Shown here in pieces: positions 1 through 64,000 of a stretch of DNA of 64,000 nt. Origin of the DNA: Maribacter ulvicola. Its GTDB lineage: Bacteria > Bacteroidota > Bacteroidia > Flavobacteriales > Flavobacteriaceae. The notes beneath the pieces were generated by a model. That model made no database searches. It saw nothing but the letters and a program-made list of their open reading frames with translations, and was not told the origin of the DNA. The DNA lies in the NCBI RefSeq assembly GCF_900155985.1, contig NZ_FTMA01000004.1, positions 62,001 to 126,000 on the forward strand, read 5' to 3'. Position numbers and translations under genes: made by a program. The first letter of the stretch is position 1. Each line of letters starts with the position of its first letter.

Positions 1-330
1 ACCAAAGCTAAGGAAAGCGGCGCAAAATGGAAGTTTGATTATACCTTACATACCTTAGGGGAAATGAGGTTGCCAGATACCAGTTTAAATGAACCGGCCT
101 ATCAATTAGGGGAATATTCATCACCTTATAGTTTAATGAATGCTCAGATCACCAAAGTTTTTTCAGACAAATTTGAAATCTATATGGGCGGAGAGAATTT
201 ATCCAATGAACAGCAGAATAATCCGGTTTTAGGAGCTAACGATCCTTTTGGTCCCAATTTTGATACAACTATTGTGTACGCACCAATTATGGGAAGAATG
301 TTCTATGGTGGCTTTAGATTTAAAATTTAA
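1..330 (+). CDS. TonB-dependent receptor, C-terminal end (partial)
   Basis: The reading frame is open from base 1, so the gene begins outside the window; 109 residues are visible. The fragment has the alternating polar/aromatic pattern of outer-membrane beta strands. It ends in the closing strands typical of flavobacterial TonB-dependent receptors, with a GGENLSNEQQ strand, then a loop and a last strand reading FYGGFRFKI. These receptors import metal complexes or other nutrients across the outer membrane using TonB energy. The next gene, 24 bases downstream, is a secreted heavy-metal-binding protein, so a metal substrate is a reasonable inference. Family assignment rests on the C-terminal barrel only; the plug and substrate-specific regions are not in the window. 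Confidence 0.8.
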   Translation, partial: TKAKESGAKWKFDYTLHTLGEMRLPDTSLNEPAYQLGEYSSPYSLMNAQITKVFSDKFEIYMGGENLSNEQQNNPVLGANDPFGPNFDTTIVYAPIMGRMFYGGFRFKI

Positions 331-354
331 AACTTAACAATTAATATATTAACT

Positions 355-720
355 ATGAAAACAACGATTTTATCAATAGCAATGATGCTAATTGCGGTAG
401 TGAGCTATGCGCAAGAAAAGAATAAGAAAATGACTTTTGATGTCAATGGTAAGTGTGCCATGTGCAAAGAGCGTATTGAAGAAGCGGCTTTGAATGTAAA
501 AGGGGTAAAATATGCAAATTGGAGTATTCCAACGCATCAGTTAGATATTATTATGGACGAGCGTAAAACTGATGCCATGAAGATTAAAACAGCTATTGTA
601 GCTGTAGGTCATGATACAAAAGAATTGAAGGCGACGGAAGAAGCTTATGATAGTGTACATCCTTGCTGTAAATATAGAGAGGATAATTCTGATGATGGTA
701 AGCATCATGAAAATAAGTAA
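355..720 (+). CDS. Secreted heavy-metal-associated (HMA) domain protein
   Basis: A 121-residue protein with a Sec signal peptide (residues 1-20, ending VVSYAQ) followed by one HMA-like fold. The metal-binding CxxC lies at about residues 34-37 (KCAMCKERIE), as in copper chaperones and P-type ATPase amino-terminal domains. The C-terminus adds a CC pair and a His-rich tail (HPCCKY, KHHENK) that could give extra metal ligands. It probably binds copper or a similar soft metal in the periplasm. It sits 24 bases after a TonB-dependent receptor gene on the same strand, so the two probably form one metal-handling transcription unit. The metal itself cannot be told from sequence. Confidence 0.82.
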   Translation: MKTTILSIAMMLIAVVSYAQEKNKKMTFDVNGKCAMCKERIEEAALNVKGVKYANWSIPTHQLDIIMDERKTDAMKIKTAIVAVGHDTKELKATEEAYDSVHPCCKYREDNSDDGKHHENK

Positions 721-856
721 TTAAAGGTAGATTTTGTCAGGTATAGGTTGCTGTTGAAAATGGTATAAAAAGTTTTGTTAATCTTTTGCCAACACAATTA
801 TCACGGATCAATATCTGAAATACATTAGCTGTAGATTTATCTTAAATTCTACAACA

Positions 857-955
857 ATGGCACAAGCAAAATCAGCAGGGAAACCAGCTGCAAAACCTTC
901 TCCTGCAAAAGCTGGAAAAAAGGCTGCTCCAAAAGCTGCTCCTAAAAAGAAATAG
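857..955 (+). CDS. 32-residue Lys/Ala/Pro-rich histone H1-like peptide
   Basis: A short ORF starting at ATG 857 and ending at TAG 953-955. It encodes 32 residues made almost wholly of Lys, Ala, Pro, Ser and Gly, with AAPK-type repeats, like a eukaryotic histone H1 tail. A strong intrinsic terminator lies 44 bases downstream, so it looks like a small independent transcription unit. A TACATTAG box at 821-828 is one base off the Bacteroidetes -7 consensus. By composition it would bind nucleic acid. Similar Lys-rich tails are found on other flavobacterial proteins, including the TopA tail in this window. No named family is claimed. Confidence 0.55.
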   Translation: MAQAKSAGKPAAKPSPAKAGKKAAPKAAPKKK

Positions 956-998
956 TCAGGTTACCGCCTTTAGAAGGCTATACCGTTTGGACGATAAA

Positions 999-1032
999 AC
1001 CACCTTCTGTAAATTAAGAAGGTGGTTTTTTT
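999..1032 (+). terminator. Intrinsic terminator after the H1-like peptide
   Basis: A perfect 10-bp stem (ACCACCTTCT at 999-1008 and AGAAGGTGGT at 1017-1026) with an 8-base loop, followed by a T run on the plus strand. It separates the plus-strand units from the convergent groEL gene. Confidence 0.85.
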
Positions 1033-1048
1033 GTTGGTATGATGGCAT

Positions 1049-1082
1049 AAAAAAAACGCTCTTGAGATATCAAGAGCGTTTT
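1049..1082 (-). terminator. Intrinsic terminator of groEL
   Basis: A perfect 10-bp inverted repeat (AACGCTCTTG at 1055-1064, CAAGAGCGTT at 1071-1080). The A8 run at 1049-1056 becomes the U tract on the minus-strand transcript. It lies about 55 bases beyond the groEL stop codon. Confidence 0.82.
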
Positions 1083-1135
1083 AATTAATATAAACTGAGT
1101 AAACAAGCTACTGCTTGCTTGTCGATGCTGTAGAT

Positions 1136-2782
<1,647 letters not shown>

Positions 2783-2890
2783 TTAAATTTTTAACCTATA
2801 GAATATCTCGTTAGGTCAATAAAATTATTAATTATTTTTTCTGTGAAAATTTAAGGGCTTTGGCTGAAGTGCCGTTAGCCAAAAGCTATC

Positions 2891-3169
2891 TTAGATAATA
2901 GCAAGAATATCACTTTCTCTCATCATCAAATAATCTGTACCTTCTAATTTCAATTCAGTACCAGCATACTTTCCGTAAAGAACGGTATCACCAACTTTAA
3001 CGGTAACACTGTCATCTTTTGTTCCAGGACCTACTGCAACAACTTTACCTTTTTGAGGTTTTTCCTTTGCAGTATCAGGAATGTATAGTCCAGATGCAGT
3101 TTTAGTTTCAGCTGCCATTGGCTCGATAAGAACTCGGTCTGCCAATGGTTTGATATTAACTTTAGCCAT
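2891..3169 (-). CDS. groES: Co-chaperonin GroES
   Basis: A 92-residue Hsp10 protein. GroES caps the GroEL folding chamber. It shows the family start ([14 protein letters not shown]), the mobile loop around residues 17-32 that contacts GroEL ([11 protein letters not shown]), the [12 protein letters not shown] strand, and the dome segment ending [11 protein letters not shown]. It is first in the groES-groEL unit. The leader on the minus strand carries a near-consensus -7 box (TACATTTC); no CIRCE-type repeat was seen, so HrcA control is not supported. Confidence 0.98.
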
Positions 3170-3254
3170 AATTATTAATTTTTAATTTGATTTTTAGTTT
3201 CGTTGAAATGTAAAGGCAGAAATTATGCCATTGCCTATTTCCTGACAAATTGTA

Positions 3255-3290
3255 AACAAAAAATGCCAGCTTGTCATAAGCTGGCATTTT
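3255..3290 (-). terminator. Intrinsic terminator between secG and groES
   Basis: A perfect 12-bp stem (AAATGCCAGCTT at 3261-3272 and its complement at 3278-3289) with a 5-base loop. The A-rich flank at 3255-3263 gives a U tract on the minus strand. It ends transcription of the lptE-secG block just past the secG stop and so insulates groES. Confidence 0.85.
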
Positions 3291-3311
3291 AAATATAATG
3301 TAGTAGTATTT

Positions 3312-3671
3312 TTATAAACTATCAGACGGTGTAGCCTTGTTAGTTACAGGTGGTGTTACTGTTTCTGGCAGTGCTTCCGGCACTACAGTTTCAATATCGT
3401 CACCTTGCAATAATTTAGAATCAGCATCGCCAAAGTTACCTTTTAGGGCAACGTTAGAAGCTAGGATTAAAACTATTAACAAACCTGCTAGAGTCCATGT
3501 ACTTTTATCTAAAAAGTCACCTGTTTTTTTAACTCCACCAACTACTTGGTTACCTCCTCCGCCAAAAGAAGAAGAAAGTCCGCCACCTTTTGGATTTTGT
3601 ACCATGATCACCAATACTAACAATAAGCAAACAACAATGATAAGTATTAGGAAAATTGAAAATGTACTCAT
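3312..3671 (-). CDS. secG: Preprotein translocase subunit SecG
   Basis: A 119-residue inner-membrane protein with two hydrophobic segments (about residues 4-24 and 54-75). They flank the conserved cytoplasmic segment NPKGGGLSSSFGGGGNQVVG, the signature of SecG. SecG assists SecYE/SecA protein export. A Pro/Thr/acid-rich C-terminal tail follows TM2, as is common in Flavobacteriia. It is the last gene of a minus-strand block that also encodes LptE, so envelope biogenesis is the shared theme. The upstream gene ends only 6 bases before the secG start. Confidence 0.95.
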   Translation of the reverse strand: MSTFSIFLILIIVVCLLLVLVIMVQNPKGGGLSSSFGGGGNQVVGGVKKTGDFLDKSTWTLAGLLIVLILASNVALKGNFGDADSKLLQGDDIETVVPEALPETVTPPVTNKATPSDSL

Positions 3672-3677
3672 TTTAAA

Positions 3678-4802
3678 TTATTTATTATCTTTTCGTAATT
3701 TTTCTACCGCCTTAATTCGGTCTGCAAAGAAACTACTTTTTTCTGGATATTTCAAACTTAAAATTTTGTAAGCCTGAATTGCATTTTTATACTTTTTTTG
3801 TTCAAGATAAACCCTAGCTAATGTCTCTGTCATAAGTTCGTTATGATCAATCCTTGAAGACTTGGAAATATCTATCACCGCACTCTGTTCTGTTGGTACT
3901 ATTTTAGGGTTAGAAGCTATAAACTTATCTATACGGTCGTATTTCTTTTTAATTGCTTCGCTTTTTACCTTAGGCTTTTTGCTAGGTCTTGGGATGATTT
4001 TTTGTTCCTGTATCTCTTGAGCGGCTTTTTCAGTGCTACGCTCTTTTGCTTCCGTTTGTTGTTCCGTAATTTCGTCTTCGTTGTTACCGGTAATTAGCGC
4101 ATCGGACTTTTCTAATGGGTTTTTTGAAGCTAGGCTCAACCATTCAGAAAAAGAATATTTTTCTTTGGCATTGAAAGTTAGGGGTTTGCCAATATCTAGA
4201 GCTTCTTCCTCTTCGGTATTGGAAGGTTTTTTAGATTGAAATAATTTGGGGTCTAGAATTTGGTCGGCATCGTTCTTGTCTTGTGGTAATGGTTTATCAA
4301 CTGAGGGGGGTATTAAAGAAGGCGTAGTGGCCGCGGTAATAGTATCTGATGTATCAATTTCCGTGATCTCAATTTCATTCGTTTTTACTGCTGTATTAGA
4401 ATCATCTAACGTACTTGTTTTTTCTGTAGGGACAGGATGATCTTCTTTTTCTATAGTTTCAATTTGATTTACAGAAGGTGTTTCTTCAGCCTCCTCAATA
4501 ATTTCAATCGCATTACTTTCGTCTATTTTGGCAATTTTACTTTTTGATACATCATACTGTAAGAAATCTTTAGATGTAATAAATTCGAAAAGTACATCTC
4601 TGTCTGTAGTGTAGGCAGCTGTTACTTTTAGCGCTTTATTGTATTTATAACTATTTAAATTTTTTAATCCCTTTAAGTGAAGTGCCCGTGCAGCTTGAAA
4701 ATAAGGATACTCGTCAATAATGTCCTCTAGGTGTTTTGTGTGTATAGGTTCTACCACTTTGGTAGGATGTTCTAGAAAATATGTAAAGTCCTTAACGTTC
4801 AT
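3678..4802 (-). CDS. Hypothetical protein with C-terminal TPR-like segment
   Basis: The ATG at 4802 is preferred over an upstream in-frame TTG, giving 374 residues and a 5-base gap from lptE. The N-terminal 80 residues are a helical domain (NVKDFTYFLEHP, YPYFQAARALHLKGLK). Next comes a long low-complexity Glu/Thr/Ser-rich linker (about residues 100-290). The C-terminus is a TPR-like helix pair (LARVYLEQKKYKNAIQAYKI). No signal peptide is visible. The gene lies between lptE and secG, an arrangement I associate with Flavobacteriaceae, but no function is established. A scaffold or assembly role in envelope biogenesis is only an inference from its neighbours. Confidence 0.75.
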   Translation of the reverse strand: MNVKDFTYFLEHPTKVVEPIHTKHLEDIIDEYPYFQAARALHLKGLKNLNSYKYNKALKVTAAYTTDRDVLFEFITSKDFLQYDVSKSKIAKIDESNAIEIIEEAEETPSVNQIETIEKEDHPVPTEKTSTLDDSNTAVKTNEIEITEIDTSDTITAATTPSLIPPSVDKPLPQDKNDADQILDPKLFQSKKPSNTEEEEALDIGKPLTFNAKEKYSFSEWLSLASKNPLEKSDALITGNNEDEITEQQTEAKERSTEKAAQEIQEQKIIPRPSKKPKVKSEAIKKKYDRIDKFIASNPKIVPTEQSAVIDISKSSRIDHNELMTETLARVYLEQKKYKNAIQAYKILSLKYPEKSSFFADRIKAVEKLRKDNK

Positions 4803-4807
4803 GTAGT

Positions 4808-5344
4808 TTACCAATCTGCCAATGAGGCGTTGAAGATATCTTGCGTTAATCTTTCAAAAATAATTTCGTGTGCTTCACTCTTAATGCTTGCTAATTGTGT
4901 GTCTGCAGGGTAATCATAAAAGAATGAAAAGCTTTGGTCAAAAGCGGCGTCTTCTTTCAATTGATTGTAGAAACGCACCTTAACCCGTACAGAAAGCCTG
5001 TTTTGTGCTGCTGTTTGTGCGGCCGTAGCAGACATAGGGGAAATTTTGTATTCGGTTATTTCACCTTCGTATAGCAAGTCTGGGTTGCCAGATGAGATAA
5101 GGTCTAAGCTGGTCTGATTTAGAATTCTGTCCTGTAGTGCTAAGGTGAAATCTCTATCTACCCCAGGTTCAAAAGTAGAACCCGGACTTTGGGTTGCATA
5201 GTTTTGAAAATAATTTACTTTAAAGGTTTTTGCCTCACCTACATTACCACCGGTAAAATTGTATACCCCGCAGCTTAATAGTAAGATAACAGGAAGTATG
5301 TATAGTATAGATTTTATAAGGTATTTCATTGAATTGGGATTCAT
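4808..5344 (-). CDS. lptE: LptE-like LPS-assembly lipoprotein
   Basis: A 178-residue lipoprotein; an in-frame ATG at 5329 would give 173. The signal sequence ends in a lipobox LLLSC, with the acylated Cys followed by GVYNFTGG. The pattern that follows (VNYFQNYA, DFTLALQDRILNQTSLDL, GEITEYKISPMSA) is that of Bacteroidetes LptE, which plugs the LptD barrel and helps place LPS in the outer leaflet. It lies 6 bases downstream of the sigma54 activator gene and 5 bases upstream of the repeat protein, so the three are likely co-transcribed with secG. No lptD is in the window. Confidence 0.85.
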   Translation of the reverse strand: MNPNSMKYLIKSILYILPVILLLSCGVYNFTGGNVGEAKTFKVNYFQNYATQSPGSTFEPGVDRDFTLALQDRILNQTSLDLISSGNPDLLYEGEITEYKISPMSATAAQTAAQNRLSVRVKVRFYNQLKEDAAFDQSFSFFYDYPADTQLASIKSEAHEIIFERLTQDIFNASLADW

Positions 5345-5350
5345 GTTAGA

Positions 5351-6637
5351 TTAAAGATCGTACTGTTTTATTTTGCGGTAAAGGGTTCGTTCAGAAATAC
5401 CTAGTTCTGTTGCAGCAGCTTTTCTTTTTCCGCGGTTACGTTCTAAAGATTTTTTGATCAATTCTACTTCCTTCTCCTGTAAAGATAGGGTTTCTTCTTC
5501 TTGAATTTCTTCGGCAAAATGATATTTGTCCTCATAAGAATCTTGTATAATGGACGTATCTTCTTGTTTAGGTTCAGGTAGGTGTAAGAGGTTTATAGAA
5601 GAATCTTCTTGCGTATCGTGTTCTATATCGGCATCTTCTTCGTCATCATTGCCGTAAATTTTACGGATCAGGTTTTCATTGTCTTTTTGAACCTTTTCAG
5701 AATCATTATTTTTTAATAGCTCCATCGTCAACTTTTTTAGGTCGTTGAGGTCGCCTTTCATATCAAATAATACTTTGTACAGTATTTCTCTTTCGTTACT
5801 GAAATCACTTTCAGATTTTGAATTAGAGACAACCGCCGGTAAATTGCTTGTAGTGTTGTTTGGCAGGTAGCCATGTAAGGTTGCAGCTGTAATGCCTCTG
5901 TTCTCTTCAAGTACCGAAACTTGTTCTGCGATATTTCTTAGTTGGCGAATATTACCAGGCCACCTATACTTTATCAATAACGACACGGCATTGTCATCTA
6001 GTCTTATGGTCGGCATCTTGTATTTCTGACTAAAATCAGAGGCAAATTTTCTGAACAATAGATGAATATCACCTTGGCGTTCACGTAACGGAGGAATATT
6101 GATTTCTACCGTGCTTAAACGATAATATAGATCTTCGCGAAATCGCTCTTTCTTAATGGCTTCAAACATATTCACATTGGTAGCCGCAACAATACGTACA
6201 TCGGTTTTTTGCACTTGAGACGATCCAACTTTTAAAAACTCACCGTTTTCAAGTACGCGTAATAGTCGTACTTGGGTAGTTAGTGGCAGTTCACCAACTT
6301 CATCTAAAAATATGGTACCGCCATCGGCAACTTCAAAATAACCACTTCTTGTTTGTGTAGCCCCTGTAAAAGCACCTTTTTCGTGGCCAAAAAGTTCACT
6401 GTCAATAGTACCTTCAGGAATTGCGCCACAGTTAACGGCAATATATTTAGCGTGCTTTCTGTGAGAAAGAGAATGAATAATTTTTGGAATAGATTCTTTA
6501 CCAACACCACTTTCACCAGTAACTAGAACAGAAATGTCAGTTGCGGCAACTTGCATTGCTTTTTCTAGAGCACGATTTAATTTTGGGTCTTGCCCAATAA
6601 TTTCAAAACGTTGTTTTATACTTTGTATGCTTTCCAT
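5351..6637 (-). CDS. Sigma-54-interacting transcriptional activator (no receiver domain)
   Basis: A 428-residue AAA+ enhancer-binding protein. Walker A (GESGVGKE) is at residues 41-48, the sigma54-contacting loop GAFTGA at 88-93 and Walker B (GGTIFLDE) near 110. The R-finger segment YYRLSTVEINIPPLRER follows, and a Fis-type helix-turn-helix closes the protein (ATELGISERTLYRKIKQYDL). There is no N-terminal receiver or GAF domain, so activity is probably set by expression or by an unseen partner. A roughly 150-residue acidic insert separates the AAA+ core from the HTH. It lies between miaB and lptE in a single minus-strand run. Confidence 0.93.
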   Translation of the reverse strand: MESIQSIKQRFEIIGQDPKLNRALEKAMQVAATDISVLVTGESGVGKESIPKIIHSLSHRKHAKYIAVNCGAIPEGTIDSELFGHEKGAFTGATQTRSGYFEVADGGTIFLDEVGELPLTTQVRLLRVLENGEFLKVGSSQVQKTDVRIVAATNVNMFEAIKKERFREDLYYRLSTVEINIPPLRERQGDIHLLFRKFASDFSQKYKMPTIRLDDNAVSLLIKYRWPGNIRQLRNIAEQVSVLEENRGITAATLHGYLPNNTTSNLPAVVSNSKSESDFSNEREILYKVLFDMKGDLNDLKKLTMELLKNNDSEKVQKDNENLIRKIYGNDDEEDADIEHDTQEDSSINLLHLPEPKQEDTSIIQDSYEDKYHFAEEIQEEETLSLQEKEVELIKKSLERNRGKRKAAATELGISERTLYRKIKQYDL

Positions 6638-6657
6638 ATAAAATGGCTACTATAAAT

Positions 6658-8103
6658 TTAGTTATTATCAGAATACCCAACTGCAACACCTTTTAGAGTG
6701 GCAGAAGTACAATCATTAATTTGTACGTTTACAAAGTCGCCCACCTTGTAATGCTCTTTTGGAAAAACTACTACGGTACTTTGGCTATTTCTGCCCATCC
6801 ATTCTCGTTCAGATTTTTTAGAGGTTCCTTCAATTAAAACCTCTTGTGTTTTACCAACATGTTTTTCGGTTCTAAATTGACAGTGGCTTCTTTGTAAAGC
6901 TATAATTTCAGAAAGGCGTCTCTTTTTTGTTGCCTCTGGTACATCATCTTCCATTTTTCTGCCGGCCATGGTACCGGGTCTTTCAGAATACGCATACATA
7001 TAGCCAAAATCATATTTTACATGTTCCAAGGCTTTTAATGTAGCTGTATGGTCTTCTTCTGTTTCTGTAGGGAAACCTGTTATGATATCTTGGGAAATAG
7101 AGCAGTCAGGTAAAATTTTTCTAATTTCATCTGTTAGTTCAAAATACTCTTCTATAGTGTGTAGACGATTCATTTCCTTTAAAATGCGATTACTGCCACT
7201 TTGTACAGGTAAGTGAATATGATTGCAAATATTTTTGTGTTTGGCCATTGTTCTGATCACGTCCAAGGTCATGTCTTGCGGATTGGATGTTGAAAACCGA
7301 ATGCGCATTTTAGGGTTTGCCAAAGCTACCATTTCCAATAGTTTAGAAAAGTTAGTGGCGGTCGCTTTTTGCATATCGGTTGCATTCACGAAATTTTTCT
7401 TTAGTCCGCCGCCATACCATAGGTAACTGTCAACATTCTGTCCAAGAAGTGTAATTTCTTTGAACCCTTTTGATGAAAGCTCGCTGATTTCTGCTAAAAT
7501 AGATTGTGGGTCTCTACTACGTTCGCGACCTCTTGTAAAAGGTACTACGCAAAAAGTACACATATTATCGCAACCTCTGGTAATAGATACAAAAGCTGTT
7601 ACTCCGTTGGTATTTAATCTTACAGGAGCAATATCACCATAGGTTTCATCTTTAGAAAGAATTACATTAACGGCATCTCTACCAGAATCAACTTCTTTAA
7701 TTAAGTTAGGTAAATCTTTATAAGCGTCTGGTCCTACAACCATATCTACAATTTTTTCCTCGTCTAAAAGCTTGTCTTTTAGGCGTTCTGCCATGCAGCC
7801 TAGAACTCCTACTTTTAAATGTGGTCTAGATTTTTTAACCTTATTATATTCGGTCAATCTTTTGCGTATAGTCTGTTCGGCTTTATCTCGAATAGAACAG
7901 GTGTTTACAAGTACTAAATCGGCATCTTCTAACGTTTGGGTGGTGTTAAAACCTTCGGTCGCTAAGATAGATGCAACAATTTCACTGTCGGCAAAGTTCA
8001 TGGCGCATCCGTAACTCTCTATAAAAAGGTTGCGTTTGTTCATTTCTTTTCCTTCAACTATCAAAGTTGTGCCCTGTACATTTTCGTCTATGGTTTTCTC
8101 CAT
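6658..8103 (-). CDS. miaB: tRNA-2-methylthio-N6-dimethylallyladenosine synthase MiaB
   Basis: The ATG at 8103 gives 481 residues, the family length; the frame stays open 75 bases further upstream, but that extension reads as untranslated leader. Domains in order: N-terminal MTTase domain with its three cluster Cys (SYGCAMN, NTCSIRDKA, LGCMAERL), radical-SAM core with CxxxCxxC (RGCDNMCTFCVVPFTRGRER), then a C-terminal TRAM domain (QEVLIEGTSKKSEREWMGRN). MiaB adds the methylthio group at C2 of i6A37 in tRNAs reading UNN codons. All cluster ligands are present. The gene heads the run toward the sigma54 activator. Confidence 0.97.
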   Translation of the reverse strand: MEKTIDENVQGTTLIVEGKEMNKRNLFIESYGCAMNFADSEIVASILATEGFNTTQTLEDADLVLVNTCSIRDKAEQTIRKRLTEYNKVKKSRPHLKVGVLGCMAERLKDKLLDEEKIVDMVVGPDAYKDLPNLIKEVDSGRDAVNVILSKDETYGDIAPVRLNTNGVTAFVSITRGCDNMCTFCVVPFTRGRERSRDPQSILAEISELSSKGFKEITLLGQNVDSYLWYGGGLKKNFVNATDMQKATATNFSKLLEMVALANPKMRIRFSTSNPQDMTLDVIRTMAKHKNICNHIHLPVQSGSNRILKEMNRLHTIEEYFELTDEIRKILPDCSISQDIITGFPTETEEDHTATLKALEHVKYDFGYMYAYSERPGTMAGRKMEDDVPEATKKRRLSEIIALQRSHCQFRTEKHVGKTQEVLIEGTSKKSEREWMGRNSQSTVVVFPKEHYKVGDFVNVQINDCTSATLKGVAVGYSDNN

Positions 8104-8253
8104 TTTTGTAATACGTTGCAATAAAATATTTTGGACGGCAAAGATACTATTATAATCAAAAATATGACAATATGACATGAATATTTAGGGATTGTTTAGG
8201 CTTTACACATGAAAATTATTTAGTTTTATCACCAATTATAACCACTAATACAT

Positions 8254-8982
8254 ATGAATTTAGAAAACTTAACACAATACATTAAAACGAAACCAGATTT
8301 AGAGTTTGGTACCATATTCAGTAGGTCTATTGAGCTGTTTAAAAAAGTATGGTTGCAAGGCTTTCTTGTTTTGCTGTTGACGTTCGTTGTAATCCTTCCA
8401 TTTTATTTGGTGCTGTATATTCCTATGATCGCCATGGGCATTACTGATCCAGAAGCACTTAGACATAATGAGTTACCGCCAATGGTGGCTATTGCAATGG
8501 CAATTCTTATGCCGGTATTTATGGTAGGGGTGACGACATTTGCTTTAGCGTTGAACGCGGCATTTTTAAAAATATGTAAAGAAAAAGATTTAGAGGAAGA
8601 AACTAATGATGATTACTTCTATTACTTTAAAGAGGGACGTTTAGGTAAAGTCTTTATTCTTGCTTTATACGTTTTAGGGCTGTCTATTGCCGGAGCACTT
8701 GCGTGTGGTGTGGGTTTGTTCTACGTAATGGTTCCTATGTCACTAATACCAGCTTTTTTGGCATTTTCAAATGACTTATCTCCGCTAGAAATGGTAAAGG
8801 CGAGTTTTACTTTAGGAAATAAGAACTGGTTGGTCATATTTGGTTTGGTACTAGTATCGGCATTTGTGGCGCAACTGGGCTTCATTTTGTGTTGTGTAGG
8901 AGTGTTATTTACTGCAATGTTAGGGAAGGTGCCTGTGTATTATATGTATAAAGATGGGGTGGGATTTAATAAGGTAGCGTAA
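8254..8982 (+). CDS. Polytopic membrane protein of unknown function
   Basis: A 242-residue protein with about five hydrophobic segments (residues ~35-60, 80-105, 135-160, 162-185 and 200-230). The N-terminal cytoplasmic stretch resembles the openings of DUF975- or glycerophosphodiesterase-membrane-domain-like proteins (ELFKKVWLQGFLVLLLTF). I do not recognise a specific family. It is divergent from miaB, and the 150-base gap between the two starts holds both promoters. It is monocistronic as far as can be seen. Confidence 0.75.
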   Translation: MNLENLTQYIKTKPDLEFGTIFSRSIELFKKVWLQGFLVLLLTFVVILPFYLVLYIPMIAMGITDPEALRHNELPPMVAIAMAILMPVFMVGVTTFALALNAAFLKICKEKDLEEETNDDYFYYFKEGRLGKVFILALYVLGLSIAGALACGVGLFYVMVPMSLIPAFLAFSNDLSPLEMVKASFTLGNKNWLVIFGLVLVSAFVAQLGFILCCVGVLFTAMLGKVPVYYMYKDGVGFNKVA

Positions 8983-9055
8983 ATTTTAACTTGTTGATAA
9001 CGCAACTATTAGGTGATTATTCATCTAATGGTTACAACCAGTTAAATTATAGACC

Positions 9056-10321
9056 ATGAAGAATATAGTATTTGTTTTTTGCGCCATAGCCTTGTCGGCA
9101 TTTGTATCCTGTGATGATGACGGTCCTTATGAAAATTACCAAGTGGCAAGACCCATTCTACAAGATGCAATTTCATTTAAAGCAGAAGCCGTTTCTGTAT
9201 CAGAGCCGGTTCCAGTGGTGTCATCGGGTAAAATATATGCGTATGGTAATTATATTTTTATCAATGATGTAAATAAGGGTTTTCATGTGATAGACAATCA
9301 GAATCCTTCATCGCCAAAAAGTATTGCTTTTATTACGTTAGAAGGGAATAATGATATTTCTATAAAAGACGATAAAATCTATGCGGATAGTTATGGTGAT
9401 TTGGTCATTTTTGACATATCGGACATTAATAATATTACAATAATTGCCCGTATAGTAAATGCTATTTATAATAATGGCATTTGGGCTGCGGATGCGGAAT
9501 ATCCACAAGCAGATTTTTATGAGTATGGAGCTATTGATTATGATAGGGATATTATAATTGGCTGGGAGGTCGTGACTGAAAGAAGGTCGGTAGAGGAGTA
9601 TGAGTCTAGGTATAACTGTAATGATTGTGTGGTAGATTCTCTTGAAAGTTTCAATGAGAGTCCGCAGCCAAGCACTGGGCAGGGCGGTTCATTGGCACGT
9701 TTTAAAATAATTGGTGATTATCTGTACGTTGTGGATTATAGTGATATAAATATTTTTGATATTACAGATGTGGATGATGTAAAAGTTTTAGATGATGTCC
9801 AGGTGGCTTGGGATATTGAGACCATTTATAGTCAGGGAAACATATTATTTATAGGTGGTTCTCAGGGGATGTATATTTATGGAATAGAGAATCCTGAAAA
9901 ACCAGCATTTATCTCGGAATTTAGGCACGGTACCGCTTGCGACCCGGTCGTAGTTGATGGTAATTATGCTTATGTAACTTTAAAAGGAGGTAATTTTTGC
10001 GGTAATGCAGAAAGCGGTCTTTATGTAGTTGATATAACTGATCTCAAAAAGCCTGAATTAAAAGTGATTTATCCGATGGATGGTCCAAACGGACTAGGTA
10101 TTAAAGAGAATACACTTTTTGTGTGCGACGGAGATTCTGGTCTTAAGGTGTATGATAAAACAAATGCGCCCAATATAACTTTGATTAATGTTTTTGAAGA
10201 TATTGTAGCTTATGATGTAATACCGTTGCAATCATCGTTATTGATGATCGGTGACAGAACACTGTTTCAATATGAATACGTAGATAATGATATTAGGTTG
10301 TTAAGCACTTTTCAATTATAG
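9056..10321 (+). CDS. LVIVD-repeat beta-propeller lipoprotein
   Basis: A 421-residue lipoprotein: signal peptide, then the lipobox Cys at residue 19 (AFVSCDDDG). The rest consists of repeats of the LVIVD type (DLVIFDISDINN, YLYVVDYSDINIFDITD, MYIYGIENPEKP, GLYVVDITDLKKPEL, GLKVYDKTNAP), which form a beta propeller. The Asp-rich start suggests sorting to the cell surface, as seen for many Bacteroidetes surface lipoproteins, but this is inferred. Its ligand is unknown. A terminator follows directly. Confidence 0.85.
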   Translation: MKNIVFVFCAIALSAFVSCDDDGPYENYQVARPILQDAISFKAEAVSVSEPVPVVSSGKIYAYGNYIFINDVNKGFHVIDNQNPSSPKSIAFITLEGNNDISIKDDKIYADSYGDLVIFDISDINNITIIARIVNAIYNNGIWAADAEYPQADFYEYGAIDYDRDIIIGWEVVTERRSVEEYESRYNCNDCVVDSLESFNESPQPSTGQGGSLARFKIIGDYLYVVDYSDINIFDITDVDDVKVLDDVQVAWDIETIYSQGNILFIGGSQGMYIYGIENPEKPAFISEFRHGTACDPVVVDGNYAYVTLKGGNFCGNAESGLYVVDITDLKKPELKVIYPMDGPNGLGIKENTLFVCDGDSGLKVYDKTNAPNITLINVFEDIVAYDVIPLQSSLLMIGDRTLFQYEYVDNDIRLLSTFQL

Positions 10322-10336
10322 CAGTTTTGTAGGATT

Positions 10337-10375
10337 AAAAAAAGGGGAGCTAGTTTAGTTTTCCTTTTTTTTTTT
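10337..10375 (+). terminator. Intrinsic terminator after the LVIVD lipoprotein
   Basis: A 10-bp stem (AGGGGAGCTA at 10343-10352, TAGTTTTCCT at 10356-10365) that relies on three G-U pairs, extended by A/U pairs. An 11-base T run follows, ending near 10375. Confidence 0.7.
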
Positions 10376-10511
10376 GTTTCAGCCTCTAATTAGTTTGTGC
10401 CTTGCGGTATAGCAGTGAGTATAGTCCATATTTTTATGATTTTAGAGACTAAACTCTAATGAAATATGGGAAAAAATAATTTCCTGAAATTCTAAAGTTT
10501 ATTTTTTAGTA

Positions 10512-10519
10512 TACATTTG
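10512..10519 (+). promoter_or_regulatory. Consensus -7 box for topA
   Basis: TACATTTG matches the Bacteroidetes -7 consensus TAnnTTTG exactly and ends 18 bases before the topA ATG. No convincing -33 TTTG was found at the usual distance. Confidence 0.65.
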
Positions 10520-10537
10520 TAGGTATAAACAAGGTTG

Positions 10538-13042
10538 ATGGCGAAAAATTTAGTAATTGTTGAGTCTCCTGCAAAAGCGAAAACTATAGAGAAGTTTTTG
10601 GGAAAGGATTATAAGGTAGAATCGAGCTTTGGTCACATTGCGGATTTACCTTCAAAGGAGTTGGGAGTAGATGTTGAAGGCGATTTTACACCTAAATATA
10701 TAGTAGATAAAGACAAGCAAGCTTTAGTTAAAAAGCTTAAGAGTCTGGCTAATAAAGCAGAAACTATATGGTTAGCAAGTGATGAGGATCGAGAGGGAGA
10801 GGCTATTTCTTGGCACCTGGCAGAAGAGCTAGGTTTAGACAAGAAGAAGACAAAACGTATTGTTTTCAACTCGGTTACAAAAGCAGCTATTCAAAAAGCA
10901 ATTGAGAACCCACGGGAAATCAATTTCAATCTTGTAAATGCACAACAGGCTAGGCGGGTATTAGACCGTTTGGTAGGGTACCAGTTATCTCCGGTACTTT
11001 GGAAAAAAATTAAACCGGGTCTTTCTGCCGGTCGTGTTCAGTCTGTAGCCGTTAGGTTAATCGTTGAACGAGAAAGAGATATTGAAGGATTTGAACCGCA
11101 AGCATCATTTAAGATTGCAGCAGAGTTTCAAACCGAAGCAGGTAGTGTTTTCTCTGCTAAGTTGAACAAAACCTTTGCAACGGAAGAAGAAGCAAAGGTA
11201 TTTTTAGAGAAAAATATAGCTGCTGATTTTTCAGTAAGTAAGTTAGATAAAAAGCCGGCAAAGAAATCGCCATCTGCCCCATTTACAACTTCTACATTAC
11301 AACAAGAGGCATCAAGAAAATTATATTTTTCTGTAGGTAGGACCATGCAGGTGGCCCAACGTTTGTATGAAGCAGGTTTAATAACCTATATGAGAACAGA
11401 TAGTGTTAACCTTTCTAATGAAGCGTTGGCATCGGCTAAAGAGGCAATTCTTAAAAATTACGGTGAAGAATATAGTGAAACCAGAAATTTTACAAAAAAA
11501 TCTAAAGGAGCTCAAGAAGCGCATGAGGCTATTAGACCTACGGATATGGGTAATCAGTCGCCCTCGTTAGAGCGTGATCAATCCAAGTTGTATGACCTAA
11601 TATGGAAGCGTACGGTTGCATCTCAAATGAGCGATGCCAAATTGGAGCGCACCAACGTAAAGATTAAGGCAGATAAGCATTCAGAAGAGTTTACGGCAAA
11701 CGGTGAGGTTATAAAGTTTGACGGTTTCCTAAAAGTGTACATGGAAGGTGTAGATGAAGAAGATGTTGCCGAAGAACAAGAAGGTATGTTGCCTGCAATG
11801 AAAGAAGGTGAGCGTTTGTTGAATAATTTTATTTCAGCAACAGAACGTTTTACAAGGGCACCGTACAGATTTACCGAAGCATCTTTGGTAAAGAAGTTAG
11901 AAGAGTTAGGTATTGGTAGACCATCTACTTATGCACCAACAATTTCTACGATTCTTAATAGAGGATATGTAGAGAAAGGTACTGTAGAGGGCACAGAACG
12001 TAAATATCAACAATTGATATTGGCATCAGATAAAATAGAAGAAAAGAATCTTACGGAAAATGTTGGTTCGGATAAAGGTAAGATGGTACCAACGGATATT
12101 GGTATGATCGTGACCGATTTCTTAGTGAGCAACTTTGCCAATATATTAGATTATAACTTTACCGCACAGGTAGAGGAGGACTTTGATGAGATCGCTTCCG
12201 GTGATGAGGACTGGAAGAAAATGATGAAGGATTTTTATAAGGATTTTCATCCTAATGTATTGGATGTTGAGGAAAATGCAGACCGTGCCAGTGGGGAGAG
12301 AATTTTAGGAAAAGATCCAAAAAGCGGAAAACAAGTATCGGTACGGCTAGGTAGATTTGGACCTATGGTACAAATAGGTACTGTAGATGATGAAGAGAAA
12401 CCAACATTTGCAAGTTTGTTGCCAGAACACTCATTGAATACCATTACTTATGAAGAGGCTATGGATCTTTTTAAGCTTCCAAGAAAATTAGGGGTTTATG
12501 AAGGTGAAGAAGTATTGGCCAATGTAGGTAGATTTGGACCATATGTAAAATTTGGAGAAAAATTCATTTCTATGGATAAGGGGGAAAGTGCCTTTGAGAT
12601 AGAGATGGAAAGAGCTATAGAGCTTATTGTGGCAAAGCAAAAGGCAGACGCGCCAATTGCTATGTATGAAGAAAAGGAAGTTACTAAAGGTGTTGGTAGG
12701 TTTGGTCCATTTATAAAATGGAACGGTATGTTTATTAACGTGAACAAAAAGTATGATTTTGATAATTTGTCAAATGATGATTTAGTAGAGCTTATCGAGG
12801 TCAAAAAGCAAAAAGAAATAGATAAGGTCGTTCAGAACTGGGAAGAAGAAGGCATTCGTATAGAGAAGGCAAGATGGGGTCGCCATAATGTAATAAAAGG
12901 TAAGATAAAGGTAGAATTGGCAAAGACTGTTGATGTTACTGAAATGTCTTTAGAAGAAGCCCAGAAGTTGATCGAGAAGAAAACCCCAAAGAAAAAAACA
13001 CCAAAGAAAAAGGCAAAAGCTAAGCCTAAGTCAAAAAAGTAA
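10538..13042 (+). CDS. topA: DNA topoisomerase I
   Basis: The ATG at 10538 (MAKNLVIVESPAKAKT) is chosen over an in-frame TTG one codon earlier, giving 834 residues. It is a type IA enzyme that relaxes negative supercoils. The N-terminal Toprim domain carries SDEDREGEA. The strand-passage core holds the catalytic Tyr near residue 290 (ITYMRTDSVN) and GIGRPSTYAPTI. Three C-terminal Topo_C-type repeats read GRFGPMVQIG, GRFGPYVKFG and GRFGPFIKWN. The protein ends in a Lys/Pro/Ala-rich tail of about 25 residues, probably DNA-binding. Zinc-finger Cys clusters, found in many proteobacterial TopA proteins, are absent, as is usual in this phylum. Confidence 0.98.
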   Translation: MAKNLVIVESPAKAKTIEKFLGKDYKVESSFGHIADLPSKELGVDVEGDFTPKYIVDKDKQALVKKLKSLANKAETIWLASDEDREGEAISWHLAEELGLDKKKTKRIVFNSVTKAAIQKAIENPREINFNLVNAQQARRVLDRLVGYQLSPVLWKKIKPGLSAGRVQSVAVRLIVERERDIEGFEPQASFKIAAEFQTEAGSVFSAKLNKTFATEEEAKVFLEKNIAADFSVSKLDKKPAKKSPSAPFTTSTLQQEASRKLYFSVGRTMQVAQRLYEAGLITYMRTDSVNLSNEALASAKEAILKNYGEEYSETRNFTKKSKGAQEAHEAIRPTDMGNQSPSLERDQSKLYDLIWKRTVASQMSDAKLERTNVKIKADKHSEEFTANGEVIKFDGFLKVYMEGVDEEDVAEEQEGMLPAMKEGERLLNNFISATERFTRAPYRFTEASLVKKLEELGIGRPSTYAPTISTILNRGYVEKGTVEGTERKYQQLILASDKIEEKNLTENVGSDKGKMVPTDIGMIVTDFLVSNFANILDYNFTAQVEEDFDEIASGDEDWKKMMKDFYKDFHPNVLDVEENADRASGERILGKDPKSGKQVSVRLGRFGPMVQIGTVDDEEKPTFASLLPEHSLNTITYEEAMDLFKLPRKLGVYEGEEVLANVGRFGPYVKFGEKFISMDKGESAFEIEMERAIELIVAKQKADAPIAMYEEKEVTKGVGRFGPFIKWNGMFINVNKKYDFDNLSNDDLVELIEVKKQKEIDKVVQNWEEEGIRIEKARWGRHNVIKGKIKVELAKTVDVTEMSLEEAQKLIEKKTPKKKTPKKKAKAKPKSKK

Positions 13043-13101
13043 TATAATTTTAGGTTTTAAGACCAGTATAGTATTTTATGATTTCTAAACAACTTCAATA
13101 A

Positions 13102-14259
13102 ATGGCCTTTGATTTTTTAGTTCCTGTGTCGGACAAAGTTTTAGCCCATAATGAGTTACTACCTAGCCAAGCTATTGGTAAAAATACCTATATCCATACT
13201 GAAAAGGATGGCTTGCCTGTATTGGCAAATGCTACGGTAGCTATTTTAGGAGTTAGGGAGTCAAGAAATGCTTATGAAAAGAAGAATGAAAAGCTAGATG
13301 TTTCTGCTATACGATTACAATTTTATAAGCTTCTAATAGGAAACTGGAATACTACCATAGTAGATTTAGGTGATATAGAAGAAGGAGCTACTGTTAATGA
13401 CACTTATTTTGTTGTCAAAGAGGTGGTTGCCGGCTTGTTAGAGGAAGATATTATACCGATTATACTTGGTGCAACCCAAGATATAACCTACCCTGCATAC
13501 AGAGCCTTTGACGGTATTAGGGATATGATTAATTTGGTAGCAATAGATAGCAGGTTTGATTTTGGAATAGAAGATGAGCTCATTTCTTCGCACTCTTATA
13601 TGAGTAAGATTATAACCGATAAGCCAAATAATCTGTTTAATTTTTCAAATATTGGCTATCAGAGTTATTTTAATGCCCAGGAAGAAATTGATTTAATGGA
13701 GCGTTTATTTTTCGATGCCTACAGACTTGGAGAGGTAGCGAACGATATTACTTTGGCAGAACCTGTGCTTAGAAATGCACATATGGTAAGTTTAGACTTA
13801 AGATCTGTTAAGGCAAGTGAAATTTCTTTGTCAGCAAATTTTTCCCCTAATGGGTTTAATGGAAGAGAAATTTGTGCAATCTCTAGATATGCTGGAATTA
13901 GTGATAAGGTGTCTGTATTCGGTTTGTATGAAATGGAGAATACCGTACAGTCGCAGCAGCTGATAGCGCAGATAATATGGTACTTCATAGAAGGTATCAA
14001 TTTTAGGATCAAGGAATCTCCATATATTAAGACCAATGATTTTGTTAAGTATAATGTACCTAGCGAAGATGAAGAATTGGTATTCTACAAAAGTTTATTA
14101 ACAGAAAGATGGTGGACAGAAGTCCCATCTATTTTTACTTCACATAATAAAGCCCATACACCTGCGTTATTACCTTGCACCGAGAAGGATTATGTAGACG
14201 CATGTAATCAGCAGATTCCAGAAAGGTGGTTTAAGGCTTACAAAAAAGGCTTTAATTAA
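13102..14259 (+). CDS. Arginase-fold protein (formimidoylglutamase-like), metal ligands lost
   Basis: A 385-residue protein that follows the arginase/agmatinase/formimidoylglutamase fold: IIPIILGATQD, NLVAIDSRFDFG, MVSLDLRSVKASE and YAGISDKVSVFGLYE. In active members these blocks read GGxH, DAHxD and SxDxDxxDP and bind two Mn ions. Here the His of the first is Gln/Asp, the second is DSRFD, and the third is SLDLRSVKASE. Most ligands are therefore replaced and hydrolysis looks unlikely. It lies between topA and gldK. I infer a non-catalytic partner role, possibly in gliding or secretion; enzymatic names given by automated annotation should be distrusted. Confidence 0.75.
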   Translation: MAFDFLVPVSDKVLAHNELLPSQAIGKNTYIHTEKDGLPVLANATVAILGVRESRNAYEKKNEKLDVSAIRLQFYKLLIGNWNTTIVDLGDIEEGATVNDTYFVVKEVVAGLLEEDIIPIILGATQDITYPAYRAFDGIRDMINLVAIDSRFDFGIEDELISSHSYMSKIITDKPNNLFNFSNIGYQSYFNAQEEIDLMERLFFDAYRLGEVANDITLAEPVLRNAHMVSLDLRSVKASEISLSANFSPNGFNGREICAISRYAGISDKVSVFGLYEMENTVQSQQLIAQIIWYFIEGINFRIKESPYIKTNDFVKYNVPSEDEELVFYKSLLTERWWTEVPSIFTSHNKAHTPALLPCTEKDYVDACNQQIPERWFKAYKKGFN

Positions 14260-14380
14260 CAAAATTTATTTTAAAGCATAATAAGACTTTAGTACAATAT
14301 TTTATATAAAACCTAGTTTTAGTTGATAGAATAAATTATTGTATTCTGAGTTTAACCATAATCGAAATTTAACCTAAAGT

Positions 14381-15746
14381 ATGAAGAAGCTATTGTTATC
14401 CTCTATAGCGTTTGTTTTTTTACTCACAAGTTGTGGGTCTAAACAGAAAGGTGAGCTAACTGGAGTCCAGGGAAAAAAAATGGTATCCGGAAAAACCATA
14501 TGGAATGGAACTTATCCCAAGGGGTTCTTTCATAATGGGTAAGAGTGAAGAAGACCAAGGAAAATTATTGAATGCACCTACCAAGACAGTTACGGTACGT
14601 TCTTTTTACATGGATGATACTGAAATCACAAATAGTGAGTATCGTCAGTTTGTAGAATGGGTAAAGGATTCTATTGTTAGAACCAAATTGGCCATTTTAG
14701 CTGATGAGTTAGGTATTGGCCCAGAAGAAGGCGGTATTGGTGACTATGCATTTAAAGACGCAGATACTACCAGAGCATCTATATATGATAAATATATGTT
14801 GGATAATTACTCAGGTATGGGCGAAACAGGATACGAAGGTAGGGCTTTAAGCAAAGATGAAGACCTAGTTTGGAATACATCTGACTACCCAGATGAGTAT
14901 TATACCGAAATTATGGATTCTATCTATTTGTCTGAAGAAGAGTCATATAACGGTCAACGTACTATAGATGTAAAAAAATTAAAGTATAAGTACAGTTGGA
15001 TGGATATTGAAGCTGCGGCAAGAGCTTCTGTAAAAGGGAATACAAGCCGTAAAGATTTTATCCGAACAGAAGAAGTAGAAATTTATCCAGATACCACCGT
15101 TTGGATAAGAGATTTCTCATATTCTTATAATGAACCAATGCACAATGACTATTTCTGGCATGATGCCTATAGTGAGTATCCTGTAGTGGGTATTAGCTGG
15201 CAACAAGCTAAAGCATTCTGTAACTGGAGAACTAAATTCAAGAATGACGATAATAAAAGTCGTGGAAGACAATTTGTAAACCAATTTAGGCTTCCAACAG
15301 AAGCAGAATGGGAATATGCAGCAAGAGGAGGTATTGAAGGGGGTACATATCCTTGGGGTGGTCCTTATGTTATAAGTGATACGGGTTGCTTTATGGCAAA
15401 CTTTAAACCACAGCGTGGAGATTATGCTGCAGATGCTGCTTTGTATACAGTAGAAGCTAAGTCTTACGAGCCTAACGATTTTAACATGTATAACATGGCA
15501 GGTAATGTGTCTGAATGGACAAACTCAAGTTATGATCCTAGTGCTTATGATTACGTATCAACAATGAACCCGAACGGGGGCGATCAGTCTAATACTAGAA
15601 AAGTGATTAGAGGAGGTTCTTGGAAAGATGTTGCTTATTTCTTGCAGGTAAGCACCAGGGATTACGAATATGCAGATTCTGCTCGTAGTTACATAGGTTT
15701 CAGGACAGTACAGGATTATATGGGAGAGGAAGACTCCACACAATAA
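14381..15746 (+). CDS. gldK: Gliding/T9SS lipoprotein GldK, reading frame broken at an A8 run
   Basis: The start ATG at 14381 gives a lipoprotein signal ending SFLL-type LLTSCG (Cys18) and continues GELTGVQGKK. At the A8 run 14473-14480 the frame must shift by one base to continue as WYPEKPYGMELIPRGSF. Without the shift the peptide stops at 14540-14542 after 53 residues. Removing one A restores a 454-residue protein. The body is an FGE-sulfatase (SUMF1) fold (IPRGSFIMGKSEED, RLPTEAEWEYAARGG, NMAGNVSEWTNSS, VIRGGSWKD). GldK forms the periplasmic outer-membrane ring of the type IX secretion system with GldN. It heads gldKLMN. An ATG at 14505 begins the long intact frame but would lack the signal. 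Confidence 0.92.
14473..14480 (+). other. A8 homopolymer causing the gldK frameshift
   Basis: Eight consecutive A residues after GG. The family-conserved peptide GKKWYPEKP needs seven. The upstream frame and the 14505 frame differ by exactly one base. Possible causes are a sequencing or assembly error, a real insertion, or slippage of polymerase or ribosome on the run. Confidence 0.85.
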
Positions 15747-15830
15747 AAAATAATTATAACAGTTTTATAATAAATTCAAATTCAATTTTTAACCAAATCT
15801 TTTTTTTATTAAACCTTAAATTTATTTAAC

Positions 15831-16487
15831 ATGGCACAGTCAAAATCCACAAAAAAATTATTTAACATGGCCTACGGGCTAGGAGCATCAGTTGTAATTA
15901 TTGGTGCATTATTCAAAATTCTTCACTGGGAGTTAGGACCATTAAACGGTGGTATTCTTTTAGCTATAGGTCTTATAACAGAAGCATTAATTTTTGCGAT
16001 CAGTGCATTTGAACCAGTAGATGACGATTTAGATTGGGCATTGGTTTACCCAGAGTTAGCTGGCGGTGAAGGTAAAGCACCTAAGAAAGCACAAGAGGCA
16101 ACTGATATGAAAGAAGCAGAAGCATCTTTATCTAAGAAATTAGATGATTTGTTAAAAGAAGCAGGTGTAGATGCAAATCTTATGGAGAGCTTAGGGTCTA
16201 GCATTAAGAATTTTGAAGGTGCTGCCAAGGGTATTGCTCCAACGGTAGATGCAATGGAATCTACTAAGAAATATTCTAGTGAAATGGTTCAGGCTGCCGC
16301 ACAGATGGAGTCTTTGAACAGTCTTTACAAAGTACAATTAGAAAGTGCTAGCAAACAAGCTTCAGTGAATGAAGAAGTTGTTCAGAACGCAAGTGCACTT
16401 AAAGATCAAATGGCATCTTTGTCTACTAACCTTTCTTCATTGAATGGTGTATATGGTGGTATGTTATCTGCAATGAGTAAAAACTAA
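15831..16487 (+). CDS. gldL: Gliding/T9SS motor protein GldL
   Basis: A 218-residue inner-membrane protein with two transmembrane helices (about residues 13-33 and 38-58) and a long cytoplasmic helical tail. The second helix contains a buried Glu (GLITEALIF, residue 51) with another Glu at 61. These match the membrane acidic residues of Flavobacterium GldL needed for proton-driven rotation, and HWE lies between the helices. GldL with GldM forms the proton-powered motor that drives gliding and T9 secretion. It lies 84 bases after gldK and 54 before gldM. Confidence 0.97.
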   Translation: MAQSKSTKKLFNMAYGLGASVVIIGALFKILHWELGPLNGGILLAIGLITEALIFAISAFEPVDDDLDWALVYPELAGGEGKAPKKAQEATDMKEAEASLSKKLDDLLKEAGVDANLMESLGSSIKNFEGAAKGIAPTVDAMESTKKYSSEMVQAAAQMESLNSLYKVQLESASKQASVNEEVVQNASALKDQMASLSTNLSSLNGVYGGMLSAMSKN

Positions 16488-16541
16488 TTTGGATTTTTAC
16501 CAACCCGATTCAATTATTAATAAAAATCTAAATTAAAATCC

Positions 16542-18098
16542 ATGGCAGGAGGAAAACAATCACCACGTCAGAAGATGGTCAACTTAATGTATTTGATTTT
16601 CATCGCAATGCTGGCATTAAACATGAGTAAAGAAGTATTGGCCGCATTCGGTATTATGAATGAAAAGCTAGAGACTTCTAACGCAATGACCACCGCAAGT
16701 AACGAAGCGTTCTTAGGTAGTCTGGAAACTAAAGCATCAGAAGATGCGGCTAAGTATGAAAAGCTGTATAAAAATGCTCAACAGATTAAAGCAATGTCTC
16801 AAGAGTACTATGATTACTTAGAGTCGCTTAAAAATGGGATGACCGAAGGTCTTGAAAATCCTAAGGATTATGCAAGAATGGATATGTCAGATTATTTGGA
16901 TCAAAAATTCTTTCAAGGAGACAACCTTTCAGAAGGTGGAAAAGAATTTATGAAAAGAATTAATGAATACCGCGAAAAAGTTGCCGCAATTGTACCTGCA
17001 TCTTTGAAAAGTTCTGTTATCGATCGTTTTAAGACAGGAAACGCTGAGGGTAAAGTTCAGGCAAAAGACGGTATGCAAGATTGGATCAACTATCACTATG
17101 AAGGGTATCCTTTAGTTGCTTCATTAGCTAAATTAACTGCGCTACAGGCAGATGTAAAAGTTACAGAAGAAGCAGCTTTGAAATCAATGTTGGAAGGCGA
17201 GTTAACCAACCAAGTATCTTTAAAGAATTTTGCAACATCCCTTTCTGCTACTAAATCTGCCTATTATGCAGGTGAGAAGTATGATGGTAAGATAATTATT
17301 AGCAAAACTGATAATTCTTCTACTCCGGTTAGAGCTGAATTAACTTTAGACGGAAGAAAATTATCTGAAGGTTCTGATTATAAATTAGAAGCTGGTGGTG
17401 TTAAAATGTTGATTGGTTCTGGTTCTGCCGGTGATCATGAAGTAAAAGGAACTATTTACTTTAAGCAAGATGGTGAAGAAATTCCTGTAGAAGTAAATAA
17501 TTCATTTGCAACGATTTCTAAGCCTAATGCAGCTTTGATCGCAGCAGATAAAATGAATGTTGTGTATAGAGGTGTTGCTAACCCAATGTCTATCTCTATA
17601 CCCGGTATACCAAACAATAAGGTAAGAGCATCTGCTCCTGGGCTTAAGTCTGTAAGCGGAAGTAAATATGTTATGACCCCAGGTACTGGTAGAAATGTAA
17701 CTATTACAGCTTCAGGAACTTTGCCTGATGGTCAGTCGGTATCTTCTAAATCTGAATTCAGAATTAAAGATATTCCAAGACCGGAAGGTAGTGTAAGTAA
17801 GCAAACGGGTAGTCTTAAACTTCCAAAAAGGAATGTTGAGATCGCTACGATCGGTGCGGGCTTAGAAGACTTTGATTTTGATTTGAACCTAGCAGTAAGC
17901 GGTTTTAAATTTAAAGTGCCAGGTCAGCCTACTGTTTCTGTAAGAGGAAATAAAATGAATGCTAAGGCAAAACAAGCTTTAGGTCGTGCTAAAAGAGGAG
18001 ATATTGTTCAAATATTTGATATCGAAGCTTATATCACAAACAATAAAACGTACAAGTTGAAGAAAGTATCTCCAGTAGTTGTGGAGATTACAAACTAA
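16542..18098 (+). CDS. gldM: Gliding/T9SS motor protein GldM
   Basis: A 518-residue protein with one N-terminal transmembrane helix (residues ~12-32, KMVNLMYLIFIAMLALNMSK). A helical periplasmic D1 domain follows, then Ig-like periplasmic domains ending in KVSPVVVEI. GldM dimers rotate inside the GldL pentamer and carry torque through the periplasm to the GldK/GldN ring. Length and segment order match Flavobacterium homologues; no lesion was seen. Confidence 0.97.
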   Translation: MAGGKQSPRQKMVNLMYLIFIAMLALNMSKEVLAAFGIMNEKLETSNAMTTASNEAFLGSLETKASEDAAKYEKLYKNAQQIKAMSQEYYDYLESLKNGMTEGLENPKDYARMDMSDYLDQKFFQGDNLSEGGKEFMKRINEYREKVAAIVPASLKSSVIDRFKTGNAEGKVQAKDGMQDWINYHYEGYPLVASLAKLTALQADVKVTEEAALKSMLEGELTNQVSLKNFATSLSATKSAYYAGEKYDGKIIISKTDNSSTPVRAELTLDGRKLSEGSDYKLEAGGVKMLIGSGSAGDHEVKGTIYFKQDGEEIPVEVNNSFATISKPNAALIAADKMNVVYRGVANPMSISIPGIPNNKVRASAPGLKSVSGSKYVMTPGTGRNVTITASGTLPDGQSVSSKSEFRIKDIPRPEGSVSKQTGSLKLPKRNVEIATIGAGLEDFDFDLNLAVSGFKFKVPGQPTVSVRGNKMNAKAKQALGRAKRGDIVQIFDIEAYITNNKTYKLKKVSPVVVEITN

Positions 18099-18112
18099 AT
18101 AAATGGAATGAT

Positions 18113-18141
18113 ACCGGGTAGGCCTTATGGTCTTGCCCGGT
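18113..18141 (+). promoter_or_regulatory. GC-rich hairpin between gldM and gldN
   Basis: A stem of about 12 bp (ACCGGGTAGGCC at 18113-18124 with GGTCTTGCCCGGT at 18129-18141, one bulged T, two G-U pairs) closing a TTAT loop. It sits in the 64-base gld intergenic gap and is followed by TTAATTTT. This is too poor in U for a strong terminator. It may be a partial attenuator or an mRNA processing/stability element. Confidence 0.45.
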
Positions 18142-18162
18142 TAATTTTAAAGTGAAGCAAAC

Positions 18163-19050
18163 ATGAATTGGAAAAATGTTTTAGTAATGGGAGCGGTAAC
18201 GATGTTGCCTTTATCAATGATGGCCCAAGCAAACGTATTGAATGCAAAGAAACCAGATGAGGTTGGTGTTCGTACAGAAGCTCAGAAGGCTGTAGATAAT
18301 GACGCTCCGTTAGAATATGGTTATGTAGATGATAGGGATATCCTTTGGTCTAAGACTTTATGGGAAACCATAGATTTAGATGAGAGAGTCAATTTCCCAT
18401 TATATTATCCTACAGATACTATGGATATTGGGCCTGATAGAAGGTCATTATACCACGTTCTAATCAAAAATTTAAAGAGTGGAAAATTAGAAACTTATAC
18501 AGACTCTTATTTTACACAAAAAAGATCTTTTGGCGATTTAAAAGATGCTTTACAAATGGTAGATACTCTTGATTATGGCTATGAGCAAATGAATGCGGGA
18601 GAAACTGTTTCAGAAGAATATATAACCCGTAGAACTATTTCTGCAGCTGATATAGAAGAATATCATATTAAAGGTATATGGTATTTTGACAAAAGACAGG
18701 GAGAGCTGAAATACCGTCTTTTGGGTATTGCTCCAGTAGCACCAGACGTAAATTTCATGGACGATGAAAATCCAGATATGGTGGAGCTTTTTTGGGTATG
18801 GTATCCAGATGCTCGTGAAATGTTACATGAAGCAAAATTATTTAATTCACAGAACTCAGCACAGCCAATTTCATTTGATATGTTATTGAATGCACGTAGG
18901 TTTAATGCCGTTATCTATAAAGAAGATAATATTCAAGGTGATAGAAATATTGACGATTATATTTCAGATAACGCTTTGTTTCAGTTGTTGGAGGCAAAAA
19001 GAATTAAAGAAACCATTAGAGATAAAGAGCAAGACATGTGGGCTTATTAA
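18163..19050 (+). CDS. gldN: Gliding/T9SS protein GldN
   Basis: A 295-residue periplasmic protein with a signal peptide (LPLSMMAQ, residues 1-22). Conserved GldN segments include DDRDILWSKTLWETIDLDER, FPLYYPTD, YHIKGIWYFDKRQGELKYR and LFWVWYPDAREML. GldN associates with GldK in the outer-membrane-linked ring of the type IX secretion system. It closes the gldKLMN unit, with a strong terminator about 30 bases after its stop. Confidence 0.97.
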   Translation: MNWKNVLVMGAVTMLPLSMMAQANVLNAKKPDEVGVRTEAQKAVDNDAPLEYGYVDDRDILWSKTLWETIDLDERVNFPLYYPTDTMDIGPDRRSLYHVLIKNLKSGKLETYTDSYFTQKRSFGDLKDALQMVDTLDYGYEQMNAGETVSEEYITRRTISAADIEEYHIKGIWYFDKRQGELKYRLLGIAPVAPDVNFMDDENPDMVELFWVWYPDAREMLHEAKLFNSQNSAQPISFDMLLNARRFNAVIYKEDNIQGDRNIDDYISDNALFQLLEAKRIKETIRDKEQDMWAY

Positions 19051-19076
19051 GCTTACTGAAAATCCAATTCATATAA

Positions 19077-19108
19077 AAAAGGACCTGATCATTTGATCAG
19101 GTCTTTTT
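19077..19108 (+). terminator. Intrinsic terminator of gldKLMN
   Basis: A 9-bp perfect stem (GACCTGATC at 19082-19090, GATCAGGTC at 19095-19103) with an ATTT loop, an A run before and TTTTT after. Confidence 0.88.
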
Positions 19109-19138
19109 GTTTTTTATCATGATTTGTGCAATTGTCAT

Positions 19139-19146
19139 TACATTTG
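19139..19146 (+). promoter_or_regulatory. Consensus -7 box close to the start of the FAD oxidoreductase
   Basis: TACATTTG matches TAnnTTTG exactly and ends only 4 bases before the likely ATG at 19151. If used, transcription would begin at or just inside the start codon, giving a leaderless mRNA. No -33 box at normal spacing was found, so chance occurrence is possible. Confidence 0.4.
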
Positions 19147-19150
19147 CACC

Positions 19151-20188
19151 ATGGTAGATTACATAGTAATAGGTCTAGGTTTGGCGGGTACAACATTTTG
19201 TGAAAACTTGCGTAAAAACAAGAAATCCTTTGTCGTTTTTAATGATCGATCGCAAACCTCGTCACGTGTGGCGGGCGGACTGTATAACCCTGTTATTTTA
19301 AAACGATTTACCCTTTCTTGGAGGGCAGATGAGCAATTACCGGTGGCTATTGAATTTTACGCACAGTTAGAACAGTTTTTAAATGTGAAGTTTGATGAAA
19401 AGCTAAATGTTCTACGAAAATTTGCATCTATTGAAGAACAAAACCTGTGGTTTGAGGCTGCGGATAAAGATAAGCTTAAGCCATTTCTAGATACTAAATT
19501 GGTGAGTAATGAAAATTCAAGGCTTAAAGTACCGTTTCAGTTTGGTAAGGTTTTGGGAACAGGTAAATTAAACACCAAGTTACTTTTCAATAGTTATGCA
19601 AAGTGGCTAGAGCAAGAATGTATTTTGTATACGGACACATTTGATTATAGTCAGCTTCAAGTGGGGCAAGATCATGTTAGCTATAAAGATATCAAAGCTA
19701 AGAATGTGGTGTTTACAGAAGGTTATGGTATGGTGCATAATCCTTATTTTAATTATTTACCATTGCAGGGCTCAAAAGGGGAGTATATTGTAATTAAAGC
19801 AAGAGCATTGAATGAGGCTTATATTATCAAATCATCTATATTCTTAATTCCCTTAGGAGATGATATGTACAAAGTAGGGGCTACATATCATAGAAATAAT
19901 AAAGACAATTTAACTACTGAAGAAGCTAAAAATGAGCTCGTAAGTAAACTAGATACTCTTTTAGATTGTTCATATGAGGTAGTTGGTCATGAGGCAGGTA
20001 TGCGTCCTACGGTAAAAGACAGAAGACCATTAGTAGGTCAACATCCAACGTATAATAACTTATGGGTGCTGAACGGTTTTGGTTCTCATGGTATAACTAT
20101 TGCACCATGGGCAGCAAGATCATTATATGACCATATTGAATTTAATACGCCTTTATTAGAAGAAATTGATATAACGCGTTTTAATTAG
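19151..20188 (+). CDS. FAD-dependent oxidoreductase (DAO family)
   Basis: The ATG at 19151 places the dinucleotide-binding motif right at the N-terminus (MVDYIVIGLGLAGTTFCENL), giving 345 residues. The frame is open 27 bases further upstream, but that part lies in the putative promoter. Later motifs typical of glycine/D-amino-acid oxidases include VAGGLYNPV, LPLQGSKGEYIVI and the closing GMRPTVKDRRPLVG with NGFGSHGITIAP. It probably oxidises an amine or amino acid using FAD; the substrate is unknown. Its last 8 bases overlap the end of the convergent DUF983 gene. Confidence 0.85.
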   Translation: MVDYIVIGLGLAGTTFCENLRKNKKSFVVFNDRSQTSSRVAGGLYNPVILKRFTLSWRADEQLPVAIEFYAQLEQFLNVKFDEKLNVLRKFASIEEQNLWFEAADKDKLKPFLDTKLVSNENSRLKVPFQFGKVLGTGKLNTKLLFNSYAKWLEQECILYTDTFDYSQLQVGQDHVSYKDIKAKNVVFTEGYGMVHNPYFNYLPLQGSKGEYIVIKARALNEAYIIKSSIFLIPLGDDMYKVGATYHRNNKDNLTTEEAKNELVSKLDTLLDCSYEVVGHEAGMRPTVKDRRPLVGQHPTYNNLWVLNGFGSHGITIAPWAARSLYDHIEFNTPLLEEIDITRFN

Positions 20189-20585
20189 ATTTAGTTTTTT
20201 TAAGGTTTGCTTTGGCATCGTAACTAACAAACATATTAATCCATATATTACGTGATAACCTCATAATGACTGGCATAAAAACAATTAGTGTTACAATAAT
20301 GGCAATAAAAGTTTCTATTAGGTCGGCACCTAGAAAAAGATTGGCTATAACAAATGCGGCTACGGCAAAAGCAATTCCTACTCCGTAACTCACATACATG
20401 GCACCATAAAAGAAAGATGGTTCTATTTTATATTTTAGATCGCAGTGACTGCATCTTTCATGCATTTTAAAGATTTCGCCCATATGGTATGGGTTTTTGT
20501 CCAAATACATACTTTCTTGGTGACATCTAGGACAACTTCCTGTTAAAATACTGTAGAGTTTGTTTCCTTTTTTTAACATTTGCAA
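20181..20585 (-). CDS. DUF983 family membrane protein
   Basis: A 134-residue protein. The N-terminus holds a zinc-ribbon-like pair of Cys knuckles (GSCPRCHQ and ERCSHCDLKY). Two transmembrane helices follow (about residues 62-84 and 88-110). This is the DUF983 layout, found in many bacteria, with unknown function. It is convergent with the FAD oxidoreductase, with an 8-base overlap of coding ends. Confidence 0.85.
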   Translation of the reverse strand: MQMLKKGNKLYSILTGSCPRCHQESMYLDKNPYHMGEIFKMHERCSHCDLKYKIEPSFFYGAMYVSYGVGIAFAVAAFVIANLFLGADLIETFIAIIVTLIVFMPVIMRLSRNIWINMFVSYDAKANLKKTKSN

Positions 20586-20716
20586 AACTTTATACTAAGG
20601 TACGATTTTAAGACAATTTTCATGTTAGAAATCTACTATAACAAAGATAAAATTAGCTTAGGAATTATAAAGTTCTAAACTAGATTTTTAAGTAATCATA
20701 AGAAGAAATAGAATTT

Positions 20717-22627
20717 ATGTTAAACGTTCACAACCTATCGGTCTCTTTTGGAGGGGAATACTTATTTGAAGAAATATCATTTCGTTTAAATGGAGGAAAT
20801 AGAGCAGGGCTAGTAGGTAAAAACGGTGCTGGAAAATCAACTTTGTTGAAATTGCTTAACAAGGATATGGCCTTGGATACTGGTGTTATTGCTATAGAAA
20901 AAGATATTAAAATTGGTTTTCTTAGACAAGATATTGATTTTGTAGAGGGGCGCTCAGTTTTAGAAGAAGCATATCAGGCATTTGAAGAAATTAAGTCTTT
21001 AGAGCTTAAATTAGATGAAATCAACCATCAATTGGCAGAGCGTACAGATTATGAATCAGATTCATATAGTCAGCTGATTGTGGATTTAAGTGATATTACC
21101 CATCATTATGAAATACTGGGAGGATATAACTATCAGGGCGAAACAGAAAAAATTCTTCAAGGCTTAGGTTTTAGAAGAGAAGATTTTGATAAAAAGACCG
21201 AAACTTTTTCAGGAGGGTGGCGTATGCGTATAGAGTTGGCAAAATTATTATTGCAAACGAATGATGTATTATTGCTAGATGAGCCTACCAACCACTTAGA
21301 TATTGAATCTATTATCTGGTTTGAACAGTTTTTGAACAATTATACCGGCGCCGTGGTCATTGTTTCTCACGATAAAATGTTCTTGGACAATGTTACTAAT
21401 AGAACTATTGAAATTTCATTGGGGCGTATATATGATTATAACAAGCCTTATTCTGAATACTTAGTATTAAGAAATGAGATAAAACAACAGCAGGTAAATG
21501 CACAAAAGAACCAAGAAAAGGAAATTCAACAGGCAGAACGTTTAATTGAAAAATTTAGAGCAAAATCAACCAAAGCTTCCATGGCGCAATCTTTAATCAA
21601 GAAGTTAGATAAGATTGAGCGTATAGAGGTAGACGAAGATGACAATAGTGTAATGAGCCTTCGTTTTCCGGTTTCTGTTACGCCAGGTAAGGTGGTTGTA
21701 GAAATTGAAGGATTATCCAAAGCATATGGTAATAATTTGGTTTTAAATGATATTAACCTGCTTATAGAAAGAGATAGTAAAACCGCATTTGTAGGTCAAA
21801 ATGGGCAGGGTAAATCTACTTTGGCGAAGATTATTGTTGGCGAACTTAAGCATGAAGGACATTTAAAACTGGGGCATAATGTGCAAATAGGGTATTTTGC
21901 TCAAAATCAGGCAGAGTATTTAGATGGGAACAAAACTATATTAGATACCATGATAGATGCCGCAAATGAGAAGAACCGAAGTAAGGTTAGAGATATTTTA
22001 GGTTCATTTTTATTTAGGGGAGATGAAGTGGATAAGTTTGTAAAAGTACTTTCAGGGGGTGAGCGTAACCGTTTAGCTTTGGCGAAAATGTTACTTCAGC
22101 CATTTAACGTACTAGTAATGGATGAGCCTACCAACCACTTGGATATTAAGTCTAAGAACGTTCTAAAACAAGCATGCTTAAACTTTGAAGGTACCTTAAT
22201 ATTGGTTTCTCATGATAGGGATTTTTTACAGGGTCTAACTAATAAAGTGTATGAATTCAAGGATCAAAAGATAAGAGAGTATTTAGGGGATGTAGATTTC
22301 TACTTGGAGCAGCGTAAAGTAGAGAATTTTAGGGCTATAGAGAAGAAACAGGCTGTAGTTAGCGAAAAGATAAAGCCAAAAGCTTCAAACTCTTTTCAGG
22401 ATCAGAAAAAACTAAAGAGTTTAAAAAATCAATTAAGTTCAGTAGAAAGTAAAGTAAGTAGTCTGGAAAAAGAAATTAAAGATATAGATCATAATCTTAC
22501 AGTAGATTATGACGCTACCATTGCAAAGGATAATTTTTTCGAAGGCTATCAAGCCAAAAAGAAGAAGCTGGAAACATTAATGCAGAACTGGGAGACGCTA
22601 ACCTTAGCTATTGAGGAATTAGGGTAG
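20717..22627 (+). CDS. ABC-F family ATPase
   Basis: A 636-residue soluble protein with two ABC domains. Domain 1 has Walker A GKNGAGKST, signature FSGGWRMRIELAKLL and LLLDEPTNHLDIES. Domain 2 has Walker A GQNGQGKST, signature LSGGERNRLALAKML and VMDEPTNHLDIKS. The Lys/Gln-rich interdomain linker and a C-terminal coiled coil (from about residue 560) are typical of Uup/YbiT/EttA-like proteins. No membrane domain is present. ABC-F proteins act on the ribosome to regulate or rescue translation. The subfamily cannot be fixed from this sequence alone. Confidence 0.95.
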   Translation: MLNVHNLSVSFGGEYLFEEISFRLNGGNRAGLVGKNGAGKSTLLKLLNKDMALDTGVIAIEKDIKIGFLRQDIDFVEGRSVLEEAYQAFEEIKSLELKLDEINHQLAERTDYESDSYSQLIVDLSDITHHYEILGGYNYQGETEKILQGLGFRREDFDKKTETFSGGWRMRIELAKLLLQTNDVLLLDEPTNHLDIESIIWFEQFLNNYTGAVVIVSHDKMFLDNVTNRTIEISLGRIYDYNKPYSEYLVLRNEIKQQQVNAQKNQEKEIQQAERLIEKFRAKSTKASMAQSLIKKLDKIERIEVDEDDNSVMSLRFPVSVTPGKVVVEIEGLSKAYGNNLVLNDINLLIERDSKTAFVGQNGQGKSTLAKIIVGELKHEGHLKLGHNVQIGYFAQNQAEYLDGNKTILDTMIDAANEKNRSKVRDILGSFLFRGDEVDKFVKVLSGGERNRLALAKMLLQPFNVLVMDEPTNHLDIKSKNVLKQACLNFEGTLILVSHDRDFLQGLTNKVYEFKDQKIREYLGDVDFYLEQRKVENFRAIEKKQAVVSEKIKPKASNSFQDQKKLKSLKNQLSSVESKVSSLEKEIKDIDHNLTVDYDATIAKDNFFEGYQAKKKKLETLMQNWETLTLAIEELG

Positions 22628-22778
22628 CCTGACATAGGATTTTGATAGTTTTACAACATTTTTAGGCTATTTCACAACAAATAGGGGTAGGTCAACGATA
22701 AAATTAGATTTTTTAGCGTTATTAGTTCAAATTTGTAGGATAATTCCTAAATAAGTGAATTTATCAATCCATAGTCAT

Positions 22779-23654
22779 ATGAAAAAACTATACTATATAA
22801 GCTTTTGTTTTTTGTTTCTGACAACAGTTAGTTTTGCAGAAGTATCTAAAAAAGAGAGGAAAGCGCTAATTGATCTGTATGAATCTACGAACGGCAATCA
22901 CTGGGTCAAGAAATGGGATTTAAAAACTCCGGTTTCTCAATGGCAAGGTATTACTGTTGAAAACGATAAGGTAGTAGAGGTTAATTTATTCCATAATAAT
23001 TTAATGGGATCAATTCCTTCGCAAATAGGAGATTTACAAAATCTTAGAGTCTTGAACCTAGCTTTTAATTCGTTAACAGGTGAATTGCCTAAAGAAATTG
23101 TCCATCTTTCTAATTTAAAAATATTGAAGTTAGAAATGAATAGGCTTAACGGTGAATTGCCGGAAGAAATAGGTAGTTTAATTCATTTACAAGAACTTTC
23201 TGCTTTCAATAATTTTTTTACAGGTGAAATTCCTGAGACCGTAGGTAACTTAACAGAGTTAAAGGTATTAAATCTTTCAAGCAATGAATTTCAAGGAGAT
23301 ATACCTAGCTCATTAGGGGCATTATCTCAATTGGAAACTTTAGGCCTTTTTGAAAATAGATTAGAGGGTGCTATACCCAGAGATATGGGTAAGTTGAGCA
23401 AATTGAAAGAATTGGTATTGGCAAATAATAGGCTTATAGGTGATATACCCAATGAGTTTGCAGATTTAGCGAGTTTAGAAGTATTTCAAATTCAAAATAA
23501 CAATTTTAGTTCGTTTAAAGCCTTAGAGTTTTTAGAAACCAAGGAGTATTTGGTTTTTGATTATGACAAAGATGATAGAAAGTTAGAGTTTAAAGATGTC
23601 AATTTTAGTAAAACTAGAATGGCAGATACGAAGTTCGAAGATATTGAAGAGTAA
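22779..23654 (+). CDS. Secreted plant-type leucine-rich-repeat protein (copy 1)
   Basis: The ATG at 22779 starts a clear signal peptide (KLYYISFCFLFLTTVSFAE), preferred to an upstream GTG; 291 residues. After an N-terminal cap (STNGNHWVKKWDL...WQGITV) come about seven 24-residue repeats of the plant-specific LxxNxLxGxIPxxLGxL type. The C-terminus ends in TRMADTKFEDIEE. Such proteins are extracellular ligand-binding solenoids; the partner is unknown. A paralogue with the same cap and tail lies 208 bases downstream. No type IX sorting domain is visible. Confidence 0.87.
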   Translation: MKKLYYISFCFLFLTTVSFAEVSKKERKALIDLYESTNGNHWVKKWDLKTPVSQWQGITVENDKVVEVNLFHNNLMGSIPSQIGDLQNLRVLNLAFNSLTGELPKEIVHLSNLKILKLEMNRLNGELPEEIGSLIHLQELSAFNNFFTGEIPETVGNLTELKVLNLSSNEFQGDIPSSLGALSQLETLGLFENRLEGAIPRDMGKLSKLKELVLANNRLIGDIPNEFADLASLEVFQIQNNNFSSFKALEFLETKEYLVFDYDKDDRKLEFKDVNFSKTRMADTKFEDIEE

Positions 23655-23684
23655 GAGTAGTTTACACTTTTAGTTAGTTTGGTG

Positions 23685-23718
23685 AAAAAAGAGATGTTGA
23701 ACAACATCTCTTTTTTTT
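23685..23718 (+). terminator. Intrinsic terminator after LRR copy 1
   Basis: An 8-bp perfect stem (GAGATGTT at 23691-23698, AACATCTC at 23703-23710), GAAC loop, A run before and T8 after. It shows the two LRR genes are separate transcription units. Confidence 0.87.
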
Positions 23719-23861
23719 GTTATAAGTGCAATACTATCAGTGGTATATCATAAAAATAGTTTTTGCACGTTATAATAAAAGTGAATTTTATGCCAGTATT
23801 ATTTTTAATAAAAAAGAGCATGGTATGGATGCACTAGCCCAAATAAATTAATTTCTTCAGT

Positions 23862-24746
23862 ATGAAATATGTTATTACCTATATCAGTTTAGTTTTTGTT
23901 CTGTCCACAAGTTTTATAGTCAGTGCTCAAATATCTTCAAACGAAAAACAATATTTAATAGATTTTAATAAAAGTACCAATGGTGATCATTGGATAAATA
24001 AATGGGATTTAACAGCAGACCCATCTACCTGGTATGGTGTAGAGATAAAAGATAATCATGTAACGGCATTAAAATTATATCGCAACAATCTTACGGGGTC
24101 CATACCAAATGGAATGTCAGTTTTGTCGCATTTAAAAACATTGAACCTTGCTTTTAATGTATTGGAAGGTAATTTGCCCGAAGATATATTTCTGTTAGAC
24201 CAGTTGACCATTATGCGTTTAGAGATGAATAAGTTGACAGGTGTTTTACCTCAAGATTGTTCTAAAATGCAGCAATTAGAAGAGTTGTCCATGTTTAATA
24301 ACTTATTGCAAGGAACTATTCCCAACGGTATTGGAGATATATTAACATTAAAATCATTAAACCTTTCAAGTAATTATTTAGAAGGTAACTTGCCTAAATC
24401 TATTGAAAACTTAGATAAGTTAGAAAGGCTTGAGCTTTTTGGTAACAAGCTAGCAGGTGTCATTGAGGTTGATCTAGGGCGTTTGGTAAATTTAAAAGAA
24501 TTAATTCTTTCATATAATAAGTTTCAAGGAGATTTGCCAAGTGGTATGGCAACTTTAAACAATCTAGAGTTTGTACAGTTGCAGGGTAATGAATTTAGGT
24601 CATTAAATGTATTGTTAAGAATGCAGAGTTCAAAACTGGCGGTTTTTGATAGTGATGATGAGTTCTTGAATATGAAGTTTGGTACTACAGAAGCAAGTAG
24701 AACACGTATTGTAGATACTAAATTTGAAGACGTAAAAAGAAACTAA
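23862..24746 (+). CDS. Secreted plant-type leucine-rich-repeat protein (copy 2)
   Basis: A 294-residue paralogue of the preceding gene: signal peptide (FVLSTSFIVSAQ), the same N-cap (STNGDHWINKWDL...WYGVEI), about seven plant-type LRRs, and the same kind of C-terminal tail (TRIVDTKFEDVKRN). The two differ at many repeat surface positions, so they have diverged after a tandem duplication and may bind different ligands. It has its own terminator. Confidence 0.87.
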   Translation: MKYVITYISLVFVLSTSFIVSAQISSNEKQYLIDFNKSTNGDHWINKWDLTADPSTWYGVEIKDNHVTALKLYRNNLTGSIPNGMSVLSHLKTLNLAFNVLEGNLPEDIFLLDQLTIMRLEMNKLTGVLPQDCSKMQQLEELSMFNNLLQGTIPNGIGDILTLKSLNLSSNYLEGNLPKSIENLDKLERLELFGNKLAGVIEVDLGRLVNLKELILSYNKFQGDLPSGMATLNNLEFVQLQGNEFRSLNVLLRMQSSKLAVFDSDDEFLNMKFGTTEASRTRIVDTKFEDVKRN

Positions 24747-24763
24747 ACAACAATAAAATACCT

Positions 24764-24795
24764 AAAAAAGGGAATGCCATAGCATCCCTTTTTTT
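24764..24795 (+). terminator. Intrinsic terminator after LRR copy 2
   Basis: A stem GGGA(A)TGC / GCATCCC at 24770-24788 with one bulged A and a CATA loop, flanked by A6 and T7. Confidence 0.8.
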
Positions 24796-25173
24796 ATTTT
24801 GACCAGTCTCATGCAACAGTTTTTTATGATTACTTTAACCATCAAGACGTTTAGTGTCAGAAGTGTTTTTTTGTAGTTTCGCCAATGATAAATTGATTTC
24901 CAAAAGTTTGTAGTTAAATTCTAATTAAAATATAGCCGCTGTTTTAACAATATTTTGATGGTTTTGGTAGATAGTTAATACTGATTAGACGTTAGTAATA
25001 AATATTTATTTAAGAGATTAAATCTTAAAATGTAGGAGTTCATATTCGGTTTAAATAGTTTGAAGGCTATTGCACTACTGAAATTAATGGAATTCTTTTA
25101 ATTCATATACACCTAAAGGATTTGAAATATTTTTGATCCAGTGTTTTTGAAATACGCTTATAAATTTATTAAA
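24796..25173 (+). promoter_or_regulatory. Intergenic region upstream of the RND efflux operon
   Basis: About 380 bases without a convincing gene. It is A/T-rich. A TATTTTTG box at 25128-25135 fits the TAnnTTTG consensus and lies 39 bases before the adaptor ATG, so it is the likely operon promoter. No operator dyad or regulator gene was recognised. Confidence 0.4.
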
Positions 25174-26304
25174 ATGCGAAAAATTATTTTTACCGTACTA
25201 GGTATTTTGCTAATAGTAGTATCCTTTTTTTTAGCGGGATATATTATTGAAAGTAAGAAAACATTTAAACCAAAATCAGAGAAAGTAGTCAAAACAGTTT
25301 TTACTGAGGTAGTAAAAAATGGTACTGTACCCATTATAGTTTCTGCAAACGGTAATTTAATTGCTAAACAGCGTGTTGAATTATATGCTGAGGTTCAAGG
25401 GGTATTCAAAAAAGGAAGTAAATTGTTTAAAGAAGGTCAGGCTTTTCGTCAAGGAGAGACTATCATCAATATTGATGCAAATGAGTATGCTGCAAGTGTA
25501 CAGTCTGCAAAAAGTAACCTTTTTAATCAATTAACGGCAGTAATGCCCGATTTACGTTTAGACTACCCAGATATCTATTCTAAGTGGCAAGATTACCTTT
25601 CTAATTTTGATATGTCTAAAAGTACTCCGGCACTGCCAAAAATGGCTACCGAGAAAGAAAAGTTCTTTATATCTGGTAGAGGAATTTTAACGAGCTATTA
25701 TAATGTTAAGAATTTAGAGCAAAGATTAGCAAAATATCGTATCACCGCTCCGTTTTCAGGTATTCTGACAGAGACATTGGTTACTGAAGGGACTTTGGTT
25801 AGGTCTGGTCAGAAGTTAGGTGAATTCATCAATACGGAAGTATATGAATTAGAAGTGGCAATTAGCAAACAATATACGGACCTATTGAAAGTGGGCGAGT
25901 CTGTAGAACTGACAAATTTAGATGATAATAGTACCTATAAAGGTAAGGTAACAAGAATTAACGGTAGTATAGATCAGTTAACACAAACGGTTAATGCCTA
26001 TATAGAAGTTGATGATAAGAATCTAAGAGAAGGCATGTATCTAGAGGCAGATTTAGATGCTAAAAAAGAAGAAAATGCTATAGAGGTAGATAGAGGCTTG
26101 CTATTGCAGGGCAACCAGATTTTTATAGTTAGAGACTCGGTTCTTGATAAGATAGATGTAGCTCCCGTTTATTTTTCGGATAAGCGTGTTGTATTGAAGA
26201 ATGTGCCGGATGGCGTTACTATAGTCTCAAAACCTATTAGTGGAGCCTTTACGGGTATGGCTGTAAAAATATATTCTGAACAACCAGAAAACAAGAAGGA
26301 ATAA
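25174..26304 (+). CDS. RND efflux periplasmic adaptor subunit
   Basis: The ATG at 25174 (MRKIIFTVLGILLI) is chosen over an upstream GTG; 376 residues. One N-terminal anchor helix is followed by the membrane-fusion-protein plan: lipoyl half-motif (QRVELYAEVQGVF), a short hairpin, second lipoyl half (YRITAPFSGILTETLVTEGTLV), beta barrel (LEVAISKQYTDLLKVGESVEL) and membrane-proximal domain. It links the inner-membrane pump to the TolC-like channel. Its stop TAA shares an A with the ATG of the pump gene, so translation is coupled. Confidence 0.93.
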   Translation: MRKIIFTVLGILLIVVSFFLAGYIIESKKTFKPKSEKVVKTVFTEVVKNGTVPIIVSANGNLIAKQRVELYAEVQGVFKKGSKLFKEGQAFRQGETIINIDANEYAASVQSAKSNLFNQLTAVMPDLRLDYPDIYSKWQDYLSNFDMSKSTPALPKMATEKEKFFISGRGILTSYYNVKNLEQRLAKYRITAPFSGILTETLVTEGTLVRSGQKLGEFINTEVYELEVAISKQYTDLLKVGESVELTNLDDNSTYKGKVTRINGSIDQLTQTVNAYIEVDDKNLREGMYLEADLDAKKEENAIEVDRGLLLQGNQIFIVRDSVLDKIDVAPVYFSDKRVVLKNVPDGVTIVSKPISGAFTGMAVKIYSEQPENKKE

Positions 26305-29300
26305 TGCGTAAGCTGATAGAATATTTTATTAGGTATCATGTTGCCGTTAACGTAGTTGTAATTTCGTTTGCCTTATTTGGCATCGTTGGTGCAAAAGCAT
26401 TGAAATCATCTTTTTTTCCTCTAACGGATTCTAAGAATATAGCTATTACCATTACCTATCCGGGCGCATCGCCACAAGAGGTAGAAGAGGGTATCGTTTT
26501 AAAGATCGAGGACAACTTAAAAGGTCTTGAAGGTGTTGATCGTGTAACCTCTACTTCTAGGGAGAATAGTGGTACCATTAATGTAGAGATTGAAAAGGGC
26601 GAGAATATAGATTTCATGCTTTTAGAAGTAAAGAATGCGGTAGATAGAGTTCCTACGTTTCCTACAGGTATGGAGCCATTGATAGTGTCCATTCTAGAAA
26701 CTGTTCGTCAAACCATATCATTTGCTATTAGTGGTGAAGACATCCCATTGGCAACTTTAAAAAGTGTAGGTAGGGATATTGAAAATGATTTAAGGGCAAT
26801 GAAAGGAATTTCTCAAATAGAAATTTCCGGGTTCCCAGATGAAGAAATTGAAATTGCCGTTAATGAAAATGATCTTTTAGCATATGGTTTATCTTTTTCA
26901 GAAGTAGCTAATTCGGTATCAAACGCCAATATTTTAGTAACGGGCGGTAATATTAAAACAGATGCGGAAGAGTATTTAATACGTGCCAATAACCGATCGT
27001 ACTACGGCAGTGAATTGGGTAATCTTGTGGTACGAGCAGATCAATCAGGGAATGTCATACGGTTAAAGGATGTGGCGATTGTTAAAGATCGTTTTTCAGA
27101 AACACCAAATGCAACGTATTTTAATGGTAACTTATCAGTAAGTACTACAATTACCAGTACCAATAATGAAGATTTAATTGCGGCTGCAGATCAAGTAAAC
27201 GAATATGTATTAGAGTTCAATGAAAAGTATAATAACATTACATTAGACGTTGTTTCTGATCAGTCTACCACACTTAATCAAAGAACACAGTTATTAACGG
27301 AGAATGCCATAATGGGTATGGTATTGGTCCTCATATTTTTGTCACTCTTTTTGAATACAAGATTGGCGTTCTGGGTAGCTTTTGGTCTGCCAGTTGCCTT
27401 CTTGGGTATGTTTGTGTTTGCAGGTTTCTTTGATGTGACCATTAATGTACTCTCCTTATTCGGGATGATTATCGTTATTGGTATTCTGGTAGATGACGGT
27501 ATTGTAATTGCCGAGAATATATATCAACATTATGAAAAAGGGAAATCTCCTGTTCAGGCTGCGGTAGATGGCACAATGGAAGTATTGCCTCCAATTATTT
27601 CGGCAATTATTACAACTATTTTAGCCTTTTCCATATTCTTGTTCTTGGATAGTAGAATTGGTGAATTTTTCGGCGAAGTATCGGTAATAGTAATCCTGAC
27701 CTTAGTAGTGTCGTTAGTAGAAGCATTGGTAATTTTACCAGCTCACTTGGCACATTCAAAAGCACTACAGCCAATAGATACCAAACCAAAGAGTGGGTTT
27801 GCAAATGCTTTTGCCAAATTAAGGGTCATCAATGAATTTGGTGATAAACTTATGGTTTGGATGCGTGATAACCTCTATACACCAGTACTACGTTTCTCAA
27901 TGAACCATAAAATATTCATGTTTGCTGTATTTGCATCGGCATTTATATTAACATTAGGGTCTGTTGGTGGCGGTATCATTAGAACGGCATTTTTTCCTAG
28001 AATTGCCAGTGATAGGGTAGGTATAGAGTTAGAGATGCCAAACGGGACCAATGAAAAAATCACAGATTCAATTATCTCATTAATAGAAGAGAAAGCCTTA
28101 ATTGTCAATAAAGAATTGACAGAGGAGTTTATGGAGGGGTCAGATAAGGATGTATTTAAGAATGTGATCAGAAGATTAGGGCCGGGCTCATCATCAGCTG
28201 TATTAACGATCAACCTGTTACCTGGAGAAGAAAGACCAGATGAGATTTCTGCGGATATGGTCACTAGTAGGTTAGAAGAATTGGTAGGTCCGGTTGTGGG
28301 TGTAGAAAGTTTAATTTATGGTTCTGGGGGCAACTTTGGCGGTTCTCCGGTTTCGGTATCACTACTTGGTAATAATATTGAACAGCTAAAAGCGGCTAAG
28401 GTAGAGTTAAAGAGCATTTTGACCAAGAACTCTAGGTTGAAGGATATTGCGGATAATGACCCGGCAGGTATTAAAGAAATTAGATTAACCTTAAAAGAGA
28501 ATGCCTACTTATTAGGCTTAGATCTTCAAGCCTTAATGACCCAGGTTCGTGCAGGTTTCTTTGGGGTACAGGCGCAACGTTTTCAGCGTTCTCAAGATGA
28601 GATTCGGGTTTGGGTGCGTTATGACAGGGAGGAGCGTTCGTCGATCTCTAATTTAGACGATATGCGAATTGTAACACCGTCTGGTGATCGAGTTCCGTTA
28701 AGTGAAATTGCAGATTATACTATTGAACGTGGAGATGTTGCTATTAACCGTTTAGAAGGTAGAAGGGAAATTCAGGTATCTGCCGATATGAAAGATGTAA
28801 AGGATAGTCCAACGGAAATAATGACAGAAATCCAGAATGTACATATGCCAGAGATACAATCCAAATATCCAACGGTAAGCGCATCCTATGAAGGTCAGAA
28901 TAGGGAATTGGATAAGTTAACGGGCTCATTGAAGTTGGTAGGTTTCACGGTGCTATTGCTCATTTATATCACCATCGCATTTACATTTAGAAGCTTCAGT
29001 CAGCCATTAATGCTATTGTTATTAGTGCCATTTAGCTTCACGGCAGTTGCTTGGGGCCACTGGATCCATGATTTTCCGATCAATGTACTATCCATATTAG
29101 GTATCATTGCTTTAATAGGTATTATGGTGAATGATGGTCTTGTGCTCATTGGTAAGTTCAATTCAAATTTACGGGAAGGTATGACCTTTGATAATGCCAT
29201 TTTTGAAGCAGGAAAGTCAAGGTTCAGAGCAATTTTCTTAACATCGATAACCACTATAGCAGGTTTGGCGCCTTTAATGTTAGAGACCAGTAGACAGGCA

Positions 29301-29564
29301 CAATTCTTAAAACCAATGGCTATTTCTATTGCCTATGGTATTGGTATTGCTACGGTACTTACCTTATTGATGTTGCCATTGTTCTTATCCTTCAGTAACA
29401 ACTTAAAATCTCAGAATTTATCATTGGCATCTGGTCATAAGATTACAAAAGAAGAGGTAGAAAGAGCTATAAAGGAAAGAAAAGAGGCTCATCATTTAGA
29501 AGGTCATTCGCAAAAAAGCATTGAAGGTGGCTCACATCCACATAAGAATATAGATAAGTTATAA
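26304..29564 (+). CDS. RND efflux permease (AcrB/MMPL family)
   Basis: A 1086-residue proton-driven pump with the twelve-helix RND layout: helix 1 at residues ~12-30, a large periplasmic porter loop, helices 2-6 around 335-480, a second loop, and helices 8-12 around 875-1035. Family segments include PGASPQEVEEGI, the helix-4 segment GMIIVIGILVDDGIVIAENI with its adjacent Asp pair, and its second-half counterpart GIIALIGIMVNDGLVLIGKF. The acidic pair fits a proton-coupled transporter. A His-rich tail (HHLEGHSQK) closes the protein. Substrate is not predictable. Both neighbours overlap it by one base. Confidence 0.95.
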   Translation: MRKLIEYFIRYHVAVNVVVISFALFGIVGAKALKSSFFPLTDSKNIAITITYPGASPQEVEEGIVLKIEDNLKGLEGVDRVTSTSRENSGTINVEIEKGENIDFMLLEVKNAVDRVPTFPTGMEPLIVSILETVRQTISFAISGEDIPLATLKSVGRDIENDLRAMKGISQIEISGFPDEEIEIAVNENDLLAYGLSFSEVANSVSNANILVTGGNIKTDAEEYLIRANNRSYYGSELGNLVVRADQSGNVIRLKDVAIVKDRFSETPNATYFNGNLSVSTTITSTNNEDLIAAADQVNEYVLEFNEKYNNITLDVVSDQSTTLNQRTQLLTENAIMGMVLVLIFLSLFLNTRLAFWVAFGLPVAFLGMFVFAGFFDVTINVLSLFGMIIVIGILVDDGIVIAENIYQHYEKGKSPVQAAVDGTMEVLPPIISAIITTILAFSIFLFLDSRIGEFFGEVSVIVILTLVVSLVEALVILPAHLAHSKALQPIDTKPKSGFANAFAKLRVINEFGDKLMVWMRDNLYTPVLRFSMNHKIFMFAVFASAFILTLGSVGGGIIRTAFFPRIASDRVGIELEMPNGTNEKITDSIISLIEEKALIVNKELTEEFMEGSDKDVFKNVIRRLGPGSSSAVLTINLLPGEERPDEISADMVTSRLEELVGPVVGVESLIYGSGGNFGGSPVSVSLLGNNIEQLKAAKVELKSILTKNSRLKDIADNDPAGIKEIRLTLKENAYLLGLDLQALMTQVRAGFFGVQAQRFQRSQDEIRVWVRYDREERSSISNLDDMRIVTPSGDRVPLSEIADYTIERGDVAINRLEGRREIQVSADMKDVKDSPTEIMTEIQNVHMPEIQSKYPTVSASYEGQNRELDKLTGSLKLVGFTVLLLIYITIAFTFRSFSQPLMLLLLVPFSFTAVAWGHWIHDFPINVLSILGIIALIGIMVNDGLVLIGKFNSNLREGMTFDNAIFEAGKSRFRAIFLTSITTIAGLAPLMLETSRQAQFLKPMAISIAYGIGIATVLTLLMLPLFLSFSNNLKSQNLSLASGHKITKEEVERAIKERKEAHHLEGHSQKSIEGGSHPHKNIDKL

Positions 29565-30928
29565 TGAGTAAAGTAAGATTCATCATATTATTGGTATTGC
29601 TACCGGTTCATGCAGTTTTAGCGCAAGAGAGAACACTCTCTAAAGAAGAAGCTGTGGTTAAGGCTTTGGAGAACAATTTTGGAATAGAGATAGCTAAAGG
29701 TCAAGTTGCTATTGCAGAAAATAATGCAAGCGTTCTAAACTCAGGGTATTTACCAACGTTAACAGGTACTGCAAATGCCACATATAACAATAACGATACA
29801 ACTACGGAATTTCCCGGTCAATTTAATGATGACGGTAGTGAAAGGGGCAATATTTCTATTGATGGCGCAGAAAGCCAAAGGTACAGTACGGCATTAAACC
29901 TAAATTATACCTTGTTTGACGGTTTGGGGAGGTTCTATAATTATAAAAGATTAAAAGAACAGTATCAATTAAGTACGTTGCAAGCCCGCGAGACTATAGA
30001 AAATACCATGATCCAAATGTTCACGGTATATTTTGAAATAGCTAGATTAACGGAAAATAAAAATGTGCAAAAGCAAGCCTTGGAAATTTCTAGGGATAGA
30101 ATAACCAGATCGGAGTATTCCTTTGAATACGGACAAAATACAAAATTGGATATTTTGAACGCTCAGGTAGATATGACCAATGATAGCATCAATTTATTGA
30201 ATACAGAGCAGCAATTGGCAAATGCAAAGCGCGATTTAAATGTGGTGCTAAATCAAGATTTAAATTCGCAATATGCGGTAGATACAACAGTGGTATTTAT
30301 TCCTAAATTTCAAATAGAGGAATTTATGGAAAAGGCTATTGCCAATAACGTAGCGGTTTTACAGACCAAAACTAATTTAACTATCAATGCATATGATATT
30401 AAGGTAAGCAAATCTGGTTATCTGCCAACCATAGGCCTAACGGGTTCTTACGGATGGAACAGAAACCAAAATGCACCATCGGCTTTTTTGACAGGAGCTG
30501 TTTTTCCTGGCACCAATTCTAATGTAGGTAACTACTCGTTGGGTGCTAGTCTTACTTGGAACCTCTTTGATGGTGGTAGCACTACGGTAAGTGTTAAGAA
30601 TGCGAAGATTACATATGCTAATCAAGAATTGTTGCGCAAGCAGGTAGAACTAGAAGTTAGTAGAGACATGCAGAATGCGATGGCATTGTATGAGAACCTT
30701 TTAAAAATATATCAAATTCAAGAACAGAATGTATTTACCAACCAGAACAATTTTGAGCGTTCTAAAGAGCAGTTTCAACTGGGTAGTATAACATCGATCG
30801 AGTTTAGACAGGCACAGATTAATTTATTGAATGCACAGACCAATAAGAATTTGGCTAAGTACGATGCAAAATTGGCAGAGCTTCAATTACTACAACTTAC
30901 AGGTCAATTATTAAATATAGAATTGTAA
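29564..30928 (+). CDS. TolC-family outer-membrane efflux protein
   Basis: A 454-residue protein with a signal peptide (VLLPVHAVLAQ) and the internally repeated TolC fold: two halves, each with long helices (EKAIANNVAVLQTKTNLTI, RKQVELEVSRDMQNAMALYE) and beta strands (LNLNYTLFDGLGRFYNY, LGASLTWNLFDGGSTTVS). It forms the trimeric exit duct of the tripartite pump encoded by the two preceding genes. Start and pump stop overlap by one base (TAATG). Confidence 0.94.
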   Translation: MSKVRFIILLVLLPVHAVLAQERTLSKEEAVVKALENNFGIEIAKGQVAIAENNASVLNSGYLPTLTGTANATYNNNDTTTEFPGQFNDDGSERGNISIDGAESQRYSTALNLNYTLFDGLGRFYNYKRLKEQYQLSTLQARETIENTMIQMFTVYFEIARLTENKNVQKQALEISRDRITRSEYSFEYGQNTKLDILNAQVDMTNDSINLLNTEQQLANAKRDLNVVLNQDLNSQYAVDTTVVFIPKFQIEEFMEKAIANNVAVLQTKTNLTINAYDIKVSKSGYLPTIGLTGSYGWNRNQNAPSAFLTGAVFPGTNSNVGNYSLGASLTWNLFDGGSTTVSVKNAKITYANQELLRKQVELEVSRDMQNAMALYENLLKIYQIQEQNVFTNQNNFERSKEQFQLGSITSIEFRQAQINLLNAQTNKNLAKYDAKLAELQLLQLTGQLLNIEL

Positions 30929-30982
30929 GAAGTAGGTTAAAAGTTTTTAATCTCGATGATCGAGTAAATTAATTAAGGAAAA

Positions 30983-31651
30983 ATGTATAGCAATAGAACA
31001 AATGGCGAGCTTATAGAGATTCTGGACCAACATGCATTGCTCACTTTTGAGGCACAGTTAAGTTTGCTAGATGAGCTAAAGCAACGTGCCGTTGTAGTTG
31101 ATTTAAGTGGTTTAGAAGCTACAATTGCCAATAAGCGTGCTGAAATCAACAATCTAGAATATTTAAGGGATTTTGGGTTTCAGGCAAATAAATCAGCAGA
31201 CGGGTTGGTGGTAACCAGAACACAAAAGGCACTATTAACAGATGTGTTGGCTTTAATTGTAGGTCTCTTGGTATTCATGTTAGGTATTTATGGCTGTATA
31301 AACTTAGTATATACTTTTATAAACGGTGATGAGCTAGATGTATTTACGTTGGCATATAAGTTTGCCATGGCTGCTTTGATTTTTATAGGTATTAGCTTTT
31401 TCAGCGGCTTGCAACGTTTGTTTGATTTCTACGGATTTGAATTGCGTAAACTCAACGGGTCGGTAACTTTAAAAAAACGTTTTGATGTAAAGTTAGAGGA
31501 GGTCAAAGTAAACCCAGCGGACATTCATTTAGATACGGATCAAGACATACTTTCTTTAAAATTGGGTCATGATACTATTTTCACTGCCAATGGCGGTAAT
31601 TTAATACAGTCCTTAACTTTAAAGGAATTAGCCAACGAATTAAAAGCATAA
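30983..31651 (+). CDS. Hypothetical membrane protein
   Basis: A 222-residue protein. The N-terminal 65 residues are helical and charged, with two transmembrane helices at about 83-105 and 122-145. The C-terminal soluble part (VNPADIHLDTDQDILSLKLG) looks like a PH-like or beta-rich domain. I recognise no family. The next gene follows after 9 bases, so the pair is co-transcribed; it may also belong to the efflux operon, 54 bases upstream. Confidence 0.7.
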   Translation: MYSNRTNGELIEILDQHALLTFEAQLSLLDELKQRAVVVDLSGLEATIANKRAEINNLEYLRDFGFQANKSADGLVVTRTQKALLTDVLALIVGLLVFMLGIYGCINLVYTFINGDELDVFTLAYKFAMAALIFIGISFFSGLQRLFDFYGFELRKLNGSVTLKKRFDVKLEEVKVNPADIHLDTDQDILSLKLGHDTIFTANGGNLIQSLTLKELANELKA

Positions 31652-31660
31652 CCAGTTACC

Positions 31661-31843
31661 ATGTTCGAGCATTATTTTCAATGTCCGTATTGCTGGGAAG
31701 AAGTATCTATGCTTCTGGATCCTTCCGTTTCACAACAGACCTATGTAGAAGATTGCGAAGTGTGCTGTAACCCAATTGAGGTGACGCCGCAGTTTCAAGA
31801 GAATGAACTCACCGGTTTTAATGTTCAGAATATAGAGCAGTAG
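31661..31843 (+). CDS. CPXCG-motif cysteine-rich zinc-ribbon protein
   Basis: A 60-residue protein. Two Cys knuckles, FQCPYCWE near residue 8 and VEDCEVCCNPIEV near residue 34, match the CPXCG small zinc-ribbon family. Function is unknown. Its stop codon ends at 31843, directly abutting the stop of the convergent head-GIN gene. Confidence 0.88.
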   Translation: MFEHYFQCPYCWEEVSMLLDPSVSQQTYVEDCEVCCNPIEVTPQFQENELTGFNVQNIEQ

Positions 31844-32524
31844 CTATTCGGGTATGGCGATCTTGCCACCAAAGGTATCATCCTTATCCACAGATTTAGG
31901 ATTGCCATAAACGGTAATGGCTCCGCCGGCCTTCACTTTGGCAATAACAGCTTCACTGGCATAGACCTCGGCACTACCACCAGAAAGAACAATAACGGTG
32001 CTATTCTTTGTCTTTAGACCTTTGTTCAGAAGTTTGCCACCGGTATTGATCATCACTTCTTGGTTGCTACTAGTACCCGATAATTTAATTTCACTACCAC
32101 TAGTACTTTTTGCGGATACATTATTGTAGGCAATGTTTAAGGTGATGGTACTGGCATCTTGCGCCTCTATTGCCAAATCAGTACCAATGACTAATCCTGT
32201 AGAAATAATTCTAGAGTTTTTGTTCGCATCTATAACTGTTAGAGCTTCGGTATAATAAAGTTTAAGATTTAAAATGGAACTTAAAACAGATTCTCCTGAG
32301 CACATTTTTAAGCGCAAACGACCGTCATTTTCGGTGATACTTAAATCCTTTTTATTCTCATCGGCAATTTCAATTTTATTTTCTTCCCCTTTTACAAGGG
32401 TAACGCTAATTCTATCGTACACTCTAAGCTCTGTGTATTTCGCTATAGGTATAGTTGCGTAGTTTTGGGCAACAGCGGTCAACGTAGAACATAAGATAAA
32501 CGAAAGGAGTAAAAATGATTTCAT
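31844..32524 (-). CDS. Secreted head-GIN domain (DUF2807) protein
   Basis: The ATG at 32524 starts a signal peptide (KSFLLLSFILCSTLTAVAQ) and gives 226 residues; the frame extends 126 bases upstream, but that reads through the promoter. The mature part is a repetitive right-handed beta structure typical of DUF2807 (head GIN): YTEALTVIDANKNSRIIS, AQDASTITLNIAYNNVSAKS, LNKGLKTKNSTVIVLSGGSAEVYAS. These proteins are widespread in Bacteroidetes and of unknown function, probably envelope-located. No C-terminal lesion was seen. Confidence 0.85.
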   Translation of the reverse strand: MKSFLLLSFILCSTLTAVAQNYATIPIAKYTELRVYDRISVTLVKGEENKIEIADENKKDLSITENDGRLRLKMCSGESVLSSILNLKLYYTEALTVIDANKNSRIISTGLVIGTDLAIEAQDASTITLNIAYNNVSAKSTSGSEIKLSGTSSNQEVMINTGGKLLNKGLKTKNSTVIVLSGGSAEVYASEAVIAKVKAGGAITVYGNPKSVDKDDTFGGKIAIPE

Positions 32525-32547
32525 GTAGTATTGGCTATTTGGTAGTA

Positions 32548-32581
32548 CAAAGTTAAGGTACAAATGACTGTCTACCACAAA
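32548..32581 (-). promoter_or_regulatory. Promoter of the head-GIN gene
   Basis: On the minus strand, TAACTTTG (32548-32555) fits TAnnTTTG, and a TTTG at 32578-32581 lies 22 bases upstream as a possible -33 box. This supports the 32524 start. Confidence 0.55.
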
Positions 32582-32826
32582 AGGGCAGAAGTGGATTTTA
32601 CTTGTGATATTATTTTTGATTTTTAAAACTAATAGGTTCAAGCAAAACACATGGGCTGTTCAATTGTTTTTAAAAGGAGCCTAGCAGGCTTTCAGAAATG
32701 TAAGGAGAACAGGTTTAGTATATGCTTCCATACAAACTCCTTTTTAAAAGTTAAATAAGGTCTTAAACAGACATAGGTTTTGCAGTTTTGTTATCTTAAA
32801 CAAGCATTTTGCACATTGTTTTATTT

Positions 32827-35142
32827 ATGAAGAAGAAACATCTTTTAGTAGCCATTTTTGTTATTGTCGGTATAGTGGGTTTTGCTGGTGTACAATACTT
32901 TCCCACGGCAGAAAGTGTGGTTATACCTGAAACTATAGATTCAGTTGCTTCACGTAGAGATCTTCGCAGAAGTTTTTTCGATAAACGAGAGGTATTAGTG
33001 GTCTATGGCGCTAAAGATTCAGTATTACTACATCAATATAAAAATATGCTTGAGGAGCTTTCTAAGCTAAAAACTACCCGTTCATGGCGTAATGTTAAAG
33101 TAAGCCATGTAAATGTAAATGAGGTCACTAAAGAAGTGCTTAAGAGTTCAATCATATTTTTGGTAGGTGCTGTAGATGAGCATCCGTTGATTAAAAAATA
33201 TTTGGGTGATACTCCTTTTCAGGTATCGTACTCGGAAATTAAGATAGGATCCAAAAAAGTACCTAATAACAGTTCGGTATTGGGGGTGAGTTTTTATCCG
33301 AGTCCTAAAAACCCAAAAATTCCTTTTAGCTTTTTGACAGGTACCAATGCCCAAGAAGTATTTTCATTATTTGAAGAAAAAGTAAGGGAAAACGGACTGG
33401 CATTCTACCGACAGAGTTTGGAGTATGAAGTATATGAGAATAAAGAGCGGTTGGTTATGGGCAATTTTAATGCTAATTGGGGAATTGAAGCTTCCACTTT
33501 TTTCAATTTTGCTACAGGTACCAGAGTATTGTTAAATACCAATGAATTTAAATTCAAAGACCACCAAAAAGCCATTCAAGAAACAGATATTCCAAATCTA
33601 GAAGCGGCGGTTAAGGCATCAAAAACGAAGATTATTAATTTTGTAGGTAGCAATAACGTCCCCAAAATCACGTATAATTTTTATACCGGTACTGAAGAAA
33701 AGGGCTTAATGACAGGTAATACCGATCATTCTACTTTTGATACGGTTACAAATTCTGTTCACACCATAGTCAATAAAATTTATGCCAATAATAATATAGG
33801 TAGGGATAACGCTTTGTTACTACACCACCTAGTTGGTGAGAGCAATAAAAATAGCATCACATTAGGGCTGCCCATTTATTTTACGGAAACCTGGCAAATG
33901 AAGGGGTATAAATATTGGGCTGCAAGATTGGTAGAATCTGAGAATACGTTTACGGTGTCAGAGTTATTGAATAATTCTTTTTTAGAGATGGAATCTTCAC
34001 TGATCAGGGATTGTATGGCAGGTGCGTTCACGGATTTTTTGATGACAACTTGGGGGAAAGATGCATACTTAAAGCGTTATAATACGGTATCATTAACCCA
34101 AGGAGAAGAAAAAACGCTAGAAATAAAGTGGCAGAAGTATTTAGCGGAATTACCAAAAGCACATCCGAAGAAAAAAACGGAAAAGAAAAAGTTACCCTAT
34201 TTAAAAGGCTTCAATTTTGCACATGAAGGCTACGGTATTTACAATGGCTATGGTTCTAAAAAGGCAACAGAATCTTTATTGAAACAAAAGAATATGGGCA
34301 GTAATGCTATGGCAATTGTGCCGTATACGGGCATTAACGAAATCAACACACCTACACCCTTGCACTTTAGTAATAATGCTGGTAGTGAGAATGATGATGC
34401 CGTGGTGCATGCGGTTTCTATGGCAAGTGATATAGGTATGTATACATTGCTAAAACCCCAAATTTATGTGGGGGGTAGCTGGCCGGGCGGTATAAATATG
34501 CCTACAGACGCCCAATGGAATAAGTTTCATGATTATTACTACAGGTGGATCCGCCACTATGCATTCTTAGCAGAAATTTATGAGATAGATGCCTTATGTC
34601 TTGGGGTAGAGTTTACCAAAGCCACATTATCACAGCCCGATGCTTGGCGAGCTATGATCAAAAAAACACGTGCACTGTATTCTGGACAACTGACCTATGC
34701 CGCCAATTGGGGAGCAGAATTTGAGAAAATAGAATTTTGGGACGATTTAGATTTTATAGGGTTGAACTCCTATTATCCGTTGAGTAAAAAAGATGAGCCT
34801 ACCAATGAAGAATTAAGCCTTCGGTTCAATACGGTAAAAACGAAAATTAAAAAGGTATATGATAAATTTAAAAAGCCTATCGTATTTACAGAAATAGGCT
34901 TTAGAAGTGTAGACACTCCATGGAAGAATCCGCATGCAGAGGCAGATGAGACTATTAATGAAGAAGCACAACGCAGGTCTTACGAGATTATTTTTAAAGG
35001 AATACAGGATGAGCCGTGGTGCCAAGGTATACTTTGGTGGAAATTTCCTAGCTATATAGAATACCGTGGCGAGCATAACAATGCCTTTACGCCCAACAAT
35101 AAATTAGCAGAAGAAACAGTGCGTAATTGGTTTGCCAAATAG
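32827..35142 (+). CDS. Two-domain secreted/anchored glycoside hydrolase, GH113-like
   Basis: The ATG at 32827 is chosen over an upstream TTG; 771 residues with a hydrophobic N-terminal segment (HLLVAIFVIVGIVGFAG). Residues ~40-440 form a separate domain with helical segments (LLLHHLVGESNKNSIT, GLPIYFTETWQMKGYKYW, GAFTDFLMTTWGKDAYLKRY). They recall catalytically dead gluzincin-like peptidase domains, as no HExxH is present. Residues ~465-771 look like a GH113 TIM barrel (KGFNFAHEGYG, CLGVEFTKAT, DFIGLNSYYPLS, VFTEIGFRS, GILWWKF). The two Glu in GVEF and TEIGF are the expected acid/base and nucleophile. GH113 enzymes act on beta-mannan; the substrate here is inferred only. Confidence 0.75.
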   Translation: MKKKHLLVAIFVIVGIVGFAGVQYFPTAESVVIPETIDSVASRRDLRRSFFDKREVLVVYGAKDSVLLHQYKNMLEELSKLKTTRSWRNVKVSHVNVNEVTKEVLKSSIIFLVGAVDEHPLIKKYLGDTPFQVSYSEIKIGSKKVPNNSSVLGVSFYPSPKNPKIPFSFLTGTNAQEVFSLFEEKVRENGLAFYRQSLEYEVYENKERLVMGNFNANWGIEASTFFNFATGTRVLLNTNEFKFKDHQKAIQETDIPNLEAAVKASKTKIINFVGSNNVPKITYNFYTGTEEKGLMTGNTDHSTFDTVTNSVHTIVNKIYANNNIGRDNALLLHHLVGESNKNSITLGLPIYFTETWQMKGYKYWAARLVESENTFTVSELLNNSFLEMESSLIRDCMAGAFTDFLMTTWGKDAYLKRYNTVSLTQGEEKTLEIKWQKYLAELPKAHPKKKTEKKKLPYLKGFNFAHEGYGIYNGYGSKKATESLLKQKNMGSNAMAIVPYTGINEINTPTPLHFSNNAGSENDDAVVHAVSMASDIGMYTLLKPQIYVGGSWPGGINMPTDAQWNKFHDYYYRWIRHYAFLAEIYEIDALCLGVEFTKATLSQPDAWRAMIKKTRALYSGQLTYAANWGAEFEKIEFWDDLDFIGLNSYYPLSKKDEPTNEELSLRFNTVKTKIKKVYDKFKKPIVFTEIGFRSVDTPWKNPHAEADETINEEAQRRSYEIIFKGIQDEPWCQGILWWKFPSYIEYRGEHNNAFTPNNKLAEETVRNWFAK

Positions 35143-35261
35143 GTAGGCGTTCATCTGCTATGCACTGAACGTAATGCGGTCCGTAAGGTAAAAGCATTTG
35201 ACTTTACCTGATAACCAAGATTTAAATGCTCCTAAGCTTGCCTCAATATTATGTGTCTGTA

Positions 35262-35783
35262 TTACGGAATAGTACTTATTTCGTTCAGCCTCCATTGTCC
35301 GTCCTTGATTTTTATAAATGAGAAGTTATGCTGACCACCTTCAAAGAATGCGGTAGGTAATGTAGTAGTGACCAGAATATGGGCGTATGTTTTGCCTTCT
35401 GTTACTTCTCTGACAATAATCGTTTCATTTTCTTGAAGGATGTTTATGAATTGGGGATTAAATAGAATGTCATAGTCATTGGCTATAAAACTGTCAATGG
35501 GTATATAGATGAGGTTATCATAAATTTTATTATAATAAAGGGCGTCATTTTCTCGTAATAAGCTCATTTTTTTCATCTCGGATGGTGTATTCTCCAAACA
35601 ATCATAACAACGTATTGTCTCACCGGATGCTTTTTTAAAGGCCACTTTATCATTTATCTCTAAATCTCTTAGAAATTGAGACCACATTTTCGACACTTCA
35701 TTATTGGGCAGTTGCTTTTCTTGTTTGCATGAAAAAGAAGTAATAGTGAGTAGAATAACAAATACGTTGAGCGTCAATTTCAT
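35262..35783 (-). CDS. Hypothetical lipoprotein
   Basis: A 173-residue lipoprotein with the lipobox SFSC (Cys19) followed by KQEKQ. The remaining fold is probably an alpha+beta domain (VSKMWSQFLRDLEINDKVAFKKASGETIRCYDC), possibly NTF2/SnoaL-like; a ligand-binding CYDC pair is present. No family is recognised with confidence. It is convergent with the glycosidase gene; the 119-base gap contains a weak AGGTAAA/TTTACCT hairpin. Confidence 0.7.
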   Translation of the reverse strand: MKLTLNVFVILLTITSFSCKQEKQLPNNEVSKMWSQFLRDLEINDKVAFKKASGETIRCYDCLENTPSEMKKMSLLRENDALYYNKIYDNLIYIPIDSFIANDYDILFNPQFINILQENETIIVREVTEGKTYAHILVTTTLPTAFFEGGQHNFSFIKIKDGQWRLNEISTIP

Positions 35784-35911
35784 AAAGTACTCTTTTTTAT
35801 TTTTTGCTAAAACTTGTAATAAATTGCCTAAAAATGCAACTTGTAGATGAATTTGACCATCATTTTACTTCAAAATAGGCAAAAGCGCCAAAACACCTGA
35901 AAACATACAAA

Positions 35912-36037
35912 ATGAAATTCTTAAAATACTTTTTATTGATTATTGGAATATTAGGTTTAGTGGCAATACTATTAAATGGCCTTTATTTTAAAGATGCCTC
36001 TAGTAGTAATTTGGGTAGCTTTATTGGCTATATATAG
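35912..36037 (+). CDS. 41-residue single-pass membrane protein
   Basis: ATG 35912 to TAG 36035-36037. One hydrophobic helix (YFLLIIGILGLVAILLNGLY) follows an N-terminal KFLKY. A short Ser/Gly tail ends the peptide. No family recognised. Its own leader is A-rich and the next gene is convergent. It is plausible as a real small membrane protein but could also be the residue of a longer gene. Confidence 0.4.
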   Translation: MKFLKYFLLIIGILGLVAILLNGLYFKDASSSNLGSFIGYI

Positions 36038-36262
36038 CCCTTCAGATTCAAAAAAATGATAACCTGGCTATGTTCAAAAACGAAAACCCTTTAACGTAAT
36101 GCGCCAATGCAACACGAAAGAAGCTCAGTGATATTAAGAACAAAACAAGAACCAGCAAAGCGCATAAAGCAAGCGAAGAGCGTATATCGCGGAGCGAAAA
36201 TCCACTAATTCACTAGCAAACTAGTTCACTAACCACTAACTACTAATTCACTAACTAACCAT
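36038..36262. repeat. Intergenic stretch with ACTAA-rich degenerate tandem repeat
   Basis: About 225 bases with no gene. The first part is purine-rich with GCGAAGAGCG-type words. From about 36204 to 36266 the sequence is a degenerate tandem array of 8-11-base units built on CACTAA/ACTAACTA, which runs into the stop codon of the DUF2130 gene. It looks like replication-slippage sequence; no regulatory role is evident. Confidence 0.5.
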
Positions 36263-37501
36263 CTAATCATCAATCTCCGCATCTGGTAACTCCAAAATTG
36301 TTGATGTCGATAACGAGTTTCCGGCGATTCCTTTTATGGAACCAAAGAGCACGTTTATATTTTCTTGAACACCCCAAATTTGCTTCTCCCTAACCGCAAA
36401 ATTCTTATAGGCCGCTTTCTTTTCATAGTTCAGTTGTTTGATCATAGCATCATAGTTTTCAATAATTCTATTAATATTCTGTACAAACTCGTTACTGGTC
36501 AGGTAAGAATAGAGGAGCTCCATTTTATCGCCCTTATTTTCATCAGACGATTTAATGGATTGAGTTTTTAACAGTAGTTCACGCAATACTAGAGACACAC
36601 TTTTCACCTCATTAAATCCGCAGATCCACACGCCGTTTTTCTCTCCAAAGCGTTCCATATCTGGTGGAAAAGTTTCCGTTACGATTACCGCAATATCAGC
36701 TTTGCAATTGATCTGGTCCTGTTTTAGTTTATTGATCCAATCGTTAGAAAAGTTTTTGGTACGCTTACTCTCATAAACGATAGAGCCACAAGTCTGTTGA
36801 AGCGAGTTGATTACGGTCTGTATACAATCTGCACCACGAATACCTTTGCCTACTTCATCAATAGTATCAAAGGGGTAGGTGTTTCGTAACAATTCTTCAA
36901 GAGCCAGTTCCTGAATTTCACCCTGCATTTGCATAGAACCTTGCTCGGCTTTACGCTTCATTTCATCAATAAGTTTTCTTTGGTCGTCAAGTTGCTTTTG
37001 GTATTCCTTTTCTTTTAAGGCCATAGCCTCGCGTTCTTTAGCTTTGGCTTTTTCCTCAATAATGGTTTGTTTCTCTAGCAGCTCTTTCTGAACGTTCATT
37101 TTAAGGTCCTCTGCCTTTTCTTTTAGTTCATTTTCACGTTTCAGTAAATCGATCTCGTGAGAACGCAAGGCCCTGTTCTCCTCTTTCTTTTTTTCGTTTT
37201 CCTGTTGCAGGGCACGAAGCTGTTGCTCAAAAGATTCGTTCGTCTGCTTTTGTATTTTTTCGGATTCTTTGGCAAGACGTTGTGCTAGCTTCTCTTTAAA
37301 AAGCTCGTTCTCTTTTTCTTTCTTCTTTTCGAATTCTTCAACTTCCGCTTCAAGTTTTCTACGTTCCTTATTAAATATTTCTGCCTGCTCAGCAACCTTA
37401 CGTTCATACTCCGCTTTAAAATGTGCCTGCATTTTACCGGAAAGTGCCTCTTCAACATCAAACTCATGAGCACAATTGGGGCATTTAATCTTATCTACCA
37501 T
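36263..37501 (-). CDS. DUF2130 domain protein (coiled coil plus nuclease-like domain)
   Basis: The ATG at 37501 is chosen over an upstream TTG; 412 residues. The N-terminus has a zinc-knuckle-like KCPNCAHEF. Residues ~30-195 are a near-continuous Glu/Lys/Arg-rich coiled coil, comparable with SMC or RmuC arms. Residues ~200-400 form the DUF2130 domain (LEELLRNTYPFDTIDEVGKG, GADCIQTVIN, GSIVYESKRTKNFSNDW, ADIAVIVTETFPPDM). The ExK in YESKRTK fits the restriction-endonuclease-like fold proposed for DUF2130. DNA processing is likely but unproven. Confidence 0.87.
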   Translation of the reverse strand: MVDKIKCPNCAHEFDVEEALSGKMQAHFKAEYERKVAEQAEIFNKERRKLEAEVEEFEKKKEKENELFKEKLAQRLAKESEKIQKQTNESFEQQLRALQQENEKKKEENRALRSHEIDLLKRENELKEKAEDLKMNVQKELLEKQTIIEEKAKAKEREAMALKEKEYQKQLDDQRKLIDEMKRKAEQGSMQMQGEIQELALEELLRNTYPFDTIDEVGKGIRGADCIQTVINSLQQTCGSIVYESKRTKNFSNDWINKLKQDQINCKADIAVIVTETFPPDMERFGEKNGVWICGFNEVKSVSLVLRELLLKTQSIKSSDENKGDKMELLYSYLTSNEFVQNINRIIENYDAMIKQLNYEKKAAYKNFAVREKQIWGVQENINVLFGSIKGIAGNSLSTSTILELPDAEIDD

Positions 37502-37668
37502 TTTCAAAAATCATTTGTAACTATAAAAATACAGAACCCAAATTAGGCATACAATCTTTAAGCGATAATCGCAATGTAAAAATGCGCTACTATTTCTGTG
37601 AACTGACAATTGTCATAGATTAAAAAGCGGTTAGAATTTATTTTTACATCAAATTAAATGACCAACTT

Positions 37669-37803
37669 ATGACGCTATTAAATCTTCCTTTAGTAAACTG
37701 GGGACACGGTGTAATTTTAATCTCCATTTTTGGGGTGGTTTGTCTTGGGCTAGTACTTGTAGTATATAGCTTAATGAAAAACGACAAGAAGAAGCAAGAG
37801 TAG
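37669..37803 (+). CDS. 44-residue single-pass membrane protein
   Basis: ATG 37669 to TAG 37801-37803. A hydrophobic helix (VILISIFGVVCLGLVLVVY) is followed by a Lys-rich end (MKNDKKKQE), giving a clear positive-inside topology. It is divergent from DUF2130 and convergent with the DinB-like gene. I know of similar small flavobacterial membrane peptides only as hypothetical proteins. Confidence 0.5.
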   Translation: MTLLNLPLVNWGHGVILISIFGVVCLGLVLVVYSLMKNDKKKQE

Positions 37804-37817
37804 TATTTTTAGGCTAC

Positions 37818-38351
37818 TTATTGATACAGTACATACCGTGGTGGCGTAAGTCCGTTAAGCCGCATAGCAACTAACATTTGCCCTCTATGGTGTGTAATGT
37901 GGTCTGCTAAAAGCATGCTTATTTGCCGTTTAGATCGCTCCAGACCAAAATAATCTAAATGGTCATCTAGTTTGTTGGCATCAAATTCCTGTAATAGTTT
38001 AATAGCTTCACTAAATGTTTGATCAATACGTACCATCATTTCATCCTTTGTTTTGTTGGCAGGTTTAAAAATGGTATCCGTTTGGTACACGCGAGCCTCA
38101 CGACCACCTAAAAGCGATTGACTATGCCAATCTAGCGCAAAACCAATATGCATTAAATTTTCGGAGAAACTTAAAGATTCTGGGGTGACTTTATAATCAT
38201 ATTTTTCTTCTGGCATCATGTCAGCGACCAATAATAAGTATTTCCGGGAGTTCTCTAAACGCTCCACGAAATCTGATAAGAATTTGTTTTCTTGAGCTCG
38301 TAACTGGGAAGAGGTTAATAGAGACAAGGTGATGATAATGATATTTTTCAT
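37818..38351 (-). CDS. Secreted DinB-family protein
   Basis: A 177-residue protein with a signal peptide (LLTSSQLRAQ, residues 1-19) and a DinB-like four-helix bundle. His residues are at the expected metal positions (HIGFALDWHSQ in helix 2 and ADHITHHRGQ in the last helices). DinB-superfamily members include metal-dependent thiol transferases. The export signal is unusual for that superfamily but common in flavobacterial paralogues. Substrate unknown. Confidence 0.85.
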   Translation of the reverse strand: MKNIIIITLSLLTSSQLRAQENKFLSDFVERLENSRKYLLLVADMMPEEKYDYKVTPESLSFSENLMHIGFALDWHSQSLLGGREARVYQTDTIFKPANKTKDEMMVRIDQTFSEAIKLLQEFDANKLDDHLDYFGLERSKRQISMLLADHITHHRGQMLVAMRLNGLTPPRYVLYQ

Positions 38352-38382
38352 GTTGATTGATGATTTAATGAATACTACTAAT

Positions 38383-38889
38383 TTACTCTATTTGTTGCAC
38401 TGAACAGCCATTTTTGCGCTCTTCTTGGGATACTATCCAAGCATTGATTACTTTTTGGTCTAAGTCATTTTTTTCATTTGGCACTACTAGGTCTATAGTT
38501 GCAATACATTCTTTAACAATGGTATACGTTTCATGTTCCAATAAATAACCGTTTACATACACCGGGTTGTTCTCTTCCAAATTAAAAAAAGCATTGAGAT
38601 CAGCTTGTGTTTTAGAAGGTATCTTCTTTCTTAGTTGTGCAAACAAAATACCATTTGCCGTTAGGTTATAAAAATCATGAGACGCTCTTATAGGTTTATC
38701 CTTTATCACTGCTATTTCTTCAATATCTTCCTTTGAAGTGAAAACATTTATATTGACGATAATATTCGGATCAACCAAAAATATTGGGCAATGGATCTGT
38801 GTTGCTTGCGGAAGGTTATTGATTCTGTTTTGGGCTTAGGCGATAAAGGAAATTAAGAAGAAAAGGATTATGGTGAGTGGCGGTTTCAT
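38383..38889 (-). pseudogene. Secreted hypothetical protein with ochre stop after the signal peptide
   Basis: From ATG 38889 the minus strand reads a clean signal peptide (MKPPLTIILFFLISFIA), then TAA at 38838-38836. It continues in the same frame as AQNRINNLPQATQ and into a 131-residue C-terminal frame. Read through, this is a normal secreted protein of about 168 residues; a single base change (for example CAA to TAA) explains the stop. The body (LTANGILFAQLRKKIPSKTQ, VYVNGYLLEHETY) matches no family I recognise. The fragment could be translated only from a TTG at 38778 and would then lack its export signal. Confidence 0.72.
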
Positions 38890-39099
38890 GGTAGATGTAA
38901 CGGTTTGAATGAAAATTGTAAGTGATTAAAATACAATTACCGTCCGTTCTAGCTCTTAGCCAAATTTATAATTTTAGTATAGCCTTTTTATTTGATCGTC
39001 AAAGTGTAAATGTATTGGACTTTGTAATATGTACGATATTAGGGTTTCATACTTATCCTTTATTATTTTTATACCTTATTATGGTGCGTATTTTATTCA

Positions 39100-40671
39100 T
39101 CATATCGGAAAGTTTTCTCTCCTTAATTCACTTTTTTCTTGTTCGTTAAAGTTCTTTCTAATCATTTCTATTCTTGTCTGGTTTTCCTTTTTCTGTCGTA
39201 TCCAATGGTATAAATTTCCAATTATAGATTCAGGCAAAAACCAAAGACCTTCAGGGTTAAGAGTTTTGTTGTAACGAAAGGATTTCCACTCATCTGTTCT
39301 GTCTTTTTGTCGGGTTCTAATTCTACCCAAGGGACGTTCTTCATCAAAAGCCAAGTACCAAGCATCAACAATGTCTTGTTGGATTTCGTCAGGTAGTTCT
39401 TCAATCCTATCTCTTAATGCACTATTAAATCTGTTTTGGAAATTGGCTTTGTTAGGGTTTTCTCTTTCTAAAATATCGTTAATAAATCTTGTTGCAGTAT
39501 CTATTGGAGTTCTGCTTTTTGAAGATAAGTCTAGAATTTCATTTATCCTCTTCATTATGTCTAATTTCTTTCCTGATTTATTGGCTTTTTTGACTCCTTG
39601 TATCCAAGTTCCTAGACGAATACCTTTATATTCATAACGTTGACTTAATCCTATATTTTCTCCTTCATCAACTGCTTCTTGTAACAACTTTAACTTAGTG
39701 TCATTTTTCCATTCTTGCCATAATTTATGTGCATCACCAAAATAAAATTGCTCCTTTTTTAGAAAGTTTTCGTGGTCAATTGGAAGTATTTTGTTCTTGT
39801 AATATAATTTTTGTTTTAAGTACCAATTATAAAGTGAAGGATTCTTATAATCTCTTGGTACTGTTACGCTATATTTTTCTCCCTTATCACGATTTTCTGC
39901 TTTAAATTCTTTAAATAACTCAAAGAAATCAAGCCAAGAGTTTAAGTAATCTTGAGTTATCGCTGGGATATAATTCGAATCATAATTGTTTGAAAAAGGT
40001 TTTGATTCAATTTTACCAAAAGAACCTTTATCAAATTTTAGTTTCTTTCTTTTAGCAAAAGTTTCTTTATTCGACTTTACAAATTCAAACTCAGCATTTG
40101 TTTTCGATTCAGGCCATATAAACCCTGATTCTTCCAAGTCTTTTAAAACTTTTTGTGTAAGTTTTAGTACGTTCTTATCTGTACCATTCAGAATAGGCTC
40201 GAAATATTCTTTAAATTGTCTAATTAACTTTTTACCTTGCTGATTAGTCTTTGAGAATTCAAAAAATGTAGACGCTTCTATATTGTCAAATAGACCAAAA
40301 CTTGTTAAGTTTGAAGAACCTGTAATAAATCGATAATTATGTTTTCCTTGAAAAAAATAGATTTTGGGATGAAACATTATTTGGTCTTCTGTACAGAAAA
40401 TCCAAGTTTCAATATTGTTATCGATTAAAAACTGAAGAGCTTCTCTAGAAGTCCCTTTTGGTACAATCCCAAGATAGAACTTTAAAGACTTAAACTTCTT
40501 TGAAGCTTCAAGCAGTTCTTTCTTAATTCGGTTAATCCCTGACATTTTTGTAAATGCAGAGAATCCAACAAAAGATGAGTAATCATCATTTTTAAAGGAA
40601 TCAATCATAAAGTGTCCAACCGTATTGGTATGGTCTTTATGAAGTCCGTGACCTAAAAATTCTACTCTCAT
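39100..40671 (-). CDS. PLD-type nuclease fused to helicase-associated-like DNA-binding repeats
   Basis: A 523-residue protein. Residues ~1-180 form a phospholipase-D-type catalytic domain with one HxK half (MFHPKIYFFQGKHNYRFITGSSNLTSFG), so activity would need dimerisation. Residues ~240-385 contain two segments matching the helicase-associated domain pattern W-x-L-x-Y ... VP ... LGTW ... K: LDFFELFKEF..VTVPRDY..LYNWYLKQK and LWQEWKNDT..RYEYKGIRLGTWIQGVKKA. The C-terminus (~390-523) is helical and unassigned. PLD nucleases of this kind occur in restriction and anti-phage systems. No methylase or helicase partner is nearby. The gene is notably A/T-rich and sits in the accessory region. Confidence 0.72.
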   Translation of the reverse strand: MRVEFLGHGLHKDHTNTVGHFMIDSFKNDDYSSFVGFSAFTKMSGINRIKKELLEASKKFKSLKFYLGIVPKGTSREALQFLIDNNIETWIFCTEDQIMFHPKIYFFQGKHNYRFITGSSNLTSFGLFDNIEASTFFEFSKTNQQGKKLIRQFKEYFEPILNGTDKNVLKLTQKVLKDLEESGFIWPESKTNAEFEFVKSNKETFAKRKKLKFDKGSFGKIESKPFSNNYDSNYIPAITQDYLNSWLDFFELFKEFKAENRDKGEKYSVTVPRDYKNPSLYNWYLKQKLYYKNKILPIDHENFLKKEQFYFGDAHKLWQEWKNDTKLKLLQEAVDEGENIGLSQRYEYKGIRLGTWIQGVKKANKSGKKLDIMKRINEILDLSSKSRTPIDTATRFINDILERENPNKANFQNRFNSALRDRIEELPDEIQQDIVDAWYLAFDEERPLGRIRTRQKDRTDEWKSFRYNKTLNPEGLWFLPESIIGNLYHWIRQKKENQTRIEMIRKNFNEQEKSELRRENFPI

Positions 40672-40822
40672 TTCTTTTTTTTATATGTACTACAACGTAT
40701 CAGTAAGTTTACAAATACACATATTCATGAATATTTAGGTAATGTGTAATGGTTTCGTCTAAATTGCTGGGGTAGTGCACTTTACATGACACTGCAATAT
40801 AAAGAAGTTACGGTATGTTTTA

Positions 40823-40853
40823 TTACGGGTTTCCGTAAAACGGTCAGAAAAAT
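40823..40853. repeat. 31-base exact repeat with TTACGG/CCGTAA hairpin (copy 1)
   Basis: The block starts TTACGGGTTTCCGTAA, a 6-bp inverted repeat with a GTTT loop, then AACGGTCAGAAAAAT. An identical 31-base copy lies at 41953-41983. It opens the larger duplicated unit flanking the lipoprotein gene. Confidence 0.85.
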
Positions 40854-40913
40854 TGAAAGTGATTAACTGCGCTGATTATGAGAAGATTATAATTGAGAGT
40901 AGAGCGTCTAAGA

Positions 40914-41076
40914 ATCCAACCCTTTGGTCCCCTCACAAGAGGGGAGGTTTTGGTTTTTGTTTGCAATTTTTTTGGGTTGAGAGATTTGTTTCTTTAAAAG
41001 TTACTTCGTCTATTTTACCTTAAATGTTTATTCAAAGTCAGAAACTGTTCCCCTCTTGGGAGGGGCTGGGCGGGTG
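40914..41076. repeat. GC-rich inverted-repeat element E1
   Basis: A 163-base element in otherwise A/T-rich DNA. Arm 1 contains the hairpin CCCCTC-ACAA-GAGGGG (40929-40944) and arm 2 CCCCTC-TTGG-GAGGGG (41050-41065). Over about 30 bases the two arms are imperfect inverted copies of each other, like terminal inverted repeats of a MITE. Its inner part is shared with E3 (GTTACTTCGTCTATTTTACC-type block from about 41000). The minus-strand lipoprotein gene ends 29 bases beyond arm 2. Confidence 0.8.
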
Positions 41077-41104
41077 TTTTAGGTTAGTGCGCTGTTTTAG
41101 CAAA

Positions 41105-41803
41105 TTAATTTCTCATTTCGGTTACTAACTGTTTTGTAGCATTTTTTATAAAAATTTCTAATTCATTTCTTTCTACTCCTTCGTAACCTTTTTTATCATC
41201 ATTTGCTTTCTTCTCCCTCTCTCTTCGTAGTTCGCTCATAGATTTAGAAATTACACACCCGTTTGTGCATGGAGTGTAATTAAATTTATAAACGCCGGCG
41301 AATTCATTTGAATTTATCACAACTACTTTGAATTCAACCGATGCCCCATATTTTTGGTAAGAGTGTGACAATTCAATTCTTTCTCGATTTTTTTGGTCAT
41401 AATATTTATTAGTTTCATACATGACTTGAGGATTTAATTTAGTTAATTCAATAATTAAGTCAGTATCAGATTTTTCTTTAAGTTGTTTATAATCAATATT
41501 ATTTTCATCATTTTCTATAATCTGATTAAATAGTTGTCTGTCTCTAACTATAAATCCACTTGATAAAAGTTGATTTTCGATTGCATTAAAAAGATAATCA
41601 TTATTGTCTTCTTCTGTAACGTTCATTGAAGATTCATTAACTCTTAAAACAACTTTTGGGTTTTTGTTTTCATTTAAAAAATGTTTCAATGATTCTGTTC
41701 GTATGATATCGTCGTCTTTTTGAGAGAACTTAAGTGTCTTAGTCACTGCGCAGTTTGTAAGGAGCAAACAGGAAAGAGCTAATAAATAATAGTGATTTTT
41801 CAT
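41105..41803 (-). CDS. Hypothetical lipoprotein between duplicated repeat units
   Basis: The ATG at 41803 starts the lipoprotein signal (NHYYLLALSCLLLTNC, acylated Cys near residue 18) and gives 232 residues. The mature domain (LFNAIENQLLSSGFIVRDRQLFNQII, DTDLIIELTKLNPQVM) resembles the fold of CsgG/LpoB-like periplasmic lipoproteins, but the match is by pattern only. A CxxxC (YTPCTNGCVIS) near the end may form a disulphide. The gene is enclosed by two direct copies of the repeat unit (40823-41076 and 41953-42330). Confidence 0.7.
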   Translation of the reverse strand: MKNHYYLLALSCLLLTNCAVTKTLKFSQKDDDIIRTESLKHFLNENKNPKVVLRVNESSMNVTEEDNNDYLFNAIENQLLSSGFIVRDRQLFNQIIENDENNIDYKQLKEKSDTDLIIELTKLNPQVMYETNKYYDQKNRERIELSHSYQKYGASVEFKVVVINSNEFAGVYKFNYTPCTNGCVISKSMSELRREREKKANDDKKGYEGVERNELEIFIKNATKQLVTEMRN

Positions 41804-41952
41804 TTTAATTTCTGTTTTAATAGTTTCAATAATATTTATGGATATAAGCACCGAAATAGATTTCAGTGTTATTTAGACATTTTGAAAAAACTCAGTAAAA
41901 GGAGTTAATCTCTTTTGTACCCGCAAAATAAAGACCTTCAATTTGCATTTTC

Positions 41953-41983
41953 TTACGGGTTTCCGTAAAACGGTCAGAAAAAT
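41953..41983. repeat. 31-base exact repeat with TTACGG/CCGTAA hairpin (copy 2)
   Basis: Identical over 31 bases to 40823-40853. Further homology follows in both copies (ATAATTGAGA-TAGAGC-TCTAAGAA leading to arm 1), so the repeat unit is longer than this exact core. Confidence 0.85.
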
Positions 41984-42040
41984 ATTTAGGTTGCCTGCTA
42001 TGGGGCGTGGAGGTTTATAATTGAGAATAGAGCATCTAAG

Positions 42041-42330
42041 AACCCACCCCTTTGATCCCTTCACAAGAGGGGATGTTTTCGTTTATGATTGTGGGTTTTT
42101 TGCTTGCTTGGGAGTTTCGTTTCAACAACAGCTATTTGGTATGTTTTATCTAATTAATATCATACAGGTCAGAATCTGTTCCCCTGCCTAGAGTAGAGGT
42201 TTTCGTTTATGATTGAGGATTTTTTGCTTGCTTGGGAATTTGGTTTTTATAGGAGTTACTTCTTCTTTATCTAAAAAGCTTATTTCAAGTCAGAATCTGT
42301 TCCCCTCTCGGGAGGGGCTAGGGGTGGGTT
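42041..42330. repeat. GC-rich inverted-repeat element E2 with an internal partial copy
   Basis: Arm 1 at 42041-42074 (AACCCACCCCTTTG then CACAAGAGGGG); arm 2 at 42298-42330 with CCCCTC-TCGG-GAGGGG (42302-42317) and GGCTAGGGGTGGGTT. Between them a partial copy (42168-42235) repeats GTCAGAATCTGTTCCCCT and the phrase TTTTTTGCTTGCTTGGGA twice, showing an internal duplication. The next minus-strand gene stops at 42333, touching arm 2. Confidence 0.8.
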
Positions 42331-42332
42331 CT

Positions 42333-42557
42333 TTATTCTATAATTTCATAGTCAATACTAAGTTTTCTAAAAGCTCTTAAAGCTGAACCGGAGTTTTTAT
42401 CGCCGATTTCAATATCTACCGCATCACCTTCTAACAATATATCTGTAAGTTCACTGGCGAGCGAATCACTAATGTTCAATGAAATCTCGGAAATACATTG
42501 CGCTATCGCTCTTTTGTCCGGTTTTGCTGCATCACATGATAATAAGTTTAATTTCAT
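42333..42557 (-). CDS. Small hypothetical protein
   Basis: A 74-residue cytosolic protein. It has a helix-rich start (KPDKRAIAQCISEISLNISDSLASELTDILL) and an alpha/beta end (GSALRAFRKLSIDYEIIE) that faintly recalls the ribosomal L7/L12 C-terminal fold. No family is recognised. The stop codon abuts arm 2 of E2. The lack of overlap with other genes and normal amino-acid composition favour a real gene. Confidence 0.6.
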   Translation of the reverse strand: MKLNLLSCDAAKPDKRAIAQCISEISLNISDSLASELTDILLEGDAVDIEIGDKNSGSALRAFRKLSIDYEIIE

Positions 42558-42763
42558 AGTTATAATTTATACATGCAAGATACCAGTGTTGGGAGAGGTA
42601 ATGCGTATTGGTATGTAATTATTCAATTTTGGTCATCTATTGTTCCCTTTTTTTTTTTGGGAGGGCATCGGGCTAGGTCATTTGTGAGTTGGAATAATGT
42701 ATGCATAATCGTGTTTTAGAACTTGGTGAGGGCTACTTTGTTTTTAAACCCTGAACACCTACG

Positions 42764-42930
42764 AACCCATCCCTTTGGTCCTCTCCCTAGAGGAGAGGCT
42801 TTCGTTTCTGATGTGAGTTTTTTAGCGAGTAAAGATTTTGGTTTATAAAAATGTTACATCGTCTATATTACCTTAAATGTTTAATCAAAATCAGTATCTG
42901 TTCCCCTCTGAGGATAGGCTAGGGGTGGAT
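42764..42930. repeat. GC-rich inverted-repeat element E3, overlapping the DUF559 gene end
   Basis: Arm 1 at 42764-42799 (GAACCCATCCCTTTGG, then CTCTCCCTAGAGGAGAG); arm 2 at 42897-42930 (CTGTTCCCCTCTGAGGATAG, then GGGGTGGATT). The inner block is nearly identical to that of E1. Arm 2 supplies the last ~13 codons and stop of the minus-strand DUF559 gene. Confidence 0.78.
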
Positions 42931-43298
42931 TCTTGTTCTAATTTCTCAATTAATTGTTTTAACTCATTAATAACTAACGGCAAGTTATTTTTTACATCAG
43001 TATCTAAAAACCTTACAGCAGTTATACCAAATGATTCAAGACGAGTTTGTCTTCGTTTGTCTTTTTCTGGATGCCCTGGCTTAAAATGAATACTGCCGTC
43101 TACCTCGATTGCTAGCTGAAGGTCTTTGCAATAAAAGTCAACAATATACTGGTCAATAGGTATTTGTCTACTAAACCTCTGACCCAAGTTTCTACCTTTA
43201 ATTTCTCGCCATAGGGCAATTTCACCAAAGGTCATGTTGTTTCGTAATTCCTTAGCATACACAACTAAATAAGGATGGTATGGTATAATCTTTCTCAT
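42891..43298 (-). CDS. DUF559/Vsr-like endonuclease domain protein
   Basis: The ATG at 43298 is chosen over an upstream GTG; 135 residues. It matches DUF559: RNNMTFGEIALWREIKGRNLGQRFSRQ, PIDQYIVDFYCKDLQLAIEVDGSIH, RQTRLESFGITAVRFLDTDV. The catalytic pattern is that of the Vsr/PD-(D/E)XK fold (E in TFGE, D in YIVDFY, E-D in AIEVDG). DUF559 proteins are probable DNA nickases or endonucleases of unknown role. The C-terminal tail (QESTPSLSSEGNRY) is encoded by arm 2 of repeat element E3, so the gene end was recruited from the repeat. Confidence 0.85.
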   Translation of the reverse strand: MRKIIPYHPYLVVYAKELRNNMTFGEIALWREIKGRNLGQRFSRQIPIDQYIVDFYCKDLQLAIEVDGSIHFKPGHPEKDKRRQTRLESFGITAVRFLDTDVKNNLPLVINELKQLIEKLEQESTPSLSSEGNRY

Positions 43299-43368
43299 CT
43301 TTGACACTAACTCGTTATTCCTTATTTAAATAGATAGTTATGGGTTTTGTGTAATTATTACTTGAATT

Positions 43369-44643
43369 TTATTTTTCATTCTTATAAATAATTCCGTTTT
43401 TCATAACAAACTTCACATTCTCTAAAGTAGAAATATCATCAATAGGGTTTGCATCTACTGCAATAATATCTGCCAGTAAACCTTCTTTAATTTCGCCACG
43501 ATCAGTAAGTCCTAGCATTTCTGCACTATTTGTGGTGGCGGTTTTAATTGCTTCTTTAGCGCTCATGCCGCATTCCATCAATGCTGTGAATTCAATGGCA
43601 TTTTTACCGTGAGGTATAATAGGAGTGTCCGTACCAAAAGCAATTTTGACATCTGCTTTTATAGTTTTTATAAGGTTTTGTTTGGCAATAGGCATTACAT
43701 AGTTTGCTTTGCCTGCCATTACGGGATCCATTTTATCTATCATAGGTTCTATGATAGTAGCTAGACCTCTTGTTGGAACTAAATACACACCTTTTTCTTT
43801 CATTAGTTGAATGCCTTCATCATCTATAATTGATCCGTGTTCAATAGAATAGACACCAGCTCTTATTGCTTCTTTAATACCCTAGGTACCATGTGCGTGG
43901 GCAGCTACTTTAATATGATGTCTAGAGGCTTCATCTACAATGGTTTTCATTTCTTCGTTGCTTAGCTGTTGAGCTCCGATGGCATCTTCCATAGAAAGAA
44001 CACCTGCAGTAGCATGCATTTTAATAAATTTCGCACCATGTTTGATTTGATATCTTACAGCCTCAATAGCATCATATTTTCCATTGATGATTCCGTCGTT
44101 AGGTCCGACAGTTACTAATCCTTCAGCTAAACCCAAAGAAATATCACCGTGTCCGCCATTTATAGAAATCATATGACCCGATGGAATAATTCTAGGTGCA
44201 GCAATCATCCCTTTGTCTGAAGCTTCGGAAACCGCAACATCGATAAGTTCTGGAGTAATATGTAATTGCCCTATACTTCTTATTGTAGTGAAACCTGCCA
44301 TTAGTGTTTTTTCGGCATTGACCACAGCCCTAACAGTTCCTTGACTAGCACTTTCTTTATAGACATAATCCCAACTACCTTTAAAATCGCCATCTAAATG
44401 CACGTGCATATCCATAAGCCCCGGTAATAGTATCTTGCCCGTTAGATCCACTGTTTGAATACCTTTAGGTAGGACCTTCGGATTAATGGATTTTATAACT
44501 CCATTTTCAGTATGAATATAAGCAGGAGAGATTATTTTACCTGTTCTAACATCTAAATACGAATCTGCTTTGATCACTATAGATTGGGCATGAATAGAAA
44601 TTATAGAAGTGAACAATAGTACTAGTAATAAGAGGTTTTTCAT
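43369..44643 (-). pseudogene. Secreted metal-dependent amidohydrolase broken by one amber stop
   Basis: A signal peptide (LLLVLLFTSIISIHAQ) starts a frame that runs to TAG at 43884-43882, in the middle of the family motif AAHAHGT(stop)GIKEAIRAG. It then continues in the same frame to 43369; read through, it is 424 residues with that one stop. Homologues have a Glu there (GAG), so a single G-to-T change explains it. All metal ligands remain: HVH (MDMHVHLDG), a candidate carboxylated Lys (AKFIKMHATAG), His in AAHAHG and SIEHGS, and Asp in AFGTDTP. This is the imidazolonepropionase/prolidase-like branch. The downstream half could start at an internal ATG but would lack half the barrel. Confidence 0.82.
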
Positions 44644-44759
44644 TTGATATATTTGATTTTGATGGTCTTTGTTTGAGCTGGATCATTTTATATGAAAGTA
44701 GTGAAAATTAGTTGTTTACGTTGCTTTTTTTATTGAATAAGTATGTGAATATTATCGCA

Positions 44760-44807
44760 GCACCCACTCCCTTTGTTGCACTCTCTTGAGGGGCTAGGCT
44801 TGGGTTG
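44760..44807. repeat. Degenerate short inverted-repeat element E4
   Basis: CACCCACTCCCTTTG followed within about 10 bases by CTCTTGAGGGGCTAGGCTTG: both arm motifs of E1-E3 are present, but the inner block is lost. It lies about 90 bases beyond the 3' end of the next minus-strand gene, like the other copies. Confidence 0.6.
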
Positions 44808-44840
44808 GTTGTTGGTTCCAAAGATTATCAAAAACAAAAA

Positions 44841-44874
44841 AAACCGCTTTAAAGAAATGTCTTTAAAGCGGTTT
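44841..44874 (-). terminator. Intrinsic terminator after the PepSY pseudogene
   Basis: A perfect 14-bp stem (44841-44854 and 44861-44874, core ACCGCTTTAAAG) with an AAATGT loop. The A-rich flank from 44830 forms the U tract on the minus strand. Confidence 0.82.
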
Positions 44875-44898
44875 TAATATCAATTGATGTTTATCTAT

Positions 44899-45404
44899 TT
44901 ATACAAAGAGCAAAATAATGGTTAGCACAATACCACCTAACGAGAAATACAGTCCTTTTTTAAACACGGTAGTTTTTGGCATAAACCTCCAAAAAAATGA
45001 GACTACGAAGAATAATAGTGATAGTCCGAAAAATATGTTTAGAAAATACACGGGACTATTGGTGGTTACCTTGTGTAGGTGTTCCATTTTATCTAAAATA
45101 AAAGGAAGCTCCATCTTTTTTGTAGTAGCTTTACCGGTTGCAGTATGGTACTCACCTTGTTTAAGTAAATAACATCATCTTCTATTTTCTCGGGTTTTAC
45201 GCCTCCTTTAATTCTTAATGCCCTACTAAGTTCACCAGCTTCTAAATTTGGCTTTAACTGTTGTTCTATGATTTTTTCGCTTTTTAGAAAACCTGTATTT
45301 CTATAGATCATTATAATTCGGCAAATGGAATACATTGCCATTATACCAGCTTAAAAGAAGCCTAGATAAGGGTGAATAATTCTCATGCGTAAACTTGTGG
45401 TCAT
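44899..45404 (-). pseudogene. PepSY-type membrane protein with nonsense and frameshift lesions
   Basis: From ATG 45404 (a second ATG is at 45386) the minus strand reads RIIHPYLGFF, then TAA (45353-45351), then AGIMAMYSICRIIMIYRNTG in the same frame. This gives the first transmembrane helix of a PepSY-associated protein, with Leu (TTA) expected at the stop. The frame then ends because an AAAA run near 45165 has lost one base. Restoring it joins DDVIYL to KQGEYHTATGKATTKKMELP and on to HLHK and the two final helices (FLNIFFGLSLLFFVVSFF, GLYFSLGGIVLTIILLFV). Two independent lesions make a real pseudogene likely. Confidence 0.72.
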
Positions 45405-45511
45405 TCGCATTCTATATTTTTTAATCGTTGGTGTTCTATGTGCAGAACAGCCATCTATTTTTAGAAAGGACTGGGACAGCTTTTGTGATAAAAGGTTTAA
45501 TGGAAAGTACC

Positions 45512-45549
45512 TAAAAAAGAAAACCCCAAAGAGAAAAATCTCTTTGGGG
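45512..45549 (-). terminator. Intrinsic terminator of the TIM-barrel isomerase gene
   Basis: A perfect 10-bp stem (CCCCAAAGAG at 45524-45533, CTCTTTGGGG at 45540-45549) with a 6-base loop. The A-rich stretch 45512-45523 provides the minus-strand U tract. Confidence 0.82.
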
Positions 45550-45575
45550 CTGTCTCCGTTGGTTGGTTGTTGTAT

Positions 45576-46454
45576 TTATTTAAAACCTATTTCTTTTAGC
45601 CCATCATGACTAATTTTAATAGCATCTAACGGTTTTAATCCGTCAAAAGTCCTATCCTGTTCAACCATGTAGTATTTCATACCTGATAGCGCTTTGTTAG
45701 CCAATATATTTTTAAATCCAATAGACCCTTTGCCAACAGGGGCAAATCTACCTTGCTCATCCATATCCTTAACATGCCATATTTTAAAACGACCTGGGTA
45801 TTTGTTGAAATAGGCAATAGGGTTGGCACCAGCTTTAGTCACCCAGAATAGATCCATTTGAAAATTCAAGTATTTAGGGTCTACGTTTTCTAATAAATAG
45901 TCTATTGGAACAATACCTTCCGCGTTTTTCTTGAATTCAAAATCATGATTGTGGTACAATAATTTTAATCCTGCCTTATTAGCTTTCTCACCTAATGTGG
46001 TTAAGATTTTCGCGAATTCTTCTAGGGTACCGGTCATTCCCATTGTTCTGTCTTTTTGGTTATAAGAGAACATGCCCATTGGAGGAATAGGAACTACAAA
46101 GTATTTAAAGCCAGCGGCTTTGGCATCGGTCATCATTTTGTCTGCATTGTCTAAAGTTACAGCGCTTTGGTGGGTACTAATGGGTTTTAATTTAAGGGAC
46201 TTCAATAGATCCTTGAAATCTGCCGGAGTCATACCATAATATTTACCGTCTTTATAACCTGCCGCTTCTATATTTCTGTAGCCTGCTTCTGAAACCGCTT
46301 TTAAAGTTGCTTTGGCATCTGTGCCCATATCGTCTCTAACGGTGTAAAGGGCTAAGCCGCCAAGTTTTTTTTGAGCGTAAGTGGTGACCGTACCGAACAT
46401 AAAAGCTGCGAGAACGATACATTTTAAAAAATTATTACCTGTGGAATTTTTCAT
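45576..46454 (-). CDS. Secreted sugar phosphate isomerase/epimerase-like protein
   Basis: A 292-residue protein with a signal peptide (IVLAAFMFGTVTTYAQ) and a xylose-isomerase-like TIM barrel of the AP-endonuclease-2 superfamily (LGGLALYTVRDDM, GYRNIEAAGYKDG, LLYHNHDFEFK, QMDLFWVTKAGANP, FKIWHVKDMD). Metal-binding residues of the superfamily appear as H in YHNHDFEF, D in MDLFW, H in WHVKD and E in YYMVEQD. Exported members are common in Bacteroidetes; some act on inositols or keto-sugars, but no substrate is evident here. The NrtR-type regulator lies 29 bases upstream on the same strand. Confidence 0.88.
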   Translation of the reverse strand: MKNSTGNNFLKCIVLAAFMFGTVTTYAQKKLGGLALYTVRDDMGTDAKATLKAVSEAGYRNIEAAGYKDGKYYGMTPADFKDLLKSLKLKPISTHQSAVTLDNADKMMTDAKAAGFKYFVVPIPPMGMFSYNQKDRTMGMTGTLEEFAKILTTLGEKANKAGLKLLYHNHDFEFKKNAEGIVPIDYLLENVDPKYLNFQMDLFWVTKAGANPIAYFNKYPGRFKIWHVKDMDEQGRFAPVGKGSIGFKNILANKALSGMKYYMVEQDRTFDGLKPLDAIKISHDGLKEIGFK

Positions 46455-46483
46455 TATTGTTATGTTAATTGAGTGTGTTCGTT

Positions 46484-47167
46484 TTATTGTTTAAAACTGT
46501 AGAGATAGGGAGCTTTGTGCGCCTTACCTTCAAACAGTTTTTCATGACGCTCCAGAATATCTAAGGATAACATTTTACGTTGAAAACTGGTACGCCTTAA
46601 TGTTTGGTCTAAAATAGCTTCAAAAACTTGTTGTAACTGCTTCATTGTAAATTTTTGGGGAAGGAGATTCATACCGATCAATTTTTCACTAATGTTATTG
46701 CGAAGTACCTCTAATGCTTTTTCTACAATTTCGTTATGATCCATCATTAATTGAGGGACATTGTCAATGTCATACCATCCAATACTATCTGAAAATTGAT
46801 CAGGTTTTGGTGTTACATCCTCATAATTAATGAGCGCATAGTGACCAACTGTTAAAAAGCGTTCCATCATCCATTGATTCTGCTCCGTATTATTATTACT
46901 TTCTTTAAGAATACGCTCAGTTGCCAAGGGATCTGTTCTGTTAGGCTCACCAAAGACTTGAAATTGATCTAAATAAACATCGGTTAATCCTGTACGCTCT
47001 TTAACTCCTTGATTAACAGCGTCTTTTAGGCTTTGGTTTTTTTTGATATATCCTCCAGGGAGAGCGAACAAACCGGTGTTCTGATATTCTAGAATAAGTA
47101 TTTTAAGAGTTTTGCCATTAAAACCAAAAATGACGCAATCATAAGAAAGGTTTGGGATTAAATTCAT
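46484..47167 (-). CDS. NrtR-family transcriptional regulator (Nudix-like sensor plus wHTH)
   Basis: The ATG at 47167 (MNLIPNLSYDCVIFGF) is chosen, though an ATG at 47185 is also in frame; 227 residues from the nearer one. Residues ~10-135 form a Nudix fold, but the Nudix box is degenerate: GGYIKKNQSLKDAVNQGVKE lacks the REUxEE residues, so this is a ligand sensor, not a hydrolase. A C-terminal winged helix follows (FTMKQLQQVFEAILDQTLRRTSFQRKML). In Bacteroidetes this family includes sugar-responsive repressors such as AraR. Its partner gene encodes a sugar-isomerase-like protein, which fits a carbohydrate effector. An A/T dyad precedes the gene. Confidence 0.87.
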   Translation of the reverse strand: MNLIPNLSYDCVIFGFNGKTLKILILEYQNTGLFALPGGYIKKNQSLKDAVNQGVKERTGLTDVYLDQFQVFGEPNRTDPLATERILKESNNNTEQNQWMMERFLTVGHYALINYEDVTPKPDQFSDSIGWYDIDNVPQLMMDHNEIVEKALEVLRNNISEKLIGMNLLPQKFTMKQLQQVFEAILDQTLRRTSFQRKMLSLDILERHEKLFEGKAHKAPYLYSFKQ

Positions 47168-47209
47168 ATTTTCCGAGCCTTTCATTGTAAAATTGATAAT
47201 TTTCTCATC

Positions 47210-47222
47210 TATTTATCAAATA
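47210..47222. promoter_or_regulatory. Candidate operator dyad upstream of the NrtR gene
   Basis: TATTTATCAAATA is a 5-bp inverted repeat (TATTT/AAATA) with a 3-base spacer, 43 bases upstream of the chosen start codon. Its position suits autoregulation, but its low complexity makes chance likely. Confidence 0.3.
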
Positions 47223-47280
47223 AAGCACAAAATTCAATGCAAGCAAAGAATTATTAATATAAAATGAGAACGTAAATAAA

Positions 47281-47322
47281 AAGTGTTGCTATTGTAAAAA
47301 TTAATCTACAAAGGCAACACTT
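47281..47322 (-). terminator. Stem-loop downstream of the ablB-like gene
   Basis: AAGTGTTGC (47281-47289) pairs with GCAACACTT (47314-47322), and TTGTA with TACAA inside it. An A-rich flank precedes it on the plus strand, giving a modest U tract for the minus-strand pro/ablB operon. Confidence 0.6.
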
Positions 47323-47377
47323 TAAAATATGGAGTGAACTTCAATATTAAAGCTCTGAAATATAAATATTTAAGGGT

Positions 47378-48229
47378 TTATTGGTCATGTTTAAAATACC
47401 AAACATTCATACTTTCCATAACATCTCTCACCAAACAATTGTTAATTAATGTACCTGCTAAAAGAAAACCATGTTTACTGAAGGTAATATTAAGTCCGTA
47501 TGAAGTTGACCTCACCATTGAGTAAATGGTTTTACACCCTAGCTTATCCATATTGTTTTTAATGTCCTGTACTAAGAAATAAGAAAGATTTTGCCCCCTA
47601 TAATCTGGGTGTGTCACAAAATCAACAATCTCAACGTTAGATTCACGCGCATTTACGGCAAGAATTGCCGATACCAATAATTCCTCATTTTTAAAAAGAC
47701 CGTAAAATTGATGGTTTAAATCTTTCAGCTTAGAAAAATACGCTGCATTTTTAATTTGATGCGGGTGGTATTTAAACGCCTTCTTGTGCAAATCTTCAAG
47801 AGTATGGAAATCTGAAGTAGGAAGCTCTTTGATTTCCAGATTCTCAGGCATTTGAAAATAAGAATCTGTGGTAGATTTATTGGCAGCTTCGGCTATGGTC
47901 TTAACCGTTTCAATGGTCTTTAAACTTTTTACATCATTTGCATGACGCTCTTCATTGGTGTATTCTGCAAGAAAAAAACCATCAATAACGCCATTGTAAA
48001 GTCCTGGGATTTTAGCCTCTACCGTAAATCCTTTTGATTTTAAAATGTCTACATCTTTTTCAGAAGCTTTGCCCAGAATTTTTTCATAACGCTTTTTTAA
48101 GGCAAGGTCTTTCATTTTTAGAAGCAGATTATCTAAATCAACATTTTCAGCTTCAGAAAAATAGATGCGTTTATGCATACTGCCATGATAGACAAGTGCA
48201 CCGTCTATGTTTTCAATTGTTTCGAACAT
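47378..48229 (-). CDS. ablB: Putative beta-lysine N-acetyltransferase
   Basis: A 283-residue protein. The N-terminal half (SMHKRIYFSEAENVDLDNLL, LALKKRYEKILGKASEKD, GFTVEAKIPGLYNG..GFFLAEY) and a C-terminal GNAT domain (residues ~135-283; VEIVDFVTHPDYRGQNLSYFLVQDI, FSKHGFLLAGTLINNC) match AblB. AblB acetylates beta-lysine to N-epsilon-acetyl-beta-lysine, a compatible solute. The partner lysine 2,3-aminomutase AblA is not in the window. The gene follows proA by 33 bases and is last in the pro operon. Confidence 0.78.
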   Translation of the reverse strand: MFETIENIDGALVYHGSMHKRIYFSEAENVDLDNLLLKMKDLALKKRYEKILGKASEKDVDILKSKGFTVEAKIPGLYNGVIDGFFLAEYTNEERHANDVKSLKTIETVKTIAEAANKSTTDSYFQMPENLEIKELPTSDFHTLEDLHKKAFKYHPHQIKNAAYFSKLKDLNHQFYGLFKNEELLVSAILAVNARESNVEIVDFVTHPDYRGQNLSYFLVQDIKNNMDKLGCKTIYSMVRSTSYGLNITFSKHGFLLAGTLINNCLVRDVMESMNVWYFKHDQ

Positions 48230-48262
48230 AAATTTCGATTTTCTAATGGGGAAGTCGGTTAG

Positions 48263-49462
48263 TTAATCACGAATTTGACCATCCCCAAATACATAATATT
48301 TATTGGTAACCAATTGTTTTAAGCCCAACGGACCGCGGTGGTGTAATTTATCTGTGCTAATAGCTAACTCTGCACCTACACCCATTTGTCCGCCATCGGT
48401 AAAACGCGTTGACGCATTTTGGTAAACGGCGGCACAGTCTACCTCTTCCATGAACTGCATGGCGGTATCTTTATTCGATGTCATAATGGTAGCGGAATGT
48501 CCCCCGGAATTATCGTTTATTTTTTCAACAGCTTCATCTAAGGAATCAACAGCGCCCAGGCAGCATTTCATGGCTAGAAATTCTTCTTTCCAAATGGCAT
48601 CATCTTTAATTTGTGGTGCATCTGTAAGAATTGAATTAACATCTGCATCCACTAAAGTTTCTACCCCTTTGGCGTTTAAAAGTTGATAAATATCTGTCAA
48701 TTTCTGTTCGTAATTTTCAATATTGGCATTGATCAATATTTTATCCAAGGCATTACAAGCCGATATTTTTTCGGTTTTGGCATTCATGATGACTTTCACA
48801 CTTTTTTCCCAATCTGCTTCTTTGTCTACGAACAAAAAGTTGTTACCTCTACCACTAACAAGCACTGCACATTTGGCGTGTTCCTTTACAAAACTGATTA
48901 ATCTTTCACCACCTCTTGGTACAATAAGGTCAAGTTTTTCTGTAGGATTTCTTAAAAATTCTTGGGTTTCTTCCCTGTTCATGGTCAATTGCTGAATGAA
49001 CTTTTTTGAAAGTCCATTTTCTTCAAGGGCCCTATGCCAAAGATCTACAAGAATTGTGTTGCTATGCAAAGCTTCTTTACCACCTTTTAAAAGAATCTTA
49101 TTATTGGCTTTAAAAGCTAGTACCGCAGCCTCTATAGTTACGTCTGGCCGAGATTCATAAATAATCATGATGGTGCCAAAGGGTGCGGTTTTATTGGAAA
49201 TATCCAAACCGTTTTCTAAAATCTTGGTTGAAATAGTTTTACCTACAGGATCATCTTGAGACATCACTTCCTTTATAGAACCGATCATGCCATCAATTTT
49301 GCTATTGGTAACGATAAGTCTATCGTACATGGCTTGATCTTCTTTTTTAAAAAGATCTAGATCTTTTTTATTTGCTTTGAGAATGCTACTTCGGTTGTGA
49401 TCCAAAAGTTGCATCATACTATTCAATACCTTGTTCTTTATTTCTGTTGAAATTAACTTCAT
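48263..49462 (-). CDS. proA: Glutamate-5-semialdehyde dehydrogenase (gamma-glutamyl phosphate reductase)
   Basis: A 399-residue aldehyde-dehydrogenase-fold enzyme that reduces gamma-glutamyl phosphate with NADPH, the second step of proline synthesis. Conserved segments: APFGTIMIIYESRPDVTIEAA, LLKGGKEALHSN, DLIVPRGGERLI, the catalytic Cys in KISACNALDKILIN, and NASTRFTDGGQMGVGAELAIST with HHRGPLGLKQL. Its ATG overlaps the proB stop by one base, indicating translational coupling. Confidence 0.97.
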   Translation of the reverse strand: MKLISTEIKNKVLNSMMQLLDHNRSSILKANKKDLDLFKKEDQAMYDRLIVTNSKIDGMIGSIKEVMSQDDPVGKTISTKILENGLDISNKTAPFGTIMIIYESRPDVTIEAAVLAFKANNKILLKGGKEALHSNTILVDLWHRALEENGLSKKFIQQLTMNREETQEFLRNPTEKLDLIVPRGGERLISFVKEHAKCAVLVSGRGNNFLFVDKEADWEKSVKVIMNAKTEKISACNALDKILINANIENYEQKLTDIYQLLNAKGVETLVDADVNSILTDAPQIKDDAIWKEEFLAMKCCLGAVDSLDEAVEKINDNSGGHSATIMTSNKDTAMQFMEEVDCAAVYQNASTRFTDGGQMGVGAELAISTDKLHHRGPLGLKQLVTNKYYVFGDGQIRD

Positions 49463-50250
49463 TATGCTTCTGCTTTTTCTTCTAGGGTCACTTTAGTACC
49501 CACATTTTTTCCTTCTATGATATCAATTATGGTACGGTCTTTTTTGCCATTGGCAATGTACGTTGGTATATTTTTCGCTGCAGCTTGTTGGGCATAGTCT
49601 AATTTAGACCCCATACCACCACGACCCTCGCCAGCTTTTTTATTGCTATCCTGAATAAATTTATCTAAATTTTCTTCAGGGTTTACATGTGCTATAAGAT
49701 CACTGCTTTCTGCATTGGGGTGCCCGGTATATAGTCCGTCAATATCCGTTAGAATAATCAACTTATCCGCATCAATAAGCTGGGCAATTAGACTGGCAAG
49801 CTCATCATTATCTGAGAACATGCTCATAGTGACCGATACGGCATCATCTTCATTTGCAATAGGTATTACGCCTTCAGACAATAAACCTTCTACACAATTG
49901 ATCATGTTCTCTCTGTGTACACCAGGAGTAAAATCTCTTTTTGTGGGCAATACCTGTGCGCATTTCATACCATAATCATGAAAAATATTATAGTATAAAC
50001 GCATCATACGAGGTTGCCCAATGGCAGAATAAACCTGTCTGCGCTGGGTGTCGTTTTCAATACTAGATGCACCCAGCACTTCACGCCCCGCAATTACGGA
50101 ACCTGAAGAAACAAGTACGGTCAAAATATCCTGTTCATATAATTCTGCAATCTGTTGTACCAAATTTCGTAACACCGGTCTCACAATACGATTGTCCTTG
50201 TTGGTCATTACGTTGGTGCCTACCTTTATTACAATTTTCTGTTTATACAT
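49462..50250 (-). CDS. proB: Glutamate 5-kinase
   Basis: The ATG at 50250 (MYKQKIVIKVGTNVMTN) is chosen; the frame extends 36 bases upstream into proC and is less likely. 262 residues: an amino-acid-kinase domain only, without the C-terminal PUA domain of the E. coli enzyme. Motifs: IVIKVGTNV, VLVSSGSVIAGREVL, PIANEDDAVSVTMSMFSDNDELASLIAQLI, ILTDIDGLYTGHP and GRGGMGSKLDYAQQAA. It makes gamma-glutamyl phosphate, the committed and feedback-inhibited step. It overlaps proC by 8 bases and proA by 1. Confidence 0.96.
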   Translation of the reverse strand: MYKQKIVIKVGTNVMTNKDNRIVRPVLRNLVQQIAELYEQDILTVLVSSGSVIAGREVLGASSIENDTQRRQVYSAIGQPRMMRLYYNIFHDYGMKCAQVLPTKRDFTPGVHRENMINCVEGLLSEGVIPIANEDDAVSVTMSMFSDNDELASLIAQLIDADKLIILTDIDGLYTGHPNAESSDLIAHVNPEENLDKFIQDSNKKAGEGRGGMGSKLDYAQQAAAKNIPTYIANGKKDRTIIDIIEGKNVGTKVTLEEKAEA

Positions 50251-51058
50251 GTACTTTTTCTTTTCCAAGTTCAACTGCACGTTCAAATGCTGCGAATGCT
50301 GCTTCCTTGATTAACTCTCCAACATTGTTGTTTTCCATAGAATCTAGTGCTGCACGTGTAGTACCGCCTTTACTGGCTACTTTGTCCATCCAAGAATTTG
50401 GGGAAAGTTCGTTTTGATTAAAAAGTTCAATAGCTCCCGTGAACGTTTGTGCTACCAATACCTTGGAAACTTTTGGGGTGAATCCCATTTTTAAGGCGGC
50501 CTCCATCATACTCTGCATAAAGTAGAATACATAAGCTGGTCCGCTACCAGAAATACCTGTAGAGGCATCAATAAAATTTTCGTCACTGACCAGTACGGAT
50601 TTCCCGGTAGTATCCAATAAACTTTCTATGGTCAATAGTTCAATCCTGGTCACGTCTTCAGAGGCAACAAAAGAAGTAAGTCCTTTACCTATTTGAGCGG
50701 GTAAGTTGGGCATGGCGCGCACAATTTTTGTGAGCCCCGTTAAATTTTTGATGGTTTCCATAGTAACCCCTGCCATTATGGAAATAAGGATTTGTCCAGG
50801 TTTTACAAGTGAATTTAATTTTAAAAATACACTCTCTGCATGATATGGTTTTACGGCTATAAAGATGATATCTGCCTCAGGGGCACATTTTTGTAAATCA
50901 TCAAAAGCATCAAATTGTGGATTCTCCCGTAACTCTTCCAGTTTTTCTTCAGAAGTGTCGAGCACCATAATATTTCTTTTCTTAAGTAATTTTGATTTGG
51001 ACATGCCTTCTGCATACGTTAGGCCCATGTTCCCAGCCCCTATTACTAATATTTTCAT
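50243..51058 (-). CDS. proC: Pyrroline-5-carboxylate reductase
   Basis: A 271-residue enzyme making the last step to proline. N-terminal Rossmann motif (ILVIGAGNMGLTYAEGM), IIFIAVKPYH, then the family signature ISGSGPAYVFYFMQSM and the C-terminal helical segment VASKGGTTRAALDSMENN. It is first in the proC-proB-proA-ablB operon. Confidence 0.96.
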   Translation of the reverse strand: MKILVIGAGNMGLTYAEGMSKSKLLKKRNIMVLDTSEEKLEELRENPQFDAFDDLQKCAPEADIIFIAVKPYHAESVFLKLNSLVKPGQILISIMAGVTMETIKNLTGLTKIVRAMPNLPAQIGKGLTSFVASEDVTRIELLTIESLLDTTGKSVLVSDENFIDASTGISGSGPAYVFYFMQSMMEAALKMGFTPKVSKVLVAQTFTGAIELFNQNELSPNSWMDKVASKGGTTRAALDSMENNNVGELIKEAAFAAFERAVELGKEKVHV

Positions 51059-51102
51059 GAATTCAGTTTAAATTATTGGATATTATATGTTTGATTATGT
51101 GA

Positions 51103-51294
51103 TTAAATAAATAGCATTTTCTCAATAGCATTATTTTTACGCCTATGGTAAATTTGTCTGTAGGTGTGTATGGTTTTTATAGGAATACCCATAAAATATT
51201 TGGTAATGGAGGTCACCTTTGCTTTTTTGAGTGCGGTTTGGGTTCTATATAATTCTTTAATATTGCTTTCTCTTTTGATGTAAATAAATTTCAT
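51103..51294 (-). CDS. Small basic hypothetical protein
   Basis: A 63-residue frame with strongly basic, helical content (KELYRTQTALKKAKVTSITKY, HTYRQIYHRRKNNAIEKML). It lies in the 373-base gap between the sigma factor and proC and has an A/T-rich leader. Composition differs from random frames, but no family is recognised. If it is not a gene, the gap is otherwise empty. Confidence 0.4.
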   Translation of the reverse strand: MKFIYIKRESNIKELYRTQTALKKAKVTSITKYFMGIPIKTIHTYRQIYHRRKNNAIEKMLFI

Positions 51295-51431
51295 GTAATA
51301 CTATTTCAAAAAGTAACATAACATAAGTACAGGCAACTCCAAATTAGAGTTGTTAAGCTTGTGTTATACTATTTTAAATGATGTTAATAATTAGTTATGT
51401 GGATAATGTTCGGTGTTGTAGAATTAAGGGA

Positions 51432-52292
51432 TTATAGGTAGGCGCGTAGCATTTCGGTATTGGAAGTTCGGCGTAAAGATTTTAGGCCTTTGTCCTTAAT
51501 TTGGCGCACACGTTCTCTGGTAACATCAAACACTTCACCTATTTCAACCAAGCTCATGGCAGGCTGGTTGCCTAGACCAAAGAATAGGCGTAAAACATCG
51601 CCCTGTCTTTTTGGGATTTTTCTCAAAAGTTGGTTGATATCGGTTTCTAAAGATTCTGCCATAACATCTTTATCAGGGCTATTTGGTGTTGTAGATTCTA
51701 ATACGTTATGCAATGATGAAGATTCACCTTCTTTAAAAGGGGCGTCTAAAGAAATAGACTTGCCAGGGTTTTGCATAGAGTTTTTTACTTTTGAAACGCT
51801 AATTTCTAATTCTTTGGCAATCTCTGAAGCACTAGGAGGTCTTTCTTTGGCTTGCTCCAAGGTGGAATATACTTGATAGATTTTGGTGCTAACGGCAATT
51901 TTATTTTGGGGCAGGCGAATCATCCTCGATTTGTTGGATAACGCTTGCAATATGGATTGACGAATCCACCAAACAGCATAAGAAATGAACTTAAAACCCC
52001 TGGTTTCGTCAAAACGTTGTGCTGCTTTAACCAAGCCTAAGTTACCTTCGTTGATTAAATCTGTTAGACGTAGACCTCTGTTTTGATATTGCTTTGCAGC
52101 AGAAACCACGAACCTTAAATTGGCACTGACCAATTTATCTAGGGCCTTTTGATCACCTTCACGAATCTTTCGTGCCAATTCTACCTCCTCATCTGCAGTA
52201 ATTAAATCTATTTTACTGATTTCTTGGAAATATTTTTCTAATGACTTGGCATCTCTGTTCGTAATTTGTTTAGTGATCTTTAATTGTCGCAT
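51432..52292 (-). CDS. rpoD: Primary RNA polymerase sigma factor (RpoD/SigA)
   Basis: The ATG at 52292 (MRQLKITKQITNRDAKSLEK) gives 286 residues, the length of the short Bacteroidetes sigma A, which lacks the large region 1.1. Region 1.2 (DLITADEEVELARKIREG), region 2 (RFVVSAAKQYQNRGL, LTDLINEGNLGL, FKFISYAVWWIRQSI), region 3 (RPPSASEIAKELEIS) and region 4 (IGEVFDVTRERVRQIKDKGL) are all intact. It reads the TAnnTTTG/TTTG promoters of this phylum. Gene is monocistronic as far as can be seen. Confidence 0.96.
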   Translation of the reverse strand: MRQLKITKQITNRDAKSLEKYFQEISKIDLITADEEVELARKIREGDQKALDKLVSANLRFVVSAAKQYQNRGLRLTDLINEGNLGLVKAAQRFDETRGFKFISYAVWWIRQSILQALSNKSRMIRLPQNKIAVSTKIYQVYSTLEQAKERPPSASEIAKELEISVSKVKNSMQNPGKSISLDAPFKEGESSSLHNVLESTTPNSPDKDVMAESLETDINQLLRKIPKRQGDVLRLFFGLGNQPAMSLVEIGEVFDVTRERVRQIKDKGLKSLRRTSNTEMLRAYL

Positions 52293-52664
52293 AGAATACT
52301 TTAAGGTTAAACTATAACATAGTATAATTTTGTTAAAATGCAAGAAAATGGCGAATTTTATGATAAAATTGACTAATTTAAATGGTTTTTGCTCGATTTT
52401 GAACAGAAAGGAGTGGTTTTTGAAAAAAAGATAGATTTGGTAGTTTGGTTTGAAATAAGCTAGAATTATTTTTTATTCATTTGAAGTGGATACTAAAACC
52501 GCAATTCAATTTTATTGAGTTAAAAATTTCTTCTCCAAATTGTTTAATTTGTAAAAACAACATTAATTATGCAATTCAGGGGTAAGTAATAGGTTGGATT
52601 TTTTGGAGATCCGTATATCCCATTTTTTTAATTCTAAGTTTAGACATTTCAATTTTACATTTTT
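52293..52664. promoter_or_regulatory. Divergent intergenic region between sigma factor and kinase genes
   Basis: 372 A/T-rich bases with no gene. It must hold the promoters of both divergent genes. Near the kinase start, TACATTTT (about 52655) is a one-mismatch -7 box but would leave almost no leader. No clear dyads or terminators were seen. Confidence 0.35.
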
Positions 52665-54314
52665 ATGAATAAAGAATTTCATTTTCTTGATGATGGCGGT
52701 GAAATGGGCAGGTTAATGCGAGAAAAAGATTGGTCGCTTACACCGTTAGGTACACCAGATGGGTGGCCGCAGAGTTTGCGAACTACATTGAATATAATGT
52801 TGAATTCACCTTTTCCTATGTTTTTGTTCTGGGGAGATACTTTAAAAAGTTTTTATAACGATGCCTACAGACCAATTTTAGGTGTAGATGGAAAACACCC
52901 TAAGATATTAGGTTTAAACGGGGCGGAAGCCTGGGAGGAAATTTGGGGTGAAATATACCCCATGCTCAAAATAGTTCAAGTAAAAGGAGAGTCTATTTGG
53001 AGAGAAAATCTGATGATTCCTATTCATAGGAACGGTAGATTAGAAGATGTCTATTGGACATTTAGTTACAGTCCTGTTAAAAATGAAGTAGGTGAAGTTT
53101 CAGGTGTACTGGTAATTGTTACAGAAACGACAGAAGCCGTATTGGCAGAAAGACGATTAAAGGAAAGTGAAAGACGATTTCGAGAGTTGGCAGATTTATC
53201 TCCTGTATGGATATGGATTACCGATAAAGAAGTAAACGTAAAATATGCTAATAGGGCGCTGTTAGATTATATAGACGTAAAGCTAGAAGAATTTACAGGT
53301 CAGATTTGGTTAAATTTAGTACATCCAGATGATATTGACTTGGTCTTTGAAGGTTTTGGAAAGGCAGCAGAGGAAGAATCTGGGTTTACCTTGGAATACA
53401 GGGTTAAAAATGCAGCGACTAAAAACTTTGAATGGTTTAAAGTGCAGGGAGTGCCAAAGTACGAGGAAGATGTTATGGTAGGTTTTATTGGTACTGCTAT
53501 GAATATCGATAACCAAAAATCTTTTGAGGACCAGTTGAAAAAAGAAGTGAATATACGAACCAAAGAACTTGCGGATAGTAATAGCAAATTAGAAGCAATG
53601 AATAAAGAGCTTCAATCGTTCGCTTATATATCTAGCCATGATTTACAAGAACCCTTACGGAAAATTCAAATGTTCGCAGAAGTACTGATGGACAATGAAT
53701 TTGACAAGTTGTCTACATCTGGCAAGGTAAAATTTGAGAAAATACAATCAGCTGCCAACAGAATGCAATCGCTCATTAATGATTTACTGTCTTATTCACG
53801 GACAGATACTGAAAAAAGGGTGTTTGAAGTTGTTGATTTAAAGGAGCTGGTAGAAGATGTAAAGAACGACTTAGGTGAAGAACTTAAAGAAAAGAAAGGC
53901 AATATTACTTTACTGCGGTCATGTAAATTAGAAGTGGTGCCATTTCAATTTAGGCAATTAATGTATAATTTGCTGTCTAATTCAATAAAGTATTCTAAAA
54001 GTGAGGTTCCACCAAAGGTAACCATAGATACAGAAATTATTACCAATGCAAAATCTGTAGATATCAGTTTAAAAAATAAAAAGGAATACGTTAAAATAAC
54101 TATTACTGATAACGGTATTGGATTTGAAGAACAATTTGCAGAAAAGATTTTTGAAGTATTCCAACGTTTACACTCCAAACAAGAATATATAGGTACTGGT
54201 ATAGGTTTGGCAATTGTAAAGAAAATTGTTCAAAATCATAATGGGATCATTAGTGCATCGGGTAAATTAAACGAGGGTTCTGTTTTTGAAATCATAATGC
54301 CAAAAAAGCAATAG
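52665..54314 (+). CDS. PAS-domain sensor histidine kinase (no receiver)
   Basis: A 549-residue cytosolic kinase without transmembrane helices. Order: N-terminal PAS-like domain (~25-155; PFPMFLFWGDTLKSFYNDAY), a second PAS with PAC (~165-295), a coiled coil, HisKA with the phospho-His in FAYISSHDLQEPLRKIQMFAE (residue ~325), and HATPase_c with N box (LMYNLLSNSIKYSK), G1 (ITDNGIGFEEQF) and G2 (GTGIGLAIVKKIV). The output partner is probably one of the three stand-alone receivers nearby. It shares the SHDLQEPLRKIQMF box with the kinase at 57717, so the two are paralogues. Confidence 0.93.
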   Translation: MNKEFHFLDDGGEMGRLMREKDWSLTPLGTPDGWPQSLRTTLNIMLNSPFPMFLFWGDTLKSFYNDAYRPILGVDGKHPKILGLNGAEAWEEIWGEIYPMLKIVQVKGESIWRENLMIPIHRNGRLEDVYWTFSYSPVKNEVGEVSGVLVIVTETTEAVLAERRLKESERRFRELADLSPVWIWITDKEVNVKYANRALLDYIDVKLEEFTGQIWLNLVHPDDIDLVFEGFGKAAEEESGFTLEYRVKNAATKNFEWFKVQGVPKYEEDVMVGFIGTAMNIDNQKSFEDQLKKEVNIRTKELADSNSKLEAMNKELQSFAYISSHDLQEPLRKIQMFAEVLMDNEFDKLSTSGKVKFEKIQSAANRMQSLINDLLSYSRTDTEKRVFEVVDLKELVEDVKNDLGEELKEKKGNITLLRSCKLEVVPFQFRQLMYNLLSNSIKYSKSEVPPKVTIDTEIITNAKSVDISLKNKKEYVKITITDNGIGFEEQFAEKIFEVFQRLHSKQEYIGTGIGLAIVKKIVQNHNGIISASGKLNEGSVFEIIMPKKQ

Positions 54315-54508
54315 AAGGGTACGGTACTAAGTCACTATTGTATGCCCATCTGTGAATGGTAATTCCTAATTAAAGTACTTGCTGGTAATATTCATTTCTA
54401 TGAAGCAGATTAATAAATAATCAGAAATTTTTGTAAGAATACAGTTTAGAGTTAACCCCAGTTTTTTTAAGGATATTTCTTACGCTTTTTACAATCTATT
54501 TTTGGTTT

Positions 54509-56302
54509 ATGAATACTGTAATAACAAAATCGGCAGGTATGGGGGCCATCATAAATGATGGTGCCGTAACCTTTAGAGTGTGGGCTCCGCATGCAGAGAA
54601 AGTTTTCGTTGGTGGAAGCTTCAACAACTGGTCTAAGAATGAAATTTTGCTAGATATGGAAGGTAATGGTTATTGGTCCGTCATTACCGAAAAAGCATCG
54701 GAAGGAGATGAATATAAATTCTTTATTGAATATGAAGGAGAAGTTTTGGCAAGAAATGACCCTTACGCTTTTGAAGTGACCAATAGCAATGGTAATTCCA
54801 TCATAAGAACATTAGATTTTAAATGGGATGATGAAGAATTTAAAATGCCAAGTTGGAATGAGCTGGTAATTTATGAATTACACGTTGGTACGTTTAATCG
54901 TTCTGCTCCAGATTGCGTGGGTACGTTTGAAGATGTTATTGCCAAACTAGATTATTTAAAAGAATTGGGTATTAATTGTATTGAGTTATTACCTGTTACA
55001 GAGTTTGCAGGCGGAATTTCCTGGGGTTACAATCCTGCACATCCCCTTGCTATAGAACAAGATTATGGCGGTCCAGATGCTTTTGCAAAATTGGTCAATG
55101 AGGCGCATAGAAAAGGTATAGCCGTAATAATAGATGTGGTTTATAATCATTTTGGTCCGTCGGATGTAGATTTATGGCAGTTTGATGGTTGGAGCGAGAA
55201 CGATAAAGGCGGCATTTATTTTTACAATGATCATAGAAGTACTACTCCTTGGGGAGATACCAGGCCAGATTATGGAAGGGAAGAAGTACGCCGATATTTA
55301 CGTGACAATGCCTTAATGTGGATAGAAAAATATCATTGTGACGGTCTTCGTATGGATGCTACCTCATACATACGCTATGAAAATGGTGGTTTGGGGTATG
55401 ATACTGAAATTGAAGAAGGTAATCTATTAATGCGCGATATCAATTCTGAGATAAGAGAGAAGTATCCGCATGTATTAACTATAGCTGAAGATTTAAAAGG
55501 AGATAGTAGGGTAACTGATGCAGTAGAGCACAATGGTTTGGCCTACGGATCTCAATGGGATATGAATTTTGTGCACCCCGTTAGGGAGGTCATTGAAGAC
55601 ACGCATGATGATAGTAGAGACTTACAAAAGGTAGTTGATGCTCTTAAATTTAAGTATGGTAACGATGTGTTTTCCCGTATAATATATACGGAATCTCATG
55701 ATGAGGTGGCCAATGGTAAGGCAAGAGTTCCAGAAGAAATACAGCCGGGAGATGCAGAAAGCGATTTTGCCAAAAAGAGAGCATTGCTAGGTATTGTTTT
55801 AACATTGACCGCACCAGGTATACCTATGATTTTTCAGGGACAGGAGTTTATCGAAGATGAATATTTTCAAGATAGCAAAGGTTTGGATTGGGTAAAGCAA
55901 AAAACACACAAGGGTATAGGAAATCTTGTTAGTGATATTATTAAGTTAAGAACAGGAGAGACAGAAGGTGGTAATGGCTTAAAAAGTCAGCACATAGAAA
56001 TCTTACATGTTAACCAGAAAACAAAAATACTGGCCTATACCAGGTTTGATGCCAATGCCCCAACACAACCGGTGTTGATTGTTTTAAATTTCAGCAATCA
56101 AGATTATGAAAACTACGGCATTGGACTAAATGAAAATGAACCTTTTAATCTTATGATAAATGCAGGGAGTAAAATTTATGACCAGGCATTTTCAGCGTTA
56201 TCCGTGAGTGATGTAGCGGTTGTTGAAGCTCATACAGATGCAAAACCGTGGACAGGTAAGATCAATATACCGGCATATGGAGCTTTAATTTTTACAAAAT
56301 AA
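54509..56302 (+). CDS. GH13 alpha-glucan enzyme with CBM48 (branching-enzyme-like)
   Basis: A 597-residue protein: CBM48/E-set domain (~15-100; VTFRVWAPHAEKVFVGGSFNNW), GH13 barrel (~115-490) and C-terminal beta domain. All four GH13 regions are present: VIIDVVYNHFGP, GLRMDATSYI (nucleophile Asp), TIAEDLKG (acid/base Glu) and IIYTESHDEV. The layout fits glucan branching enzymes or malto-oligosyltrehalose trehalohydrolases; GlgB-specific N-terminal extension is missing and no trehalose or glycogen gene is adjacent. It would act on storage glucan or maltodextrin in the cytosol. Confidence 0.87.
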   Translation: MNTVITKSAGMGAIINDGAVTFRVWAPHAEKVFVGGSFNNWSKNEILLDMEGNGYWSVITEKASEGDEYKFFIEYEGEVLARNDPYAFEVTNSNGNSIIRTLDFKWDDEEFKMPSWNELVIYELHVGTFNRSAPDCVGTFEDVIAKLDYLKELGINCIELLPVTEFAGGISWGYNPAHPLAIEQDYGGPDAFAKLVNEAHRKGIAVIIDVVYNHFGPSDVDLWQFDGWSENDKGGIYFYNDHRSTTPWGDTRPDYGREEVRRYLRDNALMWIEKYHCDGLRMDATSYIRYENGGLGYDTEIEEGNLLMRDINSEIREKYPHVLTIAEDLKGDSRVTDAVEHNGLAYGSQWDMNFVHPVREVIEDTHDDSRDLQKVVDALKFKYGNDVFSRIIYTESHDEVANGKARVPEEIQPGDAESDFAKKRALLGIVLTLTAPGIPMIFQGQEFIEDEYFQDSKGLDWVKQKTHKGIGNLVSDIIKLRTGETEGGNGLKSQHIEILHVNQKTKILAYTRFDANAPTQPVLIVLNFSNQDYENYGIGLNENEPFNLMINAGSKIYDQAFSALSVSDVAVVEAHTDAKPWTGKINIPAYGALIFTK

Positions 56303-56574
56303 TCAAAATGTAAAAATTTGGACGTTGTATGGGATATAGAAAAAATCATTTCTGTGCTTGGCAGGCTTGCGTAATAGTAATTGCTAAATAAGGATAGTTA
56401 ACTTGTCTTTAATGACTGTGTAAGAATTATTTGTAAGTTAAAGCTTACAAATTAAAAATTTTTTTTAGTTGAGGTTCAAAAGTGGTAATATTTTATTGTA
56501 TTTTGTTATATAATGTATGGTTAAAATAATAATTTTACCATTGTAAATGTGGCCAACTAATTTTGATGAACTAA

Positions 56575-57108
56575 ATGGAATATAGTTTCATATATAGCCC
56601 TGAAAAAATGGTTAATGAGGTATTTCAAAGAACAATGGTCGCTGCAGGTGTTGATTTTGAAATTTTGGAAGACAGCACTATAAAGTTGTCCAATAGTGTA
56701 AGTGATGAAAAACTTCAGGCTATCATAAAGGAGCTTAAAGATTTTGGAATAAAAATTCAGACGAAAGAAAATCGTGATGTCGTTGAGGAAATTAAGATTT
56801 ACATAAAGAAAATGGTTTATGAAGGCGATATAAGAAATGTAAAAATGTCAGAATTACTTTCTAATCAATTGGGTTTTAGTTATCCATATCTTTCTAATTT
56901 ATTTTCAAGTAAAACATTCACCTCAATTGAGAATTTTTATATTTTAGTGCGCATTGAAAAAGTGAAAGAGTTAGTGCTATTGGAGAATATAAGTTTAGGA
57001 GAAATAGCTCATGACTTAAATTTTAGTAGTGTTCCTCACTTATCAAATCAATTTAAGAAAGTAACCGGGTTAACCATCACTCAATACTTGAGGTTTAGAA
57101 AAAAGTAA
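56575..57108 (+). CDS. Short AraC-type transcriptional regulator
   Basis: A 177-residue protein: an N-terminal helical/beta segment of about 65 residues (MVNEVFQRTMVAAGVDFEIL) and a C-terminal AraC double helix-turn-helix (MSELLSNQLGFSYPYLSNLF, ENISLGEIAHDLNFSSVPHL, FKKVTGLTITQYLR). No cupin or receiver domain is present, so it may respond through protein contacts. The receiver gene at 57146 follows by 37 bases and is likely co-transcribed. Confidence 0.88.
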   Translation: MEYSFIYSPEKMVNEVFQRTMVAAGVDFEILEDSTIKLSNSVSDEKLQAIIKELKDFGIKIQTKENRDVVEEIKIYIKKMVYEGDIRNVKMSELLSNQLGFSYPYLSNLFSSKTFTSIENFYILVRIEKVKELVLLENISLGEIAHDLNFSSVPHLSNQFKKVTGLTITQYLRFRKK

Positions 57109-57145
57109 GAAGAACGGTTCTTCTTCCAATATATGAATAGTGAAA

Positions 57146-57586
57146 ATGGATAAATTAAAAATACTTCTCGTCGATGATGATGAGGACGACAGGCAGTTTT
57201 TTGCAGATGCATTGGAGGGAATTGAGCTCAATACAGACCTGCATCAATTAGAGAACGGTAAAAGTTGTATGGAATTCTTGCTTAAGGATACAGACAATAC
57301 CCCTGATTTGGTTTTTCTAGATTTGAATATGCCAATAATGAATGGGTTTGAGTGTTTAGAGGCAATAAGACGTACACCACATTTAAAAGATCTATTGGTA
57401 GCAATTTACTCTACTTCATCGGCAGAAAGAGATATTGAAGAAACTTTTGAAAAAGGCGCTAATATTTATATAAAGAAACCTTCTAGTTTCAGTGAGCTAA
57501 AAAAGTCATTGAAACAAGTGGTTAAAATGAACTGGGCGTATCATCTAAATGATTTCAAAAAAGAGAATTTCTTGCTAAAAATATAA
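57146..57586 (+). CDS. Stand-alone response-regulator receiver (1)
   Basis: The ATG at 57146 is chosen over an upstream GTG; 146 residues. A single REC domain with acidic pocket (LLVDDDEDDRQFF), phospho-acceptor Asp (FLDLNMPIMNGFE), Thr/Ser switch (IYSTSSAERD) and Lys (YIKKPSSF). No output domain, so it passes phosphate to or titrates another protein, as in Rcp1-type receivers. It lies between an AraC regulator and a PAS kinase lacking a receiver, its probable partner. Confidence 0.92.
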   Translation: MDKLKILLVDDDEDDRQFFADALEGIELNTDLHQLENGKSCMEFLLKDTDNTPDLVFLDLNMPIMNGFECLEAIRRTPHLKDLLVAIYSTSSAERDIEETFEKGANIYIKKPSSFSELKKSLKQVVKMNWAYHLNDFKKENFLLKI

Positions 57587-57610
57587 GCTGTTCGCTTTAG
57601 GTATACTATT

Positions 57611-57640
57611 AAAGTTGTTTCGTTAGGAACAACTTTTTTT
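57611..57640 (+). terminator. Intrinsic terminator after receiver 1
   Basis: A 9-bp perfect stem (AAAGTTGTT at 57611-57619, AACAACTTT at 57628-57636) with T7. It separates the AraC-receiver pair from the next kinase gene. Confidence 0.82.
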
Positions 57641-57716
57641 GTTATAGCACCAAGCAAATTGTATTATAATTGGTTATTTCGCAGTACCTTGACTAAGGAT
57701 TGAAAAGTAGTATTGT

Positions 57717-59648
57717 ATGAAGTTTAATGTAGCAGATGATATTTTTAGAAAAATAGTTGATGACAGCGATACTGCTATACTATATGCTGAGCCTTCTACA
57801 CCAAAAGCTGTACATGCCAAAGAATACCTTGTAAAGTATTCTAACCAAAAGGCACAAAGCTTCTTTTCCATTTTTCCAAAAAACATTGAAAACCACCCTT
57901 TAGAAGAACTTGTTAATTATGACGAACTTTTAATCTTAGCCAATAAGGTGCTGGAAACCGGCTATGATGAGAATTTCAATATCATAGTCAAAGAAGCTGA
58001 TAGTATACTTAATTATCATGTTAGAATTAAACCTTTTAGTAAGGGGCTGTTGTTTGAACTGGCTCAAATAAAACCCAAATTTATAACTGATAAGGAATCT
58101 AAACTTCCTTTGGGCAGTGCAAAGTCAAGAAATAGAGAACTTGAAATTTCTAACCTTTTTGGAATTCGCGTTTTAGATAGTAATGATAGTATTATTTGCT
58201 ATTTAAAACCCATATTTAATATAAAGGGTGCAGTTGAAGATTTCCGTATAGATTATATTAATAATCGAATGCGTGAAATAGCGAATGACGATTCGGCTTT
58301 CATTGAAGGTCAAACTATTTTAGAGTACTATCCAAAAAACGCTGAGAACGGAGTTCTTGAAATTTTAGCAGAGGGTTATATATCTGGAGAAAACAAGGAA
58401 TATACCAAAGAATTTATTTTTAATGAAAAGGCTGTTTGGTTAGCGACAAAGGCGGTTAAAATGAATGATGGTCTCATACTCTTCTCAAAAGATGTTAGTC
58501 AAGAGAAAAAATATGAAGCACAATTGTTTTTGCAAAACAGGTTGCTCTCAGAAGCAGAACGTGTTGCCAATATTGGTAGTTTTAGATGGAATTTAGCTAA
58601 GGAGCACATTAAATACTCAGATAATGTATACAGGTTATTTGGCTACGATCCAAATGAGTTTGATGATAAGTATGATCGCTTACTTACGTTTTTGCATCCA
58701 AATGATTTCGAGAAAGTAAAATCTAGTTTTAAAGAAGCTAGAAAGAATAAGTCTAAATCTGACCTTGTGTTTCGGGTATATACTAGGTCACAAGAGTTAC
58801 GATATATGAATACTATTGCCGAATGTTATCAAAAAGAAGGTAATTGGTATATGGTTGGTGTAATTAGAGATGTAACCAAGCAAATAGAGGCAGAGTCTAT
58901 TCTGCAGATAAAAAATGCGGAGTTAAAACGTACTAATGCAGATTTAGAAGCATTTAACCGTGTAGCAAGTCATGATCTTCAAGAGCCGTTACGTAAAATT
59001 CAAATGTTCGTTAGTCGTTTACATGAAGAAGAAGAAGGGCGCTTAGGCAAAAGGTCACAAGGGTATTTATCTAAGATCAAATACTCTTCTGATAGAATGC
59101 GCAACCTAATTAATAATTTACTATCCTATTCAAAAGTAGATGAGGTTAGTGAGCAACCAACCAGAGTAGACTTAAATGATGTTCTCAACAATGCTCTTGA
59201 AGATTTGGCGGAACGAATTAATGATTTAGATGCTCAGATAGAATCAGTAAGCCTTCCGGTTGTAAATGGCATTCAATTTCAGTTAGAGCAATTATTTGCC
59301 AACCTAATAGGTAATTCACTTAAATACATTAAAGAGGGCGTTCAACCTAAAATTAAAGTAATAGGTAGCATAGTTAATGGTAATAAATCAGAGGAAGAAT
59401 CCTTATTGTCTAACATTAATTACGTAAAACTACAATTTATTGATAACGGTATAGGCTTTGAAAAGAAGTACCAAGAGAAAATTTTTGAAATCTTTCAACG
59501 CTTACATGGAAAAACAGAATTTTCGGGTACTGGTTTAGGATTATCTATATGTAAGAAAATTGTACAATCCCATAACGGCGCAATTACGGCAAAGGGTGTA
59601 TTAAACAAAGGTGCAGAATTCACGGTTTACCTTCCTACCTTACTATAA
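57717..59648 (+). CDS. Multi-PAS sensor histidine kinase (no receiver)
   Basis: A 643-residue cytosolic kinase. It has three PAS-like segments (~1-110, ~140-270 and ~280-395 with PAC GNWYMVGVIRDVT). A coiled coil precedes HisKA, with the phospho-His in NRVASHDLQEPLRKIQMFVS at residue ~420. HATPase_c motifs are FANLIGNSLKYIK, FIDNGIGFEKKY and GTGLGLSICKKIV. It is paralogous to the kinase at 52665. No transmembrane helix, so it senses an internal cue. Confidence 0.93.
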   Translation: MKFNVADDIFRKIVDDSDTAILYAEPSTPKAVHAKEYLVKYSNQKAQSFFSIFPKNIENHPLEELVNYDELLILANKVLETGYDENFNIIVKEADSILNYHVRIKPFSKGLLFELAQIKPKFITDKESKLPLGSAKSRNRELEISNLFGIRVLDSNDSIICYLKPIFNIKGAVEDFRIDYINNRMREIANDDSAFIEGQTILEYYPKNAENGVLEILAEGYISGENKEYTKEFIFNEKAVWLATKAVKMNDGLILFSKDVSQEKKYEAQLFLQNRLLSEAERVANIGSFRWNLAKEHIKYSDNVYRLFGYDPNEFDDKYDRLLTFLHPNDFEKVKSSFKEARKNKSKSDLVFRVYTRSQELRYMNTIAECYQKEGNWYMVGVIRDVTKQIEAESILQIKNAELKRTNADLEAFNRVASHDLQEPLRKIQMFVSRLHEEEEGRLGKRSQGYLSKIKYSSDRMRNLINNLLSYSKVDEVSEQPTRVDLNDVLNNALEDLAERINDLDAQIESVSLPVVNGIQFQLEQLFANLIGNSLKYIKEGVQPKIKVIGSIVNGNKSEEESLLSNINYVKLQFIDNGIGFEKKYQEKIFEIFQRLHGKTEFSGTGLGLSICKKIVQSHNGAITAKGVLNKGAEFTVYLPTLL

Positions 59649-59692
59649 TAAAGGGTGCGTTATATAATTTCATCAGCTCTTCTTAAAATTGT

Positions 59693-59720
59693 GTAACAGC
59701 TTTTAAAAATGTTGTAACAC
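59693..59720 (+). promoter_or_regulatory. Direct repeat TGTAACA with 21-bp phasing
   Basis: TGTAACA occurs at 59693-59699 and 59714-59720, 21 bp apart, two helical turns and therefore on one DNA face. It lies 51 bases upstream of the leader ORF and about 200 upstream of the AraC start. A CATCTTTG near-consensus -7 box lies 20-odd bases downstream. This geometry suits AraC-family or response-regulator dimers. Confidence 0.5.
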
Positions 59721-59770
59721 ATTAAAAGGACATTGGCTGCATCTTTGTATCAACAAAAATGTAAGCCTTT

Positions 59771-59932
59771 ATGAATAATCTTCAATATGCCAGGGTAGGT
59801 GCTGTAAGAAGCAAAGACTCATATGACCAAGCCACAAATGTACAAGATAGTAATTCTAGTTCGTCAGGTGCTTTTAAATCGCAAGAGGCTACATTACATA
59901 ATAACCATTTAAATAATATATCATGCAAGTAG
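59771..59932 (+). CDS. 53-codon leader ORF overlapping the AraC start
   Basis: ATG 59771 to TAG 59930-59932. It encodes a 53-residue Ser/Asn-rich polar peptide (QATNVQDSNSSSSGAFKSQE) without a membrane segment or signal. The last 10 bases overlap the ATG of the following AraC gene in another frame, a layout that couples translation. It may act as a leader peptide or modulator of that regulator. No family recognised. Confidence 0.5.
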   Translation: MNNLQYARVGAVRSKDSYDQATNVQDSNSSSSGAFKSQEATLHNNHLNNISCK

Positions 59933-60918
59933 TCCATAATCAATTAAGTTATTTCAATAGTATTTTAGGAGGAAGTATATCTAGTTTTCAAGGGGATCGT
60001 ATTCTTCAATATGATAATGATAAGGGAACTGGTAGAATACAAACTGTATCCCTGGGGTCTGGAATCTCTTATACGGAATATGATATGGATTTAAATGAAG
60101 ATTTTAGTTTCGATTTAAAATTGGATGAAAATCGTAGTTTATACTTCATTTACTGTTTAGAAGGTAATTTTAGATTTTCAAAAGGAAAAGAGAATAGCAA
60201 GGTAGAAGCTTTACAAACTGTTGTTGTAGGAGGTTCTAATGAAACCATCAATATAAAATTAAGAGCGGCCACTAAGTCAAACTTATCCATTATCAAGGTA
60301 ACACAAGATGGTCAGTCTTTAAGTAAGAATATAGATAATAACGAGTTGTACGAGCAATTGTTCTCATCGTTCGCAACTGAAAATGGTGAAGCACATATTG
60401 GGACTTTTAACCTAAAGATAAAAGAACAATTATTGCAAATTAGATCAATTACCCAGGTTGGTTTAGTTAGAAAACTTCTTATTGAAGGAATTGTAAACTT
60501 CACTTTGGCATTAGAGATTTTACACTGTAAGCAAGATATTGAGAACAGTGGTCAGGTTTCTAGTATGTTGACCAAAAAAGAGCTTTTAAGAATTGAAGAA
60601 GCTGTAAATGCAATTAAGAGAAAGCCAGAGTTTCCTTATACGGTTACAGACTTAAGTAAAGAATATGGACTGTCACCAACAAAACTACAAGAAGGTTTTA
60701 AAGTGATGGAAGGTACTACGGTTACCAATTTCATTAGAAATGAAAGATTGATATTGGCCGAAGAATTAATTCAAACATCTGACATGAATATATCAGAGAT
60801 TGTATACTCTATAGGATTTACAAGTAGAAGTTATTTCTCTAAGATCTTTAGAAACAAATTTAAGTGTACCCCTAAAGCATACTTAATGAATATCAGAAAC
60901 GTATCACTATCTGCATAA
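59923..60918 (+). CDS. AraC-family transcriptional regulator
   Basis: A 331-residue protein. Residues ~1-150 are beta-rich (FDLKLDENRSLYFIYCLEGNFRF) and probably form a cupin-like or PchR-like sensor. Residues ~225-330 carry the AraC double HTH (LSKEYGLSPTKLQEGFKVMEG, MNISEIVYSIGFTSRSYFSK, FRNKFKCTPKAYL). It is likely translationally coupled to the leader ORF and may bind the phased TGTAACA repeats upstream; both points are inference. Confidence 0.9.
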   Translation: MQVVHNQLSYFNSILGGSISSFQGDRILQYDNDKGTGRIQTVSLGSGISYTEYDMDLNEDFSFDLKLDENRSLYFIYCLEGNFRFSKGKENSKVEALQTVVVGGSNETINIKLRAATKSNLSIIKVTQDGQSLSKNIDNNELYEQLFSSFATENGEAHIGTFNLKIKEQLLQIRSITQVGLVRKLLIEGIVNFTLALEILHCKQDIENSGQVSSMLTKKELLRIEEAVNAIKRKPEFPYTVTDLSKEYGLSPTKLQEGFKVMEGTTVTNFIRNERLILAEELIQTSDMNISEIVYSIGFTSRSYFSKIFRNKFKCTPKAYLMNIRNVSLSA

Positions 60919-60941
60919 TATAAAAATATTCAGAAAAGTTT

Positions 60942-60970
60942 AAGCCGGCTCATTAGAGCTGGCTTTTTTT
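60942..60970 (+). terminator. Intrinsic terminator of the AraC gene
   Basis: A 10-bp stem with one G-U pair (AAGCCGGCTC at 60942-60951, GAGCTGGCTT at 60956-60965), ATTA loop and a T7 run. Confidence 0.85.
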
Positions 60971-61180
60971 ATGTTTTAGTTCAGCATAAATAAGCTGGAG
61001 CTGTAATTGAGAGCGTACGTTTTGTTGGTGGGTGTTTAGGGGTAAGTTATGCTAAAAAGTGTTGGCAAGTCAGTGAAGAAGCTGTAAGACTTTTAAAATG
61101 TAAGCATAAATCTAATAGGATGAGGGTAGTTTAGTGGTGAATCTTAAATGAGAAAGAATGTAAGGTGCTAACGGGGAGTT

Positions 61181-61624
61181 TTAAATAGAAATTACGAATT
61201 CACGATCCAGCTTACTGACTTGTGCAGCGTTTACATATCTGAGACATTTATGTAGCAGTGTTTTTAATTGATTGTAAGAAGATGGTTTTTGCAAGTACAG
61301 AGAAGCACCCATTTCGTTTAGGCGATCAATTTCTTTTGGGTGGTAAGATGTGGAATAGATTATCACCGGAGTATCTATATATATTTCAAGGTCACGAATA
61401 TCTGCAAGACATTCAAATCCGTCCATCATGGGCATCTTTAAATCCAAAAAGATAACGTCTGGTTTATCGTTAGTGTTAGCTAGCAAACCAGCCATTAAAT
61501 CTACTCCATTATTAAATTCAGATACTTTGGTCTGTATTGGGATTTCTCTCAATGCATCAGAAAAGAAAGTTCTGTCGTCGCTATCATCATCAGCTAGGAA
61601 GACATTTAGTACAGTTTTGCTCAT
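61181..61624 (-). CDS. Stand-alone response-regulator receiver (2)
   Basis: A 147-residue single REC domain: acidic pocket FLADDDSDDRTFF, phospho-Asp in FLDLKMPMMDGFE, switch Ser in YSTSYHPK, Lys in YLQKPSSY. It is closely similar to receivers 1 and 3, with the same PSS/PNS motif after the Lys. No DNA-binding domain. It is convergent with the AraC gene and followed upstream by receiver 3 on the same strand. Likely phosphorylated by one of the receiver-less kinases. Confidence 0.92.
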   Translation of the reverse strand: MSKTVLNVFLADDDSDDRTFFSDALREIPIQTKVSEFNNGVDLMAGLLANTNDKPDVIFLDLKMPMMDGFECLADIRDLEIYIDTPVIIYSTSYHPKEIDRLNEMGASLYLQKPSSYNQLKTLLHKCLRYVNAAQVSKLDREFVISI

Positions 61625-61805
61625 GGCAGTTAAAAAATTAAACTCTAAATATGTTTTTCAAGGAAACTTGAATTAAAAATATAAATCAAAATATAAGAGC
61701 AAGGTAAAAATTAGGTGTCTAACCGTATAATGCGATTAGTTTTAAAAATAACTCAATACCCAAAAAAGCTTTGCTCATTTAAGTATACACTTCGTAATAC
61801 AACTG

Positions 61806-62246
61806 TTAATCAACATACTTTATTATTGCAGTTCCTCCTAAAGTGTTATTTCTAATAGATTCAATAGTTCTTTTTAGCGCATTTGCCAAGGTGTTGAACG
61901 AGTTTGGTTTGTGTAGGTATCTATTGGCACCAATTTCAAATAAGTCTGAAATGCGATCTATATTGTATTCGTTAGAAAAAATAACCACTGGTATATGATC
62001 GAAATTATTTTGATTTCTAATATTCACCAATGTTTCTTTGCCATTTAGTTTTGGCATAAATAAATCTAAAAAAATTACATTTGGTTTTAGGGAATCGTTA
62101 TTTAAAAAATGAAGTAATTCAATACCATTGTTAAACATGGTTATGTTCAAATTATCCTGTAAACTACTAATAGCTTCGGTAAAAATTTGTTGATCATCGG
62201 CATCATCTTCGGCCATGAATATGTGGAAAATAGTATCCTCTTTCAT
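61806..62246 (-). CDS. Stand-alone response-regulator receiver (3)
   Basis: A 146-residue single REC domain: acidic pocket FMAEDDADDQQIF, phospho-Asp in FLDLFMPKLNGKE, switch Ser in IFSNEYNI, Lys in YLHKPNSF. It follows the SDR gene by 16 bases and may be co-transcribed with it, linking the receiver family to a stress operon. No output domain. Confidence 0.92.
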   Translation of the reverse strand: MKEDTIFHIFMAEDDADDQQIFTEAISSLQDNLNITMFNNGIELLHFLNNDSLKPNVIFLDLFMPKLNGKETLVNIRNQNNFDHIPVVIFSNEYNIDRISDLFEIGANRYLHKPNSFNTLANALKRTIESIRNNTLGGTAIIKYVD

Positions 62247-62262
62247 CCTGTTCTAGACTTAA

Positions 62263-63120
62263 TTATCCTCCAATAATTTCTCCACCGTTAATATGTAAAA
62301 CTTGGCCTGTCATGTAACTACTGTCAATGCTTGCAAGATAAACATATGCCGGGCCAACTTCGGCGGGTTGCCCTGGCCTGCCTAACGGTACATCTTTTCC
62401 AAACTTTTCTAAATCCTCACCATTAAATGTCGCAGGTATTAAAGGAGTCCAAATGGGTCCAGGGGCTACGGCATTTACACGAATACCTTTTTGGGCCAAA
62501 GATTTAGATAAGCTTCTGGTAAAAGAGACTATGGCACCTTTTGTGCTAGCATAATCAATAAGATGTTCAGACCCTCTATATGCAGTAACCGAAGTGGTGT
62601 TTATTATAGTGTCTTCTGATTTTAAATACTTTATCGCAGCTTTTACCATATAGAAATATGGAAAAATATTAGTTTCGAAAGTGGTGCGAAGATTTTCTGT
62701 TTTAATATGTTCAATATTATCTTCAGGAAATTGCATTGCTGCGTTATTTATAATACAATTTAAACTGCCAAAACGAGTAATGGTATTTTCTACCGCTGAG
62801 ATACAAAATTGTTCGTTCTTAATATCTCCCTTAATTAAAAAACACTGCTGTCCTTCGTTTTCAACTTCTAATTTAGTGTGTTCAGCATCTTGTTCTTCAT
62901 TGAAATAAACCAGGGCAATGTTAGCACCTTCTCTTGCAAAATGTACAGCTATACTTTTTCCGATACCACTATCACCACCGGTAAGAAGTACGATTTTATT
63001 CTTTAATTTTTCACTCCCTTTATAGCTCTGACGTATGGTTACAGGTGTAGGGTGCATTTCATATTCGTTGCCAGGCTGTTTTGTTTGAGCTTGACTTTTA
63101 TCAACTGTTATATTTTTCAT
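62263..63120 (-). CDS. Stress-type short-chain dehydrogenase/reductase
   Basis: The ATG at 63120 is chosen; an ATG at 63138 is also in frame and adds six residues. 285 residues: an N-terminal extension (GNEYEMHPTPVTIRQSYKGSEKLKNK) typical of the YhdF/YghA-like SDRs, NAD(P) motif TGGDSGIGKSIA, NNAA in INNAAMQF, catalytic Ser in NTTSVTAYRG, YxxxK in YASTKGAIVSF, and a C-terminal YMTGQVLHINGG. Such SDRs are often in general-stress regulons; substrate unknown. Confidence 0.93.
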   Translation of the reverse strand: MKNITVDKSQAQTKQPGNEYEMHPTPVTIRQSYKGSEKLKNKIVLLTGGDSGIGKSIAVHFAREGANIALVYFNEEQDAEHTKLEVENEGQQCFLIKGDIKNEQFCISAVENTITRFGSLNCIINNAAMQFPEDNIEHIKTENLRTTFETNIFPYFYMVKAAIKYLKSEDTIINTTSVTAYRGSEHLIDYASTKGAIVSFTRSLSKSLAQKGIRVNAVAPGPIWTPLIPATFNGEDLEKFGKDVPLGRPGQPAEVGPAYVYLASIDSSYMTGQVLHINGGEIIGG

Positions 63121-63144
63121 ATGCTTAGTTTTTATCATTGCTAA

Positions 63145-63462
63145 TTATGCAGCAAGCTTTCTACATTCTTTGGCACATTCCAAGCAGGATTCTGCACATT
63201 TTTTACAATGTTCGTGGTCATGTTGTTGACATTGTTCTGCACACCACTCGCAAATTTCAGCGCAAAGGGCTGCTTGTTTAGATATACTTGGGCTGTCCGA
63301 AATCATTAATTTTATAGTAGTTAAACAAACGTCTACACATTGTAAACAGCAATTGGGGCAATCATTCATACTTTCTTTTCCGGTCATTTGAACTAGGCAA
63401 TTTTGACAATCAACAAAGCACTTTTGACAAGCGTCTATACAGTTTTGATATATGGAATTCAT
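63145..63462 (-). CDS. Cys-rich four-helix-bundle copper-storage-like protein
   Basis: A 105-residue protein with 18 or so Cys spaced as CxxxC/CxxC along helices (CIDACQKCFVDCQNC, CPNCCLQCVDVCLTT, CAEICEWCAEQC, CKKCAESCLECAKECRK). This is the pattern of Csp/DUF326-type bundles, which hold many Cu(I) ions inside the helix bundle. No signal peptide, so it is the cytosolic type. It lies 24 bases upstream of the SDR start and may share its transcript. Confidence 0.88.
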   Translation of the reverse strand: MNSIYQNCIDACQKCFVDCQNCLVQMTGKESMNDCPNCCLQCVDVCLTTIKLMISDSPSISKQAALCAEICEWCAEQCQQHDHEHCKKCAESCLECAKECRKLAA

Positions 63463-63641
63463 ATGTTTAAATTTTAAGATTATAGAATTTTTCTTCTATG
63501 AAGTTAAAATTTGTGATCAAATGTAATTTGCTCTTTTAATGAGAAGTTGTGCTTTAAAGCAAATGAAGAAAGATTACAGCTAAAAGAGCACGTTAACATC
63601 GCAACCAGAATTTAAACAGAATTAGCTTTTATAGCATTAAT

Positions 63642-64000
63642 TTATTCTCTTTTTACGTCTTTCATAATCCATAAATCTAATGTAGTATCATCTTTTTTAT
63701 GTAATACAGAAATATCACCGGTAGTTTCAAAAACAACAGCTTTAATTTGTTTGAGGTCGGTAACATTGGCTTCTCTCAATTTAGATCTAAGATCGCCTTC
63801 GGTTACTCTTGCCTTTCTTAAGTTAGATGAGATAATTTTTTCACCGTCCATCAATAATAATGGAGAATTATCTACCAAATTTTGAACCGTTTTGTTTCTG
63901 CGAGCTAAAGCAATAGTTATCTGTAGTAAATACACCATTATTAAGCCTACAATTCCTTCAACCATTTTTACAGATGATGATAGAATTGTAGTAGCAACAA
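63642..64000 (-). CDS. DUF421 (YetF-like) membrane protein, partial
   Basis: The frame stays open to the window end, so the start lies outside. The visible C-terminal 119 residues show the last transmembrane helix (VEGIVGLIMVYLLQITIAL) and the DUF421 soluble domain (LLLMDGEKIISSNLRKARVTEGDLRSKLREANV, IKAVVFETTGDISVLHK). The preceding residues (VATTILSSSV) fit the TM2-TM3 region of YetF. The ATG at 63965 is internal. Function is unknown; relatives are sporulation or stress-linked. Confidence 0.88.
   Translation of the reverse strand, partial: VATTILSSSVKMVEGIVGLIMVYLLQITIALARRNKTVQNLVDNSPLLLMDGEKIISSNLRKARVTEGDLRSKLREANVTDLKQIKAVVFETTGDISVLHKKDDTTLDLWIMKDVKRE

Follow-up and report, generated by a model that had tools for sequence, protein, structure and literature searches.

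DUF559 nuclease genes and short repeats with candidate intrastrand-triplex ends: a likely family of mobile elements in Maribacter ulvicola and other bacteria

IS200/IS605 elements have subterminal hairpins, left and right ends that differ, and no target duplication. In REPtrons, inverted pairs of repeats flank a nuclease gene, as described in the sections of PMC3733652 and PMC6006769 drawn on here; the former also states, in those sections, that CGTC repeats are without a dedicated transposase, and places Rickettsia palindromic elements in frame within protein genes. The intrastrand triplex motifs TM/PIT (Holder et al. 2015, PMC4666352, citing Hoyne and Maher) are widespread, with many in cyanobacteria and 23 copies in the paper; the portions of it that are used here demonstrate triplex formation by the TM_ECO oligonucleotide (different in sequence from the units described below), and record that its authors saw no association with transposons, phages or plasmids. 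Its main text has neither 'ycjD' nor any word starting with 'nuclease' or 'DUF'. As for DUF559 proteins, the relevant part of PMC12907096 reports that the SOS response of Caulobacter lacking a cytosine methyltransferase requires one.

The window analysed here (the whole stretch of 64,000 nucleotides from one M. ulvicola contig) contains four short GC-rich repeats, E1-E4, which sequence and alignment bear out where the first-pass annotation had placed them. They and the genes among them are as follows:

40908..41083, + strand: E1; left unit 40918-40945 facing left, ~105-nt spacer, right unit 41050-41076 facing right
42038..42199, + strand: E2a; left unit 42038-42073, right arm 42179-42199 decayed
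42160..42333, + strand: E2b; overlaps E2a, left limit approximate, right unit 42302-42326 = CCCCTCTCGGGAGGGG CTA GGGGTGGGTTCTT
42763..42935, + strand: E3; left unit 42763-42798, right unit 42903-42935 coding for the DUF559 C-terminus
44761..44806, + strand: E4; internally deleted, with left terminus 44761-44771 and right unit 44781-44806 only
42891..43298, - strand: DUF559 gene; 135 aa from ATG 43298, ORF open from GTG 43307, PF04480 E=1.5e-26
42333..42557, - strand: p74; 74-aa gene between E2b and E3, located among E copies in several congeners
41105..41851, - strand: E1-E2 interval; lipoprotein-like by eye, without Pfam match

Each of E1, E2 and E3 is a pair of units, and the three align over their full length, spacer included. 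E2 is double, made up of the two overlapping copies E2a and E2b; this doubling, the fixed orientation of the units and their third strand (described below) had been overlooked in the first-pass annotation. The pattern TGTTCCCCTCNNGGGAGGGGCT, with <=3 mismatches, occurs three times in the window and not once in 100 shuffles; a strict scan for units yields just 2 (mean 0.1 and maximum 1 over 20 shuffles), the remaining arms being imperfect. Four strong blastn copies are found in the 4.51-Mb genome, and all of them lie at C8:102.9-104.9 kb, surrounding its sole full DUF559 gene. Next comes a lone E at C9:145.1-145.3 kb (E=0.0025), which is also a pair of units, followed by E4 (E=0.06); the rest have E of 0.1 to 10 and lie outside the copies described.

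The right unit of E3 encodes ESTPSLSSEGNRY and the stop codon, which confirms that the tail of the DUF559 protein is read from within the element. The protein matches PF04480 at 92.9 bits (gathering score 20.6), and its E61, D63 and H67 are invariant, D50 nearly so, in the 40 rows of alignment A3; it shares the fold and conserved acidic core of the Vsr/EDxHD PD-(D/E)XK nucleases. The nearest folds are those of the EDxHD homing endonuclease I-Bth0305I and of Vsr, with which DUF559 also shares part of the sequence profile (a family's absence from the fold list was not counted as exclusion). What sets E apart from these two systems is its hairpin or triplex ends; no intron or intein was recognised, and no mismatch-repair context seen. 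(The names HisD, HisF, AroK, QueG and DinB are presumptive, given on sequence.)

A unit is composed of a pyrimidine-purine hairpin and a further strand that mirrors the purine arm by the antiparallel triplex code, in which G faces G and an A is faced by A or T. The hairpins of the first-pass annotation are present, but a plain palindrome is rejected because the third strand covaries, and the element ends carry a triplex motif. Of 119 informative units, 71 fit mirror order better than direct order, 3 fit it worse and 45 are tied (standalone and other DUF559 having been sorted by hand on bits and open-frame length, as also in the hairpin-excess and Y1 comparisons below, and some counted genes, e.g. 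G208 and G211, having an internal stop); a Watson-Crick-type reading, with the purine arm as a direct repeat, does better only in those 3 and was rejected. Like TM/PIT, the units combine a hairpin with a third strand mirrored in purine-motif code, have TTA as the second loop in type A, and come as inverted pairs of two types; in the portions of PMC4666352 drawn on here, TM/PIT are described without the mobiliser, in-frame insertion and enzyme co-variation that are seen or proposed for the E family. The sequence suggests that the element ends can probably fold into three-stranded DNA. Some units may form G-quadruplexes, which, however, require neither pyrimidine arm nor mirror order.

A unit lies <=600 bp from DUF559 in 74 of 80 loci from many phyla, compared with 33 of the 451 other ORFs that these loci contain; the nuclease gene is flanked by its own repeats, as in REP/RAYT, and adjoins units at a much higher rate than other ORFs do. 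This count, like all others here, depends on our own definitions of hairpin and unit. Arm type follows DUF559 type: it tracks the DUF559 tree (rows with internal stop, L155 and L291, excluded) with 40 changes, as compared with 61 for the minimum of 500 shuffles, and in one genome with different DUF559 types, different arm types adjoin each. Within the window's genus, 22 genomes have standalone DUF559 and 19 of these show a unit pattern, as do 2 of the 14 that lack it; the 3 exceptional congeners with standalone DUF559 have other arms, adjoining another DUF559 type. A pattern tailored to a single arm type was set aside, because it undercounts elements where arms vary among lineages. Control for host phylogeny consists only of near one genome per genus, this single-genus test, and the differing DUF559 types in one genome. 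The 17 further E regions included had been selected for a blastn match. In 199 genomes of the family, a generic hairpin pattern outnumbers its reversed control in the 49 genomes with hand-sorted standalone DUF559 (1113/671, summed) and not in the 131 with none or only a weak match (872/956); the difference in hairpin excess has p=1.5e-10, with large individual excess in only 13 of the 49. Weak PF04480 matches near 22-30 bits (mostly profile 66-108) were excluded as another family. Equal abundance of elements without DUF559, which the first-pass annotation had named as fatal to its idea, is thus not what is seen; the summed excess is restricted to standalone-DUF559 genomes.

In recG, an element with DUF559 inside has inserted in frame, over 435 nt, in 4 of the 17 congeners compared; the site is empty in 11 and holds an in-frame scar in 2. 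This is a discrete insertion with an empty orthologous site, as expected of a transposable element. At the second E locus the window's genome does not offer a clean empty site (812 nt vs 742 and 746). The DUF559-carrying form inserts as a unit and is therefore more than the non-autonomous repeat that had been envisaged. The recG junctions, read by eye between species ~76% identical, show no target duplication, although a very short one might escape such a reading. LeuRS, MetH and HemD are further host proteins (one each of HemD, MetH, RecG and LeuRS was checked against Pfam).

That the same LeuRS, MetH and RecG sites are occupied in different genera, and that the nearest folds are I-Bth0305I and Vsr, would suit a homing-type element, in which DUF559 cuts an empty conserved site in an essential gene and repair then copies it in; the triplex ends would be only in-frame linkers or repair stops. 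Such homing leaves unexplained the E copies without DUF559 inside and the arrays of E, as well as the triplex code and the dependence of arm type on DUF559 type, and we regard it as unlikely.

Array copy number varies strongly among congeners, and motifs of this kind have been linked to instability (PMC4666352, in the portions drawn on here). Triplex-prone repeats might expand and be deleted unaided, by replication slippage and by breakage, with DUF559 as a passenger, or as a repair enzyme that fragile sites attract. This predicts neither E at distant sites with empty orthologues, nor DUF559 within a discrete 435-nt insert, nor distinct arm types beside distinct DUF559 types in one genome, and is decidedly improbable.

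The E family resembles REPtrons in its inverted pairs of hairpin units, its arrays, a nuclease gene set between units of its own, and the matching of unit type to enzyme type, and this REPtron-like logic (PMC3733652 and PMC6006769, in the sections drawn on here) might mean that a RAYT/Y1 transposase moves the units as REP-like repeats, DUF559 being a mere neighbour. PF01797 (HUH-Y1, RAYT) is matched in 72 of 199 family genomes, so that RAYTs are not confined to other phyla, as had been supposed; the window's own genome has no match at E<=0.001. Hairpin excess follows hand-sorted standalone DUF559 with Y1 absent (16 vs 111 genomes, p=1.6e-5) and with Y1 present (33 vs 39, p=1.8e-4), while Y1 without standalone DUF559 brings no clear excess (39 vs 111, p=0.054). 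DUF559 is a PD-(D/E)XK (Vsr-like) enzyme and RAYT an HUH-Y1 enzyme; the units have a mirrored third strand and no GTAG tag (GTAG or its complement lies <=8 nt from the hairpin foot in only 1 outer and 4 inner cases among 129 end hairpins); and the DUF559 gene is itself inside the inserted unit at recG. The PF01797 search and the Y1-stratified counts disfavour RAYT as the mover, which is very improbable. IS200/IS605 elements (PMC6006769, in part) share subterminal hairpins, differing ends and the lack of visible target duplication, but the window's genome has no match to their HUH transposase (PF01797). Rickettsia palindromic elements are comparable in lying in frame within protein genes (PMC3733652, in the sections drawn on here); they and CGTC repeats are unlike E in sequence.

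That E copies are terminators, or recombination sites of an integron-like cassette array, would fit their position at gene 3' ends and the differing gene order between copies among congeners, but is barely credible: an existing terminator-like hairpin precedes E, 10 loci scanned gave no Rfam match (a known RNA family is rejected), and no recombinase or IntI was recognised in the ORF list of window 37-48 kb (seven Pfam-scanned).

We therefore think it likely that E1-E4 belong to a mobile-element family whose boundaries are intrastrand-triplex units and whose enzyme is a DUF559 nuclease; the earlier idea of a DUF559-linked repeat system has withstood the tests set for it. By its sequence, DUF559, with its Vsr/I-Bth0305I fold, is the likely mover. 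The mobile unit would consist of two outward-facing units with third strands outermost. With DUF559 inside, it would be autonomous and able to sit in frame within genes; without, it would be a short E element that spreads, builds arrays near a free-standing DUF559 gene and also gets to some distant sites. In single-stranded form, as on the lagging strand or during repair, the element would fold each of its ends into a triplex; the cognate DUF559 would recognise this fold and cut it in or close to the third strand. Excision or copying would come next, then joining, with no visible target duplication or with a short scar. Architecture, association, co-variation, insertion, empty site and scar are read directly from the sequences; folding in the cell, cutting (including the nicking suggested earlier) and the joining route are steps that we infer.

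In E. coli K-12 the DUF559 gene ycjD has a TM-like unit ~165 bp past its 3' end, a degenerate hairpin at its stop codon and a different palindrome on its 5' side. No clean empty site was obtained at E. coli fabI-sapF: strain S4 has an efflux operon in place of ycjD, and strain 33E has the same operon start. With somewhat less assurance than for the E family itself, we favour the broader view that bacterial intrastrand-triplex repeats owe their mobility to DUF559 proteins, the mobilisers so far missing: a transposition class of its own, reading a three-stranded fold at each end, with in-frame autonomous elements in essential genes (LeuRS, MetH, RecG, HemD) and BIME-like non-autonomous arrays, in many bacterial phyla including E. 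coli (YcjD, TM-like units). We know of no earlier transposition system with a triple helix as end signal, and a link between DUF559 and triplex repeats was not found in the literature searched (its scope stopping short of subscription papers and outside preprints). If correct, this would assign a role to a common domain so far without one and name the mobiliser of triplex repeats that were described without one; selfish in-frame elements would explain the nuclease domain in LeuRS, MetH, RecG and HemD of several Bacteroidota.

Genes for DUF559 (PF04480, a nuclease with a Vsr/I-Bth0305I-like fold) lie close to units, each a pyrimidine-purine hairpin joined to a mirrored third strand. In a comparison of 80 named loci (the best 80 of at least 578), 74 have a unit no more than 600 bp from DUF559; among 451 other ORFs at these loci, only 33 have one that near. 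By their titles, the loci span Bacteroidota, Cyanobacteria, Chloroflexi, Patescibacteria-type MAGs, Calditrichaceae, Planctomycetota and others.

The association extends to whole genomes. A generic hairpin pattern was counted against its reversed control in 199 genomes of the family: summed counts are 1113 against 671 in the 49 genomes with standalone DUF559, compared with 872 against 956 in the 131 with no or only weak DUF559 match (and 142 against 106 in the 19 with other forms of DUF559). The elements are thus not equally abundant without the gene. Large excess in an individual genome is found in 13 of the 49 and in 6 of the 131. Among 36 genomes of the window's genus, a specific unit pattern (reversed control 0 in every one) is present in 19 of the 22 that have standalone DUF559 and in 2 of the other 14 (Fisher p=2.6e-5); in the three exceptions (G205, G214 and G221) another type of DUF559 directly adjoins units of another arm type. 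Arm sequence also tracks the protein. A tree was built from 101 DUF559 proteins; many of its forks are unresolved, and 95 of the proteins have an arm class. It requires 40 changes of arm class, fewer than in any of 500 shuffles (mean 67.6, minimum 61). For the 28 window-family rows taken separately, the figures are 13 changes and a shuffle minimum of 15. Counting against the link, no unit is nearby in 15 of 18 viral DUF559 loci. (The viral contig scan yielded only these 18 loci with DUF559 relatives, L337-L354, three of them with a nearby unit.)

The order of a unit, 5' to 3', is pyrimidine arm, short loop, purine arm, linker (mostly TTA or CTA, alternatively a second hairpin) and G-rich strand. 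The last mirrors the purine arm: G stays G, and A becomes A or T.

Example units (arms; linker; third strand)
CCCCTCC..GGAGGGG; TTA; GGGGTGG
CCCCTCT..AGAGGGG; TTA; GGGGTGT
CCCCCCTT..AAGGGGGG; TTA; GGGGGGAT
CCCCTCCTT..AAGGAGGGG; TA; GGGGTGGTT

This base order is the code of the antiparallel purine-motif triplex. Under a loose rule, 101 of 129 end hairpins (79 loci) have a mirrored third strand on the inner side, against a mean of 42 and a maximum of 52 when third strands are permuted among units (300 runs); 28 of 129 have one on the outer side, and an equally loose rule for direct order is satisfied by 66 of 129. When 119 informative units are compared more strictly, mirror order is better than direct in 71, worse in 3 and tied in 45 (per distinct arm, n=36: 28, 1 and 7). 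Bases facing A are T 116 times, A 85, G 13 and C 8 (100 units aligned on G alone).

E, the short element without a nuclease gene, is an outward-pointing pair of units whose spacer length is nearly constant within a locus. Free-standing DUF559 has inward-pointing units on both sides at 39 of the best 80 loci and on one side at 21 more; in the loci read in detail, the reason is that the gene sits between two E elements. Where DUF559 lies inside another gene, it is mostly enclosed by an outward pair: this holds for 6 of the 8 such loci flanked by units on either side, and for L163 and L295. L015, L026 and L297 have inward units, which leaves recG as the only host for which the orientation rule is firm.

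The four elements E1-E4 reported by the first-pass annotation are present in the window where it placed them, and, as it also noted, the DUF559 tail is element-encoded, the last 13 residues and stop coming from the right unit of E3. E1, E2 and E3 share arms and spacer; E2 is a double element and E4 a copy with an internal deletion. Strong blastn copies of E in the 4.51-Mb genome are confined to the surroundings of its single full DUF559 gene, with one additional E at C9:145.1-145.3 kb. A 36-nt direct repeat, 97% identical, precedes E1 (40818-40853) and E2 (41948-41983), and a segment larger than E may therefore have been duplicated. The 74-aa protein encoded at 42333-42557 has no Pfam match; its gene is found among E copies in several congeners, with blastn matches elsewhere too. 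The amidohydrolase gene adjoining DUF559 (43369-44643) is broken into ORFs 43882-44643, ending at stop 43882-43884, and 43369-43803, whose Pfam parts are consecutive pieces of one family.

E content differs among congeners. Of 20 congener regions around this locus, 14 have DUF559, all 14 with E copies; two have E without DUF559 and four have neither. Gene order varies among several of the DUF559-bearing regions. A second E locus, directly behind a terminator-like hairpin, is empty in two congeners (G230, G217); several others carry about one E there, and G224 carries more. Seventeen further regions, picked for blastn matches, have E or E-like arms, two also with DUF559.

Insertion is clearest in recG, where the anchor interval of 17 congeners falls into three size groups: 870 nt (4 congeners), 435 nt (11) and an intermediate length (2; 462 and 459 nt). 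The reading frame is preserved across the 435-nt insert, which contains DUF559 and has the third strand of a unit at either end; no target duplication was seen there by eye. The two intermediate alleles, also in frame, retain approximately 17 nt from the start of the left end and, of the right end, a few nt at most, and are scars of excision or internal deletion. The same RecG position is filled in a different genus. In LeuRS, DUF559 follows the (NW)IGxSxGA segment in 11 loci, with FTTRPDTIFGV at most 55 residues later in 9; three loci have DUF559 in MetH and five in a HemD-like gene (host identity confirmed with Pfam for one each of LeuRS, MetH and HemD). The LeuRS copy L164 lacks the EVDG motif and a detectable unit, which suggests decay after insertion. 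Other in-frame stretches of palindrome-coded appearance (HSELDSES-type, SPDPSQGGE-type) occur in the LeuRS ORFs L164 and L160; LeuRS may therefore have hosted such elements repeatedly. DUF559 is also fused in frame at the N-terminus, through proline/glycine-rich linkers resembling unit-coded ones, to proteins that we take to be HisF (L112, L115 and L125, three Pedobacter), shikimate kinase (L110) and QueG (L106).

In E. coli K-12, the gene ycjD encodes a DUF559 protein (167 bits); a type-A-like unit lies past the 3' end of the gene, and its stop codon falls at a degenerate hairpin. At least 80% of the region covering ycjD can be found in 3333 of the 5426 genomes of the species. In the fabI-sapF interval (L302, L306), strain S4 has a regulator and RND and MFS efflux genes in the place of ycjD and the triplex unit of K-12. 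Intrastrand triplex motifs (TM, formerly PIT) have been described from E. coli and from more than 260 genomes and adopt a triplex fold in vitro; they have two loop types, form inverted pairs five times in K-12, and were reportedly unassociated with transposons, phages or plasmids (PMC4666352). Titles and opening abstract lines of the searched literature mentioning DUF559 make no tie to such repeats.

The suggestion that DUF559 spreads these repeats by nicking, in the manner of REP/RAYT, is supported as a probable mode of working. By the comparisons made here, the system falls outside the REP/RAYT class; the hairpin excess tracks DUF559 both with and without a Y1 transposase. According to PMC3733652, CGTC repeats have no dedicated transposase. 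The sequences establish the association of DUF559 with units, their co-variation and their insertion. The most likely activity behind them is cutting of the folded ends by DUF559, in a system that would work like REP/RAYT and, in part, like a homing element.
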